From positions 1 through 29,309 of IMG/VR virus record IMGVR_UViG_3300010885_025481: a DNA stretch of 29,309 nucleotides, one strand, 5' to 3'. How positions within the stretch are numbered: position 1 is the stretch's first letter; every line of letters begins with the position of its first letter. Source of the stretch: a virus. Of the stretch, positions 1 to 29,309 are shown one piece after another. The notes below the pieces were generated by a model. It did no database searches. It saw only the letters and a list, made by a program, of their open reading frames with translations, and was not told where the DNA came from. The position numbers were made by a program, and so were the translations under genes.

Positions 1-345
1 GAGTTCAGCGATGTTCAAATTAATTTGAGCCGAATTATGCATCAAAACAGCATCATTATCACCACTAAAGATGTATCCAGCCCCACCCATGTCTGCTGCT
101 AATTGATATACTTCATCAAATGCGTTTTCTTTTTCATCCAAACTGTGTTGACCGGGTGCCATCATTAGCAATGAACATTTATTATAATCCGTTAAATCCG
201 CAATCACAAAGTCATCCGCAGATGTTTTCGAATATTCTGGATACTTTAAATCCGCAGCACGAACCCAATATCCTTCAGACTTTAAACGATTGACCAAATG
301 ATTTCCGATAAATCCCCCTGCTCCTAGTACTAATGCTTTTTTCAT
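1..345 (-). CDS. Extended-SDR NAD-dependent sugar epimerase/dehydratase, GDP-mannose 3,5-epimerase-like (3' end cut by window)
   Basis: Only the first 115 codons are in the window. The start is the ATG at 343-345, two bases after the stop of the upstream gene. Residues 8-14 read GAGGFIG, the GxxGxxG NAD(P)-binding turn of a Rossmann fold, and Asp32 ends the second strand where NAD-preferring enzymes bind the ribose. Near residue 86 the segment LAADMGG resembles the active-site loop of GDP-mannose 3,5-epimerases, although other extended SDR sugar epimerases share parts of it. The catalytic YxxxK lies beyond the edge and cannot be checked. It is the most downstream visible gene of the minus-strand glycan operon, so a role in preparing a nucleotide sugar for the neighbouring transferases is likely. 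The family call is firm; the substrate is an inference. Confidence 0.85.
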   Translation of the reverse strand, partial: MKKALVLGAGGFIGNHLVNRLKSEGYWVRAADLKYPEYSKTSADDFVIADLTDYNKCSLLMMAPGQHSLDEKENAFDEVYQLAADMGGAGYIFSGDNDAVLMHNSAQINLNIAEL

Positions 346-347
346 AT

Positions 348-1058
348 TTAAATATTTTTTATAAAAATTCTATTGTGTCCAACACATGATAATTCTTCGT
401 AATTCTTGTCAGTTTCCATATGATCCTTTATGGCATCACAAACCTCTTTATGTCCCCTAAATATAGGCAATCCACCAAGATCCTTATAACATGATGCATC
501 ATCAAACACTATAACTCCTTTGTTTTTTGTTATTTCTTTAGCTAAAGCTATATCAGAAACTACCGTATCATAATCATGACCACCATCTACATAAATTAGA
601 TCAATAGGCCCAATTTTCTTAATTTCATCTTTTATAGAATTATCCGTAGAAAATCCTCGTATTATTTGTTTATCTAAATCAAATGGCAAAGAAAACTTAT
701 CAAATAATCCTTTAACTAATTTAGGATAATCAACTTTATCATATGTTGAATATTTGTCTCCTGCATCAGATAATGGAGAAACCCCGTATATTGACGCATT
801 TTTATTGTATTTTTTATTTAAAAATGTTATTAGATTCAATATCTGTCCTTTAAAAACTCCTATTTCTAGAAATGTAAATACGGAAGGCATTTCTTTTACT
901 AATTCTCTCCACATTACATAATGTGCATCATCAACAAACCCATAAGAATTCTGTTTAACATACTCTCTTATTAATTTTAATTTATCGTCACTCCTATATT
1001 CGGAATTACACAAATTATACAAATCTACTTCGTTTTTATTTTTAAAAAATTCAAACAT
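348..1058 (-). CDS. Class I SAM-dependent methyltransferase (Methyltransf_24-like)
   Basis: The protein is about 236 aa. Residues reading LEIGVFKGQ form a SAM-binding motif I, and further on IYVDGGHDYDTVVSDI followed by GVIVFDDAS is the strand-4 and strand-5 pattern of Methyltransf_24-type enzymes often found in polysaccharide clusters. An in-frame TTG at 1070 would add four residues, but it overlaps the end of the upstream gene. The ATG at 1056-1058, 4 nt after that stop codon, is the better start. The acceptor is unknown; a sugar hydroxyl is the natural guess from the glycosyltransferase surroundings. Family call fairly secure, substrate not known. Confidence 0.75.
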   Translation of the reverse strand: MFEFFKNKNEVDLYNLCNSEYRSDDKLKLIREYVKQNSYGFVDDAHYVMWRELVKEMPSVFTFLEIGVFKGQILNLITFLNKKYNKNASIYGVSPLSDAGDKYSTYDKVDYPKLVKGLFDKFSLPFDLDKQIIRGFSTDNSIKDEIKKIGPIDLIYVDGGHDYDTVVSDIALAKEITKNKGVIVFDDASCYKDLGGLPIFRGHKEVCDAIKDHMETDKNYEELSCVGHNRIFIKNI

Positions 1059-1062
1059 AATA

Positions 1063-1656
1063 CTAGTCAATACAATTTTTAATGATTTCTGTATACTCTG
1101 CGTCTTTTGTGATTAACTTTTCGTATCGTTCTTTTGAAATATATTTTGGATTTATCCACCAATCTTCAAATGGATTTCCAGACAGATGTACATTATCTCC
1201 TACCAAAACATATCCTAAACTACTTAAAAATTCTCTTTGAGGAATTTTTTCTGAAAGTTCGTATCCTCTGTAAGAATCATGTTCTATAGTCAAAACTTTA
1301 AATTCCCTACCAGAAGAAAATACGTTTTTTAACGTCCGCACTCTCGTATTATCTCCTTCCAAATCAATAGTCAAATAATCAATTACAGCAGGAAAACCAT
1401 TATCATCAAATAATTTTTTATAGTCTATATTTAGAGCATCATTACAAACAAATTTAGTCTTTCTCTTTTGCCATTCTTTTGACAAATCGGTTATATCTAA
1501 AGATAATCCATCCCATCCTTCGTTTTCTAATTTTAATGTGTTGTTTATATTGTCTGGAACCCAGCATCCAATATCTACAAAAAACTTTTTATCATCAGTT
1601 TTTACCAAATACGAAACAAATATATCTTGACCAGCTTGTGAAAAACTATCACTCAT
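1063..1656 (-). CDS. FkbM-family methyltransferase
   Basis: This 197-aa protein opens with SQAGQDIFVSYL and FFVDIGCWVPDNINNT, the beginning typical of FkbM-like methyltransferases, where the DIG segment is the SAM-binding loop. The later DYLTIDLEGDNTRVRTL segment corresponds to the family's conserved D-x-E/Q-G strand, and VLTIEHDSY to the next strand. FkbM enzymes O-methylate hydroxyl groups of sugars or polyketides. It is one of three FkbM-like proteins in this operon. They differ strongly from one another, so they probably modify different positions or acceptors rather than being recent duplicates. Six bases separate it from the upstream gene. Confidence 0.8.
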   Translation of the reverse strand: MSDSFSQAGQDIFVSYLVKTDDKKFFVDIGCWVPDNINNTLKLENEGWDGLSLDITDLSKEWQKRKTKFVCNDALNIDYKKLFDDNGFPAVIDYLTIDLEGDNTRVRTLKNVFSSGREFKVLTIEHDSYRGYELSEKIPQREFLSSLGYVLVGDNVHLSGNPFEDWWINPKYISKERYEKLITKDAEYTEIIKNCID

Positions 1657-1662
1657 ATCAAT

Positions 1663-2424
1663 TTACTTAATTAGATATTTTGCATTTTCAATACAAATTT
1701 GTTTATTATCATAATGATGAGTTACACAATTATAAGTTTGAACCACTTTGTAATTGTGTTTAAAAAATATCCAATTATTTGCAGTTTGTTCACAACAATG
1801 CCAAATTTTAGAATTTACGTCAGTAACATCAGAAATATCAACATTCACCATAGAATCACAAACAGATCTTAATTCTAATTCTGGATAATCATGTGGTATT
1901 CCAAGAACACCTAAATTATAAATTGGTATATCTGTTCTTCCAATAGTATTTTGTGCTACCTTTATTTCACCCATCAAAGGATTTCCTTCCTGTATTCTTC
2001 TTTCGTATTTCCATACAAAAACTTCATTAGGATTTGGTTCTGGTAAAGCATCATGAAATATCAAATCATTATCAATCTTTACAGTAAATTCTGTACTACT
2101 TTTTGCATAATAAATAAAATCGGTTAATACATCAAAACAATATTTTAATCCATTGGTATACTTTTTAAACATTGGAATAATGTCATGATATCTTACTCGA
2201 TCTTGATCAATGTTGTATTTAAACATTTTTTCTTTCAGATACTCTATATCATCTGTGTATATGTCTAAAATTCTTTTTGGGTTTTTATCCACAAATGTAG
2301 CATAAGATGCGGCAGAATATTCAAATATATAGTTCTTATTCCCATATACATCCTTTGCCCAAGATCTTCCAATCTCTGCTAATTTGTTTATGTCGTAATT
2401 ATAAGTTAATGCAATTGTTTTCAT
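1663..2424 (-). CDS. Unrecognised protein, probable GT-A-type glycosyltransferase
   Basis: I do not recognise a named family for this 253-aa protein. It begins KTIALTYNY, like a first Rossmann strand, and residues 114-121 read TVKIDNDL, which looks like the DxD-bearing strand of metal-dependent GT-A glycosyltransferases. The C-terminal third is rich in Cys, His and Trp (around WHCCEQTANNWIFF). It lies one base downstream of an FkbM methyltransferase stop and six bases before another FkbM gene, inside a run of glycosyltransferases. Function is inferred from the DxD-like motif and context only. Confidence 0.45.
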   Translation of the reverse strand: MKTIALTYNYDINKLAEIGRSWAKDVYGNKNYIFEYSAASYATFVDKNPKRILDIYTDDIEYLKEKMFKYNIDQDRVRYHDIIPMFKKYTNGLKYCFDVLTDFIYYAKSSTEFTVKIDNDLIFHDALPEPNPNEVFVWKYERRIQEGNPLMGEIKVAQNTIGRTDIPIYNLGVLGIPHDYPELELRSVCDSMVNVDISDVTDVNSKIWHCCEQTANNWIFFKHNYKVVQTYNCVTHHYDNKQICIENAKYLIK

Positions 2425-2425
2425 T

Positions 2426-3040
2426 TTATTTTTTAATGTAAAATCCGTCTCCCCAAGATACCCCAGCCCAATCTTGTTCTACTAATTCAAATCCATATGC
2501 TCCCAAAAAATTATTTAATTCATTTACAGATGGAGCATCTTTATAAACCATTTCTTTGTGTTCTGTGTTTCTGTTTATTTCACACATAATATAATCGATA
2601 TGATTTAAAGTTTTTTCAGAACCTTTCAAAACTTCCAACTCATATCCTTGGACATCAATGTTTAAAAAATTATAAAATGTGTAATTAAAATCATCTAATC
2701 GTTTCATTTCGACAATTTCTTTATTACTAAATCTTGTAGTACCCCAATCTAAATTAAAATTGGGTTCCAATATAGACGAACATCCACAAGCATCAACATC
2801 CTCTATAAACATTTCTATAGATTTTGTTTCATTTCCTAATGCACAATTATGCAAAATAGCATCAGATATTTTACTTCTTAAAACGTCAAAAGTTTTTTTA
2901 ACTGGTTCAAAATAAACAAGATTTGATACATTTAAATTTTTGTATAATTCATGTTCTCCTCCATGATGGGCACCAATATGAATTATTCCATTTATTTTTA
3001 AGTTATATTTCTGATTAATCTGTGCTAAATCCAATATCAT
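2426..3040 (-). CDS. FkbM-family methyltransferase
   Basis: The 204-aa protein shows the FkbM signature clearly: NGIIHIGAHHGGE (SAM loop), LVYFEPVKKTFDVLRSKI (acidic residue after the second strand), LHNCALGN, and FLNIDVQGYELEVLKGSE, which is the family's conserved D-x-Q-G-x-E-x-x-x-L-K-G block. The ending DGFYIKK is also typical. It probably O-methylates a sugar. The ATG at 3038-3040 overlaps the stop of the upstream gene as ATGA, so translation is likely coupled. Confidence 0.88.
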   Translation of the reverse strand: MILDLAQINQKYNLKINGIIHIGAHHGGEHELYKNLNVSNLVYFEPVKKTFDVLRSKISDAILHNCALGNETKSIEMFIEDVDACGCSSILEPNFNLDWGTTRFSNKEIVEMKRLDDFNYTFYNFLNIDVQGYELEVLKGSEKTLNHIDYIMCEINRNTEHKEMVYKDAPSVNELNNFLGAYGFELVEQDWAGVSWGDGFYIKK

Positions 3041-3735
3041 ATTGTACCTCTAATATCTTTATTAATCCCGTATTCCTGTAGTAATGGATTTAATTCGTCT
3101 GGATATTCTGATGTATTCCATTTACCTTTGACCAAAGCTGTTGCTATATACGGATAAACGTCCGAATCATAATGATTCTGTCCTCTTTTTGATTCGTTGT
3201 CATAATGATATAGTCCTTTTAAATTTAGCTCTATGCATTTTTGTACATAAGTTTCGTTCTCAAACCATTTCGAAGCCTTTACCTCTTTATATAGTTTTAT
3301 AAAATCTGATGTTCTCCATATAGTAGGTTGCATCGAAAATATGTTTTGATTATCAGACTCAATCTCATACAAAGTATTTGAAAGCTGAATCTTATTCAAA
3401 GCTCCAGACTTTATCAACCTGATAAATGAATATTCTGGATTTTCTTTTAAAAATTCTTTATACTCATTCAACTTATCTTCGTTTACCTTATTATACAAAA
3501 CAAAATCTTCTTGTAGATATATAAAAAATTCTGGGTTTATGTCTTCTAAAGTTTGAACCCATGTTTGCCAATAAGGTTGAGAATTTTTGTAAATATAAAT
3601 GTTTTTATATTTTTTATCATTATGGGGAACATCAGATAATAGATATAATCGGTATGAACAAAATTTTTTGTTTTGTTCATAAAACATATCCCATACATCA
3701 GACGTATTACTATTGGTATAACATACTTGTATCAT
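3037..3735 (-). CDS. Unrecognised protein, possible glycosyltransferase
   Basis: The protein is 232 aa from the ATG at 3733-3735, which overlaps the upstream stop as ATGA. A TTG 15 bases further upstream is open but lies inside the neighbouring gene, so it was rejected. Residues 72-78 read IYLQEDF, which could be the metal-binding acidic strand of a GT-A fold. Conserved-looking Trp and Tyr clusters (PYWQTWV, YDNESKRGQNHYDSD) follow. I cannot assign a named family. The context, flanked by GDPD-like and FkbM genes in a glycan operon, is the main argument for a sugar-transfer role. Confidence 0.42.
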   Translation of the reverse strand: MIQVCYTNSNTSDVWDMFYEQNKKFCSYRLYLLSDVPHNDKKYKNIYIYKNSQPYWQTWVQTLEDINPEFFIYLQEDFVLYNKVNEDKLNEYKEFLKENPEYSFIRLIKSGALNKIQLSNTLYEIESDNQNIFSMQPTIWRTSDFIKLYKEVKASKWFENETYVQKCIELNLKGLYHYDNESKRGQNHYDSDVYPYIATALVKGKWNTSEYPDELNPLLQEYGINKDIRGTI

Positions 3736-4151
3736 AAATAATCTACACAAACTCCGTAACAGTTGTAATTTTTACTTTTCCAATCTTTATCAAAATCTAC
3801 TATAATTGATCTATCAACAACATCTTTATTAGGATATGTCCATATATATCCAGATGATGTTAATGTACAATCATCTTCTTGATGCCAAAAACAATTTTTA
3901 ATGTTATATTTCAACATGTAATGCAATGCATCTAAATTCTTTGCGTGGCACCACAACCCATACTTTTGAAGGAATTCGTGATTAACAATATATGTTGGTT
4001 TGTCATGTCCCAAAATAATAAGTCCATCTTGAAACCAAACATCAATTTCTACTTCAATGTTTTTATCAAGCAATGAACTGATGTGATTTGGGTTATTTTC
4101 TAAATATTCGTTAGTACCACTAACATTTCCTCTATGAGATATTATCAACAT
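3732..4151 (-). CDS. Short glycerophosphodiester phosphodiesterase (GDPD)-like protein
   Basis: This protein is 139 aa. The N-terminus carries the GDPD hallmarks in order: His-Arg-Gly at residues 6-8, Glu35-x-Asp37 within the strand EVEIDV, and His49-Asp50 in LGHD. In GDPD enzymes these are the metal-binding and catalytic residues of a TIM barrel, used to split glycerophosphodiesters. Complete family members are around 240 aa, so this copy lacks roughly the C-terminal half of the barrel, yet the reading frame is intact and ends in an ATGA overlap with the next gene. It may be a compact phage version acting on a phosphodiester-linked glycan or lipid. Its first 20 nt overlap the upstream FkbM gene. 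Confidence 0.75.
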   Translation of the reverse strand: MLIISHRGNVSGTNEYLENNPNHISSLLDKNIEVEIDVWFQDGLIILGHDKPTYIVNHEFLQKYGLWCHAKNLDALHYMLKYNIKNCFWHQEDDCTLTSSGYIWTYPNKDVVDRSIIVDFDKDWKSKNYNCYGVCVDYL

Positions 4152-4779
4152 AATCTTTATTGACTGCTAATATGTCTCCTTCTCCATATGGATGGGGGCA
4201 TGGAATGAATTCAACTTTAAAATTATTTTGTGTTAAAAATTCTTCCAGATCTGTTTTTAATATATGACCCTCATAATAAGGAGAAACCGATGCTTCACAA
4301 TGGATGAATTTTACATTTTTTAGGAAATCCCCCATACCTTTCAAAGCCAAAAGCTCGACACCCTGCGTATCCATCCACAATACATCAACAGATTCTATAT
4401 TGTTTTCTATTAACCATTCATCTAATCTTACACAATCTACTGATATCTTTTTACAGTCTTGTGTACTGGCAAAAGGAACATCTATTGGTTTTAATAATGA
4501 TGAGGCACCGATATTTCCTAAAGTCAAATAAAAATCTAATTGTCCCTTTACGTCACCTACAGCAAATTGATACACATAAACATTTGGACATGTTTTTGAT
4601 TTTTTTTCACATATATCAAACTGACTTGGATTCGGCTCAAATGCATGTATGGTCGAAGTTGGAAAAGTTTTAGAGAATTCTATGCTTTGATCTAAATCCC
4701 TAGATCCAACATCCAATATTATTTTTGGATTTATTCCCCCATGAGAATTTATAAATGATATGAAGTTATCTATTAGCAT
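4132..4779 (-). CDS. FkbM-family methyltransferase
   Basis: At 215 aa, the sequence shows the FkbM layout: ILDVGSRDLDQSIEF as the SAM loop, TIHAFEPNPSQF as the second strand, VYQFAVGD, then VDVLWMDTQGVELLALKG, the conserved D-x-Q-G-x-E-x-x-x-L-K-G block, and FIHCEAS. It is the third and clearest FkbM-like enzyme of the operon and lies directly downstream of the RuBisCO-like gene, overlapping it by 7 nt. A coupled role with that gene is possible but unproven. Likely reaction: SAM-dependent O-methylation of a sugar. Confidence 0.88.
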   Translation of the reverse strand: MLIDNFISFINSHGGINPKIILDVGSRDLDQSIEFSKTFPTSTIHAFEPNPSQFDICEKKSKTCPNVYVYQFAVGDVKGQLDFYLTLGNIGASSLLKPIDVPFASTQDCKKISVDCVRLDEWLIENNIESVDVLWMDTQGVELLALKGMGDFLKNVKFIHCEASVSPYYEGHILKTDLEEFLTQNNFKVEFIPCPHPYGEGDILAVNKDYVDNIS

Positions 4780-5963
4780 TTAATTACACCCCATTTTTCT
4801 ATAGCTTGATGATATTCATCACCATACTCTTTATCTATGCTCTGTCTCATAGATTTTGCTCCAGCTAATGTTCCATTTGGATGTCCATGAATACCACCAC
4901 CAACATTAGCCATATAATCAACACCTAATCGGCTATTAACCATTTCTGTCAGCCCAGCATTGAATCCACAGCTTATAGCTGGCATTACATTTAATTCCGT
5001 AAGAATCTTACAAGAATCAATTACTTCCTGTTCGTCCCACTTATAATACCCTCCAATCATACCAGCATGTATGAAATCCACGCCACTTAATCCTGCAATC
5101 TTACAAATTACTCTCCAATCAATATGGAATGCATGGGATTTGTTTGTAAAAATTTTGTCTCCACTTTTTTGGAAGTGAATGAAAATCGGCAAGTCCAATT
5201 CTCTAATTGATCTGTACACACCTAACCCACACCAAAAATTAACATGAACAGAATTCCCCCCTAAAGAATGTACTAGTTTTACTCTTTCCAAAATCTTGTC
5301 TGGGTCACAATGAATTGATACCGAATAAATTACATTCTTATCTTTTAAATAATCCATTATCAAAGGGACACGTTCTTCAAGAGGACACAAGTCAAACTCA
5401 GACATAATTTCGTCCTCCTTAATAAAGTTGACACCACCATCAACTAATTCTTTCACCATTTCTAATAAAACTTGGGGTGTTACACCAATTTTAGGTTTAA
5501 CTATTGCTCCTAATACTGGTTTATCGTATGAATTTACAAACTTCCTAATTCCAGATATTCCATACTTTGGCCCTTTGAATTCAGATAAAATAGAATCAGG
5601 AAATTCTATGTCTAATACATGACATTGGTCAACTACATCAATATCCAGTTGCCCACCCATTAAATTTACTAGCAAATGAGATATTCCGTTGTTTTTAAAG
5701 TTGATGTTTACGGTTGGGAACGCAATATCGACAATACCTTCAACTCTAGATTCTAGATTTTTTTTATCATCCAAAATGATACAAGAATATTTTTCAAACA
5801 ATTCTTCGGTTTCCCATTTGTTTCGTACTTTAGGATTTCCTACAGACTGTCCAATCGCCAATGCCCATGCGGCATCATTTAAATTTGTTGTTGACTTTAT
5901 GTAGTACTTAACAATCAAATAATCATCTTTGTTTATATCTTCTAATTTTTTATAGATGTTCAT
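4773..5963 (-). CDS. RuBisCO-like protein (form IV-type large-subunit homologue)
   Basis: The 396-aa protein aligns by eye over the whole RuBisCO large-subunit fold. Present: Lys156-Pro-Lys158 in GAIVKPKIG (catalytic and binding lysines of loop 1), Lys182-Glu-Asp184-Glu185 in the GGVNFIKEDE segment (carbamylated Lys plus Mg ligands), His299 in FIHAGM (spinach His327), Ser331 in ISCG, and the phosphate-binding GGG at 355-357. Changed relative to true RuBisCO, by my manual alignment: Glu60 to Gly, Asn123 to Gly, His294 to Gln265, Arg295 to Lys266, and loop-6 Lys334 to Tyr. CO2 fixation is therefore very unlikely. Known RLPs catalyse enolisation, isomerisation or related chemistry on other sugar-phosphate-like substrates. 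A cupin gene lies upstream and an FkbM gene overlaps downstream. It has its own late-type promoter. The substrate is unknown. Confidence 0.93.
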   Translation of the reverse strand: MNIYKKLEDINKDDYLIVKYYIKSTTNLNDAAWALAIGQSVGNPKVRNKWETEELFEKYSCIILDDKKNLESRVEGIVDIAFPTVNINFKNNGISHLLVNLMGGQLDIDVVDQCHVLDIEFPDSILSEFKGPKYGISGIRKFVNSYDKPVLGAIVKPKIGVTPQVLLEMVKELVDGGVNFIKEDEIMSEFDLCPLEERVPLIMDYLKDKNVIYSVSIHCDPDKILERVKLVHSLGGNSVHVNFWCGLGVYRSIRELDLPIFIHFQKSGDKIFTNKSHAFHIDWRVICKIAGLSGVDFIHAGMIGGYYKWDEQEVIDSCKILTELNVMPAISCGFNAGLTEMVNSRLGVDYMANVGGGIHGHPNGTLAGAKSMRQSIDKEYGDEYHQAIEKWGVIKC

Positions 5964-5975
5964 TGAACTTATTTA
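5964..5975 (-). promoter_or_regulatory. Late-type promoter before the RuBisCO-like gene
   Basis: Read on the minus strand, TAAATAAG (5968-5975) is followed by TTCA and then the ATG at 5963. This matches the late-type motif found before the virion-protein genes of this window (TAAATAAT, 3-4 nt, ATG). It sits in the 36-bp gap between the cupin and RLP genes, the largest gap inside the glycan operon, and suggests extra late expression of the RLP and the genes after it. Confidence 0.6.
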
Positions 5976-5999
5976 AAATTTAATTTAGTAAAATCAAGA

Positions 6000-6320
6000 T
6001 TAAATTAAAATTTTATCCCCAACAACACTAGGAGTTTTAACTACACACAAATAACAGTCTTCTAGGAAGACTGGATCAGCTATTTCATTTGGAAAAATCA
6101 CAAATACATCCCCAGAATTTAATTCTTGACCTTGTATAGTCATTTTTCCAGAGATTAAAAAATTAATTTCTGTTAATTTTTCGTGATAATGTGCTTCCCA
6201 AAATTCTCCTTTTTTATGAACTTTATACCCTACTTCAAAATCTTGGGTTTTGTAACAACTAGGTTCAAAATTTCCCACAAACCATCCACCCTTATAATCT
6301 TCGATTTTTGTTATTTTCAT
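6000..6320 (-). CDS. Small single-domain cupin protein
   Basis: This 106-aa protein is one cupin beta-barrel. Motif 1 is seen as EAHYHEKLTEINFLISG (metal-binding H-x-H and a later Glu near residues 44-52), followed by GQELNSGDVFVIFPNE as the hairpin and start of motif 2. The usual motif-2 His appears to be missing; the protein has DPVFLEDC there. Cupins in glycan clusters act as sugar epimerases, isomerases or ligand sensors. It is directly upstream of the RuBisCO-like gene, and its ATG overlaps the stop of the preceding glycosyltransferase-like gene as ATGA. A shared pathway with the RLP is a reasonable but untested inference. Confidence 0.78.
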   Translation of the reverse strand: MKITKIEDYKGGWFVGNFEPSCYKTQDFEVGYKVHKKGEFWEAHYHEKLTEINFLISGKMTIQGQELNSGDVFVIFPNEIADPVFLEDCYLCVVKTPSVVGDKILI

Positions 6321-7075
6321 AAAATAAACTTACACTTTTCTAATAAATTCTTTTTATATAAATGGTATTTATATATGTAATGATGATTTAAAATACATAA
6401 GATATTACCAATTACTAGATTAGTAGATCTTTCATTTATTGGTTTTAATATCTCATTACTAAATTCGTTATGTGTATTTGATATAGGCCAACCTTCAACA
6501 AAAAGTTTTTTAAAATAATCACTATCATCCATCAAGTATTCAAAAAGATCATCATATAATTCACAAATAAGTTTTATATTTTCATAAGAAGAATAAAACC
6601 AATGTTCAGTCATACCAGAATTTAATTGATTCCATGTCTTACAGTATACTAAATTTGTGTCAATATTTTCTTCAAAATTTAAAACACAAAGATGATCCTG
6701 TGGAGCATTATATATTCCGTGCCAATTGAATACATCAAACCTACAAATTATTACACAATCATATTTGTCTTGTATAAAATCAAAACATTGTTTTCTAGAA
6801 TAAGTGTAACTAAACAGTTTATATAATGATGTTCCTCCAGATTCTAGTTTTTCTGGATTAAACATTTTTATTTCTTCGCTGAAATCTTTTTGTACTTCAA
6901 ATTTATGATTTACTGGTTTATACTTTTTTAGTATATCATTTATTATTTCAGTATTAGTCTCCCATGCGTGTATGTACACATCCACATCATATTTTGATAA
7001 TATATGATCGTTTAATATCTCAAATGATCTAGAATAATCATTGGTCAGACCACATATACATAACGCAATTTTCAT
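6317..7075 (-). CDS. Putative glycosyltransferase of the KIALCIxG family
   Basis: The 252-aa protein begins KIALCICGLTNDYSRSFE, followed by YDVDVYIHAW. This beginning is characteristic of a family of uncharacterised glycosyltransferase-like proteins found in viral and bacterial surface-glycan clusters. Residues 106-115, DCVIICRFDV, hold the R-x-D acidic strand expected to bind metal and nucleotide sugar. No signal peptide or membrane segment is seen, so it should be cytosolic. The start codon directly follows the TAA of the nucleotidyltransferase gene (7076). The donor and acceptor sugars are unknown. Confidence 0.6.
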   Translation of the reverse strand: MKIALCICGLTNDYSRSFEILNDHILSKYDVDVYIHAWETNTEIINDILKKYKPVNHKFEVQKDFSEEIKMFNPEKLESGGTSLYKLFSYTYSRKQCFDFIQDKYDCVIICRFDVFNWHGIYNAPQDHLCVLNFEENIDTNLVYCKTWNQLNSGMTEHWFYSSYENIKLICELYDDLFEYLMDDSDYFKKLFVEGWPISNTHNEFSNEILKPINERSTNLVIGNILCILNHHYIYKYHLYKKNLLEKCKFIL

Positions 7076-7798
7076 TTATAACAAAATGTATTTATTTAAA
7101 TCTTCGGGGGTTCCTATAGGGAAATGCAAATTAAAATAATAGGGATGAATTTTTTTATTATTTTTAATCAAATAATTATAAGTAGGTGCTACATAAAATT
7201 CATTATTATATCTTTCATTATTTTCTATCATAATTTTTGCAGAATCTACGAAAAGTGATCCGTGTTTCCAAAAGTGGAACCCATTAGTAGCTATGTTGCT
7301 TATAACAACTTTTTCTTTAACATCGACTATTTCAAAGTTATCATTTAGTTTGACATAACTATTTTTATTTGAAACTGAATTAAACACACCTAAAATTCCA
7401 TCACTATTATTGCGATTGGAATATTTTATGATCGTATTTATATTTAAATCTTCTGTTATTTGATCACAGTTTGTTATTACCAAAGGAGTTTCATTATCAA
7501 TTAAGTGCTGAGATAACAAGCAAGTACAAGCAGATCCTTCTGTTAGATAATCTATTGATATAATTTCAAAATTTACATTCAATCTTTTGCATATGCTTTG
7601 TAAATTATGAATTGGTAATTCCTTTCTAGTTATAAAAATAAACCTAGTATTTTTGAGTTGATTATTATTCTCTATAACACGTTCTATCATTGGCTTCCCA
7701 TTTACATCTATAAATGGTTTAAATTCATTTGGATGTGTTTTTTGGAACCTTGATCCTAAACCAGCCATAGGTATCAATATGTTTAAATTTTCATTCAT
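7076..7798 (-). CDS. Sugar nucleotidyltransferase (NDP-sugar pyrophosphorylase-like)
   Basis: The 240-aa protein starts ILIPMAGLGSRFQK, the nucleotide-binding G-x-G-x-R loop (residues 13-17), followed by FKPFIDVNGKPMIERVIE with Lys27-Pro28, the signature of the sugar nucleotidyltransferase fold. LVITNCDQI later supplies the Asp that binds metal in this family. Such enzymes form NDP-sugars from NTP and sugar-1-phosphate. At this length it has only the catalytic domain, without the C-terminal beta-helix. The ATG overlaps the stop of the WavE-like gene as ATGA. It probably activates the sugar that the cluster's transferases use. The nucleotide and sugar cannot be read from the sequence. Confidence 0.87.
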   Translation of the reverse strand: MNENLNILIPMAGLGSRFQKTHPNEFKPFIDVNGKPMIERVIENNNQLKNTRFIFITRKELPIHNLQSICKRLNVNFEIISIDYLTEGSACTCLLSQHLIDNETPLVITNCDQITEDLNINTIIKYSNRNNSDGILGVFNSVSNKNSYVKLNDNFEIVDVKEKVVISNIATNGFHFWKHGSLFVDSAKIMIENNERYNNEFYVAPTYNYLIKNNKKIHPYYFNLHFPIGTPEDLNKYILL

Positions 7799-8394
7799 AA
7801 TTTATAGCAATCGTGTTTTTTATATTCGCTTATTCTTGTGTTGTATTTTATCCAATGTAGATCATTGTTGTCGTTTAAATCATTTAATATAAAATTAACA
7901 GGAACACCATCTAAGTAATTATAAAATCTTCTAGTTAAAATTTGTTCCACAAAATCAGTAGTTCTTACATCATCAATTTCCCATAATTTTATTAGATCTT
8001 CCGTTTTGGCAGACATAAAATAATCAATAAAATATTTTCCTGATTGTGGGCTACCCACATGTTGTCCTATAAAATTAAATTTATGAAAATCTATTATCTT
8101 CATAAATTCATTAAAATTAGTAGGAATCAAGTCGTTTCTTAATTTTAAAATATATTCGTATCCCTTTTCTTTGCAAAGATATAATCCATTTAAGCTACAT
8201 ACTTTTTGATAGTAAAAAAGATGAGGACCAGCTTCTATTGGAGGTTCATTAAACAAAACAATATCATTACTGTGGTATTTCTGCTCATCACCTTTCCATG
8301 TAGAAAAAATTAAATTAAACCCAGAAAATGCTTTTTTAATTTCTGGAATATTTGTGCTTTTTCCTGTAATTAAAATTACAAAATTAAAATTCAC
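7795..8394 (-). CDS. WavE-like putative glycosyltransferase
   Basis: The open frame extends upstream to 8496, but that part lies within the preceding gene and gives no family-like sequence. From the GTG at 8392-8394, overlapping the upstream stop by 11 nt, the protein begins FNFVILITGKS, a plausible first strand, giving 199 aa. The segment YEYILKLRNDLIP has the K-x-R-x-D strand typical of WavE-type lipopolysaccharide synthesis proteins, and GPHLFYYQKVCSLNGL matches the helix that precedes it. No clear ribosome binding site is present, so the exact start is uncertain. Its function as a GT-A-like sugar transferase is inferred from the motif and context. Confidence 0.6.
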   Translation of the reverse strand: MNFNFVILITGKSTNIPEIKKAFSGFNLIFSTWKGDEQKYHSNDIVLFNEPPIEAGPHLFYYQKVCSLNGLYLCKEKGYEYILKLRNDLIPTNFNEFMKIIDFHKFNFIGQHVGSPQSGKYFIDYFMSAKTEDLIKLWEIDDVRTTDFVEQILTRRFYNYLDGVPVNFILNDLNDNNDLHWIKYNTRISEYKKHDCYKL

Positions 8395-9121
8395 AATTTT
8401 TATTATAATATAGTTGATTTTCGAACATGTAAGACCTAGTCTTACTTCCTTTGGTATACTCATCCAAAGCAGATCCAATATCAATGTATCTTCCAACTTT
8501 TTGAGTATCTAATCCTGATAAGAAATCGATAATAACTTCACTCATCGGACCAGCAGATATCAAATATAATTCAGGTCTTAATGCAATTTTAGACAATTCA
8601 TTCAAGAATTCATTCTTTTTGTCTTCCCAAAAATTTACACAATCATCATTAACAGGTATAAAATCTAAAACATCAAATGGATATTTTCTATTAGATCCTT
8701 CTTTGTTTGCTATCAAAATAACCTTTTCATCTATATTTTGAATTACATTTTTAAATTTTTTGTAATTTCCGTTAATCCATAAATTCGAATATGTTATGTT
8801 TTCCATATCAACTCCAGCAATTTTTAAATTATCTAGAATGATTTTTTTCCCATAAGGATCACAACATCCACAAGAAATTCCATAAAATTTATCTGGGCTT
8901 TTGTTTTTTAAACTATTTGCGAGATCTTTTCCTAATTTAGTTTTGTGTGATGGAGCATTCCACTTGTCCTTTTGGAACGCTTGTGTGTGGTTTCCCACTT
9001 CTTTACCCATCATTAAGGCCAATTCACCATCGGCGTATCTAGAAAATATCGTGTGTTGTTTTTTTACGAAAATTCTATCAATCAAGTATTCGAAATCTTT
9101 ACTAAAATCTTGTGTCATCAT
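8384..9121 (-). CDS. GT-D-fold glycosyltransferase (DUF1792-like)
   Basis: The 245-aa protein has TIFSRYADGELALM at residues 24-37, the R-[YF]-x-D-G-E motif of the GT-D glycosyltransferase fold (DUF1792), where the Asp and Glu bind metal and nucleotide sugar. LYLISAGPMSEVIIDFL and GRYIDIGSALDEY near the C-terminus are also typical of the family. Two ATGs in tandem (9121 and 9118) overlap the stop of the wecB-like gene, so the start is uncertain by one codon. In characterised relatives the enzyme extends a protein-linked glycan. Here the acceptor is unknown. Confidence 0.75.
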   Translation of the reverse strand: MMTQDFSKDFEYLIDRIFVKKQHTIFSRYADGELALMMGKEVGNHTQAFQKDKWNAPSHKTKLGKDLANSLKNKSPDKFYGISCGCCDPYGKKIILDNLKIAGVDMENITYSNLWINGNYKKFKNVIQNIDEKVILIANKEGSNRKYPFDVLDFIPVNDDCVNFWEDKKNEFLNELSKIALRPELYLISAGPMSEVIIDFLSGLDTQKVGRYIDIGSALDEYTKGSKTRSYMFENQLYYNKNCEF

Positions 9122-10116
9122 ATATTCTTTAATAGTTTTGCTATCTTTTTTGCTGAATTTCCGTCACCAAAAGGGCATGGATAACTTATTTGATAATCTT
9201 TACTTATTTTTGAAACCAAAGAACTCAAATTTTTTGGAGACATACAAAGGATTCCATGATAATGGAGACATTCTGCTCTTTCTGTGGTTTCTCTACAGAT
9301 GATAATTTTCTTATTTAAGAAAGATGCTTCTTCTTGAATGCCACCACTATCAGTAATAACAAATCTACAATCTTTTAAAATATCAATCAAATCCGAATGA
9401 TTCAAAGAATCAACAACTTTTACATGCTTGAAAATGTTTTTGTGTTTAATCACATTTGGATTTGGATGTATGGGAAGTATAAATTCCAAATCATTATATT
9501 GTTCTGCTAATTTATCTATTTCTGTAAACCATTCCTCTATAATGTCGTGGTTTTCTCTCCTGTGAAGAGTTACCAAAACTTTGTTTCCATACGAAGGAAC
9601 TACATGAGTAATATTATCTAGTACAGTATTACCAACTACATATACATGATTATAGTTTGTTATTTTTTCTGCCTCCAGACAAGCCGCATTATCATTAGTT
9701 GCACACAAATGAATGTCGGCAATTCTACTAATTAATTGCCGATTTGCTTCTTCTGGATATGGATGATTTAGATCATATGTTCTCAACCCAGCTTCCAAAT
9801 GAATGATCTTTATTTTGTTATTAAAAGCCCACAATGCCACCGCAAAAGCTGAAGATGTATCTCCTTGGACTAATACATGAGTGAAGCATTCTATGGGTAT
9901 AGAACAAGTTAATACATTTGCAATAACAGAATTTAATCTATTATCACTTAATTGCTTTTGTTCTATACTGTAATCGACCTTTATATCTTTTAGAAGATCC
10001 GTATGTTGTCCAGTAAAGAATAAAGAATACTCAATATTATTACTATTAAATTCTTGGAGCAATGGCTTTATCTTCAGCCATTCTGGTCTTGTTCCAAATG
10101 ATACTAATACATTCAT
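9118..10116 (-). CDS. wecB: UDP-N-acetylglucosamine 2-epimerase, non-hydrolysing (WecB-like)
   Basis: This enzyme interconverts UDP-GlcNAc and UDP-ManNAc. The 332-aa GT-B-like protein shows all family blocks: GTRPE at residues 8-12, FTGQH at 34-38, QGDTSS at 84-89 (Asp86), HLEAGLRT at 106-113 (Glu108), PEEANR at 121-126 (acidic catalytic pair), TLHRREN at 183-189 (His185), and DSGGIQEE near 257-264. It is shorter than typical bacterial WecB (about 370-380 aa) but nothing essential appears missing. It overlaps the downstream GT-D gene by ATGATGA and follows a GT2 gene. It suggests that ManNAc or a ManNAc derivative is one of the sugars in the product of this cluster. Confidence 0.93.
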   Translation of the reverse strand: MNVLVSFGTRPEWLKIKPLLQEFNSNNIEYSLFFTGQHTDLLKDIKVDYSIEQKQLSDNRLNSVIANVLTCSIPIECFTHVLVQGDTSSAFAVALWAFNNKIKIIHLEAGLRTYDLNHPYPEEANRQLISRIADIHLCATNDNAACLEAEKITNYNHVYVVGNTVLDNITHVVPSYGNKVLVTLHRRENHDIIEEWFTEIDKLAEQYNDLEFILPIHPNPNVIKHKNIFKHVKVVDSLNHSDLIDILKDCRFVITDSGGIQEEASFLNKKIIICRETTERAECLHYHGILCMSPKNLSSLVSKISKDYQISYPCPFGDGNSAKKIAKLLKNI

Positions 10117-10844
10117 TAACCTCTTAGTAATTTAAATCCTTTATTTTTATATTCGGTTAAAGCAATCCCAAACATATTTAAATGATCTGGCTTTTGAGAA
10201 ATTGCATTATTATCCGCTCCAAACTGCCATCCATAACTAGGAATACTCCCCCACATTTCCATATCTTCTTTTGGATGTGGTGGTACTAATGTTCTTGTAT
10301 TCAAATACTTCTGAATTGAATAGGAAAAATGTGTATCTTCTCCACAAAGTAAAGAATTCGGAACAGTTGCTTCCTGCCAAAAAGCTGTGATAAACTTTCT
10401 AGGGAAAAACCAAGAATGCCCCACAATATCAACTTGTGTGGTTTCTGAATTGGCCGAGTGCCACCCAACATCTTCTGCTATGCTATAGTTATAATCATTA
10501 AATATAACCCCTCTCGTACCATAAAGTGCTTCTTCATTTTTCATTTCATTCATACAATTCTCAAACCACTTTTTACCCGGTATTGTGTCATCATCAAATA
10601 CACATATATAATCACCTGTTGTATTTAACACATGAGAAAATCTAGACCAAACTCCAAAATTGTAATTTGATATAACGGTTCTATACTTATTAAAGATTGA
10701 TTTGTCAAACTTATCAAATTTATCGGATGCGTTTACCCACAACATTATTTCGTGTGGTTTTATTGTTTGATTCTCGATTGCTTCTATTTGAAGTTTTAAA
10801 CTTTCATAACGTCTAAAACAATTAATTATAACGCTTATTTTCAT
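10116..10844 (-). CDS. Family 2 (GT-A) glycosyltransferase
   Basis: The 242-aa protein begins KISVIINCFRRYESLKLQIE and continues with IEAIENQTIKPHEIMLWVNA, the standard opening of GT2 enzymes. YICVFDDDTIPGKKW contains the D-x-D metal-binding motif around residue 79. The downstream GEDTHFSYSIQ segment fits the acceptor-side acidic motif. No transmembrane segment follows the catalytic domain, so it is probably soluble. It starts one base after the stop of the upstream GT-B gene. Substrate unknown. Confidence 0.85.
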   Translation of the reverse strand: MKISVIINCFRRYESLKLQIEAIENQTIKPHEIMLWVNASDKFDKFDKSIFNKYRTVISNYNFGVWSRFSHVLNTTGDYICVFDDDTIPGKKWFENCMNEMKNEEALYGTRGVIFNDYNYSIAEDVGWHSANSETTQVDIVGHSWFFPRKFITAFWQEATVPNSLLCGEDTHFSYSIQKYLNTRTLVPPHPKEDMEMWGSIPSYGWQFGADNNAISQKPDHLNMFGIALTEYKNKGFKLLRG

Positions 10845-10845
10845 A

Positions 10846-11727
10846 TTAAATTTTATGATACAACTCTTTAACTTTTTTTGCTACATTTGATGCATGAAAT
10901 TTATCCAAATCATCAGGGGGATTATGTAATTTTTTGTTTAAAATATCGCCTTTGCTGTTAACATCGTAAATCCATCCAGACTTACCACACAACCATCCTT
11001 CAATAGTGGTTCTTCCTAAAAGGATTCCAGCAGTCTCATCACATCTTTGGACATATTTTTGTACATCGTCTACTGCATTAGAGTGTTTAACATGTTTATG
11101 TTTTAATAATTCTCCCAAATAATTATCTGAATTATTTCCCACCAACCAAAAATCTTTGTTTATACTCTTAGTATATTCGACTAAATCAAATATTGTATTC
11201 TTTCTTAAATAATCTATAGTCCCAACAAATAGCACAGCATTGTGATCCTTTGTTTCTATTTTTTTAAATCTGGTTTCATCGATTGGATTGTATATAATTT
11301 CAATAGAAGATGAAGAAATTTTAAAATTATTGATTAAATGATCTTTTATTTCTGGTCTTATTGCGATATATTTTTTAATAGATTCGTGAATAACAGGATC
11401 TTCTAAAGATATGACTTCTGAGTGAATCGTACAGATCTTTTTTGTTTTTGGGTATACCTTAATTAATTCTTGTACTACGGGTTTATGCTGACAATGTATT
11501 ATATCATACTGATCTGTCCCCCTGATGCTAGAAAATTCTTGAACCTTTATACCACACTTTAATGCCAAATCTGTCAATTTACCACCAATATAAGGGGATA
11601 CTACAGTTACATCACAATTTAACTGTAGTAAATTTCTCGCCAATTCATACACATACATCTCAGATCCTGTAAAATCCTTAAAAAGTAGACACCCAATAAG
11701 TACTTTGGTTTTTTTCTCTTCGGTCAT
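10846..11727 (-). CDS. GT-B (GT4-like) glycosyltransferase, first gene of the glycan operon
   Basis: The 293-aa protein has a GT4-type N-terminal domain: VLIGCLLFKDFTGSEMYVYELARNL, where the Gly-rich turn near FTGSE contacts the donor, then DVTVVSPYIGG and DIIHCQHKP. The C-terminal domain begins around VLFVGTIDYLRKN and ends with ILLGRTTIEGWLCGKSGW, in the position of the E-x7-E donor-binding motif. It is shorter than usual GT4 proteins (350-400 aa), mainly in the C-terminal half. It is the first gene of the minus-strand operon, directly behind a sigma70-type promoter whose -10 ends 7 nt before the ATG. Confidence 0.78.
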   Translation of the reverse strand: MTEEKKTKVLIGCLLFKDFTGSEMYVYELARNLLQLNCDVTVVSPYIGGKLTDLALKCGIKVQEFSSIRGTDQYDIIHCQHKPVVQELIKVYPKTKKICTIHSEVISLEDPVIHESIKKYIAIRPEIKDHLINNFKISSSSIEIIYNPIDETRFKKIETKDHNAVLFVGTIDYLRKNTIFDLVEYTKSINKDFWLVGNNSDNYLGELLKHKHVKHSNAVDDVQKYVQRCDETAGILLGRTTIEGWLCGKSGWIYDVNSKGDILNKKLHNPPDDLDKFHASNVAKKVKELYHKI

Positions 11728-11762
11728 AATATTTATTTTACCACACTTTAAAAAAAAATCAA
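11728..11762 (-). promoter_or_regulatory. Sigma70-type promoter of the glycan operon
   Basis: On the minus strand, TTGATT (11757-11762), a 16-nt spacer, TAAAAT (11735-11740) and then only 7 nt before the ATG at 11727. This is the same layout as the promoters of the replication genes, and it predicts an early or middle transcript with almost no leader. A late-like TAAATA (11730-11735) lies even closer, 2 nt from the ATG, which is probably too close to serve. Confidence 0.65.
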
Positions 11763-11767
11763 TTGAC

Positions 11768-11779
11768 TAAATACTTAAA
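11768..11779 (+). promoter_or_regulatory. Late-type promoter, divergent from the glycan operon
   Basis: TAAATACT (11768-11775), then TAAA, then ATG at 11780. This matches the late motif of this phage in sequence and spacing. It is 5 bp away from the -35 of the oppositely oriented glycan-operon promoter. Confidence 0.55.
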
Positions 11780-12496
11780 ATGGCTGATGTATTCATTAAT
11801 ATTAAAGATTTACCAGAGTTAAGCGAAGTCAGAAATGGTGATTATATAATCGTCGAATCTACTACTGGAACACATTTAATTGATTTTAAAAATCTTATAA
11901 TGCCAATAGATAATACGGTAATTTCAAGCACGGTAACACAAAACACCAATGCTATACTAAGTTTATCTACTTCAAAGGATACATCTGCTACTACATTATC
12001 TTCTGATTTGGATGCAGCAAAAACAAACATAGCATCTCTTTCTGATAAAGTTACCAACATTTTAGGTAAAAATGCATTAAACTTGAGTGTGGGGAAGGCT
12101 CAAGTTACCATTTCACCTGGTAATAAAATGGGTACAGGCACTCTTTCTCAAACAGGAACTTGGGCACTAACCGATATTATGATAACTCCAGCCAATGAAT
12201 ATGCAGCTAAGTTCGGAGCGTATCCAATTTCGGTAACCCAAAAAGGAGAAATAACCATACAAGGCACATTCACCAGAACATCATTAATATTGAGAAATAC
12301 TCCAACAGTTTCTGTCGAATCTTCTCTTAGACCAAGCACTAATATTTTATCTTCTTATACCGTTTCGGAATATAGTAACAGCTTAAGTCTAAATCCTTCA
12401 GATTTAGATAATTTTGTTACATCATTTTCTATAAGCGGAATAGAAATACCAGCAGAAGAAGATGCTATATATAATGTTTATGCTATTAAGCTCTAA
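11780..12496 (+). CDS. Probable late virion protein (fibre, baseplate or decoration type)
   Basis: The 238-aa protein is rich in Ser, Thr, Asn, Ile and Val and poor in Cys. The first 35 residues (FINIKDLPELSEVRNGDYIIVES) look like the short N-terminal domain seen in phage structural proteins. Residues about 50-92 are rich in heptad-like Ser/Thr/Ala/Leu with LSSDLDAAKTNIASLSDKV, consistent with a trimeric coiled coil. The remainder is predicted beta-rich. This layout (N-terminal anchor, coiled coil, beta domain) suits a tail-fibre or head-fibre protein, but I do not recognise a named family. The late-type promoter supports a virion role. Its 3' end overlaps the convergent kinase-like gene by 11 bp. 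Confidence 0.5.
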   Translation: MADVFINIKDLPELSEVRNGDYIIVESTTGTHLIDFKNLIMPIDNTVISSTVTQNTNAILSLSTSKDTSATTLSSDLDAAKTNIASLSDKVTNILGKNALNLSVGKAQVTISPGNKMGTGTLSQTGTWALTDIMITPANEYAAKFGAYPISVTQKGEITIQGTFTRTSLILRNTPTVSVESSLRPSTNILSSYTVSEYSNSLSLNPSDLDNFVTSFSISGIEIPAEEDAIYNVYAIKL

Positions 12497-13247
12497 GATT
12501 CTTTTTCGAGAATTTCTTGATTAATTCTTCTTGGTGCTTGATGGATTTTTCTTTTTCGTGTGATTCTTCTTCTGATTTCAATAATTCCTCCATCTCTGCT
12601 AAAGATTTTGGATTTAAAATAGAATCTTCTTCTTCTCCATATACAGTACCACTATCATCTAAATATTGTTGGATTAGTAATACCCTTTCTTCTGGACTCC
12701 CAAAAATTTCAATAATTGCAGGACAATTATCAGCATCAAAAAATGGTGTTTTCCCCAAATTGTGCTGATACTGATAGAATAAGGCTTTAAATATGTTATC
12801 AATTTCTTCAATATAAACTGGATCTGTCTCTCTTTTCCCGTCTTCGACAATATCTACAGGAGATGCTTTAGTGATAGGCAGAAAAAATATTAAATCAATA
12901 TGCTTTAACGATTCTTTAACCAACGGTATCATTTTATCAATAAATGCTTTATTGATATTTGAAGACTTTTTTTCGTATGCCCATAATGTATATACCAAAC
13001 AATCTAATGGGCCTCTATCGATAATCACATTATCGTCTTTACTGTATTTTTGTAACTCATCAATCATGTGATTAATGATTGCCCATTGACCATCCTTGTT
13101 ACATTTCTTGCTGTGAGGGTGGTTTTGAGACTTTAAAACATCTCTATAGGATGATGATGGAGTGGAGTAATTTCCCCATTTTTCTAAAAAATCATTAATT
13201 AATGTCGTTTTACCCGTGTTGGCTGTTCCTGAAATACAAATACGCAT
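12486..13247 (-). CDS. P-loop kinase-like ATPase (AAA_28 / NadR-kinase type)
   Basis: The 253-aa protein opens with RICISGTANTGKTTLINDF, a Walker A loop (GTANTGKT at residues 7-14), followed by a family-typical helix. VIIDRGPLDCLVY near residue 76 supplies the D-R-G motif of nucleoside-kinase-like AAA_28 proteins, and LIFFLPITK follows as the next strand. The C-terminal 40 residues are highly charged and may be a coiled coil. Similar proteins occur in T4-like phages with unknown substrate, possibly nucleotide or NAD-precursor phosphorylation. Upstream, TACAAT lies 6 nt before the ATG but with no convincing -35. Confidence 0.65.
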   Translation of the reverse strand: MRICISGTANTGKTTLINDFLEKWGNYSTPSSSYRDVLKSQNHPHSKKCNKDGQWAIINHMIDELQKYSKDDNVIIDRGPLDCLVYTLWAYEKKSSNINKAFIDKMIPLVKESLKHIDLIFFLPITKASPVDIVEDGKRETDPVYIEEIDNIFKALFYQYQHNLGKTPFFDADNCPAIIEIFGSPEERVLLIQQYLDDSGTVYGEEEDSILNPKSLAEMEELLKSEEESHEKEKSIKHQEELIKKFSKKNLRA

Positions 13248-13263
13248 ATTATTATTGTATTAA

Positions 13264-13683
13264 TTATACTGATTCATCCTCATTATCAAGTGATTTTTTT
13301 CTAGATTTTATTAGTTCCCACTCATAACTTAATCTTTTCAAACCGTCATATGTAAATCTACAAACAGGAAATCTTATGTGTGCATCTTCTATTTTAGCCC
13401 ATACAAAATCAGAATGTTCATCACTCAATTTAACATTTCCTACATATGTCCATCCCTTAAATAGACAAAAATTTGGTTTTTTTTGAATTATTTTACAAGA
13501 TGATATATTTAAATTTGTTTCTTCTTTAACTTCTCTGATTAATCCTGTGGTGAATGTTTCGTTTATCTTGATATGACCACCAGGAAAATGATATTTATTT
13601 AATGTTTTTGACTTTAACAACAAAACCCTCCCACTTCTCAAGATCATTATTTTAGAAACTTTATTTGTGTCGTTTTTATCCAT
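13264..13683 (-). CDS. NUDIX hydrolase
   Basis: The 139-aa protein hydrolyses a nucleoside diphosphate linked to another moiety. The NUDIX box is clear: G-H-I-K-I-N-E, seven residues, then REVKEETNL, matching G-x5-E-x7-R-E-U-x-E-E-x-G-U with the last Gly replaced by Asn. It is preceded by KYHFPGGHI, as expected. An open frame continues upstream to 13752 but runs into the phoH promoter and start. The ATG at 13681-13683, with a late-like TAAGTATT-ATC just before it, is the better start. Possible roles are cleaning the nucleotide pool, NAD or NDP-sugar hydrolysis, or mRNA 5'-end processing. The substrate cannot be read from the sequence. Confidence 0.85.
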   Translation of the reverse strand: MDKNDTNKVSKIMILRSGRVLLLKSKTLNKYHFPGGHIKINETFTTGLIREVKEETNLNISSCKIIQKKPNFCLFKGWTYVGNVKLSDEHSDFVWAKIEDAHIRFPVCRFTYDGLKRLSYEWELIKSRKKSLDNEDESV

Positions 13684-13694
13684 GATAATACTTA
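13684..13694 (-). promoter_or_regulatory. Late-like promoter variant before the NUDIX gene
   Basis: On the minus strand TAAGTATT (13687-13694) is followed by ATC and the ATG at 13683. Spacing is the same as at the TAAATAAT sites, with G at the fourth base. The GIY-YIG gene has the same TAAGTA variant. Confidence 0.35.
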
Positions 13695-13733
13695 GTATAT
13701 CATGGAATGTATTGAAAGGCAAACAAAAGCTGA

Positions 13734-13745
13734 TAAATAACATTG
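13734..13745 (+). promoter_or_regulatory. Late-type promoter before phoH
   Basis: TAAATAAC (13734-13741), then ATTG, then the ATG at 13746. It is one of the best matches to the late motif on the plus strand and favours the ATG at 13746 over the TTG at 13743. Confidence 0.55.
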
Positions 13746-14513
13746 ATGGCAAAAAAACTTCGTAAAAAAGAGGTTGTCGATAGCAATATCGACGAATATG
13801 TTATATTAAACAACATAGAAACTAGCACAAAAAAAGAATGGTTTTTGAACTATAAAATACACAATCAATTTAAATTAAATGATGTCCACAACTCTTTTAT
13901 GGAATTGTTACTGTACAAAGATACTAAAATGGTATTTGTGGACGGCCCAGCAGGGTCTGGTAAGTCTTATTTGGCTGTATATGGTGCATTACAAATGCTC
14001 CTAAAGAAACAAATAAACCAAATTGTATATATTCGTTCTATTGTTGAAAGTGCTTCTAAGAGTATGGGGAGTTTACCCGGTGAACTACAAGATAAATTCC
14101 AACCTTGGTCACTGCCTTTAATAGAAAAATTGGACGAATTAGTTGGATCTAAGATTGGAGGGGAGTTGATCCGTAACAACTATATCAAATGTATGCCTGT
14201 GAACTTTGTTAGAGGTCTTACATTTAGAGACAGTGTAGTTATTGTAGACGAATCTCAAAATCTTACTACTGCCGAATTAACTACTATTTTAACTCGTTTT
14301 GGAGAAAATACCAAATATATTGTAATTGGTGATAGCTTTCAATCTGATATTGGAGCATCCAAGAATGGATTTACAAAAATCCGCAATGTGTTTGATAATG
14401 CGGATAGTGAAGAAAAGGGAATACACAACTTTATTTTTAGTGAAAATGAAGTTGTGCGTTCGCAAATCCTCAAATTTATAGTAAAGAAGTTAGAAACTAT
14501 CCAGATCCATTAG
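13746..14513 (+). CDS. phoH: PhoH-like P-loop ATPase
   Basis: The 255-aa protein has Walker A GPAGSGKS at residues 67-74, YIRSIVESASKSMGSLPG (PhoH-specific block), FVRGLTFRDSVVIVDESQN with Walker B Asp168-Glu-Ser-Gln171, and FGENTKYIVIGDSFQSD as the sensor strand. PhoH proteins are ATPases related to RNA/DNA helicases, and phoH is a common auxiliary gene of marine phages. Its role in phage infection is unsettled. It is alone on the plus strand between minus-strand genes, under a late-type promoter, and a strong hairpin lies 39 bp after its stop. Its last 17 bp overlap the convergent gene. Confidence 0.92.
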   Translation: MAKKLRKKEVVDSNIDEYVILNNIETSTKKEWFLNYKIHNQFKLNDVHNSFMELLLYKDTKMVFVDGPAGSGKSYLAVYGALQMLLKKQINQIVYIRSIVESASKSMGSLPGELQDKFQPWSLPLIEKLDELVGSKIGGELIRNNYIKCMPVNFVRGLTFRDSVVIVDESQNLTTAELTTILTRFGENTKYIVIGDSFQSDIGASKNGFTKIRNVFDNADSEEKGIHNFIFSENEVVRSQILKFIVKKLETIQIH

Positions 14514-14769
14514 CTTCTAACATTTGCAATTCTCTAATTGCATCTTCGACAGAAACAGTCCGTAAACCATTTGCTTTATTCTCTGGTTTACGGACTGTTT
14601 CGTTTTCTTTTGTAAGTTCAGATATTTTTGAAAATACAGATTGTTCCAAATTTACGAAATGAGGATCTCTTTCAAATGATGTTCCACCAAAAGATCCTCC
14701 ACCAGACATTCTAACTTGTCCTCTGGGTCTTACTGTACTAGAATACAAATTTGCTAGTTCTGGTTCCAT
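14497..14769 (-). CDS. Small unknown protein of the late operon
   Basis: The 90-aa product is hydrophilic, with a Gly/Ser-rich stretch (MSGGGSFGGTSF) similar in flavour to the Gly-rich protein at 18042-18287. I recognise no family. It is the third gene of an operon with the genes at 14769-15500 and 15500-15925 (TAATG start-stop overlap) and is therefore probably a virion or assembly protein. Its codons include an 18-bp perfect inverted repeat (14552-14601), so the protein contains the mirrored-looking segments ETVRKP and GLRTVS. Confidence 0.5.
   Translation of the reverse strand: MEPELANLYSSTVRPRGQVRMSGGGSFGGTSFERDPHFVNLEQSVFSKISELTKENETVRKPENKANGLRTVSVEDAIRELQMLEANGSG
14552..14606 (+). terminator. 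Perfect 18-bp hairpin, probable phoH terminator inside a convergent gene
   Basis: Arms at 14552-14569 and 14584-14601 are perfectly complementary over 18 bp, with a 14-nt loop. On the plus strand the stem is followed by GTTTTCTTTTG, a moderate T-tract, and it lies 39 bp after the phoH stop. It fits a rho-independent terminator for phoH. On the minus strand there is no T-tract after the stem, so the overlapping gene can be read through. Confidence 0.6.
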
Positions 14770-15500
14770 TATCTCTTAACATGAAGGCTGGTTTTTCCTC
14801 CTAAATATGCTAAAATAAAAAGCCAATCTCGCTTTTCTGTGTTTGATTTTCCTACACCCAAAGGTTTTAGATATTTTTGTAAATCTTGTTGAACCCCAAT
14901 AAAAACTTTCTCTGTTTCTGCTTGCCTTTTTTTGTAATCTTCTCCTTGAGTATTTTTTAATTTATCTTCGGCTTCTTTAGAAGTTTTTTGAATTTCTTCT
15001 TTTATTTTATTTTGAGTTTCTGTATCGAATAAATTTAATGTATTTAAATCCATTTCAGAAATTAATTTTTCAATTCCTTCTAGTTGATCTAAATCAACAC
15101 CTCTTGTTTGCATTCTTTTTTCTCCTAACTTAGGATCATTAACTAGATCATAATATGATATTTTTGTATTGTTTATATATTTGCGTCCTGAAGATAACGG
15201 TACATACGAACTATCTGTAAATGTAATTTCAGTTCTAATAAACATTGGATCATTTTTTAAATCATCTTTAACTCCTTGTAATACTTCTGCATTTTTAGCT
15301 CTTACTTCAGATCTTTGTCCTTGTTGATCTTGGCGGACCTGACCAAATGCCTGCACATAAGGATTGTCAGCATATGCCTGCTTTACTACATTTCCTACGG
15401 CTTTACCTATTGTTTTTGGAATAGCAGCAGCTATAGAACCTAATAGTCCTTCAACTACAAATTGTTCCATGTATTGTTTATATGTTTTTTCAAATTTCAT
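14769..15500 (-). CDS. Unknown late protein, probable virion or assembly component
   Basis: The 243-aa protein has no family I recognise. Residues about 15-45 are Ala/Gly/Val-rich with LLGSIAAAIPKTIGKAVGNVV, a possible amphipathic or membrane-active helix. Residues about 155-215 are very rich in Lys, Glu and Gln (KIKEEIQKTSKEAEDKLK) and should form a coiled coil. Overlaps of TAATG type with both neighbours show translational coupling in the operon begun by the late promoter at 15930-15937. Confidence 0.5.
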   Translation of the reverse strand: MKFEKTYKQYMEQFVVEGLLGSIAAAIPKTIGKAVGNVVKQAYADNPYVQAFGQVRQDQQGQRSEVRAKNAEVLQGVKDDLKNDPMFIRTEITFTDSSYVPLSSGRKYINNTKISYYDLVNDPKLGEKRMQTRGVDLDQLEGIEKLISEMDLNTLNLFDTETQNKIKEEIQKTSKEAEDKLKNTQGEDYKKRQAETEKVFIGVQQDLQKYLKPLGVGKSNTEKRDWLFILAYLGGKTSLHVKR

Positions 15501-15925
15501 TATAGATACTCCGTTCTATATATATCCAAAAGATCTTGATCTGTGCATCCATTATCTTTTAAAAATGATTCCAGCATTTGTATGTTTGAACTGTTCATCA
15601 CCAATTGGACTAAAGGGCTATCGAACTTCATACCTTTTTCTTCCTTCAAAAATACCAAGACATTAAGTTTAAATTTTTCAAGTTTGGTTAATCCACTCTC
15701 CACATCAATCATCCCACATGGAATAGTTGCTACTAGTCCACCGTCAATTTCTTCAAAATACATTTTAGCATTAACCCCATCTTCGGCTATAATGAATCCT
15801 TCATAACCTTGAAATTTAGATATTTCACCTTTTTCGCAATATGCTGGATCTACTTTTAATCTAACTTTTCGTAAATTTACGGTTCTAAAAGAATTTTCTA
15901 GAAATTTATTGAAACGGCTGCTCAT
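15500..15925 (-). CDS. Unknown late protein, first gene of a three-gene late operon
   Basis: The 141-aa protein begins SSRFNKFLENSF and continues with a beta-rich section (KFQGYEGFIIAEDGVNAKMYFEE) and an alpha-helical C-terminus (VQLVMNSSNIQMLESFLKDN). I do not recognise the family. A late-type promoter abuts the start, and the two genes behind it overlap in TAATG fashion. A structural or morphogenesis role is inferred from this only. Confidence 0.55.
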   Translation of the reverse strand: MSSRFNKFLENSFRTVNLRKVRLKVDPAYCEKGEISKFQGYEGFIIAEDGVNAKMYFEEIDGGLVATIPCGMIDVESGLTKLEKFKLNVLVFLKEEKGMKFDSPLVQLVMNSSNIQMLESFLKDNGCTDQDLLDIYRTEYL

Positions 15926-15937
15926 AATGATTATTTA
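15926..15937 (-). promoter_or_regulatory. Late-type promoter overlapping the upstream stop codon
   Basis: On the minus strand TAAATAAT (15930-15937), then CATT, then the ATG at 15925. The TAA stop of the upstream protease-like gene (15931-15933) lies inside the element. Confidence 0.65.
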
Positions 15938-16338
15938 ACTTTCACCACCGCATTTATAAGTTTTAAGAACTCCAAGCCCAATAAAACCTTTTCATCATTA
16001 TCTTTTCTATCACAGATGCTAAATTTTACATTCTTGTAGATTTTACCTTTAAGTTTAAAATCAAATTTAACTATTGGTCTATCTTCTACAGTAGAAGCAC
16101 CAACATTAATTTTAATCGTATCTACTAAAGGCTTTTGTATTTCTTTGCCTTTATCTGTTTTGAATGTGACAATATCCCCTTGGATCTTTATATCTTCACC
16201 ATGCAAAGCATTATATGCATCATTTCCTGTATCTACTTTTGCGACATAATCACCAACATCTCTTATTACAACTGGTTCTTTAGGTAAGAAAGTAGTAGAG
16301 TTTTCGGATTTTGAATAAAATTCCTTGAATAGGATCAT
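15931..16338 (-). CDS. Retropepsin-like protease homologue (RimK-associated zinc-protease type)
   Basis: The 135-aa protein contains AKVDTGNDAYNAL with Asp36-Thr-Gly38, the catalytic triad of pepsin-like and retropepsin-like folds. It is followed by KINVGASTVEDRPIVKFDF and NVKFSICDRKDNDEKVLLGLEFL, the E-D-R-P and D-R-x(n)-V-L-x-G-x-x-F-L blocks of the ATP-dependent zinc protease family near RimK (PF05618-like). The residue after DTG, usually Ala, is Asn. The gene lies among late genes with its own late promoter, so it may act in virion maturation or as a structural derivative of the protease fold. Family assignment by motif order; activity not proven. Confidence 0.72.
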   Translation of the reverse strand: MILFKEFYSKSENSTTFLPKEPVVIRDVGDYVAKVDTGNDAYNALHGEDIKIQGDIVTFKTDKGKEIQKPLVDTIKINVGASTVEDRPIVKFDFKLKGKIYKNVKFSICDRKDNDEKVLLGLEFLKLINAVVKVK

Positions 16339-16349
16339 TCAATTATTTA
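16339..16349 (-). promoter_or_regulatory. Late-type promoter
   Basis: On the minus strand TAAATAAT (16342-16349), TGA, then the ATG at 16338. Confidence 0.65.
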
Positions 16350-16353
16350 GTCA

Positions 16354-16623
16354 TTATAGAGTAGAAGTAAGTGAAGGCTTCTTATTCTTATCAGTTTTAG
16401 CACCCCCAACAGCAGCAATTGCTTTTGCTTCAGGAGAATTAGGGTTGGATGCTTTCTTCAAAGCATTGATTTCATCCTGTTTTTGTTTGATTGCTTTTTG
16501 TTGATCTACTGGAGAAAGTCCCTCTGCATCTTCGTCTTTAATTTTATCTTCAAAAATGTATCTTTTTAGATATGCATTAATTTTATCATCATAAGATTCT
16601 TTTTTTACAGATTTTACAGACAT
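16354..16623 (-). CDS. Small unknown late protein
   Basis: The 89-aa product is highly charged and Lys/Asp/Glu-rich, with KQKQDEINALKKA in the middle and an Ala-rich stretch (AKAIAAVGGAK) after it. It is probably mainly helical. No family is recognised. Its own late-type promoter, and the next promoter 15 bp downstream, show that it is transcribed as a single gene. Probably a virion or scaffold-like small protein, but this is context only. Confidence 0.5.
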   Translation of the reverse strand: MSVKSVKKESYDDKINAYLKRYIFEDKIKDEDAEGLSPVDQQKAIKQKQDEINALKKASNPNSPEAKAIAAVGGAKTDKNKKPSLTSTL

Positions 16624-16634
16624 AAAATTATTTA
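16624..16634 (-). promoter_or_regulatory. Late-type promoter overlapping the upstream stop codon
   Basis: On the minus strand TAAATAAT (16627-16634), TTT, then the ATG at 16623. The element includes the TAA of the upstream gene (16628-16630). Confidence 0.65.
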
Positions 16635-17086
16635 TCTTTCTTTATATACTTTTTGTAAAAGTATCCTTCTTGGACGGGTTCTTCTGATTTTTTATTGTAA
16701 AAATCATCAACCTCTTGTACCGCATCTTCGATTTCTCCTAAACCTTGGGCAGAAGTCTGTGATAAAGATGCTTTTTTAATTGTGTTTAATAGTGTAGATA
16801 TCTTTGGTGGATATTTTGCCTGACCCATTCTTTGTTCATTTCTTAAAAAGTCTACAATTTTACCCAACAAAGTAACCATTTCGTCCATTGCTGTTTCCAC
16901 TTGATTGGACATTTTTTCTCCAGCTTTTTCTATGTCATCCCCAGCTTTCTGTTGATCTGGTGTTGGTCCCCCTACACCCCCAGAAGAACCAGCCTGTGCT
17001 TCTGGGGGAGGCATAGCAGCATCTTCTGGAGGAGGTGCTTGTTCTAACAATTTGTATGATTTTTTAACTAACTTAGAAAACTTCAT
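16628..17086 (-). CDS. Unknown late protein with Pro-rich N-terminal linker
   Basis: The 152-aa protein has a basic start (KFSKLVKKSYKLLEQ), then a Pro/Ala/Gly-rich disordered stretch (residues about 16-45), then a helical part (KAGEKMSNQVETAMDEMVTL) ending in a Lys-rich tail. The layout is common in small T4-like virion or scaffold proteins, but I cannot name a family. It has its own late-type promoter. Confidence 0.5.
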   Translation of the reverse strand: MKFSKLVKKSYKLLEQAPPPEDAAMPPPEAQAGSSGGVGGPTPDQQKAGDDIEKAGEKMSNQVETAMDEMVTLLGKIVDFLRNEQRMGQAKYPPKISTLLNTIKKASLSQTSAQGLGEIEDAVQEVDDFYNKKSEEPVQEGYFYKKYIKKDK

Positions 17087-17097
17087 ACGATTATTTA
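17087..17097 (-). promoter_or_regulatory. Late-type promoter overlapping the upstream stop codon
   Basis: On the minus strand TAAATAAT (17090-17097), CGT, then the ATG at 17086. The TAA of the gene upstream (17091-17093) is contained in it. Confidence 0.65.
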
Positions 17098-17603
17098 TTT
17101 AATAGTAACTTAGTTTGTAAACTATTTTTAATTTTTGCCTCTAAATGCTTTAAATTATTTTTTTCTGTGTATTCTTTAATTTTTTTAAAATTTGTCTCTG
17201 GTTTGTTTTGTAATATTTTTTTAAGTTTGTAAATTAATTGAGTGTCAACACTTAACTCTTCCGAAATTACAAATACGTTAAAATTAAATATTTTTATTGA
17301 CTTATTTAAAATTTTATGTATAATTGCTTTACAAGCTTCTTCCTCAAATGTTAAATTTAATATTTTTAAATTTAATTCTTGGTTAAAAACTAAAACATTG
17401 TCTATGTTTTGTTTAAAATGAGATAAAATTTCATTTATTATAAAATGTTTAAATATATTATTAAGATCTCTAGAATTAATATTTATTTTTAAATTATTCT
17501 CGTACAAGAAATTAGAAATCTCTAATTCTATTTTTTCTGATAAAAGTAAATTTAAACTTATAAGATTTAAATTATATTCTTTAATCTCATGATTGAAAAT
17601 CAT
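17091..17603 (-). CDS. Unknown protein with an early-type promoter inside the late block
   Basis: The 170-aa protein starts at the ATG 17601-17603; a TTG 6 bases upstream overlaps the -10 element and was rejected. It is rich in Asn, Leu, Ile, Lys and Phe, with almost no Gly or Pro, and has no recognisable motif or membrane segment. It is probably an all-helical cytosolic protein. Its DNA appears richer in A+T than the genes around it. Unlike its neighbours, it has a perfect consensus sigma70 promoter instead of a late one, so it should be expressed from the start of infection. A host-takeover or regulatory role is possible but unproven. Confidence 0.6.
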   Translation of the reverse strand: MIFNHEIKEYNLNLISLNLLLSEKIELEISNFLYENNLKININSRDLNNIFKHFIINEILSHFKQNIDNVLVFNQELNLKILNLTFEEEACKAIIHKILNKSIKIFNFNVFVISEELSVDTQLIYKLKKILQNKPETNFKKIKEYTEKNNLKHLEAKIKNSLQTKLLLNK

Positions 17604-17637
17604 TATCAATTATAACACATCTACTATTCATTGTCAA
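17604..17637 (-). promoter_or_regulatory. Perfect-consensus sigma70 promoter
   Basis: On the minus strand TTGACA (17632-17637), a 17-nt spacer, TATAAT (17609-17614), then 5 nt (TGATA) and the ATG at 17603. Both hexamers and the spacer are ideal. The expected start of transcription is at or beside the ATG. Confidence 0.85.
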
Positions 17638-18033
17638 CTACAATTTTACTTTTCCTAGTCGAAGATTTATAATTCCATTATAATAATCTTCTTTGAGGAG
17701 AACTTCTCTATCAAATTGTTCCTTTGCTTCGTAATAAGCCATTTGACTTTTATTTGCACAGAACCTTAATATTTCAAAAGTAAACTGGTCTTTACCGTGT
17801 TTTAGAATATCTTCGTTAAGTTCTTTAGAAGAACTTGTGTACGTTCTCCATTTTGATTCTTTTGTATCTCTTCTAGCCCGTGTTTTTCCTTTTAAAGGCT
17901 TTCTTTTAATATTAGATATCATTTGTTTTTTACCTATATACTTTTTATTCGTAACCGTATTGGTTATTATGTATATAAATCCAAATGAGTTTTCGGGAAT
18001 TTCTTGATTAGTAATCCAATGACCTAGATCCAT
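17638..18033 (-). CDS. GIY-YIG nuclease-domain protein
   Basis: The 131-aa protein has FGFIYIITNTVTNKKYIGKK, the GIY-YIG core strands (GFIY ... KKYIGKK), followed by KWRTYTSSSKELNEDILKHG and FTFEILRFC. The block with an acidic residue then comes in MAYYEAKEQFDREVL, where a Glu usually binds the catalytic metal. It continues to YYNGIINLRLG. This architecture is a common freestanding phage nuclease. No separate DNA-binding domain such as a NUMOD is visible, so it is less likely to be an intron-type homing enzyme. It could help host DNA breakdown or genome processing. A TAAGTAGT element sits 3 nt before the ATG. Confidence 0.82.
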   Translation of the reverse strand: MDLGHWITNQEIPENSFGFIYIITNTVTNKKYIGKKQMISNIKRKPLKGKTRARRDTKESKWRTYTSSSKELNEDILKHGKDQFTFEILRFCANKSQMAYYEAKEQFDREVLLKEDYYNGIINLRLGKVKL

Positions 18034-18044
18034 TCAACTACTTA
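18034..18044 (-). promoter_or_regulatory. Late-like promoter variant before the GIY-YIG gene
   Basis: On the minus strand TAAGTAGT (18037-18044), TGA, then the ATG at 18033. Six of eight bases match TAAATAAT at the same spacing. It overlaps the upstream stop codon (18042-18044). Confidence 0.35.
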
Positions 18045-18287
18045 CTTCTTAGATTTGCTTTTTCTATCTTTTTTAGATTCTTTATTAAAGTTTAAATTTC
18101 TTTTAATCGGTCCACCAAAAATAGATTTCGGCATAACATTACTTCCTGTTGCATAACTATCCGTATTACCAAAAGATCCACCAGTATTTCCAATTGGACC
18201 AGAAGCAGGAGAACCCATCACACTACCCAATCCACCAGCAGTCATCATTTCCATTAATTGAGTGTATAATTTATCAAACTTATTCAT
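18042..18287 (-). CDS. Small Gly/Ser-rich late protein
   Basis: The 81-aa protein begins with a short helix (NKFDKLYTQLMEMM), followed by a Gly/Ser/Asn-rich stretch (GGLGSVMGSPASGPIGNTGG) and a very basic tail (KESKKDRKSKSKK). This suggests a small disordered structural or nucleic-acid-touching protein. No family is recognised. It is the first gene of the leftward late block, with a clear late-type promoter abutting its ATG. Confidence 0.5.
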   Translation of the reverse strand: MNKFDKLYTQLMEMMTAGGLGSVMGSPASGPIGNTGGSFGNTDSYATGSNVMPKSIFGGPIKRNLNFNKESKKDRKSKSKK

Positions 18288-18320
18288 TGAATTATTTAAC
18301 TAAATATGGTATAATGTATT
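18287..18320. promoter_or_regulatory. Compact divergent early/late promoter pair
   Basis: Plus strand: TTGAAT (18287-18292), 17-nt spacer, TATAAT (18310-18315), 5 nt, then the uvsY ATG at 18321. Minus strand: TAAATAAT (18291-18298), TCA, then the ATG at 18287. The two promoters share bases, and the plus-strand -35 begins on the first base of the minus-strand start codon. Initiation from one should compete with the other, so this site may work as an early-to-late switch. Confidence 0.75.
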
Positions 18321-18716
18321 ATGAATTTATATTCTAGATATAAGAAGGAAATATCTGATGATTTAAAATTTGATGCTTTTAATTTAAAGGAAACTGCAAT
18401 GTTGGTTCCTTCTAAAAAGCATTTTTGGATAGCAAGATTAAATGATCATAGAATCGAAGTTGCAGATCTCAAATCTAAAAAAATTAAGATCATAAAAACT
18501 TTGATGCAAAAAGCCGAACAAGCATCTCCAGTAAAATTATCCAAAGCTAATTTGGAAAAAATGTTAGAAGAGATGCCAGAAATGTTGGAGTTGGACGCAA
18601 AAATAGCCGAACAAGAACATTTGGTTAAATACCTTGAAGATTCTAAATGGGTTTTTGCATCATTTACAGATGATGTTAAAAACGCGATAGAAACTACCAA
18701 GTTAGAACAAATGTAA
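18321..18716 (+). CDS. uvsY: UvsY-like recombination mediator
   Basis: UvsY loads UvsX onto gp32-covered single-stranded DNA. The 131-aa protein is about the size of T4 UvsY (137 aa) and has a similar layout: acidic helical N-terminus (YKKEISDDLKFDAFNL), a basic helical centre (RLNDHRIEVADLKSKK), a short variable segment, and a C-terminal helix ending near KYLEDSKWVFASFTDDVKNAIE. Direct identity to T4 UvsY is low by eye. Support comes from its place immediately before uvsW, joined by a TAATG overlap. It could be another small recombination or repair factor. Confidence 0.62.
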   Translation: MNLYSRYKKEISDDLKFDAFNLKETAMLVPSKKHFWIARLNDHRIEVADLKSKKIKIIKTLMQKAEQASPVKLSKANLEKMLEEMPEMLELDAKIAEQEHLVKYLEDSKWVFASFTDDVKNAIETTKLEQM

Positions 18717-20164
18717 TGATTAAGTTAGATTTTGATACAAAAAAATGCAAGGCAATTATTTCTGGAGATAGATTTTTGGAAATAAGAGAGCATTTTTCTG
18801 TGGAAAATCCAGCAGCAAAATTTAATCGATCTTTTTATATACCTAAAAGATTGTATGCCATAGCTTCTAATGGATACTTTGATATTGGATTATTTGATGA
18901 AATAAAAGCATTTTTATTTGAAAAACAATACAAAGTAGAATATGAATACACTCAACCATTTCTTGATGAGTTAACTCCTAAATTGGACAAGCCTTTAATA
19001 AAAAGATTGTCTTTGAAGCTTAGAGATTATCAAGAAGAAACTGTTAAAAGATGCATGTCAGAAGGAAGAGGTATTGCACTATTGGGTACAGGAGCAGGGA
19101 AGACGTTAACTATAGCTACTTTGATAGAAAATTTCTATTTGTATGCAAAAGACGTTAAAAAATTTAAGTGTCTTATTATAGTACCAGATTTGGGTCTTGT
19201 CAACCAAACATATAAAGATTTTGAAACTTATAATGTAAGTTTTACACAATCAAGATGGACAGGATCAATCAAGCCAGATTTTGAGGCCAACGTGATTATA
19301 GCAAATATTGATATCTTACGAAGTAAATTTGATCAAAATGATTGGATCAAGGACATTGATATCTTAATCGTAGATGAAGCCCATAAAATGGGAAAGGGTA
19401 ATAAGTCGTCTAAAATTTTAGATAAGATAAAAACTCCAAATAAATTTGGATTTACTGGCACACTCCCAACAGATAACATAGACAAATGGAATGTCACGGG
19501 AAAAATTGGAGGAGTTCTAATAATTAAAAGTTCATACGAACTAAGAGAAGAAAAATTCTTAACAACAGTACATGTTAAGATGTTAAATCTTTTATATAGA
19601 GATGTTCCAAAACCTATAATTAATACAGGAAATACTACTGATGATTATCATAATGAATTAATTTTTATATCAAATAATGAATTTAGAAATAAAGTAATAC
19701 AGACTACATGTAATAACTTTAAAAATAATATATTAATATTGATTAATAATATTAATCATGGTCAGCATTTGTTTGATTTGTTTTCTAAAAATCTACCAGA
19801 TAAACAAGTATATTTTATCAGAGGAGAAGTGGATGTAGAAGACAGAGATAAGGTTAAAGCAATAATGGAAACCTCAAATAATGTAGTTTGTATTGCTATA
19901 AGTGCGATATTTTCTACTGGAGTGAATATTAAAAACATTCACATGATTATTTTTGCTGCTGGTGGAAAAAGTTTCATCAGAACAGTCCAAAGCATAGGTC
20001 GTGGACTTCGTCTAAATGAAAATAAAGACGAATTAATCATTATAGATATATGTGATTTATTAGATTATGGTTCAAATCATGCTGAAAAACGCAAAGAGAT
20101 ATATAATAAAGAAAAAATTACATTTAGTCAACATTTAATTAAAGAAAAACAGTTGATAAATTAA
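18716..20164 (+). CDS. uvsW: UvsW-like DNA/RNA helicase
   Basis: UvsW is a superfamily 2 helicase that unwinds R-loops and branched recombination intermediates and stops origin replication late in infection. The 482-aa protein (T4: about 503) has an N-terminal small domain (residues 1-95), then LRDYQEETV as Q-motif-like start, Walker A GTGAGKT at 124-130, DEAH at 220-223, FTGTL at 246-250 (motif III), and QSIGRGLR at 425-432 (motif VI arginine finger). It overlaps uvsY by one base and is followed by the gp55 promoter, part of which lies in its last codons. Confidence 0.93.
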   Translation: MIKLDFDTKKCKAIISGDRFLEIREHFSVENPAAKFNRSFYIPKRLYAIASNGYFDIGLFDEIKAFLFEKQYKVEYEYTQPFLDELTPKLDKPLIKRLSLKLRDYQEETVKRCMSEGRGIALLGTGAGKTLTIATLIENFYLYAKDVKKFKCLIIVPDLGLVNQTYKDFETYNVSFTQSRWTGSIKPDFEANVIIANIDILRSKFDQNDWIKDIDILIVDEAHKMGKGNKSSKILDKIKTPNKFGFTGTLPTDNIDKWNVTGKIGGVLIIKSSYELREEKFLTTVHVKMLNLLYRDVPKPIINTGNTTDDYHNELIFISNNEFRNKVIQTTCNNFKNNILILINNINHGQHLFDLFSKNLPDKQVYFIRGEVDVEDRDKVKAIMETSNNVVCIAISAIFSTGVNIKNIHMIIFAAGGKSFIRTVQSIGRGLRLNENKDELIIIDICDLLDYGSNHAEKRKEIYNKEKITFSQHLIKEKQLIN

Positions 20165-20187
20165 AAACATAATGTATAATGTTTTTA
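20153..20187 (+). promoter_or_regulatory. Sigma70-type promoter before gp55
   Basis: TTGATA (20153-20158), 16-nt spacer, TATAAT (20175-20180), 7 nt, ATG at 20188. An in-frame ATG at 20179 lies inside the -10 hexamer, so the start at 20188 (MSNEE) is preferred. Confidence 0.75.
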
Positions 20188-20646
20188 ATGTCAAATGAAG
20201 AAAATGTAAAACCAAAAAAGAACAAAGATGCATATTATGTAGATCCCGTTGTTTTTAAAAATGAAATCAAAGAGTACTATAACACTGCTGTTTGTAATGA
20301 CTTCTTGGGAGAATGTTTGAATAAAATTGCCGAAGGACTTGGATATAATCCCAAATTTATCAATTATTCATACAAAGAAGAAATGATTGGGGATGCATTA
20401 ATTAAAATGTTCAGCGCATTAAAAAGAAAAAAATTTGACGTTACAACCGACACATCACCTTTTGGATATTTCACTACTATAGCATTTCATGCATTCATTA
20501 ATCGAATTAAAAAGGAAAAGAAACACCATGATACAATTAATGAATACAAACAAAGAAAATACGAAGAAGAGATGTCTTCTTCTGAAGGTCATATATACGT
20601 CAAGCCGATTTTAGATTCTACTGAAGAAGATCCATTTTGGGATTGA
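20188..20646 (+). CDS. 55: Late-transcription sigma factor, gp55-like
   Basis: gp55 redirects host RNA polymerase to TATAAATA-type late promoters in T4. The 152-aa protein (T4: 185) matches its conserved core: LGECLNKIAEGLGYNPKF, YKEEMIGDALIKMFSAL (compare T4 WKQEMIADGIEASIKGL), a Pro-containing turn, and AFHAFINRIKKEKK (compare T4 ACFNAFVQRIKKERK). The C-terminus ends acidic-hydrophobic (EEDPFWD), like the T4 tail that contacts the sliding clamp. Its presence agrees with the many TAAATAAT elements in the window. It is itself behind a sigma70-type promoter, as expected for a factor made before late genes. Confidence 0.9.
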   Translation: MSNEENVKPKKNKDAYYVDPVVFKNEIKEYYNTAVCNDFLGECLNKIAEGLGYNPKFINYSYKEEMIGDALIKMFSALKRKKFDVTTDTSPFGYFTTIAFHAFINRIKKEKKHHDTINEYKQRKYEEEMSSSEGHIYVKPILDSTEEDPFWD

Positions 20647-20676
20647 CGAATGGAATTTTTAGTGTATGATATAAGG
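20643..20676 (+). promoter_or_regulatory. Sigma70-type promoter before gp47
   Basis: TTGACG (20643-20648), 16-nt spacer, TATGAT (20665-20670), 6 nt, ATG at 20677. The -35 overlaps the gp55 stop codon. This placement decides the gp47 start: the ATG at 20650 would lie between -35 and -10. Confidence 0.72.
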
Positions 20677-21729
20677 ATGTCGTATTTTAAAAAATCAGAG
20701 GTAGCAATATTTTCTGATATCCACATTGGTCTACAGCAGAATTCTAAGTTTTGGCACGATGTCTCTTGGAAGTGGGCTGAATGGTTCATTCAGGATATCA
20801 AGAAAAAGGGTATAAAAGATGTAGTTTTTTGTGGAGATTATTTCCACACTAGAGACGAAGTGTCAGTAGACACATTGCACTTCGGTTCTAAACTTTTAGA
20901 ATTGTTCAAAGATTTTAACGTAATCATGCTGGTTGGAAACCATGATTGCTTTCTTAAGGATAGTTCTGAAGTAAATTCTATTTCACCATACTCCCAATGG
21001 AGTAATATTAAGATTATAGATAAGCTTTGCACAACAGAAGCTTACGACAAAAGAATTAACTTTGTCCCTTGGGGTACAAAGTACGAAGATATACCGAATG
21101 CTGACATTACATTTGGTCATTTTGAAATTAATCTTTATAAAATGAATACCTTTGCCATATGTCATGATGGCATTGAAGATGAAGACTTCGTAGAAAAGTC
21201 TCCATTAATTATTTCTGGTCACTTCCATTTAAGAGATGAAAGAAATTATTCCAATGGTGGGAAGATAATGTATGTAGGGAATCCATTCCAGATGGATTTT
21301 AATGATGCGGGTACAGTAAAAGGATACTATACATTAGACTTAAAAACTGGAAAAACTAATTTTACAGAAAATACACATTCACCAAAACACCAGAGTGTAT
21401 TACTTTCTGATTTGATTATAGAGAAAACTGTAAACGATAAAGTTAGAAAATTATTCCATAACAATTTAGTAAAATTAAAGGTTGATAGGAGAGTAACCCA
21501 TGATGATATGGAGTTTCTTATTAATGTATTCAAAGGATTAAACCCATCCCAGTTCAACATCGAATATGAATCCAATTTTTCTGAATTTGATTTAGAAGAA
21601 GAAAAGAAAGATTTTTCTGGAATTGATATCCAACAAGCAATAATAGATTTTATCGAAATGATGGACGCAAACAATAAAAAAGATTTGATTGATTATACTG
21701 TAGATTTGTATCAAAAGGTTGCAAAATGA
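20677..21729 (+). CDS. 47: Recombination endonuclease subunit gp47 (SbcD/Mre11-like)
   Basis: With gp46 this forms the nuclease complex that resects DNA ends for recombination-dependent replication. The 350-aa protein carries the calcineurin-type phosphoesterase motifs: DIH at 14-16, GDYFH at 53-57, GNHD at 87-90, and GHFH near residue 180, all metal-binding. Length is close to T4 gp47 (339 aa). The N-terminus from the ATG at 20677 (SYFKKSEVAIFSDIHIG) matches the usual family start. Its stop overlaps the gp46 start as ATGA. Confidence 0.94.
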   Translation: MSYFKKSEVAIFSDIHIGLQQNSKFWHDVSWKWAEWFIQDIKKKGIKDVVFCGDYFHTRDEVSVDTLHFGSKLLELFKDFNVIMLVGNHDCFLKDSSEVNSISPYSQWSNIKIIDKLCTTEAYDKRINFVPWGTKYEDIPNADITFGHFEINLYKMNTFAICHDGIEDEDFVEKSPLIISGHFHLRDERNYSNGGKIMYVGNPFQMDFNDAGTVKGYYTLDLKTGKTNFTENTHSPKHQSVLLSDLIIEKTVNDKVRKLFHNNLVKLKVDRRVTHDDMEFLINVFKGLNPSQFNIEYESNFSEFDLEEEKKDFSGIDIQQAIIDFIEMMDANNKKDLIDYTVDLYQKVAK

Positions 21730-23534
21730 AAAAAATTAATTTCCAAAAAATAAGTATTAAAAACTTTTTATCTTTTGGTGAAATCCCTGTAGTCCTAGAG
21801 TTTAAAACTGGATTACATATTATTACTGGGATAAACAGAGATAAATCTGATAGACAAAATGGATTAGGAAAATCTGCAATGATGGAATCATTGTATTTTT
21901 GTATTTTCGGGACAACTATACGAGACTTGAAAAAGGATTTAATTCCAAATGCATTTACTAATGGTGTTTGTGAAGTTATATTAGATTTTGAAGTAGTGTC
22001 TGGTAAAAAGAAAGATTCGTATAAAGTCATTAGAACTTTGAATCCTTCTAAATTATATTTTTATAAAAATGATCAAGATGTAACAAGAGATTCAATCAAA
22101 AATACTGAAGAAGATTTGCATACTATATTACATGCTTCTCCTAGTGTTTTTGAAAATTGTGTTATTATGACCCTTAATAACACAATTCCATTCATGGCTA
22201 AGGCCAAAGCAGATAAAAGAAAGTTCATTGAAAGTATTTTCAATTTGGATATTTTCAGTAAAATGCTTTCAAAAATTAAAGAAGAACATACAGAAAAAAA
22301 GAAAGAGTATGAAATTGAACTTACAAAGATGGAAGAGTCGGAACGATCTTTGAAGAATTTAACTATACAACGAGATACTATTCTATCCAATCGTAAAAAT
22401 AAAAATTTAATTTATGAAAAAAGAAAAGTAGATAATCTGGAAGAAAAACAAAGATTTTCGGAAGAACTGGATAAACATGAAGTTTGTAATTTAGAAGAAA
22501 TTAAAACTAATCTCAAGAATCTGAAAAAAGCTAAACTTTCAGTAGAAGAAAATATCGATAAATTGAATGATGAACGGTCTTCGTTGAGAGCAACAGCAAG
22601 TCATAACGAGAAACTTTTGCCTAAAATTGGTGTGTCTGGATCTTCTTGTCCAGTATGTCTGCGTTCTGTTAATGAGCATGATAAAGAATACATAAAAGAA
22701 GAGAAGTTAAAGATTAACGATATCATTATTAAATTAAATAATGATATTAAAGTTCTTGATGAAAAAATAGAAACACTGAAGTCTAATAAAAGTAAATTAG
22801 AAAAGGCATACGAGAAGTATAATAAAAAGATCAGTCAAATAGAAGTGGCTGAACAAAAAAAGAAAAGCATAAAGGATAGAATCAAACAATTAGATACTTG
22901 GTTAATTCAACTTGATTCTGACATAGAAGAATTGAAGTCTGAAAAAACTGAAGCAGATCCATTTCTAAAAACACAAATAGACATCATACAAACCATCAAG
23001 GATTCTGTTAATAAATGCAGATATGATTTAAATTTGATGGATACGGTAAAATTTATTGTATCTGAAGATGGTGTAAAATCTTATATAGTTAAAAAGATTT
23101 TACAGATGTTTAATGATAGACTTAGATATTATCTATCAAAGATGGATGCAAACTGTATCTGTAATTTTAATGAATACTTCGAAGAGGAAATTGTAAACGA
23201 AAAGAATAAAATTTGTTCTTATTTTAATTTTTCTGGTGCAGAAAGAAAAAATATTGATTTCTCATGTTTGTTTACTTTCATGGATATCAGAAGACTCCAA
23301 GGAAATGTTACATATAATATTAGTATATATGATGAATTATTTGATAGTTGTTTAGATGAAAAAGGTATCGATCTTGTTACCAAAATAATTAAAGAACGAG
23401 TAGAAAAATATAATGAATGCGTTCTGGTTATCTCACACAGAAAAGAAAGCGTGAAATCATCTACGGGGGATGTTATATTTTTAGAGAAAAAAGACGGGAT
23501 TACATCAAGGATAGATTATAATCCATTCTTGTAA
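21726..23534 (+). CDS. 46: Recombination endonuclease subunit gp46 (SbcC/Rad50-like ATPase)
   Basis: The 602-aa protein (T4: 560) is an SMC-like ATPase. The N-terminal half-domain ends its Walker A at NGLGKS (residues 45-50), preceded by a short insert compared with T4. Two coiled coils (about 180-300 and 320-420) flank a zinc hook CPVC at 308-311. The C-terminal lobe has the signature motif as FSGAE instead of LSGGE and Walker B in NISIYDELFD, followed by VLVISHRKE (H-loop). All parts needed for ATP-driven end processing are present. A strong terminator follows its stop at once. Confidence 0.94.
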   Translation: MKKINFQKISIKNFLSFGEIPVVLEFKTGLHIITGINRDKSDRQNGLGKSAMMESLYFCIFGTTIRDLKKDLIPNAFTNGVCEVILDFEVVSGKKKDSYKVIRTLNPSKLYFYKNDQDVTRDSIKNTEEDLHTILHASPSVFENCVIMTLNNTIPFMAKAKADKRKFIESIFNLDIFSKMLSKIKEEHTEKKKEYEIELTKMEESERSLKNLTIQRDTILSNRKNKNLIYEKRKVDNLEEKQRFSEELDKHEVCNLEEIKTNLKNLKKAKLSVEENIDKLNDERSSLRATASHNEKLLPKIGVSGSSCPVCLRSVNEHDKEYIKEEKLKINDIIIKLNNDIKVLDEKIETLKSNKSKLEKAYEKYNKKISQIEVAEQKKKSIKDRIKQLDTWLIQLDSDIEELKSEKTEADPFLKTQIDIIQTIKDSVNKCRYDLNLMDTVKFIVSEDGVKSYIVKKILQMFNDRLRYYLSKMDANCICNFNEYFEEEIVNEKNKICSYFNFSGAERKNIDFSCLFTFMDIRRLQGNVTYNISIYDELFDSCLDEKGIDLVTKIIKERVEKYNECVLVISHRKESVKSSTGDVIFLEKKDGITSRIDYNPFL

Positions 23535-23537
23535 AAG

Positions 23538-23572
23538 AAAAAGGGAGCAGAAATAAATCTGCTCCCTTTTTT
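23538..23572 (+). terminator. Rho-independent terminator after gp46 (probably two-way)
   Basis: Arms at 23538-23551 and 23558-23571 form a 14-bp stem with a 6-nt loop (AATAAA). The GC-rich core GGGAGCAGA is flanked by A5 and T6 runs. It ends the uvsY-to-gp46 series and, read on the minus strand, also the small convergent gene that stops at 23587. Confidence 0.92.
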
Positions 23573-23586
23573 AATGTCTTAATAGT

Positions 23587-23805
23587 TTATGTCTGTGATA
23601 CAAATGAGTAGAGTTCTTCGGCTCTAGCCAAGATATCCGAAGTCTTCGGATATAAAGAATCTACTAATGTAACATCATAAACTTCATTTTTTTTGTCTGC
23701 GTTTACTCTATGTGTGTCTAGCTTTTGGTGGTACGTTCCAACCAAATCGCTATGTGCCATAGATAAAACGTCCAGACGAATTTCGTATGCGTTTTTATTG
23801 CTCAT
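23587..23805 (-). CDS. Small conserved T4-like phage protein of unknown function
   Basis: The 72-aa product begins NKNAYEIRLDVLSMAHSDLV and ends with DILARAEELYSFVSQ, a pattern I recognise from short hypothetical proteins of T4-like marine phages, with no known function. It is probably helical. It is the only gene in the window with a normal leader: a TATAAATA late promoter (23834-23841) and a Shine-Dalgarno AAAGGAG (23818-23824), although the latter is 12 nt from the ATG. Confidence 0.65.
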   Translation of the reverse strand: MSNKNAYEIRLDVLSMAHSDLVGTYHQKLDTHRVNADKKNEVYDVTLVDSLYPKTSDILARAEELYSFVSQT

Positions 23806-23817
23806 ATGTGTGTATGT

Positions 23818-23841
23818 CTCCTTTCTACAAATTTATTTATA
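23818..23841 (-). promoter_or_regulatory. Canonical TATAAATA late promoter with Shine-Dalgarno
   Basis: On the minus strand TATAAATA (23834-23841) is identical to the T4 late consensus. It is followed by AAAGGAG (23818-23824), giving an expected leader of about 20-25 nt. This is the contrast case to the leaderless sites. Confidence 0.7.
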
Positions 23842-23879
23842 TTGTAAATATTTTTTTTCAACAAATTATTGAATTTTTT

Positions 23880-23903
23880 TTAAATAGATATAAATCTATT
23901 TAA
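23880..23903 (+). promoter_or_regulatory. Late promoter within a 10-bp inverted repeat
   Basis: TTAAATAGAT (23880-23889) and ATCTATTTAA (23894-23903) are perfect complements around ATAA. The late-like TATAAATC (23889-23896) lies in the centre, and the right arm ends just before the ATG at 23904. The 98-bp gap between the two divergent genes (23806-23903) contains this site and the opposite TATAAATA promoter; otherwise it is featureless AT-rich DNA. Confidence 0.6.
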
Positions 23904-25112
23904 ATGATAACATCCTTTACACCTCCTAAACCATTTCAAGGATTTACTCCTGTTGTTCCTCAATCACCAACACCACAACAAAACTCTTTACCCCAAGAAC
24001 CATCAGAAACACAATTACCGAGAGTTATCCAGTTTGGTGCAGATTTGAGTGGTTGTGGGTTATATCGTCTAGGGTGGGTTAGTCATCTTTTAAATTATCA
24101 AGGATCTATGATGGTTACAGACACTACCGTAATGGTATTAGATCCTAGATGGTATGTTAATGTAAAAGCTGTCAGATTACAAAGACAAGCTACATCAGCT
24201 CAATTGGAGTTTGTTAAATTTTTAAAAGATGTTCAAAAAAAAGTTGGATTTAAGATCATTTACGAAGTTGATGATGTAGTTTTTAGAGAAGATATTCCCG
24301 ATTATAATAAATTTAAAACCGCATTTACATCTGATGAAATTAGAAATAATGTAAAAGAAATTATAAATCTTTGTGATGAAGTTAGTGTAACTTGTGATTA
24401 CATGAGAAATTTATACACAGAAAGAGTTGGAAAGAAAGAGATTACTGTTATTCCTAATTTTCCTGCTAAATTTTGGATAGGTAATTATTTTAATCCTAAT
24501 AGAATAAATGATTTATATGACAAAAATAAAAAGAAGCCTCGTGTCCTTTATGCTGGTAGTGGTGCTCATTTTGATGTCGAAAATCGAGTGGGTCAAAAAG
24601 ACGATTTCGAACATGTCATCAAAGCAATAATCGACTCCAGACACAAATATCAGTGGGTGTTTTTGGGTGCTTTCCCTCCCCCAATCAGACCATACATTGA
24701 AAACGGAGACATTGAATTTCACCAATGGCAGAGACTCTACGATTATCCGCAAAAGATTTATGATTTGGGAGTACAGATGATGGTTGCGCCTTTGCAGGAC
24801 AATTCATTCAATAGATCCAAGAGTGATTTGAAATATATCGAAGCATGTGCATACGGATTACCTGTTGCGTGTCAAGATATGTGTACATATAAAGATGCTG
24901 AACTTAAATTCAAAACAGGCGATGAAATGTTATATCGCATGGAATATGAACTCAGCAGAGCAGGACATTACAAGAATAGCACATATAAGAGACGAAAAGT
25001 TGCAGAAGATCGCTTCTTGGAATTGGATCGTAACTTAGGTTGTTATAATGAATTGTTCTTGACTCCATATGGGTCACCCGAAAGAAAGAATCTAAAACGA
25101 TACAATCCTTGA
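23904..25112 (+). CDS. GT-B (GT4-like) glycosyltransferase in the replication module
   Basis: The 402-aa protein starts with about 40 Pro/Gln/Ser-rich residues, probably a flexible tail. A Rossmann-like domain follows: VIQFGADLSGCGLYRLGW, then KIIYEVDDVVFREDIPDYN, typical for phage and O-antigen GT4-like proteins. The second domain shows PRVLYAGSGAHFD, WVFLGAFPPP, and MVAPLQDNSFNRSKSDLKYIEACAYGLPVAC, which holds the E-x7-E-like donor-binding block (Lys-x-x-Glu). The acceptor is unknown; modification of phage DNA, a virion protein or host glycan are all possible. It lies between gp46 and gp43 and has a late-type promoter, unlike the early promoters of its neighbours. Confidence 0.8.
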   Translation: MITSFTPPKPFQGFTPVVPQSPTPQQNSLPQEPSETQLPRVIQFGADLSGCGLYRLGWVSHLLNYQGSMMVTDTTVMVLDPRWYVNVKAVRLQRQATSAQLEFVKFLKDVQKKVGFKIIYEVDDVVFREDIPDYNKFKTAFTSDEIRNNVKEIINLCDEVSVTCDYMRNLYTERVGKKEITVIPNFPAKFWIGNYFNPNRINDLYDKNKKKPRVLYAGSGAHFDVENRVGQKDDFEHVIKAIIDSRHKYQWVFLGAFPPPIRPYIENGDIEFHQWQRLYDYPQKIYDLGVQMMVAPLQDNSFNRSKSDLKYIEACAYGLPVACQDMCTYKDAELKFKTGDEMLYRMEYELSRAGHYKNSTYKRRKVAEDRFLELDRNLGCYNELFLTPYGSPERKNLKRYNP

Positions 25113-25143
25113 TTTGTTGTAAAATGTGTGGTATCATAGATAA
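25109..25143 (+). promoter_or_regulatory. Sigma70-type promoter before gp43
   Basis: TTGATT (25109-25114), 17-nt spacer, TATCAT (25132-25137), 6 nt, ATG at 25144. It lies in the 31-bp gap after the glycosyltransferase gene and overlaps its stop codon. Confidence 0.68.
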
Positions 25144-27705
25144 ATGGTAGGATATCGTAATGCTGTATACAATTATAAAGATAAAGTAGTTGACATTTTT
25201 ACTTGGGACGAGGAAGGTAAACGCATAGTTACTTCTGTCGAATGTCATCCATATTTCTTTTATGAGGATAATAGTGGATTAGATTTTAGTATTTTTAATA
25301 CTAATCTCAGAAAAAAAGAATTTGGTAATGTCTTTGATAAAAATAAATTTATCAAAGAACGTGGTCTTAAAAGAATTTTTGACAACTACAATCCAGTACA
25401 ACAATCATTGATTGATATGTATTGGAGTCATAATGATGACGAAGATTTTACTAAATTTGGATTAAAAATATATTTTGTTGACATCGAAGCTGTTGGCGAA
25501 AACGGATTTTCGTCTCCTCATGATCCAAACGATGAGATCAACGTAATCACAGTTTACAATTCTATCTCAAAGAAGTATTATGTTTGGGGAACACAACCAT
25601 ATACCGCGAAAAATGATGACGTAGTATACATTTATTGTGGTTCGGAATACGTCCTTTTGAAGAAATTTTTAGATTTTATGAAGTCAGATCCACCAGATAT
25701 TTTGTCTGGATGGAATAGTGACAGGTATGATGTACCATATATCATAAACAGGTTAGAAAAAATATTAGGGGCTGAAGAAACTAATAGTATATCTCCATAC
25801 AGCAGAAGATATACTAAAATGTTTAATGGTAAATTTGGCAAAAAAGAAATTGTCCACAGAATTGATGGGGTGTCTTGTGTTGATTACATGGATATCTACA
25901 AGAAATTCTGCCCTGTTAATAGGGAAAGTTATAAATTAGATTATATTGGTCAAGTAGAATTGGATGAATTCAAAGTAGATTATGGCGATAAGAGTCTATA
26001 TGAATTCATGTCGAGCGATTGGGACACATTTGTAGATTACAACATACAAGACGTTAGACTATTGGTGAATCTCGAAAAAAAACTTCAGTATATTGAGTTA
26101 TTAAGAATGCTATCATATACTGGATGTACTACATTTGAGTCTGCGTTGGGTACTGTGAGTGTGGTTACGGGAGCAGCAGGTATAGAGGCAAGAAAGCGCA
26201 ACCAAAGGCTATATACAGCAGTAGTAGATGATGACCAGCAGAAAGAATTTAAGGGTGGATTTGTATTTCATCCTGTAGCTGGACATCATACATCAATAGT
26301 TAGTTTTGATGCGAATTCGCTGTATCCTAATACAATGATTACATTGAATACTTCACCAGAAACCAAGGTAGGGAAAATCATTGGAATAGAAAATAATAAG
26401 ATTTCTATTAGAACGGTAGATGGTGTCATTGTTGAAATGACCGTTTCCGAATTCAACAAATATATTAAAAAGGAAAAGATTTCTATTTCCAGAGCTAAAG
26501 TTTTGTTTTCTCAAAAAAAGAAAGGTGTTCTTTCTGAATTAGTGGATCAATACTACAAAAAACGTGTAAAAACCAGAAAAGAGATTAAAAAACTGGAAGA
26601 CGGTATGCATGATCTTTCTTTAGAGGAACTTGAAAGAAGAGAGACAAAAATCAGTCAGTTAGAAACCAAACAACAATCTATTAAGATTTTCATTAATAGT
26701 GTTTATGGTGCTTGTGGTAATGAATATTGTGCGATTGCTGATACCGACATTGCAGAATCAATTACGTTGACTGGACAGGCAGTAATCAAACAATCCAGAG
26801 AAATATTTAAAAATTTTGTTTCGGAAAAAACTGGAGAAACAGATATAAAGTTTTTAGAAAAAGGGCTTATAGCAGGAGATACTGACAGTATGTATGTATC
26901 TGTTGATCAGCTTATTACAAAATTTTCTGAAAATGGAAAAGTTTTAAAAGATGTATATAAGATTGTAGATGAGTTTCAAAAATATTTAAACGACAATATT
27001 AAGTCATGGGCACAAAAAACTCTTAATACACTAGATTGTCGATTTGAATTCAAAAGAGAAAACATGTGTGATGCTGGAATTTTTCTTGAAAAGAAACGAT
27101 ATGTGTTACATGTTTTGGATAAAGAAGGGAAAAAGTGTGACAGTTGGAAGTATACTGGTGTTGAGGTAGTCAGTACTACAATGCCAAAGGCTATTAAGCC
27201 TTATGTTAAAGAAATCATACAGAATATCATTCTAACAAAATCGGAAGAATCTACAAATAGGATTTTCAAAGAAGCATATGATAAATTTTTAGAAATGGAT
27301 GTGACAGACATTTCAGTTGTTAAAGGCATTAGGAATCTAGAAAAATACGAGGCACTTTCAGATGGATTTAATACGGTAAAGGGTATGCCGTGTCATGTTA
27401 AATCTGCTTACTATTATAATTTATTATTAGAAGAATTAGGATTGAATAAAAAATATGAAAAGATTTCCAGCGGAGATAAAATAAAATATTTTTATGTTGA
27501 AACACCAAATAAATACGCAATAGAAACAATCGCATTTAAAACTAGATATCCTGTAGAGTTTAAAAGTTTTCTTAAACCAGATACACAAATTATGTTTGAA
27601 AAAGATATGTATATGTGTATTGAAAGATTTTATAATGTTATGAAATGGGTTATCAGAAAACCAACAGAACAATTGAGATGTACGTTAGACGATCTTTTTA
27701 GTTGA
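25144..27705 (+). CDS. 43: Family B replicative DNA polymerase gp43
   Basis: The 853-aa protein (T4: 898) has both activities. The 3'-5' exonuclease shows Exo I FVDIEAVG (Asp113, Glu115), Exo II GWNSDRYDVPYI (189-200) and Exo III YNIQDVRLL (Tyr299, Asp303). The polymerase shows motif A SFDANSLYP (Asp389), motif B with Lys514 and NSVYG at 518-522, and motif C AGDTDSMY at 577-584, all catalytic residues kept. The C-terminus LRCTLDDLFS resembles the T4 clamp-binding tail, so a gp45-type clamp should exist elsewhere in the genome. No intron or split is visible. Confidence 0.96.
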   Translation: MVGYRNAVYNYKDKVVDIFTWDEEGKRIVTSVECHPYFFYEDNSGLDFSIFNTNLRKKEFGNVFDKNKFIKERGLKRIFDNYNPVQQSLIDMYWSHNDDEDFTKFGLKIYFVDIEAVGENGFSSPHDPNDEINVITVYNSISKKYYVWGTQPYTAKNDDVVYIYCGSEYVLLKKFLDFMKSDPPDILSGWNSDRYDVPYIINRLEKILGAEETNSISPYSRRYTKMFNGKFGKKEIVHRIDGVSCVDYMDIYKKFCPVNRESYKLDYIGQVELDEFKVDYGDKSLYEFMSSDWDTFVDYNIQDVRLLVNLEKKLQYIELLRMLSYTGCTTFESALGTVSVVTGAAGIEARKRNQRLYTAVVDDDQQKEFKGGFVFHPVAGHHTSIVSFDANSLYPNTMITLNTSPETKVGKIIGIENNKISIRTVDGVIVEMTVSEFNKYIKKEKISISRAKVLFSQKKKGVLSELVDQYYKKRVKTRKEIKKLEDGMHDLSLEELERRETKISQLETKQQSIKIFINSVYGACGNEYCAIADTDIAESITLTGQAVIKQSREIFKNFVSEKTGETDIKFLEKGLIAGDTDSMYVSVDQLITKFSENGKVLKDVYKIVDEFQKYLNDNIKSWAQKTLNTLDCRFEFKRENMCDAGIFLEKKRYVLHVLDKEGKKCDSWKYTGVEVVSTTMPKAIKPYVKEIIQNIILTKSEESTNRIFKEAYDKFLEMDVTDISVVKGIRNLEKYEALSDGFNTVKGMPCHVKSAYYYNLLLEELGLNKKYEKISSGDKIKYFYVETPNKYAIETIAFKTRYPVEFKSFLKPDTQIMFEKDMYMCIERFYNVMKWVIRKPTEQLRCTLDDLFS

Positions 27706-27717
27706 AAATTTTAATAG

Positions 27718-27743
27718 GTTTCATAAATATTTTTTTATGAAAC
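27718..27743 (+). promoter_or_regulatory. Late promoter and start codon inside a 10-bp inverted repeat
   Basis: GTTTCATAAA (27718-27727) and TTTATGAAAC (27734-27743) are perfect complements with a 6-nt loop. The right arm contains the ATG at 27737. The late-like CATAAATA (27722-27729) overlaps the left arm and loop. RNA running through from gp43 would fold the start codon into the stem; RNA begun at the late promoter would lack the left arm. Confidence 0.6.
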
Positions 27744-28093
27744 TTATTACATTCATTGATTCAATTGGTAGAAATATTATTGGCGAGGAACTTTCTAGTT
27801 CTGAAGGTAAAATTTCTGTGAAGAACCCTGCTATGATTAATGTGGCTCAGGCCCAAAATGGACAATTGCAAGTGCAGTTAATTCCATTGTTCTTTGCGGA
27901 ATTTATCGCAACTTCTAGTAGAACAGAAGGAAGCGCATGGACATTTAACACTGGTAGCATTACCTTGGGTGATGTTACGGTGGATGATCGTCTTCAAGAG
28001 CAGTATGTCAAAGTATTCTCTGCCGCATCGTCTGCTCCCCAAGATGAATCTGGAAAAAGTGATGAGAGTGTAATTAAATTGTTTGATGAATAA
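27737..28093 (+). CDS. Small conserved phage protein, possibly Sm-like barrel
   Basis: The 118-aa protein begins KLITFIDSIGRNIIGEEL, then KISVKNPAMINVAQAQNGQLQVQLIPLFFAEF. This pattern (short strands, then 'V-x-N-P-A' and 'Q-L-I-P-L-F') is familiar from small hypothetical proteins beside gp43 or uvsX in T4-like marine phages, and looks like a small Sm-like beta barrel. The C-terminal 45 residues are acidic and probably disordered, ending SVIKLFDE. No function is established. It appears to be a late gene by its promoter and is followed by a strong terminator. Confidence 0.6.
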   Translation: MKLITFIDSIGRNIIGEELSSSEGKISVKNPAMINVAQAQNGQLQVQLIPLFFAEFIATSSRTEGSAWTFNTGSITLGDVTVDDRLQEQYVKVFSAASSAPQDESGKSDESVIKLFDE

Positions 28094-28120
28094 TAAACCG
28101 TAAGAGATTGTTTGCATAAT

Positions 28121-28152
28121 AAAAAACCCCGAATAAAAGTTCGGGGTTTTTT
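28121..28152 (+). terminator. Rho-independent terminator before uvsX
   Basis: Arms at 28121-28133 and 28140-28152 form a 13-bp stem (A6-CCCCGAA / TTCGGGG-T6) with a 6-nt loop (TAAAAG). It stops transcripts from gp43 and the small gene so that uvsX depends on its own promoter, which begins 2 bp later. Confidence 0.93.
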
Positions 28153-28153
28153 A

Positions 28154-28187
28154 TTGATTTTATACAAACTTATGTTATAATCCAAAG
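28154..28187 (+). promoter_or_regulatory. Sigma70-type promoter of uvsX
   Basis: TTGATT (28154-28159), 16-nt spacer, TATAAT (28176-28181), 6 nt (CCAAAG), ATG at 28188. With the terminator directly upstream, this is the clearest example of an isolated promoter whose transcript should start at the ATG. Confidence 0.8.
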
Positions 28188-29294
28188 ATGGATAAAGATA
28201 TTCTTAAAGTTTTAGAAGTATTGGAAGAGGGAAACCCGTTTGTTTCTTTTTTAAAAGATTCAACTCTAAGCAGAGTTGACAAGTGGTTCAGTACAGGAAG
28301 TTATGCATTGGATGCTATTATTAGTGGAAGGATGAGAAATGGTGGCGTTCCTAGTGGTCGCTTGACTATGTTTTATGGTGAGAGTATGACGTACAAATCT
28401 TCGGTTGTCCAAAAGATTTTAGCGAATGCTCAGAAGGAAGGACTCATTCCTGTGATTTTCGATTCCGAAAATGCTATTGACCCAGAGGGTGCTGAACGTC
28501 TAGGTTTGGATACATCAAAGGTAAAATATGTTCCTATTTTTAATATAGAGCAATGTCGAAACAGTTTACATAAGTTCTTGATGAATGTTAAGGAGAAGGG
28601 ACTAGAAGGAAAATTTATCGTGGCTATTGATTCTCTTGGAAACTTGGAGAGTGCTCTAGAGACTGCTAGAATTGAAAAAGATTCCCACAGTATTGATATG
28701 GGGACCAGAGCAAGAGCAATTAAATCATTGCTGCGTACATGCACACAATTGTCCGCTATGACAAAGACATCCATTATTATTACGAATCATTTGTATGATA
28801 ACCCTGGTGATCTACATCCAACTTTAGTTAAAAATATGCCTGGTGGTAAGGCTTGTGTGTACCTTCCTTCCGTTTCGGTTCAATTCATGAGGAAGCCAGT
28901 AAAGGAAGATGTTGTCAAATCTGAAAATAATGGATTGGCAGTTGGACAAAGAAATTATGTGGGTATTATTATCAGAGCACTGACAGCAAAAAATAGGTTC
29001 ATTAAGCAATACTTGGAGAGTGAACTTTATATTTCGTTTGCTGGTGGAGCAGATAAGTATCATGGATTACTAGACTTAGCTGTAGGTTTAGGCATCATCG
29101 AACAAACTGGATCGACATATAGTTTCAATGGAGAAAAACTTGGATATGCTAAATCCTTTATCAACAAAACTGCATTTTGGGATGGTATTATTCCCTTAAT
29201 TGATGAAAAGATAAAGATTGAATGGGCATATTCATCAAATCAAGCAAAAGAAAATACTGCATTGGAAAGTGAAATAGAAGAAGAACAAGAATAA
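28188..29294 (+). CDS. uvsX: UvsX-like RecA-family recombinase
   Basis: UvsX forms the filament that carries out strand exchange and starts recombination-dependent replication. The 368-aa protein (T4: 391) has GGVPSGRLTMFYGESMTYKS with the Walker A loop at residues 64-71 (GESMTYKS). The usual second Gly is replaced by Tyr, as T4 UvsX has Phe (GPSKSFKS), which separates it from bacterial RecA. VIFDSENAID follows, Walker B lies near KFIVAIDSLGNL (about 145-157), and SIIITNHLYDNPG is a UvsX/RecA L2-region-like segment. The C-terminus is acidic, as in the family. Its stop codon is the beginning of the next late-type element. Confidence 0.93.
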   Translation: MDKDILKVLEVLEEGNPFVSFLKDSTLSRVDKWFSTGSYALDAIISGRMRNGGVPSGRLTMFYGESMTYKSSVVQKILANAQKEGLIPVIFDSENAIDPEGAERLGLDTSKVKYVPIFNIEQCRNSLHKFLMNVKEKGLEGKFIVAIDSLGNLESALETARIEKDSHSIDMGTRARAIKSLLRTCTQLSAMTKTSIIITNHLYDNPGDLHPTLVKNMPGGKACVYLPSVSVQFMRKPVKEDVVKSENNGLAVGQRNYVGIIIRALTAKNRFIKQYLESELYISFAGGADKYHGLLDLAVGLGIIEQTGSTYSFNGEKLGYAKSFINKTAFWDGIIPLIDEKIKIEWAYSSNQAKENTALESEIEEEQE

Positions 29295-29302
29295 ATAGAC
29301 TT
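29292..29302 (+). promoter_or_regulatory. Late-type promoter overlapping the uvsX stop
   Basis: TAAATAGA (29292-29299) starts with the uvsX stop codon, followed by CTT and an ATG at 29303. It fits the late motif and predicts that another gene begins at the window edge. Confidence 0.45.
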
Positions 29303-29309
29303 ATGAATA
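29303..29309 (+). CDS. Start of a further gene cut by the window edge
   Basis: Only ATGAATA is visible. The late-type element placed 3 nt before it, as for other genes of this window, is the only reason to call a start here. Nothing can be said about the product. Confidence 0.35.

Follow-up and report, generated by a model that had tools for sequence, protein, structure and literature searches.

Gene content of the locus

The window, that is, the whole stretch of DNA that was analysed, is a virus record of 29,309 bases. It encodes a UvsX-like recombinase, a DNA polymerase, SbcC/SbcD-like subunits (which we take to be gp46/47), a late sigma factor and PhoH, in agreement with its initial annotation as T4-type. 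At 4773..5963, for which a full-length homologue of the RuBisCO large subunit had been proposed, such a gene is indeed present. It lies on the minus strand and encodes a protein of 396 aa with matches to PF00016 (2.8e-36) and PF02788 (4.4e-4); a plus-strand reading of the same interval was ruled out by its many stops. An identical protein is encoded on a second viral contig of 86,971 bases (L001).

The best PDB sequence matches of the protein (P0001) are form III RuBisCO and MtnW. Its AF2 model (mean pLDDT 91.3, pTM 0.90) has the RuBisCO/MtnW fold: VIA-align superposed it on MtnW 2oem with a Z of 44.1 and an rmsd of 2.1 over 366 residues at 29% identity, the form III RuBisCO 2cwx tied with this match (Z 43.8), and form III was also the top match in Foldseek (TMq 0.88). 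The solved MtnW structure that was matched best carries 2,3-diketohexane 1-phosphate. None of the curated NCBIfam cut-offs was reached, the scores being 189 bits for the form III model (cut-off 497), 130.3 of 513.6 (TIGR03332) and 156.9 of 409 (NF007095) for the MtnW models, and 142.1 of 700 for OiaX. By its predicted fold, its metal/carbamate site and its lost carboxylation residues, the protein is a form IV, i.e. RuBisCO-like, protein (RLP).

The surrounding genes, all on the minus strand, provide a glycan setting, as had been suggested. An FkbM-type methyltransferase gene (4132..4779; PF05050, 3.5e-19) adjoins the RLP gene with a 7-base overlap, and a WecB-type, non-hydrolysing UDP-GlcNAc 2-epimerase (9118..10116) scores above its cut-off (TIGR00236, 224.9 bits versus 210.15). 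Close by lies the gene of a nucleotidyltransferase of 240 aa (7076..7798; PF00483, 1.8e-8; PDB 4evw, 4.7e-11), which is conserved beside the RLP more than any other neighbour and reached no NCBIfam equivalog cut-off. It is separated from a cupin-like protein of 106 aa (6000..6320; phrog_24762, 1.8e-33) by a 252-aa protein (6317..7075) that matches phrog_13607, a family of unknown function, and resembles a glycosyltransferase by eye. The cupin-like protein had no Pfam match, and its matches to cupins in the PDB were weak (best E 0.022). A WavE-like glycan gene (7795..8496) matches PF07507 with an E of 2.2e-4, below the Pfam cut-off. A mini GDPD-like protein of 139 aa (3732..4151) has HR, E.D and H motifs, presumably those of glycerophosphodiesterases, and the residues concerned (H6, R7, E35, D37 and H49) are invariant in 22 of 22 aligned sequences (A2); its AF2 model has a pLDDT of 97.1, and the structural matches to GDPD were weak.

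Homologues in viruses and cells

Scanning of viral contigs with the window RLP matched 176 stretches, 175 of which encode relatives (the best 80 of the 175 were kept). A divergent viral RLP as query yielded 66 relatives among 68 matches, and a SAR11 homologue yielded 229 among 232, of which again the best 80 were kept. The patterns of a scan with the cupin were too narrow, so that only the contig of the query itself was matched. Pooling of the RLP, cupin and GDPD-like scans resulted in 124 distinct viral RLP proteins. The T4 capsid protein Gp23 (PF07068) is encoded on 17 of 30 large contigs with an RLP gene; the other 13 may be fragments or belong to other phages. No RLP match was obtained when 50,697 named phage records were searched at the protein level (E 1e-5), and no viral protein with a RuBisCO fold was among the matches listed in a BFVD fold search (best TMq 0.41). 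A scan of viral contigs with form I RuBisCO was likewise without a match, which, given its narrow peptide patterns, is no proof that viruses are devoid of form I.

In a collection of species genomes, a pattern-based scan matched 249 stretches, 24 of which encode relatives. The carriers include SAR11 and other alphaproteobacteria, Patescibacteria, Pacearchaeota, Nanoarchaeia, Woesearchaeota, Verrucomicrobia, Elusimicrobia, Bacteroidota, Azospirillum oleiclasticum and three Legionella species. The RLP of Desulfosporosinus is distant (26%); it scores 148 bits with the family profile, the clade members at least 286 bits. The gene is rare in the family to which one SAR11 genome belongs, being present in two of 247 genomes drawn. 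It should be noted that several of the cellular loci come from bins or single cells and lie on short contigs (e.g. L082, L085, L086, L087, L090 and L104), which could be of viral or foreign origin. Firmer loci are found on a contig of 232 kb (L084), beside the LepA and PheT genes (L088), in L096, L097 and L103, and in the Azospirillum and Legionella isolates.

A conserved gene neighbourhood

Neighbours were counted in the 98 of 124 viral loci that have at least five genes on either side of the RLP gene. The nucleotidyltransferase lies within three genes in 92 of these loci and within five in 96 (the exceptions being L137 and L070). Distances of at most five genes were also found for the cupin (79 loci) and for the mini GDPD-like gene (76 loci; the gene is present in 63 of 80 of an earlier set of viral loci). 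As an internal control, the ten genes nearest to the RLP gene were clustered blindly, which put the same three families on top (nucleotidyltransferase 93, cupin 79 and GDPD-like 74 of 98 loci), followed by families present in 44, 35, 21 and 12 loci. Thus, the expected occurrence of RLP genes beside cupin and nucleotidyltransferase genes in viral genomes is a conserved feature. The FkbM-type methyltransferase, which had also been expected in the module, is not part of it: the cluster of the window protein occurs in just 12 of 98 loci (8 of 80 in the earlier set). Other methyltransferase-like families, recognized by eye and not pooled, are found nearby; one such family occurs in 44 of the 98 loci, and the cluster of the 252-aa glycosyltransferase-like protein is present in 35.

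In cells, the nucleotidyltransferase gene is near the RLP gene in 21 of 23 loci, and the two exceptions are contigs of only 3.1 and 3.7 kb. All four module genes are present in L082, L083, L087, L097 and L099; in Azospirillum oleiclasticum (L099) and Elusimicrobia (L097) they are contiguous, in the order GDPD-like, RLP, cupin, nucleotidyltransferase. The Legionella and nanoarchaeal loci, and nine of ten Pelagibacter loci, showed no cupin gene. The claim of a conserved glycan context therefore holds for the nucleotidyltransferase core (96 of 98 viral and 21 of 23 cellular loci), but not for the FkbM protein, and the other transferases differ between phages.

Two further observations concern single loci. 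In Azospirillum, the genes next to the cassette resemble CysD and CysN by eye, and in Legionella nautarum (L100) a LicD-family gene is located about 0.5 kb upstream of the RLP gene on the opposite strand.

Catalytic residues

Residues were read from a MAFFT alignment with form I, II, III, MtnW and OiaX references (20 references or relatives, labelled with NCBIfam), with a numbering, anchored on motifs, that we take to be that of spinach RuBisCO. All five substitutions proposed from a manual alignment were recovered, namely E60 to G38, N123 to G104, H294 to Q265, R295 to K266 and K334 to Y306 of the window protein, as were the retained loop-1 lysines (K175/K177, here K156/K158) and the metal site (K201/D203/E204, here K182/D184/E185). 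Two losses have to be added to this list, T65 to N and W66 to P, both of which are invariant across the clade.

The signature extends far beyond the window. Among the 124 distinct viral homologues, every protein with a letter at the site in question (120-123 of them) has E60G, T65N, W66P, N123G, H294Q, K334Y and G380C. Likewise, K175, K177, K201, D203, E204, S379, G381 and the P1 glycines 403/404 (K156, K158, K182, D184, E185, S331, G333, G355 and G356 of the window protein, in which a third glycine, G357, varies between homologues) are kept in all viral homologues with a letter at these sites (121-122 of 124). The sole exception in the viral signature is R295, which is K or S. Thus, the window gene is not a one-off: all 124 viral homologues bear its signature wherever it is readable, R295 excepted. 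At E60, N123, H294 and K334, the residues of carboxylating RuBisCO, the 23 cellular members (L082-L104) have the same G, G, Q and Y in 22-23 cases, the rest being a gap. Cellular members have K at R295 in 22 cases and R in one, and G404 is Gly in just 20 of the 22 with a letter there.

The region around E60, T65 and W66 helps to bind RuBP. In its place, viral and cellular members have an N-terminal motif, IGQSxGNPxxR (G38, Q39, S40, G42, N43, P44 and R47), which is at least 98.5% conserved. The R295/H327 pair of the P2 phosphate site is K/H in 80 of the 124 viral proteins, S/Q in 34, K/Q in nine and a gap in one. Because this pair varies, a second phosphate is probably needless in part of the clade, and the pattern of conservation suggests that the common requirement would be a single phosphate in the P1 site.

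The loss of several catalytic positions might indicate that only the fold has been retained for a non-enzymatic role, e.g. as a scaffold or a regulator of the cassette. The metal triad, the loop-1 lysines and S379 are, however, identical in every protein of the clade, viral or cellular, that has a letter there, and this constancy makes a dead enzyme hardly likely, so that we regard a non-enzymatic role as very improbable.

Phylogenetic position

A careful tree of 64 rows was calculated after omission of 14 of 78 rows that were long-branched, partial or near-duplicate; a quick tree contained all 78. The viral RLPs and some proteins of SAR11, archaea, Elusimicrobia, Azospirillum and Legionella form one clade with a support of 100/100 (bootstrap/SH-aLRT) and a stem of 1.09 changes per column. 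The clade stands apart from forms I-III. Forms I and II are separate supported clades, and joining of the RLP clade to form III was rejected (p-AU 0.00017). A placement within form II or III, which would have contradicted the proposal of a form IV protein, was thus not observed.

Members of the clade occur in SAR11 and Legionella, which are not autotrophs. Together with the rejection of form III and the absence of E60, N123, H294 and K334 from every member with a letter at these sites, this argues strongly against a true RuBisCO that raises CO2 fixation in infected cells. Such a function has been assigned in virome studies: according to the accessible text of the two papers, rbcL was counted as a carbon-fixation AMG in landfill viruses, where it clusters with RbcL-like proteins and is also present in sampled IMG/VR viruses (PMC12607003), and in viruses of the Elbe estuary, where transcripts were found as well (PMC13390420). 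For the clade described here, we consider it extremely improbable.

The nearest branch is MtnW, without support (73/7), and grouping with OiaX was not rejected (p-AU 0.41). The clade is filed here as a putative new variant of form IV, and not under MtnW, OiaX or IV-GOS. The fold and the metal site match those of MtnW, and either MtnW or OiaX might be the nearest relative, neither with support. The RLP could therefore be an enzyme of methionine salvage or of the apionate type (MtnW, MTRu-1-P isomerase or OiaX) that resides in a glycan operon by chance and feeds host metabolism while infection is under way. Several lines of evidence speak against this: the NCBIfam scores lie far below the cut-offs of MtnW and OiaX, the stem is long, the nucleotidyltransferase is a constant partner, and K177 is kept, whereas the references have C or A (MtnW) and A or S (OiaX and OiaX-like proteins). 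A salvage or apionate-type function thus appears quite unlikely.

A single clade of all viral rows was rejected (p-AU 0.014): nested among them are some genes of SAR11 and of other cells. Thus, transfer of the gene between phages and cells has probably occurred, or else some of these contigs, which are short, are of viral origin. The copies of Elusimicrobia, Azospirillum, Legionella, Verrucomicrobia, nanoarchaea and some SAR11 are located outside the viral part of the quick tree.

Alternation with a HAD protein

A scan that started from the nucleotidyltransferase (alignment A3) matched at least 600 stretches, with 594 relatives among the matches listed, and the best 80 by similarity to the window protein were analysed. 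Among these best 80, a HAD protein is fused to the nucleotidyltransferase or encoded within three genes in 63 loci and an RLP within three genes in 16, both together in none and neither in one, so that the nucleotidyltransferase family is without an RLP in 64 of 80 loci. Counted by distinct protein, the numbers are 59, 14, 0 and 1 of 74 (Fisher p 3e-14, with relatedness ignored). Seen from the RLP, 110 of the 117 RLP loci with a nucleotidyltransferase gene have no adjoining HAD gene; both are present in the other seven, so that the statement that they never occur together would be too strong. The cupin is present in seven of 59 distinct HAD cassettes without an RLP. A quick tree of the nucleotidyltransferase (132 rows) requires six changes of the RLP label, and the alternation is phylogenetically clustered; with three independent contrasts on supported branches, a sign test is powerless.

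The HAD protein is beta-phosphoglucomutase-like, with TIGR02009 as the top NCBIfam match, below its cut-off, in six of six proteins scanned. One of the HAD proteins was searched against the PDB and matched a sugar phosphatase first and beta-phosphoglucomutases thereafter, and in view of these mixed matches it could be a mutase or a phosphatase. Enzymes of the beta-phosphoglucomutase-like kind usually act before a nucleotidyltransferase.

This alternation bears on the possibility that activation comes first and that the RLP works on its product, a nucleotide-activated keto sugar, or on a glycan precursor, with IGQSxGNPxxR as a nucleotide-binding motif. The strict conservation of this motif would fit such a role, and a Campylobacter enzyme reduces CDP-6-fructose following activation, according to the available part of the report (PMC10918830). 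Nevertheless, the viral members have kept the P1 glycines and the loop-1 lysines, as would be expected for a phosphate monoester, and the RLP takes turns with a HAD protein whose relatives mostly work upstream of activation. A role after activation is thus unlikely.

Discussion

The RLP described here belongs to a clade of its own, whose members have kept the metal triad and the loop-1 lysines and have lost the residues of carboxylation. Its gene is tightly linked to that of one nucleotidyltransferase family, often together with cupin and mini GDPD-like genes. The interpretation that we prefer, with a probability of about 0.6, is that the RLP is a catalytically competent, non-carboxylating, metal-dependent enolase or isomerase whose product, a phosphorylated sugar or polyol, would be the substrate of the nucleotidyltransferase. 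As the RLP gene usually lies beside a sugar-activating gene, the protein probably helps to build an unusual surface sugar.

A possible reaction sequence can be outlined from the conserved residues and gene partners. Mg2+ would be bound by the K201-type lysine, possibly in carbamylated form, and would act together with K175 and K177. The substrate would be a keto-sugar phosphate, its phosphate being held by the glycines of the P1 site. Abstraction of a proton beside the carbonyl would give an enediolate, which would be reprotonated at another position without carboxylation, making the protein an isomerase, an epimerase or an enolase. H294 is Gln in the clade and remains His in MtnW, OiaX and the other RLP references, and thus the chemistry may differ from theirs. 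The phosphorylated product could then be handed over, perhaps via the cupin, to the adjacent nucleotidyltransferase, yielding a nucleotide-activated sugar or polyol, which transferases of the phage might attach to the virion or to a glycan on the surface of the infected cell. In this scheme the RLP would occupy the place that the beta-phosphoglucomutase-like HAD protein has in related cassettes. We infer that it acts before the nucleotidyltransferase, an order that is beyond proof from gene neighbourhood.

MtnC belongs to the HAD proteins. As described in the accessible sections of PMC6302742, what this bifunctional enolase/phosphatase does in methionine salvage is done elsewhere by the RLP MtnW together with the phosphatase MtnX. 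In addition, a capsule nucleotidyltransferase converts fructose-6-P into CDP-6-fructose, according to the portion available of PMC10918830. In the light of these two precedents, the exchange of HAD protein and RLP may be more than a coincidence. A more far-reaching version, which we put forward tentatively and with somewhat less than even odds, is that the RLP is a dedicated sugar-nucleotide enzyme that makes, together with the cupin and the nucleotidyltransferase, an undescribed activated keto, branched or polyol sugar, that it replaces the beta-phosphoglucomutase-like HAD protein in a mobile cassette of T4-type phages, SAR11, Azospirillum, Elusimicrobia and nanoarchaea, and that the rbcL of viromes is largely this enzyme.

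The RLPs of known function named here have jobs in salvage or catabolism, i.e. in methionine salvage, the MTRu-1-P route of R. rubrum and the breakdown of apiose and apionate (PMC6302742, in part) as well as of hamamelose (PMC10173188, in part), and thus a role in glycan biosynthesis, if true, would give the RuBisCO fold a new function. Among the matches listed in a literature search, outside of which were bioRxiv and most subscription journals, no paper on an RLP in a glycan cassette was found. The conserved cassette makes the reaction of the RLP directly testable, and it could lead to the surface-sugar chemistry of these phages and, via the SAR11 copies, to some of their hosts. The results also bear on the counting of rbcL in viromes: the 124 distinct viral homologues are without carboxylation residues wherever these are readable, and published virome rbcL genes may belong to this clade, and genuine viral RuBisCOs may exist as well.

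Comparison with known systems

MtnW (form IV-YkrW, 2,3-diketo-5-methylthiopentyl-1-phosphate enolase) resembles the RLP clade in its fold, in the retention of K175, K201, D203 and E204 and in the loss of R295. It differs in that the clade has H294Q, W66P and an intact K177, has a nucleotidyltransferase and a cupin as partners and scores far below the MtnW models. OiaX (3-oxo-isoapionate-4-phosphate decarboxylase) is likewise an RLP of carbohydrate metabolism, and the two OiaX references share Gly at N123 and Gln at H327 with part of the viral clade. The OiaX operon that was examined, however, contains an acid-sugar kinase and isomerases, and no nucleotidyltransferase gene is found in the 9 kb shown.

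From environmental sequences, the Global Ocean Sampling data included 65 RuBisCO homologues outside the known forms, according to the accessible part of PMC1821046; the name IV-GOS is used in the available text of PMC10173188, and the classification is that of Tabita et al. 2007. Compared by description, the sites listed as poorly conserved in the former source, as far as it is accessible, are N123, K177, D198, F199, H327 and G404, and E60, H294 and K334 are not on this list, so that a large share of the present clade among these sequences is unlikely.

The capsule pathway to CDP-6-D-glucitol in Campylobacter jejuni HS:5 also contains a nucleotidyltransferase that activates a ketose phosphate, but as described in the accessible text it consists of two enzymes, with a reductase and a cytidylyltransferase of the PF01128 type and no RLP (PMC10918830). 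The phage HAD-nucleotidyltransferase cassettes share the nucleotidyltransferase family with the RLP cassettes, often also the mini GDPD-like gene and sometimes the cupin, and differ from them in having a beta-phosphoglucomutase-like HAD protein, fused or within three genes, in place of the RLP (63 versus 16 of the best 80).

Related cassettes in phages and cells

In phages, nucleotidyltransferases of the PF00483-type family that elsewhere neighbours the gene for the RuBisCO-like protein (RLP) are frequently fused to a beta-phosphoglucomutase-like HAD protein, the fusion gene being present in 53 of 80 loci (the best 80 of at least 594 nucleotidyltransferase relatives) and represented by the phage genes of viral loci L014 (6774-8138) and L313-L377.

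Among cellular genomes, RLP is flanked by two distinct nucleotidyltransferases in six SAR11 loci (L088, L089, L091, L092, L094 and L095); the upstream one of L088, the one searched, had no Pfam match. A nanoarchaeal genome bin (L096, 9971-13903) clusters RLP and two nucleotidyltransferases with a full-length GDPD, which matches PF03009 (1.2e-21). RLP and the nucleotidyltransferase are also present in three Legionella species (L100-L102), of which L. nautarum carries, upstream of RLP, a LicD-family gene on the opposite strand. The cassette of Azospirillum oleiclasticum is followed by genes (L099, 6771-9568) that, judged by eye, are CysD-like and CysN-like (sulfate activation), and that might perhaps serve the production of a sulfated glycan.

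In the window, the WavE-like ORF (7795-8496, called from a TTG start codon) and the ORF at 8384-9121, both on the minus strand, overlap by 113 bases as called, and therefore the true start of the WavE-like ORF probably lies further inside.

The mini GDPD-like protein

The mini GDPD-like gene is partnered by one nucleotidyltransferase family in phages both with and without RLP. Its product has 140-150 amino acids (window, 3732-4151; A. oleiclasticum L099, 3942-4403; SAR11 L088, 8770-9228), and searches with the proteins of the window, L084 (cellular) and L088 returned no Pfam match. The fold is predicted, with high confidence, to be very short, and alignment indicates that the protein retains the motifs of glycerophosphodiesterases.
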